NCBI GenBank assembly: GCA_020746875.1
Contig: JAGTJL010000028.1
Location: 372,001 to 436,000, forward strand
DNA from: Rhexocercosporidium sp. MPI-PUGE-AT-0058
Lineage: Eukaryota; Ascomycota; Leotiomycetes; Helotiales
DNA: 64,000 bases
Direction of reading: 5' to 3'
The notes beneath the pieces were generated by a model, which had not been told where the DNA came from, searched no databases, and saw nothing but the letters and a program-made list of their open reading frames with translations. The position numbers and the translations under genes are program-made. Shown here piece after piece: positions 1 to 64,000 of this stretch. Each line of letters begins with the position of its first letter. The stretch's first letter is position 1.

Positions 1-3000
1 TTCCTCTTCCTCTTCCTCCTCCTCCTCGCCGCTTTCTTCACTCTCCTCGCCAGTTCCTCCCAAACCAACCATACCAGGAAACAAAGTCGAAGCATCAAAA
101 TCATCCATATCAGGCGGGTCAGAGAGATCGCTCTCGTCATCTGCGCTGTCGTGAACACTGCCCCGCACGCTTTCAACTTCTGCTTGTACTTCAGCCTCGT
201 GCTCTGCTTCGAGCTGGTGTTGTGCGGCTTGTTCGTCCTCGAGTTGCTGGTCTGGATGTTCTTCTTGGTCATCTTCGTGCTCATTCTCAAGCTCCTGGTC
301 ATCTTCTTCCGCCTGGTCTGCTGCCTCGGCCTCTTCGTTCTGCTGGGCGGGAGTTTGGACCCGAGGCGTAGAAGTCGCGGCGCTAGCGCTCCTACGCTGC
401 TTCGGAGGTCCATCATTTGAGCCAAGGATGAGCGAGGGAGAAGGTTCAGAGAGGCGTGGTCGAGCCGGCGGCGGCGCGGGACGTGGAATATCGGGCATCC
501 GACTGTACGCTTGCTCGGCACGCTTGAGCACCTCACGACGACTGATCCCTGACTTACGTGCACGAGATGGCTCAGAGCCAGCGAATGTGACAGGTACGGG
601 AATCTGAGTACCGTTCATGTCCATCACGAGGTTGTTCAGGCTCATTGGTCCCATATTGCGCATCGAGGGCACGGGAGCAGCAGATTCACCAGTCCCGTCT
701 AGTTGCGCATTAGCCAGCGAACCCTGGTCTGGGTCTGGAAGGGTTTTGGCGATCTGGATGTGTAGGGTGGCCCAGATGTCAGAGATGAGGTCGTCAATCG
801 GCGTTGACTTCATGGCAGCGCCATTCAGTTTCTTGAGATCATTCACTTCCTTGAATGCGTCTTTGACTGGCTGGGCAACCCGAGGATCCTCCAGCCACTT
901 ATCGAGACGTGCAGAGAGATTTTCAAAATCGTCGTGGGATTCGGTCTTGAAGGTATCATCAATGCTAGCAGGGATCTCAGCTTGGCGGCGAATGAGACGG
1001 ACATATGCAAGGCAACAATCAGCCCAGACCTTGTCAAATCGGTGGAAGTCATTGTTCTTCTTGCGAACTCGTTTGACCAGCATCTCCAAGCTCGCCTTGT
1101 CATTAGTCATTACCAAAAGCTTGACCATGAACTTTACATATCGCTCCATGTAAACGCAGTGACGACCTGGGCGCTCGGCATCAGACTTCCAGACTTGGAT
1201 GTGCATTGTCTTTGTGAAGATGGAGTCTTTGAGCTCGCTCCGAGCTGAGTTGGCCATATCAAAACTTGGATTCGCATCATCGTATAAGATGCTGGCTACT
1301 CTCGCAACAATTCGATGGTTCCAGTGTTGCTTATCGGTCACTCGGAGGTGGTGGAGGTTCTTCAGAATGTAAGCCTGCCATTCTTCCGCATTGGTGATGA
1401 CAACCGGCGCGCCCTTTTCGGGTGCCAGAGGCTGCTTTTGTAGAAGATCCGCTCCAGCTTGTGGCGTCATAGATTGCATCAACACCAGTTTATGAACAAC
1501 GGAAACCAACTTGTAGTGGGGCTCGAGCAATGGTTCGGAACGGCTGCTGCTGTTGTTCTTCGGGGCGTGTTCGATAGCCTGAACAAATGCATTTAGGACT
1601 TCCTCTATTGTTGGGCGAGTTGCTTTCAGTCTCAGATCTTCTTCGTTGACATTGCGATAAGATTTCCACAAGCATTTGCCCTTCATGTAGTGAGCCCTGT
1701 TGGTATCAGTAAAGATCATTATTTGTGACGAAAATGCAACTTACATCCAATTGCTCGGTCGTTCTCTGAGTGACTCTTTGAAAAGAGAATGAGCATAGTT
1801 CCAGGCCCGATAGTTACTTAGGTCTCCATGCAGAGGCTTCTTGTACATGCCCTCGGCTCCACTCATATGCTTCTCAAACTCATCAACATAGAAAGCTTCC
1901 ATTCCAAATGGCTCTCTGGAAGCCGAATATATACGCATGCCGAAATCAAAGTACATCTCGGAAAGCTTCTCTGCGGTCTCAAAACTGTCGTCAGCAGTTC
2001 GGTAGGCAGTCGATAATGCCATGACATAGCAGTGAATCGAACTTCGCTGGAGTCGTACAAGGTCTGAGCGATGGTTGTTGATCTTGTCGGCACTCCATAG
2101 AATTTCTTCTTCTAGTTCGTGGTCAAAGCACTGGGCGAGTCGATACCACGTCTCCCAGAAGTCACCACTAAACTGGAGCTGCAACCTCAAGAACGTCGCG
2201 GCAACTCGAAGATCATCAGTCTGGGATCCGGGACCAAGTCGTTTCTGCGCTCTGAACTTCGCCAAGTTAATCATACCCATTAGGAAGTACCAGTTTTTGT
2301 CTGCCAAAGGGCTTTCTGCTGTGACAACAGGTAGAGAGTCCACCTGGACTTGACCTTTCCAAGCTCTGTATAGGTCGGAAGGACGGATCGACGTCTTCAG
2401 ATACTCGGTATAATTGCGAAGGTTGTGTTGCATCTGAGGGGATGACTTCGTTGGCCCGACCGCAGTTTGCATTCTCTCGAGGGTGCCTCTCAATTCGTGT
2501 TTCAACAGATCCTTGATAGGCATTCGATTGGCTATAATAATAATCTGGTCCGCGATATTCATAACAGTGCGTCGATCAAGTTGCTCTGTTGGGCAGCCAT
2601 GTTCTTCCAGAAGATAGATTCCAACACCAAGGCGAAGACCATACAGATCGTAGAGCACTTGGCCGAGGTAGTCTTCCCATCTCTCTACATGCTTCAGGCG
2701 AATCATCTCCACCTTCATCATCTTCAGGAAGATCTTGTTGGAGGCCTTGCAGCACTTGCGAAGTCCTAACGAGAAGTGGACGAGCGCCAGATAATCTGCA
2801 AGGTCATTGTCTGGCGTAGGAAAGAGCTCAATATTTTGACTCATTGCTTCTTTGATCATGGTATACTGCAAAGCCCATGTCCTGACTTGCATCTCCCGAA
2901 GTTTATTGATGAAGCTGTTGAACGAGCCATGTGGAGCGTACGCAGCATTTTGAGGGAGTTGTGTCATGCCAACTCTGATCTCATCATCGAAGATTGCCGC

Positions 3001-5912
3001 AGTGTGAAGCACTCTCGCCAGTTGAGCAAGAGCTGCACAAGTGGATTTGATGTGACGTTCATCGATAATTTCGAAGCAGGTTGTAGCATCGTTGAGGGCG
3101 ATCGTCAGAGCCTTCACGAGGAGATCGTCCAAAGCCTTCAACCACAAAAGTAATTTATGTTTTCGGGGATCATCTGCGCTATCCACGTAATCACCAGTTC
3201 GCAGATCGGCAACAATGATCTCAATGCTTTTCAAGTGGCAGGAAAAAACTTTGGTATTATACCCGATACTGAGATATGCTTCGCGAAGTCTCTGCCATAA
3301 GAACAACCGCAGCGATGTGCTGCCACTCTTGAGGAACTTCCACATATCACGCAAAGCGGCTGGAGTTCCATCCGTCGCCTCCGAGGCAATGGGTCTATCT
3401 TCAGCGTCCGGCTCCATGGATTGGCATGCAGATTCCGGGTCGAGAACAGGTTCCAAAGTCTCAATGATCGCTGCGGGGTCTGAACGATCGGTCTGAAAGA
3501 GGTTGAAGAAGAAATCCATTGTAGTAAGTCGAGAGACCTCTCGTTCTGCCGCCTCAACAGAGATCTCTGGCATAACCGCATTGTTTTGGAGCTCAATTGC
3601 TGGTTGCTTAGATTCTTGCAGTAATGCTTGAAGGTCAGACCAACAGAGAACTTTATGTTCACGAGACACGCTGTCTGCCATTGTAGCATAGAACACAGAA
3701 GCCCATAGATACCTCGACGAAAGAGCTCCAACATGATCCTCATTCCGTGTGCGGATGACATCAGCTGCGAAGTCAGCCCAGCGGTCTAATCGTTCCTTTG
3801 TCAATAGCCTAGTTTCGAAAGGAACGGCACTCGTGGGATTGGTGATTCTTGAATAGATGTCGATGTGAAGTTCAAACAGCGTCTCTGCCATATCTTGCCA
3901 ATGCTTAAGCTTGTCGGCGTTGCGAGCGCTGTGTTCTAATTCCAGCTGCAGACGAGTAAATATTTCGGCATCGTTGTAGGTGATGATTCGAACTACCATG
4001 ACCTTCAACTGTTCTGTCCAAAGAGTTCCGTGGTATGTTGGCAACACAGAGCATAGCCATTCCCAAATAACATCTTCGAAGGGCATCCATTCGTTGTTGA
4101 CCTTATCAATGAATTCTGCTATCCCGTCGGTATCAGCAAACCAGGGGATGTTGGTAAGTCTCTGAGGACCAGTTTTTGCTTGATCGAGGAAGGCTGCAAG
4201 GCCAGCATTTGCACTGGTTGCAGACGAGCCGAGTATGTCTGCTGCATTGCCGTTGACAAAAGTAGACGCCTTTGGATCATCCCAGGTTCTGAGGACGTCT
4301 CGTAGATCCCGAACAGCAGTATTTGCTACGACCTCTGTACGATCAGTGGCATTCTCGGGTTCGAGGGCGGCTTGAAGGTCGGACAAGGTTCCCAAATCAT
4401 CGACATCCAACTTCTCGAGGAGCGATGAGACAAATGCAAATACGTTCTCATCGGCAGACACAAACGGTTTCAGTTGTTCAGCAAATAGAGTTGCTGGATC
4501 AACAACGGTACCTTCTGTGTTGTCACGATTTCGGATACGCTTGCTTCGTTTCTGTGCCCCGTTCTCATCTTCTGGAGTCTCACGAATCCCAGCAGCGGAT
4601 TGAGAGCGTTTCCGGGTCGGAAGTGAAACGCTAGATGGCCGTCTGCCATCCGAAACAGGAACAGTGGTAGTAGTTGTAACAATTTCGACGGCTGTCTCAC
4701 TAGATTTCGAGGTGACTGGTGTAGCTACAGCGGGCTCGCCGCTATCGGCGGCCGGAGACTCTGTCGTACCAACATCCTTCATAATCTGGTCTTCAGCTTC
4801 GGTTCCGGTTGGGTTGGCTTGAGGTGGGGGATTCGCCTGCGGTACAGCTTCCTCTTGAACATTTGAAACGGGTGGGGGAATGTTGAATAGTATCCTGGAT
4901 GCTGTGGGTTCTCGAGACATGTCGCATAGCTTTTCTCCAATCGCGAGCCAGCTTCGATACTCAATATTGAGAAGGATGGGCGCTTTGCCCGTTGAGGTAG
5001 GCTCAGTCTGAGGTTGAACTATCTGCAAGGACTTCGTGGCATCGGGTAAGAAAGGGTAGGGATCCATGGTTTTTGAGAGAAATTTGGGCATTTTTTTCTT
5101 GAGGTAGGGTGCCATGACTGGATGTGACAACGAAGTCTCGTCCGAAAGTACTTCCAGCTGCTGCTTCAATTGTTCCCCTGCAAAACCTTCTTCTAGTGAC
5201 ATGGGATCTACCTCGGCGACAGTAGGGTCATCATCAACCTCCACCGCGGCCTCGAGACAGTATCGCGCGATTCGACGACTTCCCAGCATGGAACCTAGCC
5301 GTGCCGCTCGCCTCCACAATTCAGTATCTGACTCGTCGCTAGCCAGAGCTATGGCGAAATTATCAATAGCAGCCTTCGCTTGATAATCAAGGGCTCCTTC
5401 GGGGAGAGGTTCGAGACGAAGACTGCCTTTCACACAGTCCAATATAAATTGGCCATGATTCTTGTAGGAAAGGTATAGTATTTGAGGTAATGTGCTCGGA
5501 CTGGCTTCTGCAACCGCAGCAGCAATATCCAGAGCAAGGGTATGTGAAGCCTCGGTAAATTCGATTTCCGGCTGTTTATCGAGTCGAAGAAATTCGGTCT
5601 GGCTCTCAGGGTATGTAAATATGTCGGATTTGAAAAGACTCGTGTAGGCTTCAGCGGCTTCCGTGTAGTGTGCTGGGCCTTGGGAGTGTAATTTGAGGGC
5701 GACTTGGTATAATTTCAAAGCCTCTTCAATCTATGTATTGTCAGCGATAGCATGAGTATCTGAGGCTAACATTCCTCACCTGTAGTTCTTTCGTGTTGTC
5801 GATTTCATCATCCGGATTTTCATCCGGGAAGATGTTGAGAGCTGTGAAGGCGGACTTGATTATGTTAGCGACAATATTCTTGCTGTGTCGAGAGTAATCC
5901 GTGGCTTACCAT
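1..5912 (-). CDS. HIR3: HIR3-type histone transcription regulator (CABIN1 family), 3' end missing
   Basis: Large scaffold subunit of the HIR histone-H3/H4 chaperone complex, which acts in replication-independent nucleosome assembly and histone-gene repression in the nucleus. Exons read as 5912-5910, 5854-5780, 5730-1745 and 1696 to beyond base 1. Joining them gives 1920 in-frame codons without a stop. The N-terminus begins MSAFTALNIFPDE and continues into an IEEALKLYQ/ALKLHSQGP segment, which I recognise as the conserved HIR3 start. The first coding exon is only the ATG, followed directly by GTAAGC. The middle is helical TPR-like sequence with a basic, Ser/Thr-rich linker near residues 350-400. 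The last visible part (bases 1-420) is an extreme Glu/Asp/Gln-rich tail, typical of the acidic HIR3 C-terminus. The stop codon lies outside the window. Family assignment is confident; exact splice sites are inferred. Confidence 0.92.
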
Positions 5913-7139
5913 CGTGCATGTATGAGGAGTTAGAGTTTGTCAAGGTAGAACGCGTCACGAACGTGCTTATGGCGAATTATCCGCTACCTCGTGGTGTTGT
6001 GAGCCAGGAGCGCAAACGGAAATGGGTTTTTATTGAAGCGCGCAGGATTCAACACGCTTTAAAAGGATGGTGAATCTTGTAAGCTTCTGCTCGCCGGGGT
6101 TGGATCTCTCGAGGTTGCTGGAGTGGATTTCAGGGCTTGAAATTGAAGTTGCTGGGATCAATCGCGCGAAGATTGAACGAAGGCTGATTCTCGGCGCGAA
6201 GACGCGGCTGGGACTGTTGGCGTCCACAAGTACGCGTGAGGATAGTGACTTGGATTGAATTGATCAACAAAGTTGAACTTTGTTACCAGGCTTTCCCTTC
6301 TGCACAGTGTTGGGCTTGTAGGATCAGCTCCCTTTCTCTGCCTCTTTGGCTTTGTAAAGCTGTATGAGGGAGTACTAGGACCCGGATTAAAAACGAAGCT
6401 TTAGGAGATTGGTCTCGATGATTCAGGTGAGCTCTGGGGTCGAGCTGGGCCAAATCCTCCAGGAGCAGCCCTATGTATTAAACCGAGATCTGGATTGAAA
6501 ATCTGATTCGGGAAGGCTTGTCTCAATGGAGCCGTCACAAGGCTTGTGAAAGATCAACAGCGTAAAACGAAGATGCTGGCCTCTGCGGTCCAGTGATGAA
6601 GTGTTGTCGCGATAAAGCAACGGCGTAGAAGGATGGTGAATAAGAGGGATGAGGACAGGACTTGGTGGATGACTGTATCTTTGAGATGTTGGAATTGAAA
6701 CGAATGATCCAACAATGCCTTACTGAGATGCAGATTGATTGGGCCTAGTTGGAGGGTAGCACAGTACTACCAATGCACCATAGTTCTGTGCGGAACCGAA
6801 GCCTTGCGGAGTTGAACCGTGGAAGAGAATGTATCCGCACCCTGTGGCCGCACTAGATTCTAGCTAGGTGGTGAATCAGAATGGGGAGCAGCAACAAAAT
6901 GGCGATTGTCCGTTATCGTGCCTAGGTTGAATACGCCAGATGGAACTCGGGCCCGGCACGAGGACCTCCGTATAGTGCAGGTCTGAATTGACAACGAGGA
7001 TCAGAATAGTTCAACCTTGGAGATGTAGTCTTCGCCTATGTTGGTGCCCAGAATGACCCACTTGGTCTTTTTGATGAAGCCCAGCTAATTGAGGGAGCGT
7101 AACCTGGAAAAGTATTGCTGCCAAACTCGTGGACCGCTC
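5913..7139. other. Intergenic spacer upstream of HIR3
   Basis: About 1.2 kb upstream of the HIR3 start. Short open frames occur on both strands (for example 6067-6258 +) but none has recognisable protein character or a consistent splice model. It presumably holds the HIR3 promoter. I see no RNA gene or repeat here. Confidence 0.5.
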
Positions 7140-8234
7140 TACTCTTCCATCTGGGACATTGGATTTCTGTTTGAGGAACTCGTCGTCGAGGCTCTGGGTG
7201 AATTGTGGATGGTAACGATGAGCTGAGGCCTCAACAAATATTGTGGTATGAGGACCTTCAAAGTCTCCAACATATACCTGGGAAGAGTGTTTCTAAGGAA
7301 GTTGAAACCCGAATAGCTGGGCAATGGGATTTCCACCTTGTAGTCCTTCTTGTCCCCGTGGTGCTGCTGGGTTTGTATCTAGATCTAGAATCCGAGCAGC
7401 CGAATTAGAAATTTCTCTACCCTGTGTTCTTCCTTGACCTGGGGCTGCCGAGTTTTTGATGGAACCGAGTGTTGTCGCGGCTAATTCCTCCGCATGTGTA
7501 GGTTCACCTGGATTTCGTGGAGGTATTGGTGGTGGAGGAAATTTAGTGACCTTCAGCTCCTTCTTGACTATTTGTTTCGCATGCGCATCAATAGGATCCA
7601 GTCCCCTTCTCAATAATGCCCACTCCTCGATAGTGATCTCGAATTGTCCGGGGTAGATATCTTTGGCGAATTCAAGACATCCGAAGCCAGAGGAAAAGGT
7701 CTCGTTGGTGTGCTAGGTGACGAGGCTGGTCTTGAAGGGATCAAGACAGGCGTAAATGCTGTGGCAGGAGCTGTCGCAATTGAGCCAGGGTTGAAAGATG
7801 CGAGTGAATGGGTGGATCAGCGGTTGGGTATTACGAACACAGTCTCCCAATTGATGGCGTTTTTCTTTGGTGGGTCTGCAGATACACCGCTTCAAGTCAA
7901 TGAAGAAGTATTGGTATTTGGAATCGAGGTTTCCGCGGTTGAGGGTAGCTGTGAGTTCTGGATTGGGATTGGGAGTAGGAGGTGGGTGGTCGCGCAATCT
8001 CGAGTAGGGGAGACTTGCAGAAGTCCGTCAGAGGGGATCCCGACGGTAATCGCAGACACGGCCTGCTGCAGTAGTAGAAGAGACGTCTTTGTGATATGAC
8101 GCGTCTGCGACAAGAGTGTCTCCCTTGGTGTTGTTGACGTCGTCGTCGTCGTTGTCGTCGCGGTTTGTGCTTCCGGTGCAAGTGTTTGCCAGAGGTTGAG
8201 GCTCTGCGGGAGCTTTCTGGGACGGGGACGCCAT
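7140..8234 (-). pseudogene. Broken or multi-intron coding region, function unknown
   Basis: Protein-like sequence on the minus strand is spread over three frames. An ATG at 8234 opens 68 codons (MASPSQKAPAEP..., with an Asp-rich patch) ending near 8028. A second frame from 7997 runs to a TAG near 7713 and continues in the same frame as 95+ sense codons rich in Pro/Gly down to 7293, including a YPGQFEITIEEW stretch. A third frame carries a segment ending VFVIPNR around 7850. I could not connect these with convincing GT-AG introns, so it is either a decayed gene or one whose splicing I failed to resolve. I do not recognise the family. Confidence 0.25.
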
Positions 8235-8380
8235 CCTTGCTTGAGCTGGTCGATCTGCGTGGCTGCAGTGACTGGACTGCAGTGCTGCTGATTGATTGGT
8301 GCCGGTGTGCTATGTAATTATGGGTGGTGGGTGCCCTGCCTGGATCAGACAGCTTGGAGCTTGAGAAGTGAGACAAGGCG

Positions 8381-9480
8381 CGAGTTTATCTGGATTCGCT
8401 TCCAAGGCCAATAGAATCATCTTTAGCCGCTACGCGGTGTCACGAGATGGCTATACAGGCATCCCCAATCTTTACACCCACTCCTCACCAGTATCAGTTT
8501 TTGAGGCTCTGAACTCTGCTCTTTCCTCCCTTCCTTTCCTTTCACACTTTTCAGGCTGTGCCATATAGTTTAGTCCTTTCCCTGCAGCTTATCACCGGTC
8601 AATCTCATATAGTTATCTCTATTCTAAGCTTGGCGGTTCAATCCCGTCTCTTTATTTCCTTTTATCCTTTTCGCTGCGACCCTGTGAGTCAACAGATGTA
8701 ATGTAGAGCCATAGAATTGTCAATGACTTGGATTTAGGTCTTACATCCTTTATCGACTCAGGGCTTCATTGCGTAGAGCTACTCTATTCGGTGGAACCTA
8801 GAAGTCAAGTAGCTCAAGCCATGTGAACAGAGTACACCTCCAGTATCTACACCTCTTATTCACAGCTCTACATAAGCTTCAACATCGAAGCAGGAACTAC
8901 AGGGATGGGGGACAATAAATTAAATTTTTTTAAAAAAAAAAAACTCACATACAACATGAGTTGTAAGGCTTACTAGTACAAACGTTTCGGGTTAATATTG
9001 CACAAGACCTCCTTGGCTGTGGAAGCCACTTCGGGAGTTATCCTGGTTGATACCCAGACGAACAAATGTGAAGAGAGGAACCACATTGCATGAGTTATTG
9101 ACAACAAGTGGTAGAGATTTCAGGTGAATTGAACATGAGGTGCATCAAGTTTTTAAGAAGTCAATGGCCACTGCAGAAACTGAGGAGCTTGGTAATGAGG
9201 GCAGAGACTCCCATCACCACGAGAACTGGGTCTTCACGTGACGAGGCTGAACTGGTCCGAGCTCCCTAGAGGACTTTCGAGCTGTCAATTGCCCAGAGAG
9301 CTGCACCAAGACCAAACCAGGAACATCCACAGCCAGACTTCCCTTGCGATCCCTCCAACCACAACCTGACGTCTGGCATTTATCTGGGTCCTTGTGGTGA
9401 TACATTGTTGCGCGCCGCAGCTGTTAATTTCACTTTCGAACCCAAACTGATTGTTCTCAACCAAAGAAGAGTCAGCCAAG
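8381..9480. other. Intergenic, promoter region of the ChAPs gene
   Basis: About 1.1 kb without a supported gene. It contains pyrimidine-rich stretches (about 8490-8680) and an A/T run near 8925-8942. The ChAPs start follows at 9481. Confidence 0.45.
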
Positions 9481-11822
9481 ATGGTTGCGCCAGCTGTCCC
9501 CGAGTAAGCTACCTCCCCGCAAGCAATCATTCGAATGGACAGGTGCTGACTGTTTCCCTATAGGCTCACGGAGGAGATCCTACACGAATCCACTGATGCG
9601 CGAACAGAGGTACTAGCTGCGCTGAGGGAATTAGGTCCACCAGATCTGGTCCAATTGATCAAACAAGCCCCTCGCAATCCAGGGAGACAGGTACGCTGGA
9701 GAGGAGAGCAGCAGACGAAGATGTACTTATTGATGGACAGATTGGAGTCTACCATCACGTCACAGGTGTCGACGCCTCGTCTTCTGCAAGTCTAGCAGCC
9801 TACATCAATACCCTCACATACAAGGAGAACCACCAATCCAGCACCAAGATAGTGGAGGGAATCTACTGGTAAAAGCCATAGGGAGAAGGGCGCTGGGAAC
9901 TCTGCTAATGAATTCCAGCTGCTACAATGCCTTCTCGAGACTCGATATGCGCGTACACGTTACGATTCCAGGAAGCGTGGACAGCTATTGCATAGATGAA
10001 CGAGGAGAGAAGAGAGTCGCCTCGGACGAATTATGGCTCGAGACGTACCTCTGCAGTGTTCTGAGAGCGTACTCCTATGCGGATGATGGAAGTGGAGAGA
10101 CAATCAGAAAGATCATGGGTGTACGAAGATTCAATCCAGTCACCAATACCGAGACAGAACATAGGTTCCTACAAGCAGCAGAGCAATTATTCTTCAGGGG
10201 TTTGTGACGCCAAAACCTACTATGGATGATACTGACTTCCACAGGCTGGCAACTCGGGTCAGATTCCGTCGTCCAAGTACCGAACAATGTCTCAAACCAC
10301 CTCACCTCCGGCCTCCTCAAATACTTCCATACCACTGGGCGGTTTGCATCTGGTATCAATCTGTTCGAGAAACTCCGGACACGCAATGTTGAAGTGTCGT
10401 CCCTCTTGGCAAAGGTCTTATTCATGGGAAACGAGGAAGTACAAGCAGTAAGAGTCTTGCACGACTCTGTCAAACAATCACCAATGGACTACGTGATGCT
10501 TGACACACAAGCGGAATTTCTTATGCAAAAGGCTCTCAATCCCAATGCGCCAGACCTCAAGCAAGATAGATTACGGATGGCTCTCGGTTGTGCGGACAGA
10601 AGTACAGTTGCTGCACCGAGTGAGTTTGGTACATGGGCACGACTTGCAGAGGTATATGTTGCGATGGAAGATTGGGAGAATGCCTTAACGACTCTCAACT
10701 CCTGCCCCATGTTCACCTACCAGGACAAGGATGCGCCGATCATGCCCGAACCAAAGGAAATCCACCTTCCAACCCTTCCCGAAACTCGGTTAGATGAGAT
10801 TGACAGCGAGCCAGAATCCAAGTATCAAGAGCAAGTCCACCCAAGTCTATTGAGCTTACGTGCCGCTCAATACAAGGGAACCTTCAAGCATGCCTACAGC
10901 ATCTTGACCGAAATGACTGCGAAGATTGGATGGGATCAGCTGTTGAAGATCCGGAGTAACGTATTCGTGATGGAGGAGGAGTATCGTAGCGAGAAGCAGC
11001 CAGCACAAGGTGAACCTACCCAGCGCAATGCTAGCACCGACGTACTGAGAGGAAGTCCAGGTCCTCCAATGAACGGCGATGATCATACGGATGATGGGAA
11101 GAGTGTGAACGGAGAATCCACTGCCCCAACTTTGGTCGCCGAGAACGGTGTCATTGGTGCATCAGGAGACAAGGAAGTTGAGAAGCCACCACATACAGTC
11201 ACCCCTGAGGAGGTGAAGGGTGGGAATGAAGATGTGTGTGCAAAACTTCCCCCGATTAGGCATAGCTAACATTCGAAAGGCCGAGGCGACAGAAGAGCAA
11301 CTCTCCCGCTTCAACAACAAGCGTCTCTGTGAACGTTGGTTAGACAGTCTCTTCATGGTCCTTTATGAGGATCTCAGAATCTACACTATCTGGCGAACTG
11401 AGATGGCTCAGTACCGGGCTCAACAAATGCAATACAAGAAGTCTGCCGAGGAATGGGAAATCCTTGGTTCGTTGGCCGATCGTCTTCATCACCAAACCGA
11501 AGCCGTAGAAGCATACCGAGCTTGCCTCTCCATCCGCTTCTCACCCAAAGCACTTACTGGCATCTTGGGCGATTTCGAGAAGGAGAAGAATACGAGAGAG
11601 ACTGTGGCATCTGTCATTCGACTGGTTACATGGCAATACAGATGGTACTCTGAGTTCAGCCCAGAGTTACTGTACACCATCCGTACCTTGATCGAGGATG
11701 AGGGTGCCGTCAAGGTCAGAAGTATCATCCAGGCTACCAGTCTACCACAGAATGTGCTGGATTTGACGCATCATTACGCGGCATTGTGCGCAGCTTTCAG
11801 AAGTAGCGGAACCGAGGGTTAA
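9481..11822 (+). CDS. BUD7: ChAPs family exomer subunit (BCH1/BUD7/CHS6-like)
   Basis: Chs5-Arf1-binding protein, the cargo-binding arm of the exomer coat. In yeast it exports selected cargos such as chitin synthase Chs3 from the trans-Golgi to the plasma membrane. Six exons: 9481-9503, 9564-9690, 9741-9868, 9919-10199, 10245-11233 and 11280-11822. They sum to 697 codons (696 residues), close to the usual family length. The fifth intron has a clear GCTAAC branch site and restores frame between KGGNED and AEATEEQL. Recognisable features are the N-terminal LRELGPPDLVQLIK, the TPR-type repeats in the middle, and the strongly conserved block KRLCERWLDSLFMVLYEDLR followed by a YKKSAEEWEILG segment. 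Residues about 420-480 form an acidic, low-complexity insert. Which yeast paralogue it matches best cannot be decided by eye; filamentous fungi usually carry one or two. Confidence 0.93.
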
Positions 11823-12765
11823 TTGCAGTTTGTAGATAGAGTATTAAGGCGGCGGAGCGAGCACGGTTGAGGCGATACCACGATGGGTGAGAAGAAGATT
11901 CCGTGAAGCAACTTTGGGGGAGTGAGTACCTAGGTATGCATCTTGAGGTAATTGTCGAGATGTGTATACCATAAAAGAGTAGCTTTTGCCAAAAGGTTTC
12001 CCGTCTTCACCTGAATTCTCTACACACCTTGATCATCTCAAATCAAACCAAGACAGGACAGGACATCTCAGTCCTAGATAAGCAACCTTCGAGGAATCCG
12101 ATTGCCTTTCACAACTCATCAACTCCCCGTCTCCAATTTTTTTGCTTGCATATCATTTTCGTAAATTCCCGTCCAGGGTATACTTTCTTCTCGTCTTCTG
12201 TGTGATCCCAAACCCCGCTTCTAATTCCAGCACATTGCCATCCCCTCGCTCATTCATTCCCTTCCCTTCTCCAGCCCCAACATCACGAAATCCTCAAAAT
12301 TGTCTTAATTATACCCCTATTCCTAATCTCGACATCTCCAGCCTCCAAATATCAGCTTCGGCATCATCACCAGCTCTCTAGGCTCGTTGATAATTACGCA
12401 TATACAATACATTTGCTTCGGTTCAGCACATGCTAGTATTCATATCCGTAAAAATTCTTACTTATCCACAGCTATTCTGTACGGGAATAAGACGAATATC
12501 AATCATTGATTTGATATGACACTCAGCTCCTGCTCTAACTCCAGAACAGTTCCAGTACCGTTCTGGATACAACCAATCTGCGGATACGCCCTCCGCCGAC
12601 ACCATTTTCCAACATATCCACCTAACAGTCCTTCGTATCGTTCCAGGGACCAATTGGACACAGATTGTTAAGAAATGCTGAATTAGGCAGGAAGTTGGAA
12701 GAGATTTCATTTTCGTCGGTCTGCAGATATGTCGCAAAACAATTGTATGGCACTTGGTCCTCCTA
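11823..12765. other. Intergenic spacer
   Basis: About 0.9 kb. It includes a C/T-rich stretch at 12000-12300 and short frames without family resemblance. No RNA gene was recognised. Confidence 0.45.
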
Positions 12766-13171
12766 GGACAGCATCCTAAATCGCCTTGCCTCAGCCTTCA
12801 GCCTAGCCTTAATAAGCCTACCCCAACCTGCCTCCTCCTAAATCCCAATTCAGCTATCTCAGCCTGCCAGCTCTTAGCGTGAAGGTAGTGGTAGGCTAAA
12901 GCCAAGATAGGTTAAAGAAATTACTATAAAAAGGAGTAGTTTTAGAACTTCAGAAATTACCTCGAAATATTTTTTGGGATTAATGTTCTCCCCTGCTATT
13001 CTAGCCTTAGCTAGGTTTCCTACTCTTATCCTCTTACTGTAGTCAGCCTGCCTCAGCCTGATTAATTACTAAATTTTAGTTAGCCTGCCTTATTCTTAAT
13101 AGACTCCTCAACTGCTTAGCTCCCACCGGGGGGCTAGGCGGGCTGAGGCTGCACTTTTTAATTCGCTGTCC
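12766..13171. mobile_element. MITE-like element with short terminal inverted repeats
   Basis: TCCTAGGACAGC at 12761-12772 is repeated in inverted orientation as GCTGTCCTAGGA at 13165-13176, bounding about 406 bp of non-coding sequence. If the TA at 12764-12765 and 13172-13173 is the target duplication, the termini are GGACAGC, as for a Tc1/mariner-type non-autonomous element. The interior is rich in CCTNA-like runs with repeated CAGCCT/GCCTGCC words and carries no open frame. The terminal repeat is short, so the class is uncertain, but a 12-bp inverted match at this spacing is unlikely by chance. Confidence 0.5.
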
Positions 13172-13199
13172 TAGGACCGATCCCAACTCGTACGCTTCC

Positions 13200-14072
13200 T
13201 TGAAACCCCCAAATACGTTCGTTTATGGCCGCGACATCGTTGGCAGAAAGATAGCACAGAGGCGAGGGATTCTAGTGTTCGAGTGTTTTGACAGCTTTGG
13301 GGGCAAGCTCCGTGTAGTCAAAGTCATACGAAACCTTGACGGAAAGTCTCCCGTCGAGTATGAGTTCAGAGTCGACTATCAGCACCACATACAGCGACTA
13401 GTCTCACACCACTGCAATATCTGTACATAGTATGCGATTCTACAAACGTTTCCCGTTGGCTACTTGTGGATGGATCACTGAGTGGAGGATTTAGACCTCA
13501 TGATCCGCTTTTCTGATAAGGGAATTGATATCTCCAATGATTTGCGCTAAGCAGCGATGTTCAAGAACCGTTTTGGGTGTGGGGGGGAGGCTCTGCTGAA
13601 CTGAACAATAAATCTGACTGACGATATGCACACCACTTAATATCAAGGGGCTATTCCTAGATGTGATCAATGGCGTTATTCATTGTCATTCGAAAGGTAT
13701 AACTCATAGGAACCTGAGCCCCTCACAAGAGCCTCAGCCGACACCACCACAAGTCCACTACTGGGCCGAAGCCGACATTTGGTCCTTGGGCATCCCACTA
13801 TTCGAAATGGGGACTGGGAAGTTCCATTTCGCGTCTCCCCTCTCAACTTGCTCATCCTACGCCAAGTACAAGGAAGGCCACAATTTGAAGACCGGTATCC
13901 AGAAATCTCGCCTCAACTTGAGGTGATTCTCAAGACTATTCTCAAAGATGACCATTCTGAGAGGAATAGACTGTCGAGTCGAGAACACCGATTCTCAACT
14001 GGAAAACGTGCTGCTCCAGTAAGAAGCCTTATCATTGCTTTAATGGTATGCCGCATCCACGAGACGTTATGA
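13200..14072 (+). pseudogene. Decayed protein kinase fragment
   Basis: Two disconnected stretches resemble a protein kinase. At 13200-13430 the segment GGKLRVVKVIRNLDGK looks like the N-lobe beta strand carrying the ATP-anchoring lysine. At 13663-13926 there is GVIHCHSKGITHRNLSPS, the catalytic loop with HRD changed to HRN. This is followed soon by ADIWSLGIPLFEM, subdomain IX. The activation segment with DFG and APE is missing, and the frame between the two parts is closed by stops (13430-13660). The gene is therefore internally deleted and not expected to encode an active kinase. It begins 28 bp after the adjacent MITE-like element. Confidence 0.6.
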
Positions 14073-14796
14073 AGCTCAGACAGCAACGACCAGATCAGGA
14101 ATCTGACTTCGTGGACAAGTTTGATTTGACAATGGGCCAGCTCCGCATTGCCAAATAGTTTGACGATTTGGATGCTCCAATTCAGATAAAGTGTCTAGGG
14201 ATGTATTAGCTAGGAAGACATCCGTATAGCGTTGAGGCCCGTCTGCATTTGTGGTTTTCTCGACGGGTCCGTAAGCGAGGACTGATTGTTTAGATAGATA
14301 CCTTCCTAAATACATGATAAAAGAAAATCGTATAATATTATGCCTAACAATGAGCACTAGACCAAATTTTAACTCAGCGGTACATAATAGGTACCTCAAT
14401 AACTTTTCTTCTATTCTGTGCAATTTTCTCACCCCGTCCCAATTAAAAACCCCCCTATTCCAAATCAACAAGCATCGTGCTTATGTAACCGTAGAAGCGA
14501 GCGCAATGCCCGAGGATTTCCAAGCGATTTCCAACCCCGCCGAACCTTCCAGCCGATCCATCAACCCCTCCATCAGCATCATAAAACGACTACAACCACC
14601 ACAACTGAACCCCTCTTGACTCCCAACGAAAACATACACACAAAGGCTTCTCCACCATCCTCCGACATCCACAGCCGTAGCAAAAGCAAATAAGATTGAA
14701 TTGCAGCAAAACCCCCAAACAGCCAAGGCTCCGCAGAATAGAGCAGTCCACGGTATCTAAAAGCACAACCTTCAACACCACGACACAGCCTCCAAA
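14073..14796. other. Intergenic spacer, promoter of the TXNL1-like gene
   Basis: About 0.7 kb. The last 300 bp are rich in C and A on the plus strand (CAACCACC/CATCC words), as often seen in the 5' leader of ascomycete housekeeping genes. No supported gene. Confidence 0.4.
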
Positions 14797-15738
14797 ATGC
14801 TCGAAATAAAATCTCTCTCACAATTCAACGCCCTGAAAGCCTCCTCCTCCCTCCTCATAATCGACTTCTATGCCATCTGGTGCGGGCCCTGCAAAGCCAT
14901 CTCCCCTGTCTTCGCGCGCCTCTCCACCCCTCACACCTCCTCCTCGGCCGCCGGCACAGGCATAGTCTTTGCGCAAGTGGACGTCGATAAAGCGAAGGAT
15001 GTCGCGCAAGCTTGTGGCATCTCTGCGATGCCTACGTTTCAGTTCTTTAAGGGAGGGAAGAAGATCGATGAGGTTAAGGGCGCGGATGTGCAGCAGTTGA
15101 GTACGAAGGTTGGGTTTTATATAGGGGAGGTTTCGAAATCCGGAGCTGGAAATACACAGAGTGGAAGTTCGGGCTCTGGATCTGGATCTACATCAACAGA
15201 AAACAAGACGGTTGGTAGTTTAAGAAGTTTAATCGATGTGGAGAAAGGTCGACTGCTTAACGCCACTCTGCTGAGTTCAGTCCGCAATATCGCATCTCCC
15301 CCGCCTGCGGGGTATTCATTAGCATCGACAGGGAACCCGAAGTTGCTGATCTACATTCCTTTCACGCAACCCATAATCCCCTCCTCCATTACTCTCCGCG
15401 TCGCCAAAGGTTCTGACCTGAGCACCGCCCCCTCGCGCCTAACAATCGGATCCAACGTGCCCGTCACAACCCGCAAACTCGAAGACAAGAAAACGGGCGA
15501 GGTGAAAGAAACGAACGATTTGGATATGGATGCTAGTATGGGCAAGGCGGAGAGTGAACAGGCGTTTAATGTTTTTAGCGATGAGTTTGTGGGTGGGGAG
15601 GTCACATTGAAGTTGAAGGCGAGTAAATTTGGGAAGGGCGTGAAGAGTCTGTTGGTTAGAGTGGAGAGGAATTTGAGTGGTGAGGAGGGAACGGTGACGA
15701 AGATTGGGGAGATGGATATACCTGGTGTGAAGGTCTAG
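14797..15738 (+). CDS. txl1: Thioredoxin-like protein with PITH domain (TXNL1 type)
   Basis: Intronless frame of 313 residues. Residues about 5-105 form a thioredoxin fold with the redox motif WCGPC (Cys29/Cys32) and the cis-proline segment SAMPTFQFFKGGKK. A Gly/Ser-rich linker (about 115-130) leads to a C-terminal PITH domain of about 170 residues, recognised by the SLIDVEKGRLLNA start and the LLIYIPFTQP strand. Human TXNL1 and fission-yeast Txl1 have the same architecture and associate with the 26S proteasome, coupling it to disulfide reduction. A cytosolic or nuclear location is expected, since no signal peptide is present. Length and domain order match the family, so the gene looks intact. 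Confidence 0.93.
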   Translation: MLEIKSLSQFNALKASSSLLIIDFYAIWCGPCKAISPVFARLSTPHTSSSAAGTGIVFAQVDVDKAKDVAQACGISAMPTFQFFKGGKKIDEVKGADVQQLSTKVGFYIGEVSKSGAGNTQSGSSGSGSGSTSTENKTVGSLRSLIDVEKGRLLNATLLSSVRNIASPPPAGYSLASTGNPKLLIYIPFTQPIIPSSITLRVAKGSDLSTAPSRLTIGSNVPVTTRKLEDKKTGEVKETNDLDMDASMGKAESEQAFNVFSDEFVGGEVTLKLKASKFGKGVKSLLVRVERNLSGEEGTVTKIGEMDIPGVKV

Positions 15739-16226
15739 GGGGGAGTGTGGTGCAACCTCGATGATGGGCGAGTGGAGTTTGAATGCTGAGAAAGATGACA
15801 AAGAACATGAACACAGCGACGGAGAGCCGTGCTTGTATTTGAAGATTCAAATCCGAAGCTGATGTAGTATATGATACCATTTGCATTTATTCATCTCTTT
15901 CGCGCTCCTACTTTCTGTTCACAGCCTCCTCGCGTCCTTTTGTGCACTATTGAAAAAATGTTCATAGATTCAGTACCGCCATTCCGAAGTCTCTCTGCTC
16001 TTGCTTGATCTGCAAAGTGTCGTACTGGTTGATTGGTCCTGCACTTGCTCTCTCCTGCCTTGCATTATTTGCTGTTCATGTCGGCAACCCTGTTGCACCT
16101 AATCTCCTTCCTCGTTACGAAGGCACTGTTTCCCCTTATTCGTGATTCGTGGTCATCCTCTCTTTGCTTAACCTTAGTAAAGCTTGCTGCTGGCTGTTGC
16201 GTCCCATTGTCCAGCATTCTGGTGGA
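15739..16226. other. Convergent 3' spacer
   Basis: About 0.5 kb between the convergent TXNL1-like (+) and zinc-finger (-) genes. Nothing beyond presumed terminator sequence is visible. Confidence 0.4.
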
Positions 16227-17357
16227 TCAAATATCATTTGCGCAATGAAACGTCTCGTATACACAATCAACTGGCGTGTAAAGAGAGTTTCCCAGTATCG
16301 TTTTGATGCCGATTGAGCCATAGGTGTAGGAATTAAAGTCTCCAGTGAAATTGCCTTTGAGCTTGATGACTCCTGGATCCCTATCGGGCATAGAGAATTG
16401 AAGCCGATACGTATAGGCCATGGTGCAACTACTCTGATCATTCTCCATCAGTCTTTCACAGGTGAATTTGGGCTCCTTCCCATATTCGAAGTCCATATTG
16501 GATGGTTCCCATCCTTCATGCTCGTGTGGCACTCGTAACAAGATTTCCACGTTGCTCCACGAGTAGATCACTTTGTAGAAAACGGTTGTGACTTTCTTGG
16601 TCGACATCATTTCTTCCTCGTCTTGAATCCTTTTCTTTGTGGCGCGACGGCCAGATTGTCGCTGGCTTTTCAGGTTCTGGCAAACAAAATCCTCTGCTTT
16701 CTGTTTGCAGTCAATAGCAACTGTAGATACGTATTGTTTGCTGCAGCTACCGTCAACATCCCCGTCAACGTGCATCATGAGTTCGTCACGCGTCTTAAAT
16801 TTTGTTCCACAGCCTTCCCAGGATGTTTTCTTTGAAGGTTTAACCGACGGATTGCGATACCGACAAGTCCAAGTACCCGGTAAATCTCTAACCTTGTAAA
16901 ATCCCAAAGTATTCCACCTGACAACAGCTATCAAATTCTGAGACACATTCTTGTAGCATTTTCCACCAGTTGCCTTTAAATGAGCTACAAGACCATCCTC
17001 CCTTGCAAAGGCCTTACCGCAGCCCCAGGATTGATCGAATATAGAAATGGATATCATGCCTTGGCAGACAAATTGCTTCTGCTCGTCGTGTATCAATTCA
17101 TGACGGGCTCTGTCTCTGAGTGTCGCAAAAGCTTTGGAACAGCCGTCCTGCCGCCGACAAATAAACTGGCGTTCGTTGGTGTGACTCCGACGAGTATGTT
17201 CGTTCAAGGCGCCGCGCCGTGTGAAGCGTTTGGAACAGAGAGGATCTGCGCATGGATACCGAGCCGGTTCTTTGGTTTGTCGTGTGGTTTCTTGGGAAGG
17301 CTGAGCCGGCTCAAGAGACTTAGTTTGATCTCCTGGAACATAGATCGCTGAGTCCAT
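16227..17357 (-). CDS. C2H2 zinc-finger protein
   Basis: Intronless frame of 376 residues. Two good C2H2 fingers lie near residues 33-90: the first contains CADPLCSKRFTRRGALNEH, the second CRRQDGCSKAFATLRDRARH. Two further Cys/His segments (about 97-135 and 163-205) look like degenerate fingers, with WGCGKAF and WEGCGTKF cores and a final cysteine in place of the last histidine. The C-terminal 150 residues have no domain I recognise. This is likely a nucleic-acid-binding, putative transcription factor; its target is unknown. It is transcribed away from the repeated-motif array at 17707-19063, so that array lies in its upstream region. Confidence 0.8.
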   Translation of the reverse strand: MDSAIYVPGDQTKSLEPAQPSQETTRQTKEPARYPCADPLCSKRFTRRGALNEHTRRSHTNERQFICRRQDGCSKAFATLRDRARHELIHDEQKQFVCQGMISISIFDQSWGCGKAFAREDGLVAHLKATGGKCYKNVSQNLIAVVRWNTLGFYKVRDLPGTWTCRYRNPSVKPSKKTSWEGCGTKFKTRDELMMHVDGDVDGSCSKQYVSTVAIDCKQKAEDFVCQNLKSQRQSGRRATKKRIQDEEEMMSTKKVTTVFYKVIYSWSNVEILLRVPHEHEGWEPSNMDFEYGKEPKFTCERLMENDQSSCTMAYTYRLQFSMPDRDPGVIKLKGNFTGDFNSYTYGSIGIKTILGNSLYTPVDCVYETFHCANDI

Positions 17358-17706
17358 TTTGAGACTGATTCAATCGGGGCTCTGGTCGAAGGGATCGAGG
17401 TAGGATGTTGGAAAACTTGTTGCGAAACTGATTTATTTTAGCCTTATTAAGTTTCGCTCGGGATAAGCTATACCTTTGAGAGCTTCACAAGCATTTACGC
17501 CTCGATTTCCCGACTCTTCAGATCGATGATCTAAAGGTCGACTTAAGGATTTGAATTCGCCCTGCATAAAGAAGGCAGATACCTTGGTGAGATCAAGGAA
17601 GGTGCTTATGTTTTCCCTACTGAGAAAGATAACTCTAGATATGGGCTAGAATGGGACGCATATCTCTAGCCAGCAAGCTCTTCAGGGAGACGATGCACAT
17701 CCAGTA
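17358..17706. other. Upstream region of the zinc-finger gene
   Basis: About 350 bp between the zinc-finger start codon and the first copy of the alternating motif. It contains no copy of the motif and no gene. Confidence 0.4.
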
Positions 17707-19063
17707 TTTGCGTCGCCTTGATCAAAGATGTTGCTCACCGACACAGGTTTGCATGTGTGGCTAATATTTACTCAGCCCAAGGCGACGCAGGCTGCAGCGG
17801 GAGGATACTCGTACCGGGGATTGGCCTTCGGAGTACATGCTACGACAGGGTCTCGGGATTTGTGCCTCAAGGCGGCAGGGTTCGAAGCATTTGGCGCGAA
17901 ACTACTCGCACACTAAGTAGCGCGTGGCGCACTGATGAGAGAGACGGGGGAACAGGGGAGGGCCAGGGACCAAGTGGGTTGTGCTCCGTTGTTCATCACG
18001 ACTACTGCTGTCCTCCCATCTGCGTCGCCTTGAGCTCATCGGCATTGTCCCCGCCATATGCACCTCTAGCGACCATGGATTTCAGCCGTGCATGTGGCTT
18101 GCATGGACCGGAACAACTTTCCTCAAGGCGACGCTCTTGTTACTTGCTATACATTCAGCATTTGCGTCGCCTTGGCATGCTGGGCATAGAACTAGATGAT
18201 CTACACTGCCCAATTATCTTGATATTGCTCCACCATAATCTCATGGGTGGGAACAAGTGATCCAGAAGTCTACCAGAAACTGCTGGGGAGCTGTGTCCAA
18301 GGCGACGCAATGCTCTGCCGAACCACAGGACAACATTCTGATTGGCCGGCATTTTGACTACCTCCCTCTTCAACGTGGAACCTCCCCGTGCTAGGTATTT
18401 GCGTCGCTTTGAGCCTTTTGATATATGGGAGCAGACGATCCATGTGAAATAGAGTCTGCATGCTGCGCCTACCGGTCCTTGGCAATGAGACAAGGCTGTA
18501 CGATTCTTGTACCGTACTTCGCCAACCTCTCTGAAGGCGACGCACTCCAGGTTGTCGATCTGAACAGACTATGAAGGGCCAATAATCATATTTTGATCCA
18601 CTTCTCTACGCTTACCTGTACAACATGCGTCGCCTTGGGTGCCCCGTTTGAGGACCACCCCTCGGCAGGTACGGAGATAGCCTGCACTTGACCTGGTCAA
18701 ATCCCTTCTAGAAGGCGACGCATCTCCCCGGTTGAGACTCTGAGACCTCTGGTACCAGTATGTCCCCATGAATATACGAGTTGAACAATAGCTTGCCGTT
18801 TTTGCGTCGCCTTGGATCTCCCAACATCGGAACCAGCCGCTCGGCAGCTTCGTCGACGACCTGCACCAGACTGAGTGAAATGATCTTTGGTAGAAGGCGA
18901 CGCATCCACCAGACCAGGTCTCCAACGAGGTATTCTCCGCAAGCCTACAGTTCGAAGTCATCCCTCGTACACTTTGCGTCGCCTTGAAGTCTCCGGGTAT
19001 CGTCTTCGTCGCCACGTAGATATGGCGGTGATGTCTGTTCTCAATGGACAAATATGGCGACGC
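17707..19063. repeat. Array of 14 alternately oriented GCGTCGCCTTG motifs
   Basis: An 11-bp word occurs 14 times and its orientation alternates without exception. Forward copies (GCGTCGCCTTG) start at 17710, 18022, 18164, 18401 (one mismatch), 18627, 18804 and 18976. Reverse copies (CAAGGCGACGC or GAAGGCGACGC) start at 17778, 18124, 18298, 18533, 18711, 18893 and 19053 (last one diverged at its edge). Most forward copies are preceded by TTT. A weak reverse copy (CAAGGCGGCAG) sits at 17868. The sequence between copies (about 30-230 bp, mostly 65-125) is not obviously conserved, so this is not a simple tandem repeat. Open frames through it lack protein character. It lies between the divergent zinc-finger gene (17357) and the membrane-protein gene (19263). 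Every neighbouring pair could also form a 10-12 bp stem in single-stranded form. Confidence 0.85.
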
Positions 19064-19262
19064 AGATAGTCCTTTCTGGACCTTTACAACGCCGCCCAGC
19101 AGGAGTTTCTACTTAAGCTGTGGTTCCCCAGCTATCATTTTGATACCCCAACACTCCACCAGACTTCTGTGTATCGCAAAAGTGCTAAATCCTACTCACG
19201 CCAGAGACACACTCACACAGAGACTGCACCAACCCAAAGCCCTATTCCACCCTATTAGCACA

Positions 19263-19941
19263 ATGGCTGACAACATCTGGACACCTGAAATCATTGCTAC
19301 TATCGTCTACCGAGTAATTATGATCCTTGTCAGCCTCGCTTTCATCTGGAGGGAGTACCGCCACGTCCGTCCGCAACTCGATGGTACGACCTCACTCATT
19401 CTCTTCGCACTCACTTGGATGCAGAAGAGCTAACAATTCTTCGACAGAAGAACAGCTTATCAGCATTCTTGTCCAAAGGCAAAGCTTTTCTCCAGCTGTT
19501 GCCCTAACTTCAGGCCGGCAGGATGATGTCGTTAACACTCACCCAACACCAAGGCTCCGAGACCACTTCAGAACCAATTCGAACAACATAGTTGCATCGG
19601 CACTTGGACTTGATCTCGGTGGAACACCTCGTGATGTTACAACAACCGCTCCTTTGAGAACATCGACCGCTTCTTATCCACATACGATATCAAGCTCTGG
19701 ACTTGTCCATGCACCAGGCCAGCCGGATATCACAGGGGTACTGCCCTTGCGTCAATTCTGCCAGACTGCCGCTCGCCCACGCCCAGTCTCGAACTCCATA
19801 CCCGATCATGGCGGGGGAAACGGCACTGCCGATATACACATGCGTCCGATCCAACATCATCAACGTTCCCTTTCCAATACATTGACTGCTTATGCACCAG
19901 AACGAAGCGCCACCGCTAAGAGCGAGAGAAACGACGAATGA
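19263..19941 (+). CDS. Small single-pass membrane protein, unknown function
   Basis: Two exons, 19263-19383 and 19448-19941, give 204 residues. The intron has a GCTAAC branch site and an intact GT-AG. Residues about 8-27 (IIATIVYRVIMILVSLAFIW) form one hydrophobic segment right after a short N-terminus, followed by REYRHVRPQ; the basic side is probably cytosolic. The remaining 160 residues are Ser/Thr/Pro/Gly/Asn-rich and likely disordered. I recognise no family. The gene starts 200 bp after the last copy of the alternating motif array, which may be part of its promoter. After the TGA the same frame stays open for another 27 codons. Confidence 0.6.
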
Positions 19942-20215
19942 ATGGCGGGACATTACTTCGTTCGAAGACATCGTACAAGACATTATGAGTTGGAATTGGA
20001 CGAAAAGGGGGTATGGGTTGTATAATAGATTTTCTCTCTTTCGCTTGGCTCATGAAGGGACATTGAGGCCAGACATATACCTCAATACGAAAAGATTCAA
20101 AAAAGACCCCTTCGACGTGGACGAAGATGTTTAATTCTCCGCGTCGTATCAGTCCCTTCTACTTGTGTTTAGCCTCAGCCTTGCTTTCGATGACAACGAT
20201 TTGGGATCGTTTGAT

Positions 20216-21074
20216 CTAGAAAGAAAGTCCAGAGTTCTTGATCACAAAAGCTGCAGCTGCACGTGCGTCCATTCCATACTGGCGCAGGAATCAGGAGTTA
20301 GCACGGATTTCTCAATTCATAAATCAAAACACTCATATCAGTGGGTATGGGTACTCACAGTGTGATGAGGCGCAAGGACCACAATTCCACCCTCGCAGAT
20401 ATTGTCCCCCGCATGACAATAAGTCACGACTTTCGACGCTGGGATATTGGTTACGGCTGTCCCATTGAATGGATCACCGAACATGACCACTACGGATATT
20501 CAGTATTGATTATAGCATCTTGCCGCAACTTTCCAAAGGTGGAAACCTACCTGATGATACTTTCGCAGCTGTGGCTGCGCTCAATAATTTCGCCGAATTA
20601 TGCACAAGTTGGGCTCCCTGACTTCTCAAGATCAGCACAACCCGGCATTCATCCCACAATGCTCTAGAAAACATACCTATACCCACTCATAACGACCTTC
20701 GTCTGGGGACACTGTGTAAATGCCTGCTCCACAAGCGCCGCCATCGTCCGACTCCCACTCGCACTCCCACCGGCCAAGAACCCAAAAATATCCGCAGAGT
20801 AATTCACGCCCTGGGCAGCCAGATTCGTGATCCCGGTGATATTCGCGACGGCTTGGAAGAACGGCGGACCGACATTCTCGCCTACGTTTCCCGGGGAGAC
20901 GGTGCCGCGTGCGAAGATTATGGTGAGGGCTTTGCAGGGGGTGCCGTTTGTGAGGTCATTTTGCGATGTTAGTGTTAGGTCTGTGGCGCGTTTGACGAGG
21001 GAAAGATCGAGGGGTGAGGAAGATGCGAAGGGGAGGAGGGTTAGAAGGGCGATGATGGGGGTGGGGAGAAACAT
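20216..21074 (-). CDS. Secreted cutinase
   Basis: Serine esterase of the cutinase family (CE5, alpha/beta hydrolase) that cleaves plant cutin polyester outside the cell. Four exons: 21074-20677, 20621-20551, 20489-20359 and 20278-20216, giving 220 residues, the normal cutinase length. The start MFLPTPIIALLTLLPF opens a signal peptide; an upstream in-frame ATG at 21197 is less likely because it would bury it. Catalytic residues are visible: Ser133 in GYSQG, Asp185 in CHAGDNIC and His198 in APHHTYG. The GDPFNGT and NIP motifs are also present. The codon of the catalytic serine is split by intron 1 (AG|T). Cutinases are usually induced by cutin monomers, but no such site was identified here. The presence of the gene suggests a plant-associated life style. 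Confidence 0.95.
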
Positions 21075-23157
21075 GGTTGGGGATTTTGAGGGTGTCTCCT
21101 TTGTTGGAAAGGCCACAGAGGGGAGAATACATATTGTAAGAAATTGGTTGAAGTGCAAGTATATACTTGTCCAACAACCACGCAATAATTCTTCCACCTA
21201 CTATACATCTCGTGACTGATACCTCGATGCGGTGAGCAAATACAGAATTTTACCGGAGAACATCAACGCGGGGTAGATGCAGTGATGGCAGTCGACTTCC
21301 AGATGAAGATTTCCTCCGACACAACAAGCTCGGTAGAACTTGAAGAAGCCCTCGTGACTCCCTCACAGAGAACTTCCATTGGACAATGCGTCGTCGCGTC
21401 TGATTCTCCCACCGCACAGCGCAATATATCAACTTGATATACCGGTCTACTTGCAAGGAGCATCGGACAAAAACACAGTTGAGGATTGCTGAATGACAAC
21501 TTTTTGTAAATGACCAAAGGGCCGCATGAACAATTGAGCTGAAAGAAACATTTGCCAAGCCCGAGGTACGATTTGCACCAATAGTTTGCTTTTCTCTTTC
21601 CTTCAAAAGCATTGTAAATCTAAGGGACAACAATGCAGCACAATAGCTTTGCTATGATGGGCCGAACAATATGCGTCGCAACTTGCAACAGTGAGAAGGA
21701 GATGGTGAAGGAGGCGACGGCACAGAGGAGGTCTTATCGGAAATTTCGGACTTGGCTCTGAATGCGAACTGGCATTCCGGCCATCCGGAAGGGTGACGAG
21801 AACTTATAATAAGCATGACAACGCAATCAAGCAAAAGCATTACCTACGCACATCGTGACATTGCTTTCGGACGTTAAACACCCAGCGAAAAGCAAGAGAT
21901 GCGCCAAAACCCTTTCTTTTCCTCGCCATACTGCAGGGACAGCCCCCCAAACCAATTTCCTATTTCGCGCTGTAAGATAAGCCAGGAAAAGAAAACATCA
22001 CCCAATGTCATTCCGCATGCCCTCAACTCGCCACGAGACACAGCAAAAAACAAATAAGACAAAGCTAGGAGATTAGGTAAACTAAATTACACTTCGCGTA
22101 CCTGACGATTGTCACCGTGAGTCAACACGACGACGAATCTTGTTTTCCAAAGAAGAAATTCCGCTCCAACGTCAGCGCTGCTTGGTTGGCATTCCTGCCA
22201 ATGGTTCAAGATGAGTTGCGGTCGTTCTTAGAAGTCGACGGCTCGTAGCCGAGCATCTCGCTAGAGCCCCTTCGTCCCCTCGAGGAGGATGGTTGTGCGA
22301 TATAGGACTTCGCCACGTGATTGTTCCGAGAGGCACAATACCACCAGCTACCCAGATTGTGCGCAGATCAACACCATTCTGATTTAGGCGTGATGGGGAT
22401 TTAAGCTTGATGCAAAGCGGAATACGGGCTCCTCAAGTTCCTGGACTTGGATGAAGGTGTTTGCTGATCTTCTGAAGCAGTAGCTCCTCAGCAGCTCCTC
22501 TCGTTCTCACAAGAACGAGCGCGACGTGCCGCTCCCCCAGGAACGCGCTGATGTCGAACATCATGTGGCGCTAGCAGAGGGGAAGGGTTCGAGATCGCCG
22601 GCTGGTTTGTTTGCCCAGGAGCTGCCAAGCGGCTATTTTTGATCCCATCTATAGACTATTTTCGATAGTCGATGCTTCCCCAGAACGTCAGGTACGCGAC
22701 TCGACAGGATGCCCAGCACTCAAGATGGGAGAGATACGCAATAACAACCCGCAAGAAGGGAAAAGAGCAGAATAGATATGAGATTTTGACATTTGGTTGG
22801 AGACAGATGGGGAAATGGATGTCATTAACGATTATGTTCTTGATCGGGGAGTGTTTCCCACTCATAGCATTGGCTTTGAGGGGCAATTTGGGTCTTCAGC
22901 GCAAGTTTCTCTAAGTCTCCCTTGGTGCAATTCAGCCAAGCAGACCATCGTGAAGCTACGAAGTTGGTATGACAGAGCCCGAAATTGCATCTTTTAGACA
23001 TGCTTGGGGCGGACAGCCAGAAGTATAAACACCCCATCCTCTCCTGTCCCACGCCCTCTTCGATCTCCATCCTTCATCCATCGCAGTCGACTTTCACTTG
23101 CATCTTTTTGCACCACATTCTTTTATTCTTTTCGAGGACTTTCGTTTAGCCATCACC
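21075..23157. other. 2.1-kb intergenic spacer (divergent promoters)
   Basis: Lies between the divergent cutinase (-) and CHRD-protein (+) genes. Short frames on both strands show no family resemblance. A TATA-type box for the CHRD gene is listed separately. No transposon or RNA gene was recognised. Confidence 0.45.
23024..23029 (+). promoter_or_regulatory. Probable TATA box of the CHRD wall-protein gene
   Basis: TATAAA in the context AAGTATAAACACCCC, about 130 bp before the ATG at 23158. It is followed by a C/T-rich leader, as in highly expressed fungal genes. Function inferred from position only. Confidence 0.5.
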
Positions 23158-24488
23158 ATGAAGTACAGCTACACTTTCCTGGGCCTTGCCGCTCTCGCCT
23201 CTGCCCAAGAGTTCACCTCCACCTACAATGTCACGGCCACCCCAGCCGAGGTCATCAACAACGCTGGCGTATCTGTCCCAGGCCCAGTCGGCGCCAAGGG
23301 ACAATTCAACTACGCTATCAACTCCAAGACTGATGTCATCTGCTACGACATCACTCTAGAGGGTGCCGTTGGCAACTACATGTCCCCCGCCAAGACCGCA
23401 ACTCACATCCACGAGGGTGTCAAGGGCAGGGCCGGCCCACCTCGCATTGCATTCCCCAACCCAGTTGGTGATGACAACTACCGTCACATCGAAGGATGTT
23501 TGATCGGTCCTTTCACTACCGGTATCAGAGGCGCTGACAACATCACTGATACTGGCGCCGGCTTCAGGCTCTCTCAGATCGAAGCCAACCCAGCTGGATT
23601 CTTCACTGATTCCCACACCGTTCTCTTCCCCGCCGGTGTTGTCCGAGGACAACTCGACTTCAAGTTTGAGATCATCAAGCCCCAGCCAGAGGGATATCCT
23701 TCAGTGCCAGCTTACCCAGCGACAACCAAGATGCCGGAGTACCCAACAGATGATGGTCACGAGATGACGACTGCTACATACACCAAGACCCATGAAGTCA
23801 CCATCTCCAAGTGCCCCGAGAGTGTCTACGACTGTCCGTACAAGACAAAACCAGTAGTGACGAAAACCGAGGAAGTCTACACCGTAAGCTGAACTTCCTC
23901 CTGTCTTTGTAACGTTCTCACACCTTCCAGACTGTCTGTCCCAAATCTGAGGCTCCATACTACACCAAATACCCAGAGGCCGACAAGCATTATGATTATG
24001 AGATCAAGACGGAGTGTGAGACCAAGCCAGTCTATGAGACCAAGACATACTACAAGACCCTTAACCAGGACAAAGACCAGTATTTAACCAGAACGATCGT
24101 GTCTGAGTACCCAGCACACACTACCGAGATCAAGTATGAGACTATCGTGATCAGCAAGCCAGGACAGCCTCACCCGGACTATGAGACCAAGACCATCAAG
24201 ACTGAGTACCCAGTTCACACTACTGAGACCAAGTACGAGACGATCTCCAAGCCTGCTGTTGAGACTTACCCACCCGTCTACGAAACCACTCAGGAAGAGG
24301 CCAAGCCATCTAAGCCAGTTTATACCATTGAGACATACCCTGTCAACAATCCAACCACCGTCGACACCTACCACCCGTCCGGTACAGGTTCCGTCTACCC
24401 ACCTTATACTACCTACGTTGCCGCTGCTGGATCCAACAAGGTCGGAGGTCTCTTGATCGCTGCTGGTCTTGCTGCCGCTCTCTTGTAA
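23158..24488 (+). CDS. CHRD-domain, GPI-anchored cell-surface protein
   Basis: Two exons, 23158-23883 and 23931-24488, give 427 residues. The ATG at 23158 starts a signal peptide (MKYSYTFLGLAALASAQ); an in-frame upstream ATG at 23098 would extend it unnaturally. Residues about 20-180 form a CHRD domain with the family signature THIHEGVKGRAGPPRIAFPN and a terminal VRGQLDFKF strand. The rest is a Thr/Pro/Tyr/Lys-rich stalk with imperfect repeats of the type EYP-HTTE-KYET, likely O-glycosylated. The C-terminus ends in a hydrophobic tail (GGLLIAAGLAAALL), typical of a GPI signal. Cell-wall or surface location is inferred; the molecular role of fungal CHRD proteins is not established. A good TATA box and codon bias towards C-ending codons suggest strong expression. 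Confidence 0.88.
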
Positions 24489-26830
24489 ACGAGCATTGCA
24501 CTTCTTGGATAGCATTGTTCCCGCATAGGCGTATACGGGCAGTGCAAGTATTGACTCAGGCGACTCGCCTGGCAGGATTGTATAGTCACATTTCTCTTCT
24601 TGTACATACTTCATGATACACTCTCGTCGTTTCTCTTTCGACGGATGCTTGATCTGGGATGCCAATAGGAAAAGCAGAAGCTTTTAATTCTTAATATTCA
24701 ATGCTTTTCTTGACCTTGCTGTCTCAAATCGTGATTTGAAAGCGTGATAATTGCAAAGAATGATTCTCATACGTACTCCGTTATCGTTAGGAAGACTAAG
24801 AATCTTTCACCCCGCACTCTAAAACACGTGCAAAAGATATGTTAACGACTATCGCTCCTTACAACGAATGAATAGATTTATACTTGTACAAATTTGTAAT
24901 TGCACTAGTGTTCAGGTACGTACCTCGGTACCTAGGCATTTGAATCAACTACCGGAGTCACATGATCGCTTCGAGTAGCGAGAAAGTATACATATGTTTA
25001 CTTTACCTCATTATAAAAAGAGAACAACCTCCTCTTCGTTTCCCTCTGTCTCTACGTCAAGTTTGTACATCTGTGTTGCTTTGTGATCGGTACTTTGCCT
25101 TAATGCCCGTACTCGCGATTCTCTATCTTGTTCCAACAAGCATCCCCTAATCACATATACGTTTTGACCGCCCAATCTATTGTTGTGTTCTTACTGTCAC
25201 CTTATTCTCCCGTTACTGCGTGAACTTTGAACGCTTCTTTTGGCTGGTTAACATTGGAAGGTCCTACCAAACGACAGGGGATCTTTGTCTAGATCTTTGA
25301 GCAAGCAACTTCTCTCTTTCTTCTTTGGGAAACTAATAATTGTCTGCATTTGAAGCTCTCTTGGTCTTCCAAAACTCTTTCTAACGACAAGAAACATAGG
25401 TGGCACTCTAGCTAACTTTCTCGTGCGCACTAAATCATCTTCTCAGATCAACACGTGCCAGTACTCTTGGTGAACCTCTTCGAAAACACCTCAACTCCTT
25501 GGATTGGGACAAGATTCTAGCGCCAATCACGCGATTAAACCCGTGAGGTAGACTCCTCTTATTCTTTGTACCTCAGCATACCTCCCATGAGATGATTGAA
25601 AACTTGTTTCAAACACTGGTTCGTCTTCGAACAAGTGCAAGGGAATCATCGACTCTTCTGGGCTCAATCTGCCTCTTTCCCGTTCCTCGAAGGCAGAATG
25701 AGGGTCTTGAAACATGGTTAGGCTGCCAAAATAGGCACAATTTACAAGCATGGCCACACAAGCATTGAATTCTCCGTATTCGGGCACCGTCACCATTACT
25801 TCCCGTCCCCATATGACACAAACCCTGCAGACCAGCTCCTCACTGGACTCTCAAAGCTGAAAACAGCCTTGCCCAGTAGTATTAGCCACTCAAACTCAAT
25901 GAATACCTTGTCTCCGTGCTCGGAAACCTCTTTTGGTCTTCCGCTTGCCCGTCCACGCATGTCATTTTGGCCGCGCCACGCTCTCAGCAGCCACGTAGAT
26001 CAAATTAAGGCTAGGCAAGGGACCTCCCTCCCCTTCCATAGAATGTTTTATTCACACGTACAGATCTCTACCGCCCTCCGCTGGGGATTTCTGTTATTTA
26101 GAGTGCAACCACCAGCTACGATGGACAGTTCTAGCCTAAATCATAAGCATCTACATCATCTCCACCCGGTGCTAAGTACTGTGACAGCTGTCTGCGATGT
26201 CCTTCGTTCCTAGGAGCCCCGCTTATTGTAATTCACGGAATGAAAACCCGTAATCGGCTGTCTTTGCTCACGCAGCTGCCGACCGGAGTAGTAATCTCAT
26301 ACCCAGCACTCCATTGGGAAGCTCTAATCTACTTCTAGCTAGTCTATAGTACACATTGGAAGCTTTTCATTGGCCTGGGTACTTTGTGGCCTGTCAAACT
26401 CGGCTCGGTTGCTCTCCAGGAAGCGCTGGCTCGCCGATAAGCGTAGATATCCCAAAGCGTACTTTCTAAAATAGGTGAAATGAGACTCCGATCGTGCAAG
26501 GCAGTGATTACGAGAATCTTCTGTGACTTACTTTCTTCCTATCTCGGACTGTGGTTTAATCCTAAATCGGAAGAACACGCAACAGGGGAAGGCTCTGGAA
26601 AACTACTTAAGATCGCCCTCCTCTCTCCCCTCCCAGCCTTTCTTTTTCTCTTCCTTCAGTATCGTCCAAGTTCTCGTTTCCGACCTGAAGACATCCGTCT
26701 GTCAATGTCCTCGGGAAAACTCACTTTCTCGATCTTCAGCAAATATCTCCGCCAGCCGTTTCGCTCCCTCACATCTCCTCATCACGACTAACGCGTCTCT
26801 CCCACAAAAGATATTCGTAAATCAGCAAAA
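24489..26830. other. 2.3-kb intergenic spacer
   Basis: No supported gene between the CHRD gene and the DUF3716-type gene. Short frames occur on both strands without domain resemblance. The last 250 bp are pyrimidine-rich and probably hold the downstream promoter and leader. Confidence 0.45.
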
Positions 26831-27877
26831 ATGGTACGTCTCCCTTTCTCTCTGAAGCCTTACAACCCAAGTCACCCTTCTCATTGTCATGTCGTCACAC
26901 TTCTATCCACAAAAGGTTGAGAAGACACTCTGACGTTGCCCTTTGCTAGTCTGATATGAGAAATAATCTCCCAACTCAATGGAAACATCTCGCCGATCTC
27001 GATAGAAACTGGTTTGGAAATGTAAGTGTCCTTCGCCCAAGCTCATTACACAGGACATCAAGGCTGATTATGCTCGCAGCCATTACCACGATGCAGACCA
27101 GGCGTATGTATTTCCCGTGTCCTTCATTCCTCCTATTCCTAACACCCTTCATGACATGCGCTAAATTAGTGACGTGATATGTAGCTTACCCCCACCAAGT
27201 GGACCATCGCTGCGATGGCCTACCGTGGAACAGCAGCCGCCCGCCAGCTTGCACAGATGGTCGTCGTCCGTAATCTGGACTTGAGGATGGATGATAAGGG
27301 ATTTCCCAAGGATGAAAGTGCTCGGCAAATCCTCAGCTGGCAGAACTTCTTGCAACCCGGTGGTGAGAATTACGACATCATGGATGAGTACCATGATATC
27401 CAGAGCAACATTCTCGTAGCCTGCATGGCACAATGTGTCGGTACTCTGTCCCACTCCAACTGCACTGGTGGAAACGGAGCGCATACCAGCTGCACCAGAT
27501 GTGCCCGTGGCTTTGGACCATTTGATACCTGCGTCTATGTCGGCCCTGTCGCCCCCGGCTCCCCTCTCTTCTTGAAAGGATCATGCCCCTCTTGTTTCTA
27601 CCACGGCCATGGCGAAGGTTGTAGCTGTCGCCGTAAGTCATTACTAGGTACTGCGCAACGTTCTGTTACTGATCTACGATAGCTGGTGTCCTTGATGGCA
27701 CTTGGAAGCAAATGTCTCAACCATCAGCCAACGGAAACAATGCAGGTAGAAATCTCTCCCCCCAAGAGTTTCCTCGACTTCAACTGACAGATTATAGGTG
27801 GCAGCGGACCCAATAATGGTAGTGGTAGTGGCAGCGTTTCCGGCACCAATGGTCAGCGCATGATCACGATGTCCTGA
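26831..27877 (+). CDS. Cysteine-rich DUF3716-type protein
   Basis: Six exons: 26831-26833, 26950-27021, 27054-27107, 27185-27632, 27683-27745 and 27798-27877, totalling 239 residues. The first exon is only the ATG, directly followed by GTACGT. If that intron is not used, the in-frame ATG at 26956 starts a protein two residues shorter. The conserved part is a Cys cluster: CVGTLSHSNCTGG, then CTRCARGFGPFDTC, then CPSCFYHGHGEGCSC. It resembles the small cysteine-rich domain DUF3716 found in many fungal proteins and could bind zinc; that is inference. The upstream DESARQILSW region is predicted helical. The C-terminus is Gly/Ser/Asn-rich and disordered. No signal peptide or membrane segment. Function unknown. 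Confidence 0.72.
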
Positions 27878-28774
27878 GTTGATGATTTGACACTGGAGCA
27901 ATTTTTGCGTGGCGTTACAGAAAATGGGATGGATGATGGCGATTGCAACTGGCTCTGAAAATGTTGCTGTGTTGTCGGTTTTGTTCCTTTGTAACTTTCT
28001 TGCATCTTTGTGGCGATGGCATGGCATAGCACTTTGCTTGGAGCGTTTGTTTTGGTTTTTGTTCTTGCAGAATTCTTCGCTACTCGAAGTTCTCCCTGCA
28101 TCAATAACTAGCAGGCCACAAATCCAAAACAATCTCTAAAAATAAGCCGTACAGAGATATCGTTCTCAATCTCAAGTTGTGATGTGCCGTTTCCCCAGTC
28201 GGAGGACAAGCTGGCCACGTGACAATGTCTGCTTTTAACAGGTGACTTTGAATGTCTTATTTGGGTGCTGAGTATTACAAGGTCAAATATAGCTTCGAAC
28301 ATACACTGACGTGAGGATTTTGTGTCGATTTTATCATTATCCTTCGTTGAGAACACTATATGTAACATTATTATTAACAGATGGCATTGGAATTGAAGCG
28401 GAAGACTGGGGTGAGACAAGGAAATCGTAGGAGAACAATTACTCATTTTCGCTCTTACAATACTTCTTGACAACTTAAACGACAGTCCATCTACTTACTT
28501 AAAAGCTTCAAAAATGCCATATTCTGGTTCCTGATGTCAAGCCAGTCATCTTGCCTCCAGTCATTTGCTAGTGACTGGAGCATCTGAAGATTCAAGTTAG
28601 AGAGTAAAGAGATCGAAGGAAACGACCATATTCTGCTCTCAGGCATATATTGAGTTGAAATCAACATCCGAATCTTGCAATTCTCATTTCATTCTGTATT
28701 TCGAAACAGGATGAAATCTTTGGTCTTAGATTAGAATCTCATGCCTATGATCACGACGACAAATCCCATTTCAT
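27878..28774. other. Convergent intergenic spacer
   Basis: About 0.9 kb between the convergent DUF3716-type (+) and TRI14-like (-) genes. Nothing with protein character was recognised. Confidence 0.4.
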
Positions 28775-29941
28775 TCATACGTTCAGCAACTTCTCAACCT
28801 GAGCCGTAATATCGTAAAACGGGAAGTCCGTTCTATTCCCCGCCAAAGTCCCAGGTACTGTTGGGTCTCCGAAAGGAACCACGACCATATACAAGCCATC
28901 TCCCACCTGCACCGCCGCAGTAGCTAATTCGCTATCTGGGAGATTCTTTGGCACCGTTCCCAAGAACTCGGCTTTATCCCACTTCCCATTCTTGCTCCTC
29001 AACACAGTGATGCCAACCCCATCTTCAGCTACCAAGAGAACAGTCCCCTTGTACTTTGGAGGAAGGTAAATTGCATCACTGAAAGAGAGAGTGTAGTTTG
29101 CCGTCAGTGGTACAACCACAGGTTTCCCAGTCGAGGACCGCATGTCGAATTTCAAGATGCGACCACCGTCATTGTCGTTCGAGAGGAGTGTCCAATCTTT
29201 GACTGCCAGACCGCCAACTCCGGTGCGAGAGGTATTAACGGGCTGAGACACATACCATGGCGTGACTTTCGGTGCTTTCTTTCCCCTCATTTTGTCCACT
29301 TTCAAAATACTTCCTGAAAATGTGCCAACCACATACACATTTCCGTCTGGATCTTGTTCGACATCCTGGAAACCGCCGTATTTACCATGTGTGGTATCTG
29401 TAAGGTTGACTTTATACAGGAGTTCTCTAGTCTCGGGGTCCCAGAGAAGTATGAGGTTCGTGCCAGAAACATCAGGTGGTGTTGTTTGGAAAGCCGCTGC
29501 GGCGTCGACGACGATTGAGAGCAGACCAGTTCTTTTGTCGATGCCGACACCGCCAATGTGGTACTCCGGGTTGTGAGAAATTCCTGGGAACTCGATGATA
29601 TCTACCATCTTGTCTTTGTAGGGATCGTAAATCCCGACTGAGGAATTGAAGAGATCGCTATAGTCATGTCAGTTTTGGACTCCTGTAAATTGAGATGAAC
29701 AATTGGAGTTTTGAGGAGATGCAAATGAAGATGATAGCAGAACTGACCCAATGTAAAGCAGGCATGAGACGAAGTCAAAATCTGCATTTTCGGGATACAA
29801 TTGATATTGCTTGATTGTGAAAGTGCCGTTGAAAGGCGGGCAAGATCCAAGTCCGTAATTCCCTCCATATCCACCCCCAGGAAACCCCAGAACCTGGCGG
29901 ATACCAATTATCGCCAGTAGTAATCTCGACAGATTGAACAT
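28775..29941 (-). CDS. Secreted TRI14-like protein (beta-propeller type)
   Basis: Two exons, 29941-29748 and 29657-28775, give 358 residues. The start MFNLSRLLLAIIGIRQVLG forms a signal peptide followed by a Gly-rich segment. The body contains YPENADFDFVSCLLYIGDLF, IEFPGISHNPEYHIGGVGID and repeated strand patterns of a six-bladed (SMP-30/NHL-like) propeller, the fold expected for the TRI14 family. TRI14 was named from the Fusarium trichothecene cluster, where it is reported to affect virulence rather than toxin chemistry. Homologues occur outside such clusters in many ascomycetes. No trichothecene gene is present here, so the name denotes family only. Several Asn-X-Ser/Thr sites fit secretion. 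The gene looks intact. Confidence 0.8.
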
Positions 29942-31604
29942 GATGCCGCCTGTTGTGGTGGGTACGTGATTGAAAACTGGCCGAGGACTTCCACACCTCG
30001 ATCTGTTCTCGGCTGAAGTCAATCGAGTCCAAAAAGTTCAAACTATCATCTCTGAATCATAAGAAAGAAGGAAACGGGGTTCTTATACACCAAATATTTC
30101 TGTACAGAGTGTTGTGAACTTTGACATCGACACCATATTTTAAGTTCTGTGGTGAAGGTCAGCAGTGCTGATGGGCTGTACCTAGCCTGCATGACATCCC
30201 ATGTCCATGATACCGCATATGGCAAACGCTGCCGCATCGTTTGTGCGGAAGCTGGATAAATTCGGAATTTCTGGGGTGGAAAAAATGCTTACTCGTGACC
30301 TCGTAAAAAGGGGCCTATCGCATTGTCGCCTCGATTTCTGAATACGACCAAGCATAGAGCCAGAAATGAGCCTTGGCACAAAATGTGGAGATTTCCTAAC
30401 TCTAGAATAGACTTTATCACGTACTTAACTCTCCACTTATTGCTGCGGTTACACTTCGTAAGGCAATTGAATAATGCTGGCAGAAGAGCGCTTTTAGACA
30501 GATGAGTGATACCTTTGGGTTTCTTTGGAAGTGACTTCGGAAAGTGGCTGGCCTTGACGAAGTTTGGCCGTGGGCATGCAAATAAATAAGCATGCAGCTA
30601 ACAACTGCCGGTCGAGTACCTGAATAAGATTGCACTATGATGCTCCAATCATAGAATCGTACAGCCCCTGAACATTCCCGATTTCTAGTACCGAGAATTT
30701 GATAGAGTTTGGAAGACACTTTCCATGTATTTAATTCTACTGAACTCTAGCCCTAGGCGTTCAGGTCAAGGAAAACATTGCTCGCCCACTTGGGAGCTGC
30801 GGCACAAACGTTAACACCTCTGCATAGAATAGTCAAGGCGATTCAATTTCAGGATGGAAAGATATGCAGCACCTCGGGTAGAACCATGTCACTAGAATTT
30901 CGTGACAGGACACGTGGTTGTCGTGTGACGTTTCCCAAAGCATGTCTCCTCGACCAGTAACATGCTACGTGGTGAGGAGCCAAGGAGTCGAAACTGTAAC
31001 ACAAAGAGAAAGGCCACATTAGAAAGGCAAATAATAAGAAGTTTAGACCTAGCATATTCAATACCTGCTCAGCATGAAAGTTCATTCAATTGCCAAACTA
31101 TCCTGCCATGACGGCGCGAAATTTTATCCACGTTGATGGTGGTGATTCAAGCATCAATGTTCTACGATCTCCTTTGCTGATATTCCCACGATACGATGTT
31201 TTACTAGAACCCGCGGCAAGAAAAAGTGATGAGATCCGCACCTTTTGATCAACATGCAGCAGAGGAGCTGTGTGAGAAAAGTGACAGGAAAGAATAGGTT
31301 GCTTGCCCTGAAGAATCAAGAGAGGTTATGCAACATGATGCAGAATTATGTAGCTTGTCGAGCTGTGTAAACAAATTCATGAGAGCATGCGTCACTGAAT
31401 ACTGCGAAGAATGCCTCAAACGGTTGGTAAGACGAGCTGATTAAAAGGACAAAAATCTGTACCGTTCTCAAGGTTCACGGCAGGGAAAATACTTTGATGC
31501 AGAAAATAATGACAGCCAAACCTCGAATCAAGATTGTATTCTACGTATAGTGCTGTGGTCCAGATCAGGCTGCAAACACGTATAAACGCGTGAAACATGT
31601 TTAG
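29942..31604. other. 1.7-kb intergenic spacer
   Basis: Lies between the TRI14-like start and the permease 3' end, both on the minus strand. Short frames without domain resemblance. Presumably includes the TRI14-like promoter. Confidence 0.4.
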
Positions 31605-33284
31605 TTAGCGGTGAGTAACCTTCCTCTCATACCATCTCGCAGGAGGATACACAAGCAGGGTGATCGCACCCGAGAGGAAAATCCCAACATCTCCACCATA
31701 GGGACCAAACTTCAAAGCTATTACTCCGACATACCAAGTCTGGGACATCCCTGGCACACCACCGCCCAAGTATCCAGCCAAAAGCGCTGCGACAGCAGCA
31801 AGTCCCCACGGGAGCTTTCCAGGAACATCCCAAACGTTCAGATCGTAGCCTTCAGTGCGACGGAACCATTTGTCTTCAACCAGGAGGATGAAAGTGAATG
31901 AGATTGTCCAGTATCCAAGTAAAGAGACAAAATTGCTGACGATAACGGACAGATGCTCACGACCTGCAATGGCGAGGACAGCGATCACGAGTGCGTTAAA
32001 AAATGACCAAATGAAGCGGGGGATGGCGTGGAAGTAGTGACCCAAAAGTTGGAGACTAAGTCCTGAGGAGTAATTGATGGCGATGTTGTTTCCGAGCACG
32101 GAGAAAACGAGGAGGACGAGGCAGAATTTGGAGAAGCCCATTGGGTGGTAGGATTCACGGAGGAGTCCTCCGAGACCATGATCTTCATATGCTTCAGCCA
32201 AGAGGGGGTTGGCTAATTTGTTGGTGATCGCTGCGTTGCCCAAGCAAGAACCAATGACTGTAGTGAAGATAGTCGGGATGGAAATTCCGAAGAGGGTGAG
32301 GAAGAAGATTTTCCAAGACTTGGTGGTGGCGGGGTAGTTGCAGTAGTAGTCTGAAGCCATTGAGCACCATCCAGATGAGGAAGAGAAGCAGATAGCCATG
32401 AAGGAGAGGAACGATCCAGCAATCGAGAGACTGGTTCCTTCGGATGGGAGGCTACCATCGACTTTGTCTCCAACTTCGGCCATGAGAATGATTAAAAGGA
32501 TGAATGTCATGATCCAGGAATATTTCTCGAATGTGTGAATCAAGGCAAATCCAAATATTGATATCACGTAAGAGATGACGGCGATTATTATGCATCCTAC
32601 GGCGAGGGGCATGTTGTAGTTTGAAACGGCAGCCAGAATTTGTCCGACGACTACCACGTTGACGACTGCGAACCCACCTCCAATGACAACATTGAGGACT
32701 GAGCAAAGTTTGGCGCCGTAGAAGCCGAAAGAATATCGCGACGAAGCAATTTGACGCAGACCGAGCTAGCGGAATTTAGAAAGTGTCTATCTCGTAGAAT
32801 TGAAAAGAAAAATGCTTACTTTAGGACCGAGAGTTCCAGTAAAAGAGGTACATAGGGCACCGAGAACAGTTCCAACGACAACAGCCGCGATAGATTGATT
32901 CAGCGACAGGCCGAACTCAGGACCGAGCATTCCCAACGGAACGGTTCCAACATGGCATGTCATGGACCACCAAAGGAGAAAAACATTGAGAATGGACGGC
33001 GGTTTCTTATCCTCTTCATGAATTCGATCGATTCCCTGTGTCTCAATCCCCATTTTCTCATCGAGCCATTCTTCGCCTCGACGCATAGAGCGAAGAATGC
33101 CTTTCTGCTGCTGCAGATCTCGAGCCACAATCACATCTTGCGACCCTGTTTCGACATCGTGAGTGGCAGCTCCTTCTCCCTTGAATTCCTTATCTGAGCC
33201 TGACTCTAGGTCATGGTTATGAGGATGCTTGATATCGTGAACGTGCTTCAGATCGGCCTGATGGCCGTGAACAAAGTCTGACAT
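31605..33284 (-). CDS. NCS1-family purine-cytosine permease
   Basis: Two exons, 33284-32820 and 32765-31605, give 541 residues. This is a plasma-membrane nucleobase:cation symporter of the Fcy2/Fcy21 branch (purines, cytosine); substrate is inferred from family only. The N-terminus (about 85 residues) is cytosolic, His/Asp/Glu-rich, and ends with RRGEEWLDEKMGIETQGIDR, a common NCS1 lead-in. About 12 hydrophobic segments follow, including LLWWSMTCHVGTVPLG and SRYSFGFYGAKLCSVLN, and later GWCSMASDYYCNYP, positions conserved in NCS1 transporters. The C-terminus is short and basic. The intron (32819-32766) restores the frame at LGPK/LGLRQIASSR. Length matches the family and no damage is visible. 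Confidence 0.92.
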
Positions 33285-34165
33285 GTTGAAGTCAACCTTT
33301 CAAGAAACGAGGAGGGATGGAAGAAACTGGCCAAAACTGGGAAAGAGAGATCCAGACCCCTCTCTATGTACTCTGTCCCATGCAACCTCCATGCTTTGAC
33401 AGGCTCCAGAAACAGGACTACGGAAGTAGAAGCCCTCTCACAAGCGAATCACGGCCTCGTACACAGCAAGATCAGCCGGGGCCTCGTGCAACCAGATAAC
33501 GATATCTGTGTATCGTGCTTACAGAGCGAGGGTTCACCACGCAAAAGAGATAACGGATACACAACTAAACTTTATCAGGCAGGTCAAAATTCTTCTGACG
33601 GCGAATTGCGTTGAGCTAGAGTCGCAAGTGGACCGAATGGTGGGGAACTGTAACGGAGTGGCCGCCCAGAAACGCCCCCCTGATAGCGGCGGGCGCTGGT
33701 CGCCAATGGATGTCAAATTTGGGAAGCGTGGCGTTTTCAAGCTTCCTTGGTAGTTGAGCTCTAATTCCTCGATCTTCGTTCCATATTCGGTTGGTAAGCT
33801 TGCTGCTCTTGCTCAGGTGCTAATCACCCTCGGCTCAAGCTCGGCTCAGCCAGCTTACCTGAGCTGTCCGAGCAACCCGAGCAGTCCCTGAGCAGTCACT
33901 TAAGTAGCTACTAAGCAGCTCTTCAGTTTTCTGGCCGGCTAGCAGAGTTCGTATGGGCCCAAATTTTTTTTTTTTGGGCAAACAGCCCAGTTTCCAAAAT
34001 AGCCCAGTTTTCAAAATAGAAACCCTCTTAGGGTGACACGTTGGACGATGGGCTACCCCCTGGATGAGCAGTACACAAGGATTGGTACGAATCTCCCTGT
34101 CAGTCCTAGGATCTGAGTTTGAGCACACGCTTCTAAATTCCAGAGGTTTGTTAGGCAAGAGTGAA
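33285..34165. other. Permease upstream region and GC-rich repeat remnant
   Basis: The first 450 bp are the presumed permease promoter. From about 33810 the sequence is rich in GAGC/GCTC words (GCTCGGCTCAGCC and the like). It is followed by a T run at 33964-33977 and a short duplicated AGCCCAGTTT/CCAAAATAG pattern near 33985-34015. A similar GCTCAGG-rich patch occurs at 49060-49190. It looks like a transposon-related remnant; the class is unknown. Confidence 0.4.
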
Positions 34166-34760
34166 GTTTATATATTATCGCCCTGTAAATAATAAGTATA
34201 AGATTATTAAGATACGACTTTTATAAAAAAGATATAAAATATCTTATAAAAATATTATAGATCTTTAGTTTTAGCTTATTTTATTAATAAATAATACAAA
34301 TATTAATTATCAAAAGTAGTGAGTTTTGGTGTAAAAAGGGTAACGGAATAGGGGGGGCGAAATGGAGGGGTGGGATGTTAGCCCGTACTGTTGCCATCTC
34401 GTGCATTTGTTGCTCTGCGCCGCGCCGCGCTGGAGCGGGTTTTGGTTAGTGCTTGCGGCCTCGAAAGCCATAAGACACGTCCTCGACCCCCCTTCCAAGT
34501 CCCACCCCATGCTATCTCATCGTCCCAATCCCAAAGGAATCTCTGCTGCCACTTAGATATAGATATAAGAAGATTAAGAAATTATGTAATAAAGAAAGTA
34601 GTAACTAATTCCTTATTCGCGAGTAATATTAAACTAAGAGTCTTAAACATATCTCGTATTCTAGTCTAGTATTAGCTATGATATCTTATACCTTAGTATC
34701 AAAGCATCGATTAATAGTATTAGCTCAATTTATTAGAGTAATATTTATTTTAAAGTTCCC
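34166..34760. repeat. AT-rich island with GC-rich core
   Basis: 34166-34320 and 34555-34760 are very A/T-rich (runs of TATAAAA, TTATTAATAAAT). They enclose a G/C-rich block at about 34340-34550. Such AT islands in ascomycetes often come from repeat-induced point mutation of transposons. I infer this from composition only; no coding remnant is visible. Confidence 0.45.
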
Positions 34761-35780
34761 CCTGCTCGCTGGCGCTCTCACCTTGGGCAGCCAAGGAGGA
34801 ATCTAGAGATGTCGACTTCTCGAGCCTAGCACGGCCCAACAGCCAGCAGCTAGACGCAATGGTACACACATGCTGTGTAGAGGGCTAGGAAGTATGAACG
34901 ATCTCGCTTTCCAGCGCAGATTCTGCGAAAGCTGAGGGGGCAGCATAAGGATGCTTCAATTACGTTCATGACTTGGGAGGATATGAAGGGGAAAGTTCGC
35001 GGGTAGCAAGGTATTTTCTGACTATGTGGAAGTGATCAGAGAGGTTTTGCTGATACTTTGTAGTTGCGAAGATTGCTAAAAACACATGGAGGGCGAAGTC
35101 GAGAAGACAGCCGAGGAGAAGTAATGAGTGGATAATAGGCAAGATTTCTTCCAACACCACCCTGAATGAGGTCCGGAGCTAACTTCTCTAGCTACGGCTG
35201 TGAGAAAGTAACCTGGACGCGGTAAAGCTGTTGCGATAGGATGGAGTATAATTGAGTCCTCCGTACGGTATCTATGTAGGAGTTTCTCGGACACTATGGC
35301 CAGTTGATTTCAACTCACTGGGCTTGTCTAGATAGGTTGTTGATCGTTCTCCCTTTTTGCGTAGCGATGGGGATGCTTGTCTGGCAATTGAGAAATTGTA
35401 GGAAAGAACACAGCTCTGGCTGCTGGCTTTAATGAATGACTTGACACTGGTCAGATCCCATGATCGTATAGTGACTGTGTCGTTCCGTCGATTTTGTCTC
35501 TCGTAGACTTGCGAGTGAGTTTGTCCAGGATCCTCACTTTGCCACTATAACGACCGAACGAGCAAGATTGCGTTTTGAGCAAATTACATTCTCATCATAG
35601 ACGTCGTTAGACTTCAAAAACGCTCTCCGTAAGCCCACATTTCTTTCACAAGTTTGCATCGCAACCAAGCATAAGGTCAAAGTGATGTTCCCCCTTTACA
35701 ACGAGGTAAAAATAACCGCTCCAACGCCATCGCATTTGAAATACAGTAAAAATATCATGCATAATTATTCAAGCCTCTTG
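34761..35780. other. Intergenic spacer 3' of kinase
   Basis: About 1 kb downstream of the minus-strand kinase. No supported gene and no recognised repeat. Confidence 0.35.
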
Positions 35781-37374
35781 TTACAATAATTTTCGCTCAT
35801 AGGTAGACCGCGCGTATGTGGACTTCGGACTTGGGTGCGATGATGACTGACTGAAAATCGAAGGAATTTTCTTAGGAGAAGCGTCCAGGTTGACCCGATA
35901 TGACGAGTCTGTTTTGACACGATCGAGTATCGCTTGAAGCTGCTTGTGTAGCTCTACAGCGTGGATGCGGTCCTCGTAGTGAATCTTCAATAGGTTCTCG
36001 TCGACAATGTCAACGATTGCCGACATGGGGGTGCGGCGACATCGCTCATCAGCTCGCAGACCATCCATCGCCTCAATGACTTTTGGATGTACCTCCCACT
36101 TTTCCCATTCTTCCGAAATTTGGCGGTCGTGGGACCACTTGAGGCGGTAATATTGGTACTCGTTGGGGTCGAGAGAGCCAGTAAAGTTTGTGATTGCTGT
36201 GAAGTCGTATAAGAGCCACACGATGAACTCGAGTATGATGCAGCCCATCGACCAACAATCGTATCGACGCGACCTTGCCAACTCATTCGTAGCCTCCGGG
36301 GCCTCGTATGCTCGAGTCGATACCGACGTAATCGTCTTGCCTCTGGCGAAGCCAGTTTTCTGGGTGTGTGTTCGTGCGATGCCGAAATCCGCAATCTTCA
36401 AGATGCGGGTGCCATTTTGGGTAAAGTAGAGGATATTCGCAGGCTTGAGGTCTCCATGACGACAATTGATCTCGTGGAGAAGCTCCAGGGCGTGCGCCAG
36501 GCCGACCATTTGTTCGAGAGACCACAAGAAGTCATCTGGTCTTTTTAAAAAATCGCGTTTCCAGAATTGTGCCAGATCCCCGCCGTCTGCCCAGGGGAAT
36601 ATGATGCATGGAACTAGATCGCAGATAGCCAGATGCTTCACGAGATGGTCGTACTGTATGTTCTTGGAGCGAATCGTGTCCAGGATGTTCTTCTCCCGGT
36701 CAAAGTCGGATACCCGGGTAAATTTCTTGATGGCTACATACATTGGCTTCCCCGAGTGTGCCTTTAAGTTGTCGTTAGTTGACCGAAATGGGCGATGGAA
36801 GTTGATGTCAACGTACACTGATAGCGCCTTTGAAGACGGTGCTAAATTCGGTTTTAGCAAGCTCCTCGCAAGAAGCAAACGCTGGTTTGAGTGCGCAATG
36901 CTTATTGAGTGGAATGTTTGTCACTGTCCCGGCATCGTGATCGAGCTCCATGGTTGGCTTTAGGACCCTCCACTGCTTCTTGAGAAACGCGCCAACATCT
37001 CGTGGTGTGCAAGTCGCAAATGACCTAAAGACCTTAATACGGGAGGCAGACTGGATATCGCGACCATTTTGAGAAAGGGGAAGATCTCCATCTGTGAGGT
37101 CTTCTGCCAGTAGACTCTCGATGATTTTTTCTAGGCGTGTCAGTATGCAGATGGCGATGACTTTCTTTGCCTGTTGAATTCTGTTCTCGGCATTGCAATC
37201 CCAGGATGGAATCCATTGGTTCACGCGTGCCTCAGTCAGCAATTCCTTCACTGCTGGCAACGTAATCTTTTTCTCGAAGGATTCCAAGTTCCCGATGTAC
37301 TTCTTGCCAGTAAAGGGACATGTCACATTCGGGCCAAGCTCGCCAGGCAGAGATGTCATCGTGGGCTTCCGCAA
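35781..37374 (-). CDS. Ser/Thr protein kinase with conserved N-terminal region (partner-like paralogue)
   Basis: Two exons, 37374-36817 and 36761-35781, give 512 residues. The intron is 55 nt with a branch site CTAAC and joins STVFKGAIS to AHSGKPMYVAIKKF. Residues about 1-175 are an uncharacterised region ending in a conserved block. The kinase domain follows (about 178-440) with the lysine in VAIKK, catalytic loop RHGDLKPANIL, intact DFG (ADFGIAR) and a YEAPEA version of APE, so it should be catalytically competent. The glycine loop is degenerate (EFSTVFKG). The same N-terminal layout and the RHGDLKP/WLLY motifs recur in the kinase at 41629, so the two are paralogues. The C-terminal 60 residues are Ser-rich. 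Pathway unknown; by neighbourhood it may take part in a HET-type recognition response (inference). Confidence 0.82.
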
Positions 37375-38303
37375 GGAATGACTGGGGCATATGTTGTGAT
37401 ATCCTGTACTCCCAGAAAGCCAGTGTTGTAACAGAGCTTACTTCGATTAGCTACTTTGCGATTTCGGTCCCACCTTTATGTCTGATTTCTGGTCGCCCGA
37501 CTGCGGCTCCTAACTGACATACTTTCGTCATCTGTCCGAGGTCGAGGGATCGGAGACTGCTGGGAACTCCAACCAGGAGCGCAAACTCGGTGTCTGAAAG
37601 TGTTCTAGTGCGGGTTTTCCAGCTCCAGCCTCTCTCTATCCAGTTCAGGCTGAGGGGGGAGTGAGAACGAGTGTGGTAGCCCGGGACCAATCACTGCCGC
37701 AGCGCATGTTTTGTGACTGCATGTGATGGCTGCAGCGGGCGACCACTCAGGTTTCCAAGCACTCGCCCTGCCGCATGTGGTGGGGTAATGGAAGGAGAGG
37801 GATGTTGGAGTGAGATGGGATAAGATAAAATGGGCCAATGGGATGGGTTGGGGTGGAAGCACTGCAATCATGCAAGTGAACCTCCCTCCCTCCCTCCCTC
37901 CCTCCATGAAGCCATCCGAACATGGTCCGTCCCGATCGCAATGCTCCTCCCCAACTTCTTAGAATGGAGGGTTGCACCTACCTAGAAATGCCTCTTTTGA
38001 TGTGGCTTGTTGGTGATCAATAAAAGTCAGTGTCCTGAGCGGCGTCCCACTCCTTGGTCAGCATTTGCACAGAGAAGAAAAATGAGGATATGTGCCGGCT
38101 GGGACGGCGACAGCATTGCATTTTATATGCTGTTCGAAGCGAGGGGTGGAATGAGTCCATTTTGGCTGTGGTGGCCCTAGGTAGGGAGGACACATAGTCT
38201 TTCTGACCTTCAAACGAGAACGCCGAACACAGAACACGATCAAATCATAACGGCAAGTCTAATAGAACAATGCAGGAACGTAAGCGCCATCATACTCTTA
38301 TTA
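37375..38303. other. Intergenic, with CCCT microsatellite
   Basis: Promoter region of the upstream kinase and 3' side of the small gene at 38304. A (TCCC)n tract of about 25 bp lies at 37882-37905. No supported gene otherwise. Confidence 0.45.
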
Positions 38304-38708
38304 TCAGACTCTGGAAGAGTACATCTTCGACTGCGCGAGAGCGTCTCCGTCAGCAGCATCAAACGGCATATGTTTTTCGAGAAAGCCTGCAAAGGCTTCG
38401 AGTCCTTCCTCCGACCCTGGAAATTTGACCGCTGCGAAGCCCCCTCGATTCTTCTTCGGTTGTTGGAACAAAGCCAGATTGTACCACCTCCAGAACAAGT
38501 ATTTCTCCTTGTCCTCATCCGTCTTCTTTCCCAGATTACGCTCATCTAGCGTGTGAAGTCCATTCCCCGAGTGCCATTGCACCTTGCTCGGGCCGCGTAC
38601 TGTTCTCCAGGAATGGAACGTGCGGCATTGGTTCCTATTTGATGCCACTGCGAGACGCACTGTGAAGTGACTCTCCATCAGCACACTCAAAGGCTCGTTG
38701 GGTGCCAT
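38304..38708 (-). CDS. Small hypothetical protein
   Basis: Single frame of 134 residues with an ATG start (MAPNEPLSVLMESHFTVRL). It has protein-like composition, with Trp/aromatic residues (KYLFWRWYNLALFQQPKK) and a C-terminal EEGLEAFAGFLEKH helix. No signal peptide, membrane segment or family that I recognise. It lies next to transposon debris, so it could be a real orphan gene or a fragment. Confidence 0.42.
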   Translation of the reverse strand: MAPNEPLSVLMESHFTVRLAVASNRNQCRTFHSWRTVRGPSKVQWHSGNGLHTLDERNLGKKTDEDKEKYLFWRWYNLALFQQPKKNRGGFAAVKFPGSEEGLEAFAGFLEKHMPFDAADGDALAQSKMYSSRV

Positions 38709-38869
38709 CAGTATGACAGAGTCGACTCAAAGCTTCTGGCCGAGGAAGAACCACCACCAGCCCACCTTGGAAGCTTGTCCTGCCTGCTGTGTTAGCACAA
38801 CTCTATTGATACTTCAGATAGGATCGAAGGCCCTACCTGAATGTGACAAGCTGGATAGAGTACCTGACT

Positions 38870-39552
38870 CTGCGAAGGAGGGGATTTGTAGCTATATCCA
38901 ATAGCCCCTTATGCGTTGACGGGAGTCGTAAGGTATTGATGAAACTGGTGCTAGATACACGTATTACAGTAGTTTTCAGAGTATCCTCGATTAGTATTTC
39001 GTGTAACTCGTTGCTTTGCTGTACGTCCTTTAACCAAGAATGTAATTTCATCGGACCAAAGGGTCTTGAGCCATTCGATAGTCTAGAAGATATGAGCTAG
39101 ACCCCAAAGAAGGCGTCTAGTAACTTGAGCGAGTATCAAATACGGCTTTTGGCAAGAAACACAGCGATAATAGCCCCTTTGGTGCATCTTGCGTTTGAGT
39201 GTTTCGACCGAGTAACCTAGCCCTAATTCCCCCTTAACTTCCACCAGTTCATTATTCGATGCTTCCAACTCTCTGCGCAGTATAGAATAACCGTATTAGT
39301 CTCTTGACAAGATACAAGATACGGAGGTCCTCTGCGGCCAGGGCGAATACGTTCGGGTGGGTAGCTTAGAATCTTGCGGATTGTACTCTCCCTAAGAGGT
39401 TTGCCTTCAGGATTCTCATATCGGCGCTGCAAGTCGCAAATCGGGACCCTTCCATACCAGTGGAATTGGCGCATTGCATCCTTATGTTTCGTAGCTATCT
39501 CATAGCCTTTTTTATGATGCCAATCGTCGAGTGGGGGGTTTGTTGGAGCCAT
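38870..39552 (-). pseudogene. Tc1/mariner-type transposase remnant
   Basis: An ATG at 39552 opens 109 codons that look like the N-terminal DNA-binding part of a Tc1/mariner transposase, with RRGRPP-like basic text (RIRPGRRGPPYL) and RESTIRKIL helix. After a stop, the same kind of sequence continues (39268-39083), and then a segment reading EWLKTLWSDEITFLVKG near 39070-39020. The WSDE motif and spacing match the second catalytic aspartate region of Tc1-type DDE/D transposases. Stops and frame shifts separate the parts and the C-terminal third is absent, so the gene is dead. Terminal inverted repeats were not found. Confidence 0.62.
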
Positions 39553-40609
39553 ATTAGCTGGATTAATCGTGGAGGGTGAGAAAATCAGTAAAATGCCCTC
39601 TAGCGCACAGACCCATGGTCGAAGGCTCGTTATCTACTGACAGATTCAATAATCAGGCAGCACAAAGCGGGCGGCTGGAGAGGTAGCTGGCACTGCCTCT
39701 CTGGTGAGCACCTGCTGTGTATACTCTTCTCACGGCCAGAGTCGAGGAAGACAGCTTGTGCAGGCAAGTTCGAATCCTGCGGCAGCCAACCTATCATACT
39801 CAAGATAACAGCGTGGCTAGGAGGATAATGGATTTGCGAGTAGCGACGGCAACCTCGAAAGCGACTGCGACTCGATCTCGGTTTGTCCTTTGGGCATGAC
39901 AGTTCACGCGCGGCTCCGGTCATAGTGGCAGATAGGATTGTGCTAGGGAGCGACCACGGGCGGTGGTCAGCATAAGAGGAAGTTGGCTGCTGTAAAGCGT
40001 TCGTGCAAGCCGGCGGCAACTCCTCAGGGTTTTCCTACCTTAACACAGCTTTAATTGGATCACCCAGATCTCAGATGCAGTAATATTATACACAGTACAA
40101 CAAAACAAACACACAGCACGCACTATTCTGCTGATTTGAGAGAACATCACTATTTCCTGTGACCGCAGTCCTGCCCGGGCGGGTTCTCGAACCCTTATCG
40201 AAAGAACATCGCTAATTTACAGAGCACACAGCAGGTACTTGGCCCACACAGGGCACACAGTCACACGATTTAGAGAGTCAAAGGTTTACGGGATTTTGGA
40301 GTTGTAGGGGTATAGAAGAGGCGACTTGGACGAGAGAGAACGTTGTTGGGAATGTTTTTCCTTGTGAGGACCGGTGGACCAGGGGTCGTGGAATCACGGT
40401 TGCTGTGGCTAGCGGAGTCGCAATATAGCTTCACTGTAGTTGTATTTTACTAGGTATTTAGGGTCCGCAGACACAGGAGGATAGTTAGTCGCTGAGTCAG
40501 AGCCTTATACCAAAGCTATAAACAAAGCACTTCTGTCAACCTTTATGTATATATACGTAGATAGAAGCCAGACCACTCAGTGGAGAAGGTTGCTGGTCAT
40601 ACGGAGGTA
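39553..40609. other. Transposon-rich spacer with tRNA-like B-box sequence
   Basis: No intact gene. AATCAGGCAGCACAAAGC at 39651-39668 recurs at 40976-40993. GTTCGAATCC near 39766 and GGGTTCTCGAACCC near 40178 resemble RNA polymerase III B boxes or tRNA T-arms, but no complete cloverleaf can be built around them. They could be SINE or retrotransposon primer-site remnants. Confidence 0.35.
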
Positions 40610-40837
40610 CAGCGGTTAAGTGTGGTAATAGCACTAGCAGGGGGGTCCCTTGCCCACTGATTTCAACACTTCATAACTTTACAACCACGCATTCAAAAAA
40701 TTTTATTTCAACGATAGAATGGTCTTTAAAAGAATCTCTACTTGTAGTTACTTTTTTATATTTTTTTTGTGCGTTGTTGCGTTGCAGGCGGAGTTATTCT
40801 AGACCCCTGCTAGTGCTATTACCACACTTAACCGTTG
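40610..40837. mobile_element. 228-bp pogo/Fot-type MITE
   Basis: Terminal inverted repeats of about 34 bp with one mismatch start CAGCGGTTAAGTGTGGTAAT on the left (40610) and CAACGGTTAAGTGTGGTAAT on the right (complement, ending 40837). They are flanked on both sides by TA (40608-40609 and 40838-40839), the target duplication of Tc1/mariner/pogo elements. The interior is about 160 bp, A/T-rich and non-coding. It is a non-autonomous element that would need a transposase supplied elsewhere. The near-perfect arms suggest fairly recent movement. Confidence 0.82.
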
Positions 40838-40958
40838 TACCATCGTACGAGTGTGATGAAGTGAGTTGCGTTTCCTGAGGTAGATGCAGTTCGGCAACTG
40901 GTGCCAAAGCTGGGTCATTCCGGCATAGCTGTCCAAACGGATGGCTGGAACCGTGTAT

Positions 40959-41085
40959 GAATCAATCAATCAATCAATCAGGCAGCACAAAGCCACACTG
41001 ATGCATACCGGCTTTAACCATTGAGCAACGGGCCAGCAGACACAGTTCAAAGGCTGTGTAACCCAAACCAAGTGGGCTATGATTC
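40959..41085 (-). mobile_element. SINE-like fragment with AATC tail
   Basis: Read on the minus strand, TTGCTCAATGGTTAAAGC (about 41022-41005) resembles a tRNA-derived A box. It is followed by GCTTTGTGCTGCCTGATT and then a (GATT)n tail at 40959-40980. The body-plus-simple-repeat-tail layout is typical of fungal SINEs. No B box was found at the right distance, so it is truncated or something else. Confidence 0.3.
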
Positions 41086-41628
41086 GAGAATTCCACTGGT
41101 CGTCGTACGCAGAGACCTTACTAACACCCCGGTCTGCATTTATGTACTTTCTGATTCGCTGTATCCCCACTTCTGTATTTCCTAGCAGATGCTCTGCATT
41201 TGTCTGATAGATAAGAGGATGTCACGACTAGATATAGTTCAGAAGGGTGAATTGTCCATGTCCCATCATATCTTCCGCCATCCCAGCGGACCCTGCCATG
41301 TCTCGTGCATTTGGACCCTGCTCTTGGCCTCGATCCTTGCTCCAAGTATGTAGCTCCACTCGGAATTCTTTCTGTACCCCAGTGCTAATGCGGAAGATCG
41401 AAGACTATCACAGGGTTCCTCGGTCCACGCGAGAAGAAACCAGCCACCCTGATTCCTGAGCCGTCAACCCCCCAAAACACCCGAGAAGACACACAAACTC
41501 ACCAAGCTTCCTACAACGAGGAGCCGAATGACCGAACGCACGAGCCGCACGATTATTATAGCTTCTCTGAAGATTCATCCTTGCCGAGTCGCTCGTCTAC
41601 GAGCCAGATAATTCTAAAAGAGCAAACC
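41086..41628 (+). other. Upstream region of the kinase-HET gene, possible extra 5' exon
   Basis: The frame of the kinase-HET first exon stays open upstream of its first ATG (41629) back to about 41390, encoding a Pro/Glu/His/Asp-rich stretch with no ATG. A 5' exon ending at CTCCAA before GTATGT (about 41342) and starting at an ATG near 41258 would splice to CACAG at 41415 in frame. The true start may therefore lie upstream of 41629. Confidence 0.35.
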
Positions 41629-43823
41629 ATGCCATCAGAAGCCAAGATAGATATGTCTGCGGACACGCTTAAGGGCGTGCTCACCAACATCAGGGCGGTG
41701 ACGGTGTCGAAAAAGAAGAATAATAAGAAGTTTATTCCAGAGACTCTCTTGGCGAAAGTTATGAATCCCACGGCTGTGAAGGGAGTTCTTGAGGAGCAGA
41801 GGAAAAAATTAGACCTCAAGTCCACCGTTACTATCGACAAATTGGCCAACTTCTTTAGCAAAGAAGCGTTCAAGATATTTGCAATCCTCGCAACCAATAA
41901 TCTCTTCGGCTTGGCCGAGCACTTTTGGCAGCATGACTTCCAGAACGACTTGCTTCCAGTCAGAAAGAGGTGGTTGAATGATAATGATGATGATGATTGG
42001 GAAATCGAGTCATGCATAGATGGAGACCAAATTGTCGCTGAAATCCGCGAGCAAATCCAAGCCAAAGTCCACCAGGTTTTCTCTTGGGGCGACAACAGTC
42101 CATGGGGCGAAACGGATAACTTGGTCAGACAATTCTGCGACTTTTGGCAATGGGAGTTCGTCCCTCCAGTTTTCGTCGAAGACAGATTTCGGTATGAGTT
42201 TCCAGATGAAATCCACTTACCCTTTACACGTATTGGAGAACAGAAGCAGCCGAAATCGGACACCTTTTATAGCTACGTGCAGGAGATGAGTATCCATGCA
42301 GATCACCTTCCAAAGGCTCTTGTAAGACACCTCAAACTTCTTGTGAACTGAAAGTAAGGTTTCTATATTCACTGACCTATTGGTAGGAAACTGCTATGGA
42401 TGATCAGAACAATCATCGTGTTGCTATTAAGCAGCTGAAGCAGTCGGGCCCAAACTTCAAGAAGGTGGCCGCAGACGAAGCCAGCGTTCTCGAGATAATG
42501 CGAGAGCTCGGAGAGGAACACCACTTAATCAAAGCCATCGCGTACTACCAGAAAGGAGAGGACCTCCACTATTTCATATTTCCCTGGGCGGAACTAGGAA
42601 ATCTTTGGGAATTTTGGACTTCGAGAAATAAAAGCCCCGAGACAGACCCAGACTATATGATCTGGGCATTGACGCAGCTCACAGGCTTGGCTAGCGCCCT
42701 TGAAGCGCTGCACCATATGGCTACTGATACTGACGTCAACTGCCGTCACGGCGACCTAAAACCCCTCAACATTCTCTGTTTCAAGACAGAAGATGGTGGT
42801 AACCACAATCCGAGACTGGTTATCACCGACGTCGGCCTCGCCAGAGTTCATAACGAGGCGACCCGCGAGCGTGGTAAAACTACAACTGCGGCCTGGACTA
42901 TCAGGTACGCAGCGCCAGAGCTCGTAGTTGACTCTAACACGACTCGATCCCGACGATTCGACATTTGGTCCTTTGGATGTATTCTACTAGAATGCGTCGT
43001 TTGGCTCTTATATGGCTCCAAGAAGCTGTTGGAATTTGCTCACGATCCCGAGGAACCGTTTTACGAACTTTTACCTCCAGCACCCGGCTTTCAGACGAGA
43101 GACCTATCAGCTCGACATCTGGAAGTCGAGATCAAGGAGAAGAAGACTCTTCAGGTTCATAGTAGAGTTCAATATTGGATCACCTACATCAAGAAGCACG
43201 ATTGGCGCTATTCTAAAGGGACAGCACTTCAAAAGTTGGTTGACCTGATCGTCGATAGGATGTTGAAAGTGGATCTTGGTCCTTTGGGCCCTGCTGACAG
43301 AGACAACTCTATTCCATCCACCAGAAATCCCCCCTCATCCCCTAATACACCAGGCCAAATAGTAACAGAAACTATGACGAAAGAGCCGATTCCAGCTTCC
43401 CAGAAGTCTATCCCAGTTATAACGAAAACCCTCGTCGGTGAGCAAGACTCAACTTTACAACTACCTCCCCCAAGTATCAAACGTCTTAGAAAGGCTAGAA
43501 CCTGGGGCCGAAAAGGAAAAGCTACGAATCATCTGTCTCGCGATCCACAGTATCGTGCCTATGCTCCAGAAGTAAAGGAGAAGTTGGAGGCTATTCTTGA
43601 GGAATTGGAAAATGGGAATATCGAGGCGTTTGGAAGTAAGCCCTCAAATGAAACAGCAGCGGCCCCGGGACCTTCACCGGCACCCATCGTTGGAAACGCT
43701 GGTGGTCTCGGAATTCCTGGCGAACCTGACCGCACCTGGGTATGTGAACCTTCTTTAGACTACGATATCACTTCATTTTCTAATTCTGTCTTAGCAAAAT
43801 GTGAGCCTCTAATTAGACTTTGA
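41629..43823 (+). CDS. Protein kinase module of a probable kinase-HET fusion gene
   Basis: Exons 41629-42321 and 42387-43739 encode 682 residues. If the next intron is retained, translation ends at 43823. Residues about 1-225 are a helical, uncharacterised N-terminal region similar in layout to that of the kinase at 35781-37374. The kinase domain follows: VAIKQLKQ (ATP lysine, on exon 2), catalytic loop RHGDLKPLNIL, then DVG instead of DFG (ITDVGLARV) and YAAPE. Asp-Val-Gly keeps the metal-binding aspartate, so activity is possible but atypical. A WSFGCILLECVVWLLYG segment closes the core. A Pro/Ser-rich linker ends at EPDRTW, where a strong donor (GTATGT, 43740) begins the microexon chain into the HET module. 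The start is taken at the first in-frame ATG; an earlier exon is possible. Confidence 0.8.
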
Positions 43824-44248
43824 TCAATTCACTGTCGTCGCTAACGAACTTGTCCCTTGAAAAGGAAGTAAGCTCATAGGATACTGTGGTTTGCTTGATA
43901 CTAATACTCATCCTCCTTCTCTCTAGTACGTAAGTAACACCAGGTCATGCAATCGAATTAATTAGGAAGTTTAAAAGGCTAATTTTTGATTTTCGCCCTA
44001 TTTTGGCTGAGCAGAGAGTAAGTCCCTTCACGCTAATAATAACTGTGATTCCCATTTGGCCAACATATTTACTAAACGGCCGCCTATTCCTAGTTTGTGA
44101 GTATTTCAGTGACGGCACTCATTTGAGCTCTGTGACTAATTTACCTTCCAACAGACTGTACGTCGATTATCAAGTCCTGTTTTATCAATTTTGAAGTAGC
44201 GAGCTACTTATTTCATGGAAATGCCATCGCTGACCATTCTTTTTACAG
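43740..44248 (+). other. Chain of seven introns separated by 6- and 3-nt microexons
   Basis: Read as introns 43740-43794, 43801-43864, 43868-43926, 43930-44014, 44018-44093, 44097-44154 and 44158-44248 (55, 64, 59, 85, 76, 58 and 91 nt). The microexons between them are CAAAAT, GAA, TAC, AGA, TTT and ACT. Every intron begins GTATGT, GTGAGY, GTAAGY or GTACGT, contains a CTAAT/CTAAC/CTGAC-type branch site and ends in AG. All are phase 0. The product joins the kinase linker (...RTW) through Q-N-E-Y-R-F-T to the HET exon (PVRYLPSPFHRR...). Any subset of microexons can be skipped without changing frame. This is a reading by eye, not supported by transcripts. Confidence 0.55.
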
Positions 44249-46345
44249 CCTGTTAGATACCTCCCTTCTCCTTTCCACAGGCGCAAGCTAAAGTACCTCC
44301 AGCTAACCGATAACTGGGATTATGCCCCTGATGACACTATTGCTAGAAAAGTTCTTACCGGCCTTTACTCAAAGACAATATTACCCTTATTCCGCGAATC
44401 TTCTAAACTTTGTCACCGCTGCATTAGTTTGAGATTATGGTCTCTTAATTGTACTTTTGTGGACTCGCTCGCGGGACTAGAAGAGAAGGCCAACACAGAG
44501 GGATGTGAACTATGCAGCTTGCTTTTACAAGGCCTTCAGGTTCGGATAAAAAGACATTCCGACTTCGTCCGCTTCGCCAGAATTGGTTCATACTTAACCA
44601 TTGATGATGGTCAAGGCCAAGCTTTCGCCAACCTCTACAAAATGCCAGGTGTGTGCAGAGCTTAATAAGGCTTAATTTGTCTTTGCCACTGCTCACAATC
44701 CAACAGGTTTTCAAAATGATGATTTGCAGAGTATTCAGCTGGGGCTTTCCAGACTGCCTAGTGCCGGCAGCGAGACGCATTACAAGATCCTGAGAGAATG
44801 GATTCGCTCTTGCGACAGAACCGATCAATGCTACCCGAAACATCTTGACTTTCTCCCCACACGGCTTCTGGACGTCAGCAGTAGTGACTCCAAAACCATC
44901 AGGCTCCTGGACATAGGGCGAGGCAACACTGTGCCGAGAAGATACATTGCTCTATCCCACCGTTGGGGTTCGCCAGAACATAACACCAAGTTCTGCACTT
45001 ACAAGTCCAACATCGAGGATTTTAAACTAGGCATTAATATAAGCCGGCTCCCAAAGACCTTCCAGGATGCCGTCAACGTCACCCGTGGTCTGGGTCTGGG
45101 ATACCTTTGGATAGACTCGTTGTGTATTGTCCAGGACGACGAAAACGACTGGGAGGCAGAGGCCAAACTTATGGGGCGCGTCTTTAGTTCAGCATACTGC
45201 ACTATTGCAGCCAGCTGTGCCAGCGGGAGCAGCGACGGGTTCCTCAAGCCAAGGCAGGGGAGAAGAACTGTCGTAATGCAGGGGCCCCAAGGAGACGAGA
45301 TCTTTTGCGTATGTGAGGCTATCGACGACTTCTACCGAGATGTCGACCAGGGTGAGCTAAATCAGAGGGGCTGGGTCCTGCAGGAGCGAGCACTGTCACG
45401 ACGGACAATCTACTTCACGGAGACCCAGTCGTACTGGGAATGCGGAGGAGGCGTGCGGTGCGAGACAATGACAAAGATGAAAAAGTACGTTATTACCTTC
45501 TCTCTCCTTCTGGGGACGAACTGTAATACCCAGGCTCCTGCCTCTATCTATAAGAACCAACCTATTCTATTCGCTTTGAGACTCAGTGCTAACCTATCTC
45601 CCTACCCAAAAGCCGCAAAGCATCGTTCCTTGGCGACTCCAACTTCCCCAATTCTGCCGAGAAATATGTCAAAGGGATGCGAATCGAGCTCTTCCAAGAC
45701 CTCTATGAGCGCTACTCTCGATTAAACCTCTCATTCCCTTCAGACCGCCCCATCGCGATCAAAGGCCTTGAGTCCCGACTTATCGACACCTTCGGCACTA
45801 CCGGTGGCTATGGTGTCTTTGACAAATACCTACACCGTTGTCTGCTTTGGCAACGAGCTGGCAAAGCACTGAAGCACATCGAAGCCTTCCGTGGTGGTAA
45901 ATTAGTGCCGTCTTGGTCGTGGATGGCATACGATGGTCCTATTCGCTATACCACCGTTCCTTTTGGCGAAGCTTCGTGGAATGGGGATATTACGTCACCT
46001 TTCACTAAGACTGGGCAGGCTCTGAGAGGAAGCGAACATGAAGGTGACGGTATTTCCACATCGATGCTTGAGTTAGAAACGCCAGTCTGGGATATCTTTG
46101 ATACAAAAGACGGACAGATCATTCTGGACAACCCGTCTCGTACCATTGATCAAGCTCTGCAGTGCGTCGTTGTTGGAAATGACAAGACAACGAACATAAA
46201 TGGGCGGCAGGCGTATTATGTTTTGTTGGTTCTCTTCATTACAAACATCAATGAAAATCATGTGTATGAGAGGGTTGGAGTAGGTGTCTTGGATCGGCGC
46301 CACATTGCTCTTGATGGTAAACAAAGAATGGCTAAGATTCGATAG
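44249..46345 (+). CDS. HET-domain module (heterokaryon incompatibility), probably C-terminal half of kinase-HET fusion
   Basis: Exons 44249-44648, 44707-45484 and 45613-46345 encode 636 residues and a stop. A Cys-containing lead (KLCHRCISLR, CELCSLLLQG) precedes the HET domain (about residues 230-380 of the module). The three HET blocks are clear: RYIALSHRWG, then GLGYLWIDSLCIVQDDENDW with YCTIAASCASGSSDGFL, then RGWVLQERALSRRTIYF. HET proteins trigger programmed cell death after non-self recognition in filamentous ascomycetes. The first exon has no in-frame ATG near its start, so upstream coding sequence is required; the kinase module upstream is in frame through the microexon chain. If it is a separate gene, its start codon is not visible. 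The downstream RLIDTFGTTGGYGVFDKYLHR-type region is common after HET domains. Confidence 0.85.
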
Positions 46346-46534
46346 TCCGATCACCTAGAAAGGAGACTCTTGTCTTCGAGAGACTTGGCATAATTAGACT
46401 TGAAAAGACGATAGGACTTTCAACTACAACTTGTAAAAGTTCCAACGAAGTTTTGAAACTAAAATCCAAGATCCCATCTTTATATTCGCGTTTTATTCCG
46501 ATTTATTTGTTGTTACTCCACCAACTAGAAGTAT

Positions 46535-47600
46535 TTACCAGTCGAAAGTCCCATACACAATCCCAACATCTGCTAGCACTGTCGTACTTCTAAGTGTAGA
46601 TCCGTTCATACTACTGCTTCTATTCTGAGGATGTACTATAATATCATCTAAATCTAAGCGCAAAAGATTACAATACCGGTCAAAAGCTAAATCGTTCGGT
46701 CCTTCTCCCCATGGCTGACATGGACAATGATTAGCAGAATGTTCTCACTTAGTCGAAAGTGCACTATCTTTGAATATGAATGATCAAACTCACGTTCTCA
46801 ATTTCTAGTCCCGCCTCCGCAAGTGCAAAAAGCGCATATGCCGTAATTATCATCACGGCGACACTGCACCATCCGAGTTCACCCCACAGCTGACTCGGCA
46901 GCGCAAACACGAGTATCCATAAAATACGTGAGACGGCGATATTGTATCCGAGAGGGATCGGGGTTCTCAGGAGACGCTCACAAACAGAGATGACGCTTGT
47001 GAAGCCATTAATGTGAGGGAGGAAATGAGTGAGAACCTGGGTGCCCATGACACCGGGTGACATGAGACGGTAGCTTTCCACGATAGAGGAAAGCTGCAAA
47101 GTTAAAGTTACTGGATGTTTGGTTGCTGCATAGTTGTACTGGAGTCAATATATTAATGCGAATTGGAGGAGCAAAGCAGTGGGGAGACTGACGTTTGGTA
47201 AATGGGAAAGCAGTTTTTCCAGATCGGTGCATTCACTCCATTCTCTTTCCTCGCGAAGATGGTGTTTTAGAGCTGCTGCAAGTATATGTACACAACTTGT
47301 CACTTCCAATTTATCAGGTACCTCGTTCGAATTTTCCGTCTCCTTTGCGGAAGGAAGCGGGTCATGCAGCCATGTTGTTCGTGCGAAAGATCGTGAATCG
47401 GCGGATAGTTTGTCCCATTGTATCGTCTCTCCCACCAGCGGCTGTAGGACTATTGCTTGTAAATATGATAGCGAGACCGACTATGAATCTCGTGATTTGG
47501 AGGAAAGTCACCTGTTCTGAAGCCGAATGCTGACAAGCGGGATACTAGAGGAACTCGACTTCGGTCTTCTTGGTGATCCCTTCAGATTATGCGCCGGGTT
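46535..47600 (-). pseudogene. Bestrophin-like (UPF0187) channel gene, apparently damaged
   Basis: Recognised from the C-terminal half: CERLLRTPIPLGYNIAVSR, a hydrophobic ILWILVFALPSQL, and GLEIENPWGEGPNDL, hallmarks of the fungal bestrophin-like anion channel family. An intron at 46793-46715 joins EIEN to PWGEGPNDL and the stop is at 46537-46535. Upstream, SRSFARTTWLHDP and ITRFIVGLAIIFTSNSP also fit the family. They lie in different frames, however, and a TGA interrupts LLLQFALIY/LQYNYAATKH near 47146. A 54-nt GTCAGT...CAG intron could remove that stop, but the 5' frame shifts near 47435-47450 remain, and the first membrane segments seem missing. Most likely a pseudogene, possibly a gene with unusual splicing. 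Confidence 0.6.
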
Positions 47601-48579
47601 GTTATCGTCGACAATATAGAGTATTAACTCGCCATTTTGGAATATCTAGCTATTATAAGTGTGCCTTTCTTTTTTCGACTTACTCTTTACAACCTTCAGT
47701 CTTTCCTGAGTAGCGGCAACACTTGGAAGCATCTGGACAGCTAAGTTCGATTCAATCGAATGGCTCCAACATAATGATCCAGATACTGTTTAGTAGACAA
47801 TGAAATGAAACATATTTAATTTAATATTTGGGAAGAGTCAAGTTTGGAAGTGACGAAATTGAGGTGCTTGCCGATCGATGCCCAAGGACAAATCACGTAA
47901 TGCCCAACCTCATATTTATTTTGCTACAATATACGACAGAAAAATGATACATTACTTTGGAGTATCTACCGTTCTGGCTTCAACAGAATTTTTAGGAGTC
48001 TAACGCATGGCGTTACAAGCGATGAACCATTGAAGTCTGATCTTACAACTCATGGCAGCGTTGAAACCGCTTTTCTGTTTCCTTGTTCTGGCTCGAATGA
48101 CCCCGGACGTCCATGTATCATTTCTCGATGGGTTATTTACATTCGAAGCATCTGATGTATTTGCATCACGGACATTCTGGCCTTTGATTCACAATCTTAT
48201 TATGATTTTCTCGATAACACTGCACAGTATTAGTTTTTGATTCCCATAATCCCTCCATCAGGTTCTAGGAAGCACTTACAACGTGACATTCCCAAGAAAT
48301 GACAAGTGTACGATCATAATGTGCTGGCTTTGGGCTATTGGGTGAAATTGCTTTGGGACTTGCTATCTTGGGGCTGGGCGTGAGGCGACGATGTAAATGC
48401 GATTTTCTACAGTAGTAGAAGGGTGACGGGACTGAATCCAAGGCTAAAGCACAAGGCGAAGACAGTGTCTATTGAGAATCTAAAGGTAGAGATCTAAGAG
48501 GGTGGAGGGTGAGGACGAAACTGACCCCTTATCACTTATGTATAAGCGAATATTGATCTAAAAATAGCTCCGGGGGAAT
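47601..48579. other. Intergenic, no gene seen
   Basis: About 1 kb of moderately A/T-rich sequence. One 62-codon frame (48052-48240 +) has no family resemblance. Confidence 0.4.
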
Positions 48580-48588
48580 CTCAGTCGC

Positions 48589-48950
48589 GGCCATATATTT
48601 CCAATGCCTCGACTTTCTAGAGTATTATTTTACATGGCTCAACAGCCAAGCTTACATGCCGCTTTATATAGCTCAACTTAAACTTGTTCGTACTAAAAAT
48701 CAGCTTCACTTACTCGAAGGAGGGAGGTATACTCACTCGAAAGGCAAAAGGAAGTATATTTAAAGGAAGCACACTTAAAGGAACAACGTGAAAATACTAT
48801 TAATTATGCAAATGGCCTTATTTTTGGCCCTGTTGCTATAATATCTTCTCGCGTCACGTATATCGCGTTATACAAAGCAGCATGTAAGCTTGGCTGTTGA
48901 GCCATGTAAAATAATATTCTAGAAAGTCGAGGCATTGGAAACATACGGCC
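48589..48950. mobile_element. MITE with about 80-bp inverted repeats and 9-bp target duplication (Mutator-like)
   Basis: The left arm starts GGCCATATATTTCCAATGCC at 48589. The right arm is its inverted copy ending at 48950 (complement GGCCGTATGTTTCCAATGCC). The arms stay about 90% identical for roughly 80 bp, through AAGCTTACATGC. CTCAGTCGC occurs directly at both borders (48580-48588 and 48951-48959), a 9-bp target duplication. Long inverted repeats plus a 9-bp duplication point to the Mutator/MULE superfamily. The 200-bp interior has no coding capacity. Confidence 0.85.
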
Positions 48951-48959
48951 CTCAGTCGC

Positions 48960-51137
48960 AAGGGAGCCAAAATGGGATCTGTGCTTAGAGACAAGATGAG
49001 CAATGTATAATCAAGTATTAAGGGAGCCAGAACGAGCCCCTTTAGGAGCTAGAATGGCCTCTTAGCGCATGCTCAGGCTAAGTCTGCCGTGTGCTCAGGT
49101 TGCTCTGGCCGAGCTCTGGCCGAGCTCTGGCCAAGCTCAGGTATACTCAGGAACGCTCACTCTCGGCTCAGGTTAAAACGGCGGCTGCTCACATCCAAAG
49201 ATTAAAATAGAACCGGAAAAAAAGAGTTGACGCTGACTTATGTGATAGCGGTTGCAACCAGAGATACGGGTCTTGAGAGTTGAGGGGGCTAGCATTGAGC
49301 TCCTTCAAGTCTAGATCCCAAACCATCTCCTTGAAGTGTCTGGTGTCTGCGATTCTGTAGATGAGAAATTAAAGCTCAGTGTAAGAGCAGGAGAAAGGTC
49401 CAACGAGTAAGCTATGGACTGCAGAAAATCCGAAGGAGTTGTCGGAGATTTGGGTCTTTCGCAAAACAGTTCAAGCCACGCAATCGCTAAGGCCTACCAA
49501 GCTCTTCCTCCTGCTAAGCTCAAAGCTTAACCACCTGCCAAGATAGACAAGTCAACGATATGAAATGGCAGGACATAAGAAAGGGGGAAAGGCATTGGAG
49601 CGTCGGGAAGAATTTTTGGTTACACTGACTTGGGTTGTCAGATAATTGCTTACAAGACTCGCGGGTTGGACTTAGGGGCGGAACACATACGAAGTAGATG
49701 TTGTTTGTACTCGCAGGATTCGCCACTCGGAAGAGAGTTTCCATCCAGTCCGTGGCTATCGGAAAAGTAAATCTGAGACGGCCGGGGTGCTGTGGGATAC
49801 CTGGAACTGGGAATGCTGAGCATATCATCACGTGTACGCAAGATACTTTGCACTTCAAATGGTGATTGGTCCGATGAAAGAATCTTGTGGTCTAGATGGG
49901 CATTGATCCGTTCTAAACATCACAAGATTCAAAATGTAACAGAAGCGAAAGATAAGGCGGAAATATCCTAGCATCCTCTAGGCAAGGAGGACAGTGGGAC
50001 TGACAATCGAGCAAATATTTAAAGAGATACGCTGATATAATACGGCAACAGCTGGCGCAACATAAGGAAAATGATAATGTGTTAGCAAAATTTGAAGTGT
50101 GCGAAAAAGCCGATGAAAAGTCGTTTTCAAAGGTCTGACTAAGTCTCAAGGAAGGATCTTCAGATTGGCTGCCTCCCACGTGATACTAGCCCTGTCTCTA
50201 CGGATAACATTTTTGGTTTCTCGAGGCTTCTTCTCCACTCCAAGTTGTTAAAGAGACATTTATATTCTGATTCGAACACTCTGAGTCGAATTGTATCATA
50301 TAATACGCGGCAATCGGCCATGAGTTAGTGTTCCAGTGAGGATTAATGCTGCAAGATTTTGACATGCACCTTTTGTCGAATCAAAAAGCAACGCCGGAAA
50401 AAAGGCTGGGTAATTCATTAAATGTGATAGCGTCTGCTACTCATCGTATCCGGCTGTTGAAAGGGAGCTTGCGTTTAATTCGAGCGGGCAAGAGCACGCA
50501 GTCTTTCATCGCTGGGGAAAATGCTGCGTTTTTATTCAGAGTTTCGAGGTTGCTGATTAGAACTTGACTGTATTGATTATTTTGGTGGGAAGGGTGATGA
50601 GCTAGAGTGAAACATGTACGCAACACGAAAGATCTTTAGCTATGATTTGTTTTGATCAATGTTGACTTCGCTTCACAAGGCGAGATTTGCTGGGCGCCAA
50701 GCAGTGCGTGTCTTTGACAGCCCCATGACTAGGAGTAATAAGAATGGAGGAATTATTCCTGAGAAAAAGCCCAGAAAAAATATGATAGCAAAATTGACGA
50801 CAAATGGCCAGGCTTGACAGCGGCATGTGCGATATAAATTTCAAGTAACATGTCACTGAGGTTCAGGCGAGGGCTAAGTCTTCATCTGATCGCAAACGGT
50901 AGCGCGAGGGAGCCGATTGAGACTTCTATACGACCACTAAAAACAATTGGTGCATGTACCGAGTATTAAGCATATCAAGATAGGAGGGTCAATTTCTATT
51001 GTTTTTATACAAGCTGCGACGACAATGTATTTCCCCTCAACTCCCACCTGCTGAGTAATGAACTTACCGTCATGATATTCGGTGACCGTAAAAAGTCTAT
51101 CGTGCTGCCATTCAAGTCAATCAACAGCATCCCCGGA
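48960..51137. other. 2.2-kb spacer with GCTCAGG-rich remnant
   Basis: 49060-49190 holds repeated GCTCTGGCCGAG and GCTCAGG words, like the patch near 33810-33900 but inverted. The remainder has only short frames. 3' side of the amino-acid permease gene. Confidence 0.4.
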
Positions 51138-53375
51138 TTAAAAAGCAATGTTCCACCACTTCTTCCACCACGGCCACGTGGCCTGGATAGCCCTCTCCTC
51201 GGCAAGAATAGCAGGTAAATCCATCTCCCTCCTCCCACTTGTAACATCTATATCAGCCAATTTCTTGAACTTCGTCTTCTTGATGACCTTGAAGCCGACA
51301 TAGAAGAGGATAACAATGGGCATTGCGAGGTATGCTTCGAAGAACCCTTGTGCGATTTCGGTAGGCGTTTCTGAGGCGTAGCCGACGGGCCAAACGGCTG
51401 TCCAGAATTGGGCTACGAGGATGAGCATGTTCATCATAAGACCGAGCCAAGAGCCGTAGTAGCCTGGCTGGGAGGTGAATGCAAGTCTGTAAGCACTGGG
51501 TTAGCCCACCTGTTGGGGAAGAACCGAGACGCAGGGAGTAATTTCGGGAAAGGTTGAGAACTCACTCGTCCAATGTATGTCCATTATACTTCCACGCATG
51601 TCTGAACCGGATATGACAAGCACATATACTGGCCCAGGTAAAGATACTGCTCAGTCCACTGACAGCTAACATCCAATTGAATGCCTGTACTCTAACATCT
51701 GTACCAGCTGCAACAATGAAACACAGTAGACCTATTGCACTAGCTATGATGATACTGACCAGCGGCCGGCCGGTGTTGTCGATGTAGCCAAGTATCTTTG
51801 GAGCTTGTCCTCGATCTGCGAGAGCTGCCATTGTACGGGATGAGCCATACACAGATGAGTTGCCGACGCTAAGAACGGCGATGAGGATCACGACGTTCAT
51901 GATTGAGGGGACGACTGAGATGCCGGCGTTCTTGACGGCAATGACGAAGGGCGAGGCATTTGCGTCTTGCGAACCTGTACCGTTGAGAAGGTCTGGGTCG
52001 TTGTAGGGGACGAGACATCCGACGATGGTGAGAGAGACCATGTAGAACTGAGCAGCACCAATCAGTCAAACATCCGGCGAAAAGTGGGGAGAGTTTATTC
52101 GAAGCCCCGATCCTCAAGTTTGAGATGCGAGAAAAGGGGAATGCCAAGGATGAACTAACCAAAGTAATTCTCCAAAAGACTTGCTTGACAGCACTCGGCA
52201 AACTCTTCCTCGGATTTTCCGTCTCGGCAGCCGTCAAACCAACTAGTTCAGTACCTCCAAAACTGAAAGCTGCAGTAACAAACACACTGCAAAGTCCTTT
52301 GAATCCATGATGAAATGCTCCTGGATTGTACCAATAACCTGCACCCAAGTAGCCTTGAGGGGAACCTGGGACGCCACCAGCTGCAATAATGATACCAAGT
52401 ATAATGAAACCGATGACCGCTACGACTTTGATTATGGAAAATACGAATTCTGCTTCTCCGTATCCCTTGACGCCGAAGAAGTTTATGAGGACGATCACGA
52501 ACCAGAAAAGGACGACGAACGCGGCTGGCGAGGTATCTTTTGCGCCGGGCCAGTACGAGACCGTTATCGAAGCAGCTGTGAGTTCGAGGGGGAGGGTAAC
52601 GAGCCAGTTTAGGGCGTAGCTGTAAAGTCTTCAGTCAGCATGGACTTTGTATGTTTTCTCCGCCTCGTCCTATCTCTCAACACCCTGATCGTTCTCCCCA
52701 GGGGAGCAAGAAAGGTAGACTCACTTCCATCCCATTGCAAATCCCCAGGCGGGATCGATGAACCTGCTCGAGTAGACTGAAAATGCGCCAGCAATAGGGA
52801 AAGCGACAGCCAATTCTCCCAAGGCGTGGACGGTACAGTAGAGCATCATGCCAATGAGTCCATATGCGATGATCAGAGATGCAGGACCACCTGTCGCGAG
52901 TGCAGAGCCAGAACCGACAAAAAGACCTGTGCCTGTAATGGGAGAAATGATCAGCGCACGTTCATTTACGCAGTTCTTATCAAACATAGTATGTATATGC
53001 ACCTATCTAGGAGAACTTGAGGCTGAACTAGAAATGAAAGGACGAACCAATACTGCCGCCAATAGCAATCATCTGAAGATGCCTCTCTTTCAATTTCATC
53101 GCAAGCGCTGGCTCAGCAGGAGGCTGGTCTGGTAGAGGTCTTCCCTCTAGATCGGTCGCCTCTGTCACAACCCTCGCGTTGGGGTTGCGTTTGAAGCTCT
53201 GCAAAGTAAAAGCAGAGAAGAAGCCTTCATGATGCTTTGTGACGCTGCCGCGACGTATCTGAGATTCCTTGTCATAGCCATCGTTGTTGACTCGGACGGG
53301 AGAAGAGTTGTCTGAGGATTTGGAAGTTTTGAGAGCGGAGCCCTTTTCAATGTCTTCGTGCATTGGTTCTGCCAT
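51138..53375 (-). CDS. Amino-acid permease (APC/YAT family)
   Basis: Five exons: 53375-53048, 52932-52725, 52619-52160, 52047-51566 and 51486-51138, giving 608 residues. Plasma-membrane proton-coupled amino-acid uptake, as for yeast Gap1, Agp and Dip5; the substrate cannot be told from sequence by eye. The cytosolic N-terminus (about 95 residues) leads to the signature LKERHLQMIAIGGSIGTGLF at the first membrane segment. ALGELAVAFPIAGAF, SFGGTELVGLTAAETENPRK and VYGSSRTMAALADRGQAPK are diagnostic for fungal amino-acid permeases. About 12 membrane segments; the C-terminus ends in WPWWKKWWNIAF. I chose the start at MAEPMHEDIEKG (53375); an in-frame ATG at 53405 is possible. The gene appears intact. 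Confidence 0.94.
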
Positions 53376-56300
53376 CCTGACTTTGGAATACTCACGCAGA
53401 GTCAATTCGGAAAACTAGGTCGAGGATGCTGAAGCATAACGGGGGAATAGAAAATGGGACCGCTGGGAAAGATGTGACCATATGATGAGCAAGTGAAAAT
53501 CAGGGTCCAATTCCTTATCTCCACAAATATGGCATGACACGCAGACTTTATCAACATCAAGATGCGAAGTCACACGAGACCGACTTGCCAAGTGAGCTTG
53601 GCGGTCTTAGCTATCTACCAGAGGAGCTTGGTGGAGCATAAGCTTTCGCGACCAAGATAAGAGCCCGTGAGGCTTTACGCCTCGTCCCGTCGTGGGTCAG
53701 AAACTGTAGATCTTGGCGCATGCTACCAATCGTTTGAATTGTCCTCGCAAAAGATCATGATGTTCGCCACTTACAAAAGACTCTCCTCCAATGATAGTCC
53801 AAGCCACGAAAGTGTCCACTAGATAAGAGTTGAGAGAGTTGAAGGATGATGATATTTGCAATCGTGATTTGCCAATTCCACTAGCAAAAGCAGGATGGGC
53901 CTGTCTCTGATCTGCAGGCATAGGTGCACTGCATCCCCCAACACGCCACAGACGTAGGCCAAAATCCATATCGTTTCTTCTTGTGGCATAAAGTGTGATG
54001 GAATACAAGGATTGAGCTCTTGATCCGCAAGCCATTTACGGGGATGCTGGGCATCGTACCATTCCGGTTGAATATTCGCTGATTCTGCTCGTGTCTCTCA
54101 GTCTTATGGAATTTTAATTTTTTGGCTGTGGTAGTAGAAATCTCAGGTCATGGCCCGCCTCTTGCTCATCGATAACTGTAAGGATCGAAGAAGAAAATTT
54201 CAACAATAGATTTTTGATATTGGGGGTAAAGCAGAGAAGCGCGAGGCCAATTTCTCCAGACTGTATACATTTTTCCTTGCAAGCAGAGCAAAGCACAATC
54301 AACTTGGAACGCAGCTTATCGCCCATATCATGCATGGAAATCAGCCTGTGCTCAGCCTTACGCGGGCTTCCATGATGGATATAGAACCCGCCTATAGCCC
54401 ACTGCAGCAGGGAATAATGAAACTGCAGCAAAGAGTACTATCGAGCCCAGACACCGCAGAACTCGGAGTGACCGAAGAGTATGCGAGATAAGGAAAATAA
54501 AACAAGTAAAATCGAAATAAGCCACGGCTAGGCAAGGCATAACGAGACAACTTTGAAGAATTAAATGTTTACCATTGAAACATTGAGTGGATTGTCGTTC
54601 AGGACAAGAACAGACAAGCAGAGGAGATGTACAATTTTCAGGGGAAGTGATATTACCTCGCGACATTGGCTCTATTATACGCATTCCACGTGGCAGACAT
54701 CACTGGCATACGTAGAGTCGTACTTCGTGTGGTAGATGGAGAGTATTTCCCACGGGGTTCGCGCGATCTGTTCGGTTCCCGAACAAGGAGTTGTTGACAG
54801 AAGCTAGGTTTGCGCGATGTCAAAGGGTATAGATATCCTGAACTCACCACTTCGCGTCTCGTTTCTCTTATATCCCATCTTAGTCGAGAAAAGGTATTCC
54901 AAGCTGCGTTGCGGTACGGCCTTACACAGGCCAATGTTGTTCGTGCAAGGGCTGATGATTGAGATCATTGTCCCCCACAGGTAGGTTACCCATGACCCCC
55001 ATGACCCGGAGCCCATCCAGAGATTTCTTCCACTTGTTCGAGCTATAAATTCTGGCGTGGAACACCACAACATATCCCAGGACCAGAGCCATCGAGACAT
55101 CAGCCAATTACATGGCTTCCTATTTCTCCTGTTCCCCTCCACCGACCATGCCAGATATCGACTCGACTATCGTTCGCAGATTCGTAGAGTCGGTTTCGAA
55201 AGCATCTGATGCTCGCAGAATGGCAGAGGGTGATGTGGGAATCAATGAGGTTGTGGTGGGCGAGGTTGAAGTGTCGTGAAGCTTGACAAATGAGAAAATT
55301 TCAGGGGTTTTAGTCTGGGTCGGCTGATGGGGGACAAGCCACTCCACTGTTAGCGGTACTCCACAGATCTGAACTCTCCATAAGTCTTAATCAGAGCTAC
55401 ATATTCACTTAATGACATTAAAAGAAGTTCAATTTGAATTTTCGATTTAGAGTAGCTATTATCCATGATATCTTTAGTCCAGAACCATAACTACTTGATC
55501 ATGAGGTTCTCTGCACGAGCGGGGCTTGCGAGCATACCCAACCTTATCGCGAAATCACACCCCTACGATTCAAATATGAATCACAAGAGCGAAGAATTGA
55601 CATTTGCGTGAGATGTATACTACGATAAACACGTTTTTGCTAACCCTTATACAGACCCCGATCTGCGAGAGCCTCGTCTGAAAATGTTGCAGTCCATTTT
55701 GGCTTCTAAGTTCCAATGTCAACAAATCCATCCACAATCTAACAATTCACCACATCTACCAATTCCCCCAGAAGCCTCTTGTCAATTGCAGTAGCTTTAT
55801 CAAGTCCACTCTGCGTTACTGCCTGCGGGTTGAAAATCTATCGAGCCGAGGTCCTACTGCCAAAATCTATTTACCCCTCCGCGATGTCAATAAAAGGATC
55901 CATAGGAGGATGACGGAAAATGACCCATACGAGCGAGCACCAGCTTCCCGCTTGATAGCACCACTCTGCTGGCTGACCTTGATCTTACTCCCATAATCAA
56001 CTCCGCTCCCATTCTTGCGTTCCCATCGTAGCAATCAGCTTCCCAGCCTGGTGTCGGTCTTGCTCTTACTCCAGGGCAAATTTACCCCGCACTTACTCCT
56101 AACTAGAGAGCGCTGTAGCGAGCACTGTAAAACCCCATCACCAGCAGTTCACACATGAGAAAGTTTTAAGTGGAAGGAATGCAAGGTGGTTGAGATCGCA
56201 ATCTCCACTCAAAAAAACTATGGATGGGCAATGACGAGATCCAGTGATAATCTACCAATTTTTTCCACGCATGTCTGCATTACCTTGGACTAGATTGGTG

Positions 56301-56904
56301 TTCCACAACAAGCTAAGCGATTCATCTCAGGAGCAGGCTCCGGACATATTGCCGATTGTAGAATACAATGCAAAAGGAAGCTAGTGGGGTATGGTAGCAA
56401 GTCAAAAGTACTCGAATGAGTCCAAGAATCAAGGCATGCGGCTGCTGTCAAGTGAAGCACTCGCCGCCTGTTCGAGACCCACCGGGCGCTGGATATTTCC
56501 GCTTTCGGTTGATGACCCGATATACTTTATCCACATCGTGGAACGAATCTTGGGGAAGAGGAAGGGATGTGCACTACGATTTAATGATGAGGATCGTGAG
56601 GTCGTGAGCTCTCATGAATCCAACTCAAAACCTCGGTGGCTCAGTAGAGCGACTTTTGGAAAGACAATAGCGAGAAGATTCTTGCATGAACAACGACTGA
56701 GGAACGAGATTCTACAACTCTCATCAAGCCTCGCGTGAACAGATGGTTATACATCAACATCGACAGTGCCCGCTTGGTCCCAGCAAAGGACTTAAACTTC
56801 TGGGCACACATGTGTTCCCGAAAGGTTTCTCCTTCTCCATCCTATCTCCTGTCTCTCACATCCAACCTCGGTCATTACCGCACACCAGCAAATCTCAGCA
56901 AAAC
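53376..56904. other. 3.5-kb region without a recognised gene
   Basis: Upstream of the permease. A 75-codon frame at 55347-55120 (-), MEWLVPHQPTQTKTPEIF..., and a 115-codon frame at 56391-56738 (+) are the most protein-like, but I recognise neither and found no splice partners. No transposon ends were recognised. Confidence 0.4.
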
Positions 56905-57849
56905 ATGAGAACACCTTGTTTCAGCACAACAGCCATCACCACCGCCCTCATCAACATCAGCCTCGCCACTTCATCCAGCTCCTGCTACTACCCCAGCGGA
57001 GCCCTCGCACCAGACGTACCATGCGACACCAGCACAACAGGCCACAGCGCATGTTGCGGCAAAGGAGTAGAATGTCTCTCGTCAGGTCTGTGTTTCGATG
57101 AGGGTGTTATCTCGAGAGGATCGTGTACGGATTTAGATTTTGCAGATGGGGCATGTGCCGAGTATTGTACGGATCGTGAGTGTAGCTGCTACTATTCTCT
57201 CTTTCCCTCCCCCTTGGTTTAATTTTCTATTAGAGATTTCTTGTTAGAAGAAGGATTTTAACTCGCGCTGTGATGTATAGATAATCCTACGGGTGGAGCG
57301 CCCATCATCATCAACCAATGGGCATCAGACAACAATGTCAGGAAACTAAAGTGGTGCTGTGGTTTTCCGTTCGAGAATAATGGGACGTGTAAGCAGAGTG
57401 CGGCGATACGTGTCACGGCTGGGACGGTTGTTGCTATTGCGGGAGGGAGTGCGACTTCTACTGCATTCATATCTGCATCTAGTACGGCTACTTCGATGGG
57501 CGTGAGTTCATCTTCGGCGATACCCACAGAGGACGCTTCAAATTTAGACGAGAGTTCAAGTTCGGAAGAGAAATGTAGAGCGAATAAGGATGTGGCTATT
57601 GGAACTGGACTTGGTGTCCCGCTATGTCTTGCGGCTTTAGCTATGATGGGGTTGTTTCTGAGAGAGAGGAAGATGAGGAAGAAGGAGAGGTTGGAGGGAG
57701 ATATGCAGCGAGGTTTGCATAGCGGATATGGGAATCTTCATGAAGGTCATGTTGGTTCTGGTGCGGTTTCTGGTGTGCCGATAGTTGTAGATGATCGAAA
57801 AGATCTGGTGGAGATTGATGGTGGGAGGAGGGTGAAGGAGTTACCTTAG
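56905..57849 (+). CDS. Cysteine-rich single-pass membrane protein
   Basis: Two exons, 56905-57175 and 57281-57849, give 279 residues. A signal peptide (about 1-26) is followed by an ectodomain with about 15 cysteines in the pattern CYYPSGALAPDVPCD, CCGKGVECLSSGLCF, GSCTD, CAEYC and WCCG. This is a common but uncharacterised family of Pezizomycotina surface proteins. A Ser/Thr-rich stalk leads to one membrane segment (VAIGTGLGVPLCLAALAMMGLFL) followed by RERKMRKKER, so the tail of about 70 residues is cytosolic. The layout resembles wall-stress sensors (WSC/Mid2 style), but the cysteine domain is different, so a sensor role is only a possibility. I chose the ATG at 56905 because it opens the signal peptide; the frame is open further upstream. 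Confidence 0.8.
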
Positions 57850-58340
57850 TTGTGAAGGGGGAGGAGGAGGAGATGTTGGGTTGTGGAGAGGGTGGTTGGA
57901 ATACTTTGGGCGGATGTTGATGTTTCGTTGAGAAGCGCCTTTCAAGAACGCATGGATTGTTCTGGCTCAGATCTTTGGGTGTTCTGGTGCTACTCGTATC
58001 ATAAACCTGACATTGAGATTATTTCAAATTCCAATAGGAGCAAACGCAAATAGCTTCACGTAATTATCAAGCCAATCTACAGAAAACAGACCTGGCAATT
58101 GAGCCCGGCAAAGGCGAGGGGAGAAAAGACATATTGATAGCCTTACGACTAACAAGTGGAATGAACAGGGTACGTGTCCGAAAAACCAACATAAATGTAT
58201 CTAAAATTCATAGATCAAAGGCTCGATGTATTCCGCTTTCTCATCGGAGAGGAATAAATGAATACTCCTACAGCGACCTTTTGCAAGTGCTGCAGCCAAT
58301 CCTAATTGCAGCCTATTGACATCTAAGAAACCCTCATTGA

Positions 58341-58380
<40 letters not shown>

Positions 58381-59666
58381 AAAAATTCCAGGATCTATCT
58401 CTCTCTCTACCTTGAATAAGAATATCGACACTAATGCGCATCTCTCCTAATTAACGTGGCTTGAGTGCCCGAGTGGTTCTCCAATCCCGGCAGTCGGCTA
58501 GCTTGTTTACATGGGTTTTGGCTAGGCCTTTGTAGAATGCCATGCTGCAGCAATAGCGGTTTCTACTTCCCGGTTTCTTTCGTGGGGATCCTGCTCACCT
58601 GGGCTCTGACTGCAATAGCTGTCGATCTTAGCACTGGTAGGAGTAGCTTTAGGTTTGGCTGGCCGGTGCAGATACCCCTCCGTGTGGCGCAAACAGTGGC
58701 GGTGAGAAGTGGCACAGCTGCTGATTCGTCTTCACTTCATCTTCTCATTTCGAGGTCCCAACTTCCACACATCAACTCCATCAACCAACAGTCAGATATT
58801 GCACATCCTTTCTCTCATCTCCTTTACTCTCCCAATGCTCATCTCCACCTTCTCATCAAATAGATGAACTATCCCCCTTCGTCAATCTCACGTCAAGCAA
58901 AGCTCTTGTCCCGCGCCTCCATCCCGCATGGTACTAATTAACTCCCGCGTATCTCACTTACGCTTGTATTTATCCTCAACCAAGGCAGCTCCGATTACGA
59001 ACTCTCCGTTCTCCAACCATAAGCTTCACAAGTCCCTCATTCTGGACTCAAGCTCCCAACTAAACTCTAGTGGACCCGTACTCCAACGGCTTGGGAACTG
59101 CAAGGTTGCATTAGACTCGCGCATGTGCAGAAGATAAAGCCCAATGAGGTAGATAGAGACGATCTCACAATGCAGGTCCTGTTTCCCTGGCACAGCACGG
59201 GGTATGACGAGATGTGATATAGCAGTAAGGGGTTACCAGTTTTATTCATTTTCTTCTTGTGAACTTGCTCTTGTTCTTTTTGCTGTTATCAGTTTGAACT
59301 GCTAGCGCGCAAGCCGAGTTGTTGATGTCGTCGTTGTCGCGCCTTCCTTTGTCCGCGCGACCTCAGCTCGTCAACATCACGAACCACAACATCTTTGCCT
59401 TTTACTTCTTCTCGCCACCACATTCTCGTAACAGAATTCTTCTGGACAACATCACTTTTGCATTGCATTAATTTTCCTTTGGAGTATTCTTTGTGCGCTA
59501 CAATCCGCGCGTTTGCTTGACTCGGCCCTGCATCTCTTTGCCACCAATTCCATTTGCTGCTCGGCCTCTATAACACTCCTAAAGCGCAAGTTGCCTCAAT
59601 TTGCGGCTGCAACTCTGCCTATTCATTGCTCTTGAACTCAATCCCGAGTATCAATAGACCATCGAC
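57850..59666. other. 1.8-kb intergenic spacer
   Basis: Contains a GAAA microsatellite (58339-58384). Near 58459 there is a tRNA-like 5' sequence (GGCTTGAGTGCCCGAGTGG) that cannot be completed to a tRNA. The last 500 bp are C/T-rich and probably the GH72 promoter and leader. Confidence 0.45.
58339..58384 (+). repeat. (GAAA)n microsatellite
   Basis: About eleven uninterrupted GAAA units, visible directly in the sequence. Confidence 0.95.
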
Positions 59667-61713
59667 ATGTTTGGGTATCTCTTCGCCCTCCCATTGCTAG
59701 CATGCTTGACCCTCCCGGCCTCTGCTCTCCCCACCATCACCGTCAAGGGCGCGAAGTTCTTTGCTGGTGGTCAGCAATACTTCCTCAAGGGTGAGAATAT
59801 CCCAAGCACTCAGAAATCCGATCTAATTATTTAGGTGTTGCGTACCAAGGTACTCCAAACGATCCCCTCGTCGACACAAACCAATGTCAGCTCGACGCCA
59901 AGTCCATGCAATCCATCGGCACTAACTCAATTCGTATCTACCATGTTGATCCAAACGCCGACCACGATGGATGTATGTCTGCCTTTAGTGAGGCCGGAAT
60001 CTACATCTGGTTGGACCTCGATACCTTCGATACCCAGATCGTTCAAGCAACCCCGACATGGACCAAGGAGCAATTCGCTGCGTTTGCCAGGGTCATGGAC
60101 GAATTCCAACAGTATGATAACCTGGGAGGATTCTGGATTGGAAATGAGGTTATCGATAACCTTGGGGGATCGCCTTCTGCACCATACATCAAGGCCGCTG
60201 TTGCAGACATGAAGTCCTACTTGTCTGCCAAGGGTTATCGCTCAATCCCTATCGGATACTCTGCTGCTGATGTGAGTACACTAGAGAACAATGCTTCTTT
60301 TTCCCATGCAGAATTCTTCTATTCTCGAAACACAGGTCTCCTAGTCTCCAATTCCTTCTAGATCCAGAGCTAATCTGTTCCCTTTACCTAGATCGCCGAA
60401 CTTCGCCCTATGCTACAGAATTATCTTGCTTGCGGTGAGCCAAACGAGTCAATCGATTTCTATGGTCTCAATTCCTACGAGTGGTGCGGTGCTGCTACAT
60501 ACGAAAATTCCGGATACGCTGGTCTTCAAGCCATGGCTGTTGGATACAATCTCCCTATCTTTTTCTCCGAGACTGGCTGTAATGTTGGTGGGGAACGCAC
60601 TTTCAACGATCAGAAGGCTATCTTTGGTCCAGAGATGATTGATACCTGGTCTGGAAGTATTATCTACGAGTGGGTTCAGGAAACCAACGACTACGGTATT
60701 GTGGACTACCCCAATGGCGAGATATATAGTGGCGCTCCAATTCCGATTCAACCCGACTTCAACAATCTAGCAACTGTTTGGAAGAACATCAATCCAGCCG
60801 GGGTAGCAGAAGCAAGCTACAATCCTACATTCAGCCCACCACCTTGCCCAGGTGCTTCTGGAGGATGGACTGTCAGTGGAAATGTCCCTCTTCCAAGACT
60901 CGACTCAAGCATCATCAAATTGGTCGCAGCAGGTCAATCAGACATCAAGCCATCCACGTCTAAGGTTGCTCCTACTAGTACATCTGCGGATTCTACAGGT
61001 ATGCCTACAATTCTTTCAACTCCTAGCAGTTTTTCAACGTTCGGGTCTTCCACCTTGGCGTCATCATCTCCAGTCCCTTCTTCAATCAGCATGTCGACGA
61101 TTTCTTCAACTCTTGTTACGTCATCCTCCAGCATTGATCTCAAGAGCTCTTCGTTGACCACCACTGCTTCTGCAAATGTAAAGACTTCGGGCTCTTCAGG
61201 TACGTCCTCTCTCCCAAACACTTTCATCCTATTTTCCATTCTATTCCATCTCGTCGGCCCTCGATTGGGGGCTTGACTCATCATGTTCTTTCCTTTGCAG
61301 ATACCCCAACTCGTTCCATGAGTGTCTCTTCTCTTTCGACTGCCACTCGATACCCAGCCGTTCCTTTCGAGCCACTATTTACCACGTGTTATATGGCTGG
61401 ATATTGCAGGACTCTGATGCTCGATTCTCTAAGTCAAACATGGACTCTAACGGCGGATGCCGAAGAAACAGATACCCCTCTCTCCCCTCAACCAACAAAC
61501 TCGCTTTCTCTAACCCAATCTACGACTTCTCCCACTAAAACTACCGCAAACAACGCAGCTATGAAATCTAAATCTGCCGCGGCCGCATTGCGAGTTACAA
61601 CCCCGTTGGAGTGGATCAAGCATGGTGATTTTATGGGTGCACATGGCGGAATTGTGGGCTTGGTTATCATCAGCATCTCACTGGTCCTCGTCATAGGATC
61701 TTTTTTATCCTAA
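59667..61713 (+). CDS. GH72 1,3-beta-glucanosyltransferase (Gel/Gas family)
   Basis: Cell-surface enzyme that cuts and re-ligates beta-1,3-glucan, elongating wall glucan. Exons 59667-59790, 59835-60271, 60392-61199 and 61301-61713 give 593 residues. Signal peptide about 1-20, then GH72 (about 22-330) with the two catalytic glutamates in GGFWIGNEV and PIFFSETGC, and the conserved GVAYQG start. No carbohydrate-binding X8 (CBM43) domain, so it belongs to the shorter subfamily. A Ser/Thr-rich linker follows. If the third intron (61200-61300) is spliced, the protein ends in IVGLVIISISLVLVIG. If it is retained, translation stops at 61276 after a different hydrophobic tail (FILFSILFHLVGPRLGA). Either could act as a GPI signal. 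The catalytic domain is certain; the C-terminus is not. Confidence 0.93.
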
Positions 61714-64000
61714 CCTGGAGGACCATCAGCTTCAATGTGAAGGGTTGGCACGAGGGAAGTGTTGGCTGGGGATTTGATGACCGTGCGACACAGGATTTCA
61801 TGAGTACTAACAATGAGAATATGGATACTGTCGGTGTTAATATGGTAGATTTTGATGGATGCGAGTGGCGAGGGGGACAAATGTCTGACATGGGGAAAGT
61901 TTTCCGGAAAGCAAAGTTGGGGAGGGAGAGGGTGGATGTGAATGTCTTGAGCAGTGTTGGACGTGTGAAGGGTGGTATTGTGAAGCAAAAACGAAAAGGA
62001 ACAAGGAGAAATAGGGCAAGGGATGTCGAGTGGGCGAATGCTTGTGATTGATCAACTTGGATGATTGATGATTCGATCGATCTTTTCCGTTGGATGCTGA
62101 TGTACATGGTACGCGACTCGCATGATGCTTAGAGTATACAATAGATAGAGAGACGTGTATTGTTTAATTGATAATTATTCACGAAGAGCCTGGGTTTTGA
62201 GGTGATTTAGTGATGTGTAGAATATGGGGCTCAAGTCCTTGGGACTATATGGGGGCGTGGAAACTTGATAGGCGTTGAGGTTAAAGAGGGGGTGAGAAGC
62301 CTAGCTCTTATGACTTCATAGATGGAGGTCAGAGTGGATATCTGAACTACCACTGATATTTACTAGAATAAGAGGGAGAGTATAAGTATAAATAGCGATC
62401 TCTTTCTGACTGGGGCTCAGGTACATGTATAAAAGACACCGCCTCCTCCCGACTGCGAGTTCCTGGCGTGGGACAGGTCTAAGGAATTGGAGAACGCTAG
62501 ACTTGGATGGACGGATCCGGTAATTAGATTCCTCGGTATGCTTTTTTCCCCCTCGAGGTGTAGACTGTTCACAGCTTTGTCGAGATCGTGGATTTGCGGC
62601 TGTGTGTTTAGGAGGGGTGTGGTTGAAGGTTTGAATGGAGGGGAGGAAGGAGAGTATTTGTTGTCACTTTTTGAGTTATTGTCATTCAGCTTCTCTCACT
62701 TGATGTATGGTACGCCGAGCAAATGAATATAAGGAAGAGAGAAAGAACGGTTTGAGATGATTTTGAGATGATGTGGTGCTGAAGTTATTTATCATTTCAT
62801 CAAACTTAATGGACATCATCAGAATTACGAATCAGTCACAAACTAGTGACTTTTTCTTCGGGCCAGTTTTTACCGCTACTGTAGAGGAGCAAAATTGAAC
62901 AATTTTAGTGGAAGATTAAATAGGAGGAGAAAGGTAGCCAGCCTCGCTTTGCAAATCCGAAACATCACTGGCAGCAAAGCAGGAGTGAAGTCAGTGGAGC
63001 AAGAGACGGTATCAAATCTAGCTTCCTCGACAGAGAATAAACTAGTCAACTCGAAGCTGTCGAGCGCCACATAATCGCGCTGCAGCTACTTCCTTGTAAG
63101 ATCTGTGACTATTGCAATTGATTCTGTCCCGGATAATCTTCGTCTGTTCGGAGACTTCATCGTAGTTGATAGGGGACGAATTGTGCAATGGAAAGGGTAG
63201 AACATGTCATTGTGATTTCTATTGTCAACTGAGCTTTGTGCAGGGAGTTTAGGTTGTTAGCTGTGGACAAGGTCAAAGGCTACAGACATCTGGATTTTGG
63301 TTGGTGGGATTCAGGCTTTGGTGCACGGCAAACACATTTCAGAGTCTACCACATCTACTCATGATTTGTCAAGGCTAGCGGGTATGTGTAACTTCGAGTT
63401 ATCGGGTTGCCTCAACAGCCAGCGCGGTTAGGCAGGGAGCATGACTTTAGGGGGACTCCAAGAAGGATCAAGCTTGGTCTCTGTAATGTGAGGGAGGAAA
63501 TGATTGATATGCTACCAGTTTTTCCCGAGGAAACCTAGACGGAAGAGTAAGCTAGAATTGATTTTATGAAGCTGTACTACTGGTGACCCGTTCTTACTCC
63601 TGCTGGAGCTTTCCATTAAGATATTAGCTTGTCATGCAGCCACGCGCGCTGAAAAATTTGTAGTTGACCGCCAACAATCCCAGTCTCCCCCTTTGGCCCT
63701 TTGGGGCTCGCCTATTGTCGCGCTTCCCCGTTTGCTCCCGAGAGCCAAGCAGAGCTCCTTCGGTGTGTCATTGTTATCTATCTATTTCACATTGGATCAA
63801 ACAAATGTGCTTCAGGAATACCATCTTGGCCAGAAAACAATCATCTGGCGCATGCGACTCCAAGTGGTGGCCGCGGAGCTTTAATCTCCCCCATCTATTA
63901 AAAGCCAGGCTTGCATTCAAATCGAATGATTTTCCTAGGCGCTTTGCGGCCAAAATATCGCGGCCGCGGTTCCCCAAACACCAAGATCTTGGGTTGACGC
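61714..64000. other. 2.3-kb region without a recognised gene
   Basis: Short frames on both strands (for example 61737-62051 +, 104 codons, basic C-terminus) have no recognised family. No repeat or RNA gene was seen. The window ends here. Confidence 0.4.

What the first reader, a model, noticed from the sequence alone, without database searches (positions are those of the whole stretch)
43740..44248. Chain of six in-frame microexons (6,3,3,3,3,3 nt) between seven phase-0 introns
Seven consecutive segments of 55-91 nt each have a consensus donor, a CTAAC-like branch site and an AG acceptor. They leave exons of only 6 or 3 nt. All are phase 0, so the kinase and HET frames join without a stop and any microexon can be skipped freely. 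Serial single-codon exons would challenge exon-definition limits. They could have arisen by repeated intron insertion (introner-like) or serve as a splicing switch that decides whether the HET effector is attached to the kinase.
Basis: partly seen in the sequence, partly recalled or inferred. Interest (0 to 1): 0.88.

Follow-up and report, generated by a model that had tools for sequence, protein, structure and literature searches.

The report
Ladder of seven one-to-two-codon exons
A predicted fungal gene joining a protein kinase to a HET domain carries eight short intron-like segments in a row that leave seven stretches of only one or two codons, spelling the same eight amino acids that stand unbroken in a related fungus's deposited protein, so this fungus is predicted to splice single-codon exons one after another.

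Summary
Between the kinase exon (ends 43739) and the exon before HET (starts 44303), eight introns (55, 64, 59, 85, 76, 58, 91, 51 nt) leave seven phase-0 microexons: CAAAAT, GAA, TAC, AGA, TTT, ACT, CCT. They spell QN-E-Y-R-F-T-P. A deposited homologue (Bimuria novae-zelandiae, P0030) reads QNEYRFTP at the same place; three more carry EEYRFEP, EEYRYTP and DEYKYTP. Only two chain parses fit the consensus; one gives exactly QNEYRFTP. Controls did not reproduce it: 0 of 20,000 Markov-resampled regions, 0 of 200,000 random octamers; the longest chain elsewhere was two introns. The introns are mutually unrelated and no second copy was found, so introner expansion is not supported. No RNA was available: splicing, its order and any regulation are inferred, and intron positions in relatives could not be read. 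Retaining any one of seven of the eight introns would bring a stop before HET; skipping microexons keeps frame. My paper searches showed no comparable run of single-codon exons.

The parts
41629..42321 (+). Exon 1 (N-terminal part; start codon assumed to be the ATG at 41629)
   Evidence: Open frame that joins in frame to the kinase exon; no Pfam match in its open frame
42387..43739 (+). Exon 2, protein kinase domain and kinase tail, ending ...PDRTW
   Evidence: PF00069 E 2.3e-22
43740..43794 (+). Ladder intron 1 (55 nt, GTATGT...TAG)
   Evidence: CTAAT, branch A 11 nt before the end
43795..43800 (+). Microexon 1, CAAAAT = QN
   Evidence: QN also in P0030
43801..43864 (+). Ladder intron 2 (64 nt, GTGAGC...AAG)
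   Evidence: CTAAC, 20 nt before the end
43865..43867 (+). Microexon 2, GAA = E
   Evidence: E in all four motif-bearing homologues
43868..43926 (+). Ladder intron 3 (59 nt, GTAAGC...TAG)
   Evidence: CTAAT, 22 nt before the end
43927..43929 (+). Microexon 3, TAC = Y
   Evidence: Y in all four motif-bearing homologues
43930..44014 (+). Ladder intron 4 (85 nt, GTAAGT...CAG; an upstream GAG gives a tandem-acceptor alternative that would add Q)
   Evidence: CTAAT, 32 nt before the end; two parses
44015..44017 (+). Microexon 4, AGA = R
   Evidence: R in three, K in one of the four motif-bearing homologues
44018..44093 (+). Ladder intron 5 (76 nt, GTAAGT...TAG)
   Evidence: CTAAA, 18 nt before the end
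44094..44096 (+). Microexon 5, TTT = F
   Evidence: F in two, Y in two of the four motif-bearing homologues
44097..44154 (+). Ladder intron 6 (58 nt, GTGAGT...CAG)
   Evidence: CTAAT, 15 nt before the end
44155..44157 (+). Microexon 6, ACT = T
   Evidence: T in three of the four motif-bearing homologues, E in P0038
44158..44248 (+). Ladder intron 7 (91 nt, GTACGT...CAG)
   Evidence: CTGAC, 15 nt before the end
44249..44251 (+).
   Evidence: P directly before L in 23 of 83 homologues with a recognised junction, 8.0 expected; 0 of 2,000 permutations reach 23
44252..44302 (+). Ladder intron 8 (51 nt, GTTAGA...CAG); 3n long and stop-free, so retention would add 17 residues in frame
   Evidence: CTAAA, 11 nt before the end; homologues with the motif join P to L; retention reading
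44303..44648 (+). Exon LTDNWDYAPDD... with the cysteine motif that precedes the HET domain
   Evidence: Aligned region in homologues; gene model
44707..45484 (+). HET domain exon
   Evidence: PF06985 E 2.8e-31
45613..46345 (+). C-terminal exon, to the stop codon
   Evidence: In-frame junction and homology

Best explanation
Eight short intron-like segments split a hinge peptide (QNEYRFTP, found whole in relatives) between the kinase and HET parts of one predicted fungal gene into seven exons of one or two codons, and the spliceosome likely removes them one after another by intron definition and would include every codon. Shown here: the splice signals, the phase-0 layout, an almost unique chain parse, and the identity of the spelled peptide with that of a homologue. 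Inferred: that U1 and the branch-site factors pair across each 51-91-nt intron, so that exon size is not limiting. Because a 3-nt exon would hardly hold a 3'-splice-site complex and a U1 complex at once, neighbouring introns would have to go sequentially; each removal fuses the microexon to a neighbour and gives the next donor a normal exon. Also inferred: the product is a normal kinase-HET fusion, probably a fungal nonself-response or cell-death protein, and automatic gene models of relatives would often miss these codons.
For: Chain of 7 consensus introns with 3-6-nt exons here, longest chain 2 elsewhere. Of chains with fixed ends 43740 and 44302, introns of 45-100 nt and exons of 3-12 nt, only two fit the consensus: QNEYRFTP and QNEYQRFTP. 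P0030 reads QNEYRFTPLDDNWKY at the aligned place; P0046 EEYRYTP, P0038 EEYRFEP and P0129 DEYKYTP agree. For QN-E-Y-R-F-T-P a GT-AG parse exists once in the real region, in 0 of 20,000 Markov-resampled regions, and for 0 of 200,000 random octamers. Kinase and HET are in one protein in 118 of 120 listed homologues. P stands directly before L in 23 of 83, 8.0 expected, 0 of 2,000 permutations. Intron definition for exons too small for exon definition is the proposed model for PRP-40 (PMC8378409, passages), and removal one after another is suggested for the 1-nt exon of Arabidopsis (PMC4674806, passages). A 1-nt exon with read support exists in Fusarium (PMC12940212, part 1 of 3 of the text).
Against: No transcript was available. 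The exon structure of the homologues could not be read at DNA level (searches found no relative), so motif-bearing relatives may encode the peptide without introns. Only 4 of 83 homologues with a recognised junction carry the whole motif and 50 of 83 fell in the class 'other'; in some of these the motif may be truly absent. The other junction statistics are weak: E or EP before L in 11, 5.2 expected (33 of 2,000 permutations reach it); E/N followed by V in 6, 2.7 expected (95 of 2,000). The last donor (GTTAGA) is weak and intron 4 has an ambiguous tandem acceptor. The hinge-and-HET-start search found nothing. The AlphaFold model of P0046 puts the hinge in a low-confidence stretch (residues 211-237 below pLDDT 50), so it gives no structural reason for conservation.
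Confidence: 0.85

Rival explanations
1. One large intron: 43740-44248 or 43740-44302 is removed as a single unit in most transcripts, and the microexon codons are skipped or relics.
For: Both single-intron readings use a good donor and a CAG acceptor and stay in phase 0. Many deposited models of relatives go from the kinase tail to (P)LxDxW without the motif. The parse count excludes such long introns by construction.
Against: A 509- or 563-nt intron would be far longer than the gene's other three introns (58, 65 and 128 nt). Eight sets of intron signals and a peptide identical to that of P0030 would be unexplained.
Confidence: 0.07
2. The ladder is a regulated splicing gate: retention of an intron truncates the protein after the kinase and frees it from the HET effector, so spliceosome state sets how much effector is made. 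(Compatible with the structure in the best explanation; the odds are not exclusive.)
For: Retaining any single one of introns 1-7 puts a stop before HET; only intron 8 is 3n and open. A microexon switch in one Trichoderma gene (Xlr2) is published (PMC11121469, passages).
Against: Most introns bring stops when retained, so this layout is not specific. There is no isoform evidence here. The hinge codons occur as an included peptide in four homologues.
Confidence: 0.12
3. Introner-like expansion: one mobile intron copied itself repeatedly into this stretch. (A statement on origin; compatible with the best explanation.)
For: Introns at eight of nine neighbouring codon boundaries; introner-like elements are described in fungi (PMC4457414, listing and start of abstract only). 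One pair, ladder introns 1 and 2, has z 3.3.
Against: Lengths differ; mean pairwise z is -0.006 over 28 pairs; no internal repeats; no second genomic copy found. Old, diverged copies cannot be excluded.
Confidence: 0.05
4. Two separate genes: the kinase gene ends at a stop beyond 43740 and an independent HET gene starts downstream.
For: The unspliced kinase frame stays open to a stop at 43823. HET-only proteins are listed among relatives, for example P0131 and P0136.
Against: 118 of 120 listed homologues carry both domains in one protein. The residues directly before and after the ladder continue a junction seen in fused homologues.
Confidence: 0.03

Closest known systems
Single-nucleotide exon of CYP621A in Fusarium (PMC12940212; part 1 of 3 of the text seen)
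   Same: Ultra-small exon in filamentous ascomycetes, recognised because a homologue without introns shows what is missing; such exons are often missed by annotation
   Different: One microexon between two introns, with read support; here seven in a row, without RNA so far
Schistosome micro-exon genes (PMC10526429; passages seen)
   Same: Long runs of small exons, mostly multiples of three
   Different: The body text gives exons of 6-81 bp, mostly 15 bp, and introns of 0.1-5 kbp (the abstract says 3-81 bp); here six consecutive 3-nt exons with 51-91-nt introns inside an otherwise ordinary gene
Human RPS24 microexons of 3, 18 and 22 bp (PMC11162997; passages seen)
   Same: Consecutive microexons including one of 3 nt
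   Different: Three microexons, alternatively used, in an animal; here seven of 3-6 nt
Misannotated plant microexons, including an adjacent 5-nt and 12-nt pair in rice (PMC8831610; passages seen)
   Same: Very small exons coding conserved peptide motifs, often missing from annotation
   Different: The passages seen describe singles and an adjacent pair, RNA-validated; here seven, without RNA
Spliceosomal twin introns (stwintrons) of fungi (PMC5639578, PMC12403724; listing and start of abstract seen)
   Same: Adjacent short fungal introns that need consecutive splicing reactions
   Different: In stwintrons one intron interrupts a splice element of another; here coding codons lie between introns that each have their own signals

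Membership tests
Microexon (exon of at most about 30 nt between two introns) | Exon of 3-30 nt with acceptor and donor signals on its two sides | tested here: met
   Signals and lengths
Microexon (exon of at most about 30 nt between two introns) | Inclusion in mature RNA | not testable with these tools
   No RNA; homologous peptide only
Introner-like elements | Sequence-similar introns in many places of the genome | tested here: not met
   No general similarity among the eight, no repeats, one genomic match, itself
Stwintron | Internal intron splits a donor, branch site or acceptor of an external intron | tested here: inconclusive
   Each of the eight has its own donor, branch candidate and acceptor, but nested readings were not searched
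Kinase-HET fusion protein | Protein kinase and HET domains in one protein | tested here: met
   PF00069 and PF06985 in the predicted gene; same architecture in 118 of 120 listed homologues; a joint transcript is not shown

The most novel reading that the evidence does not exclude
The single-codon exon ladder is ancient in the kinase-HET genes of filamentous ascomycetes, is missed by most current gene models, and works as a splicing-fidelity gate: only a cell whose spliceosome completes eight serial reactions without one retention attaches the death effector to the kinase, so agents that disturb splicing change the response.
Probability: 0.12. Interest if true: 0.93.

Novelty: new variant of a known kind. 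Interest (0 to 1): 0.82.

Why it matters
Introns at eight of nine neighbouring codon boundaries, with six single-codon exons in a row, would be an extreme natural test of how a spliceosome handles exons too small for two splice complexes. It would be a compact substrate for asking whether intron definition alone suffices, whether order is fixed, and how faithful serial splicing is. It also suggests that gene models of this fungal family may miss codons, because predictors and read mappers are poor at placing 3-nt exons.

Tried and rejected
Introner-like origin: not supported. Paralogues with the same junction in this genome: none found; the kinase exon has paralogues, one of them a stand-alone kinase in the same window, but the exon before HET (44249-44647) matched only itself. 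L026, a kinase and HET in one open frame, looks like a different family (by reading). DNA of relatives: one scan each of viral contigs and genome contigs gave no confirmed relative, so intron positions in other species could not be compared. A protein search limited to residues 677-780 had 32 candidates and none at E <= 0.001. I first took YRT in Fusarium models (P0010, P0013) for microexon residues; by eye they fit better as the end of the kinase exon (our RTW), so they are not counted. Rfam: no match in 42000-46500. Structure: P0046 with 29 homologues, hinge at low confidence; no fold search was made. Alignment A2 was not used further. Background: 20 loci of about 10 kb, mostly at kinase and HET hits.

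Papers: PMC12940212 part 1 of 3 of the text; PMC11121469, PMC8831610, PMC1184071, PMC8378409, PMC4674806, PMC11162997, PMC10526429 by passages; PMC4457414, PMC5639578, PMC12403724 by listing and start of the abstract. The statement that I found no comparable run of single-codon exons rests on the searches, which cover open-licence PubMed Central papers only.

Full report
What was checked. The stretch 43740-44248 was read directly and parsed. Every intron has a fungal-type donor and a CTRA[ACT] branch candidate whose A lies 11-32 nt before the acceptor end. The gene on either side holds a protein kinase exon (PF00069, E 2.3e-22) and a HET exon (PF06985, E 2.8e-31).

Correction. Homologues show the junction as ...P-L-(D/N)-D-x-W. 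In the window this is CCT (44249-44251), a 51-nt intron 44252-44302 (GTTAGA...CTAAA...CAG), then CTAACCGATAACTGG (LTDNW). So there are seven microexons and eight introns.

Confirmation of the parse by homologues. The microexons spell QN-E-Y-R-F-T-P. The deposited protein of Bimuria novae-zelandiae (P0030, 42% identical over 99% of the searched region) reads ...RRDAQNEYRFTPLDDNWKYAPD at the aligned place. Kalmusia sp. (P0046) has IEEYRYTPLDDKW, Polyplosphaeria fusca (P0038) KEEYRFEPLDDDW and an unnamed assembly protein (P0129) QDEYKYTPLDDRW.

Chance. With a loose consensus the locus gives a chain of 7 introns (the GTTAGA donor was outside that consensus). In 197,620 bases of 20 other loci of the same genome, both strands, and on the window's other strand, the longest chain is 2. 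Between 43740 and 44302, with introns of 45-100 nt and exons of 3-12 nt, only two chain parses exist, giving QNEYRFTP and QNEYQRFTP (a tandem acceptor at intron 4); the donor rule there was widened to admit GTTAGA, and long single introns are excluded by construction. Using only GT-AG and intron length 40-110, the peptide QN-E-Y-R-F-T-P has exactly one parse in the real region, none in 20,000 first-order Markov resamplings with the end dinucleotides kept, and none of 200,000 random octamers can be parsed from the real region.

What homologues say about age. Of 179 homologous proteins listed (two capped lists of 120; 246 and 1,997 passed the threshold), 83 have a recognised junction; 4 carry the full motif, 3 end EP and 7 end E before L, 6 show E or N followed by V and R, S or Y, as if reading into a donor, 13 more keep TP or P, and 50 are other. 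Some of these, such as P0012, P0034 and P0108, may be coincidence. P before L is far above permutation (23, 8.0 expected; 0 of 2,000). E or EP before L is moderately above (11, 5.2 expected; 33 of 2,000). The V signal is weak (6, 2.7 expected; 95 of 2,000). This is what one would expect if gene models of some relatives skip the single codons, but DNA of those relatives was not reached, so age remains open.

How it likely works. Shown: signals, phase, peptide. Inferred: intron definition across each 51-91-nt intron, and sequential removal because a 3-nt exon would hardly hold two complexes. [quoted passage not shown] A 1-nt exon with read support is reported in Fusarium (PMC12940212, part 1 of 3), so ascomycete spliceosomes can place ultra-small exons.

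Consequences of error. If ladder intron 1, 2, 3, 4, 5, 6 or 7 is retained alone, a stop comes after 687-718 residues, before HET; intron 8 is 51 nt, open, and would add 17 residues. Skipping any set of microexons keeps frame, since all are 3n. This makes a gate possible but does not show one.

Origin. The introns show no general similarity to each other (mean z -0.006 over 28 pairs; best pair, introns 1 and 2, z 3.3), contain no shared repeats of 12 or more bases, and no second genomic copy was found. The microexon junctions are not the AG|G sites often named for intron insertion (recalled). Origin is unresolved.

Product. Kinase and HET stand in one protein in 118 of 120 listed homologues (P0046 and P0071 lack the kinase domain call). 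HET proteins are linked to nonself recognition and cell death in fungi (general knowledge; listing). The hinge lies in a stretch of low model confidence in P0046 (residues 211-237 below pLDDT 50), which fits a short linear motif but shows no function.

Novelty. Known relatives are single 1-nt or 3-nt exons, pairs or triples of microexons, and schistosome micro-exon genes with 6-81-bp exons (3-81 in the abstract) and longer introns. In the searches I found no run of single-codon exons like this one, in fungi or elsewhere. I rate it a new variant of a known kind. The confidences given to best explanation and rivals are not exclusive: the gate and the introner origin are compatible with the ladder structure.

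Noticed in passing
36147-36695, minus strand (match; the gene is longer): A stand-alone kinase gene, 47% identical over about 197 residues to the kinase of the fusion; its frame ends without a HET part and no HET hit among the 150 scored lies there. It is some 4-5 kb from the fusion gene.
   Followed up: partly
44009-44017: Tandem acceptor (GAGCAG) before microexon 4; the upstream choice would add one Q in frame.
   Followed up: partly
about 34180-34750: AT-rich low-complexity stretch between genes (GC 0.416 for 34001-35000), perhaps the remains of a decayed repeat.
   Followed up: no
whole genome G000: Very large HET family: 526 first-look candidates, of which 150 were scored and all 150 passed the curated cut-off.
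   Followed up: no
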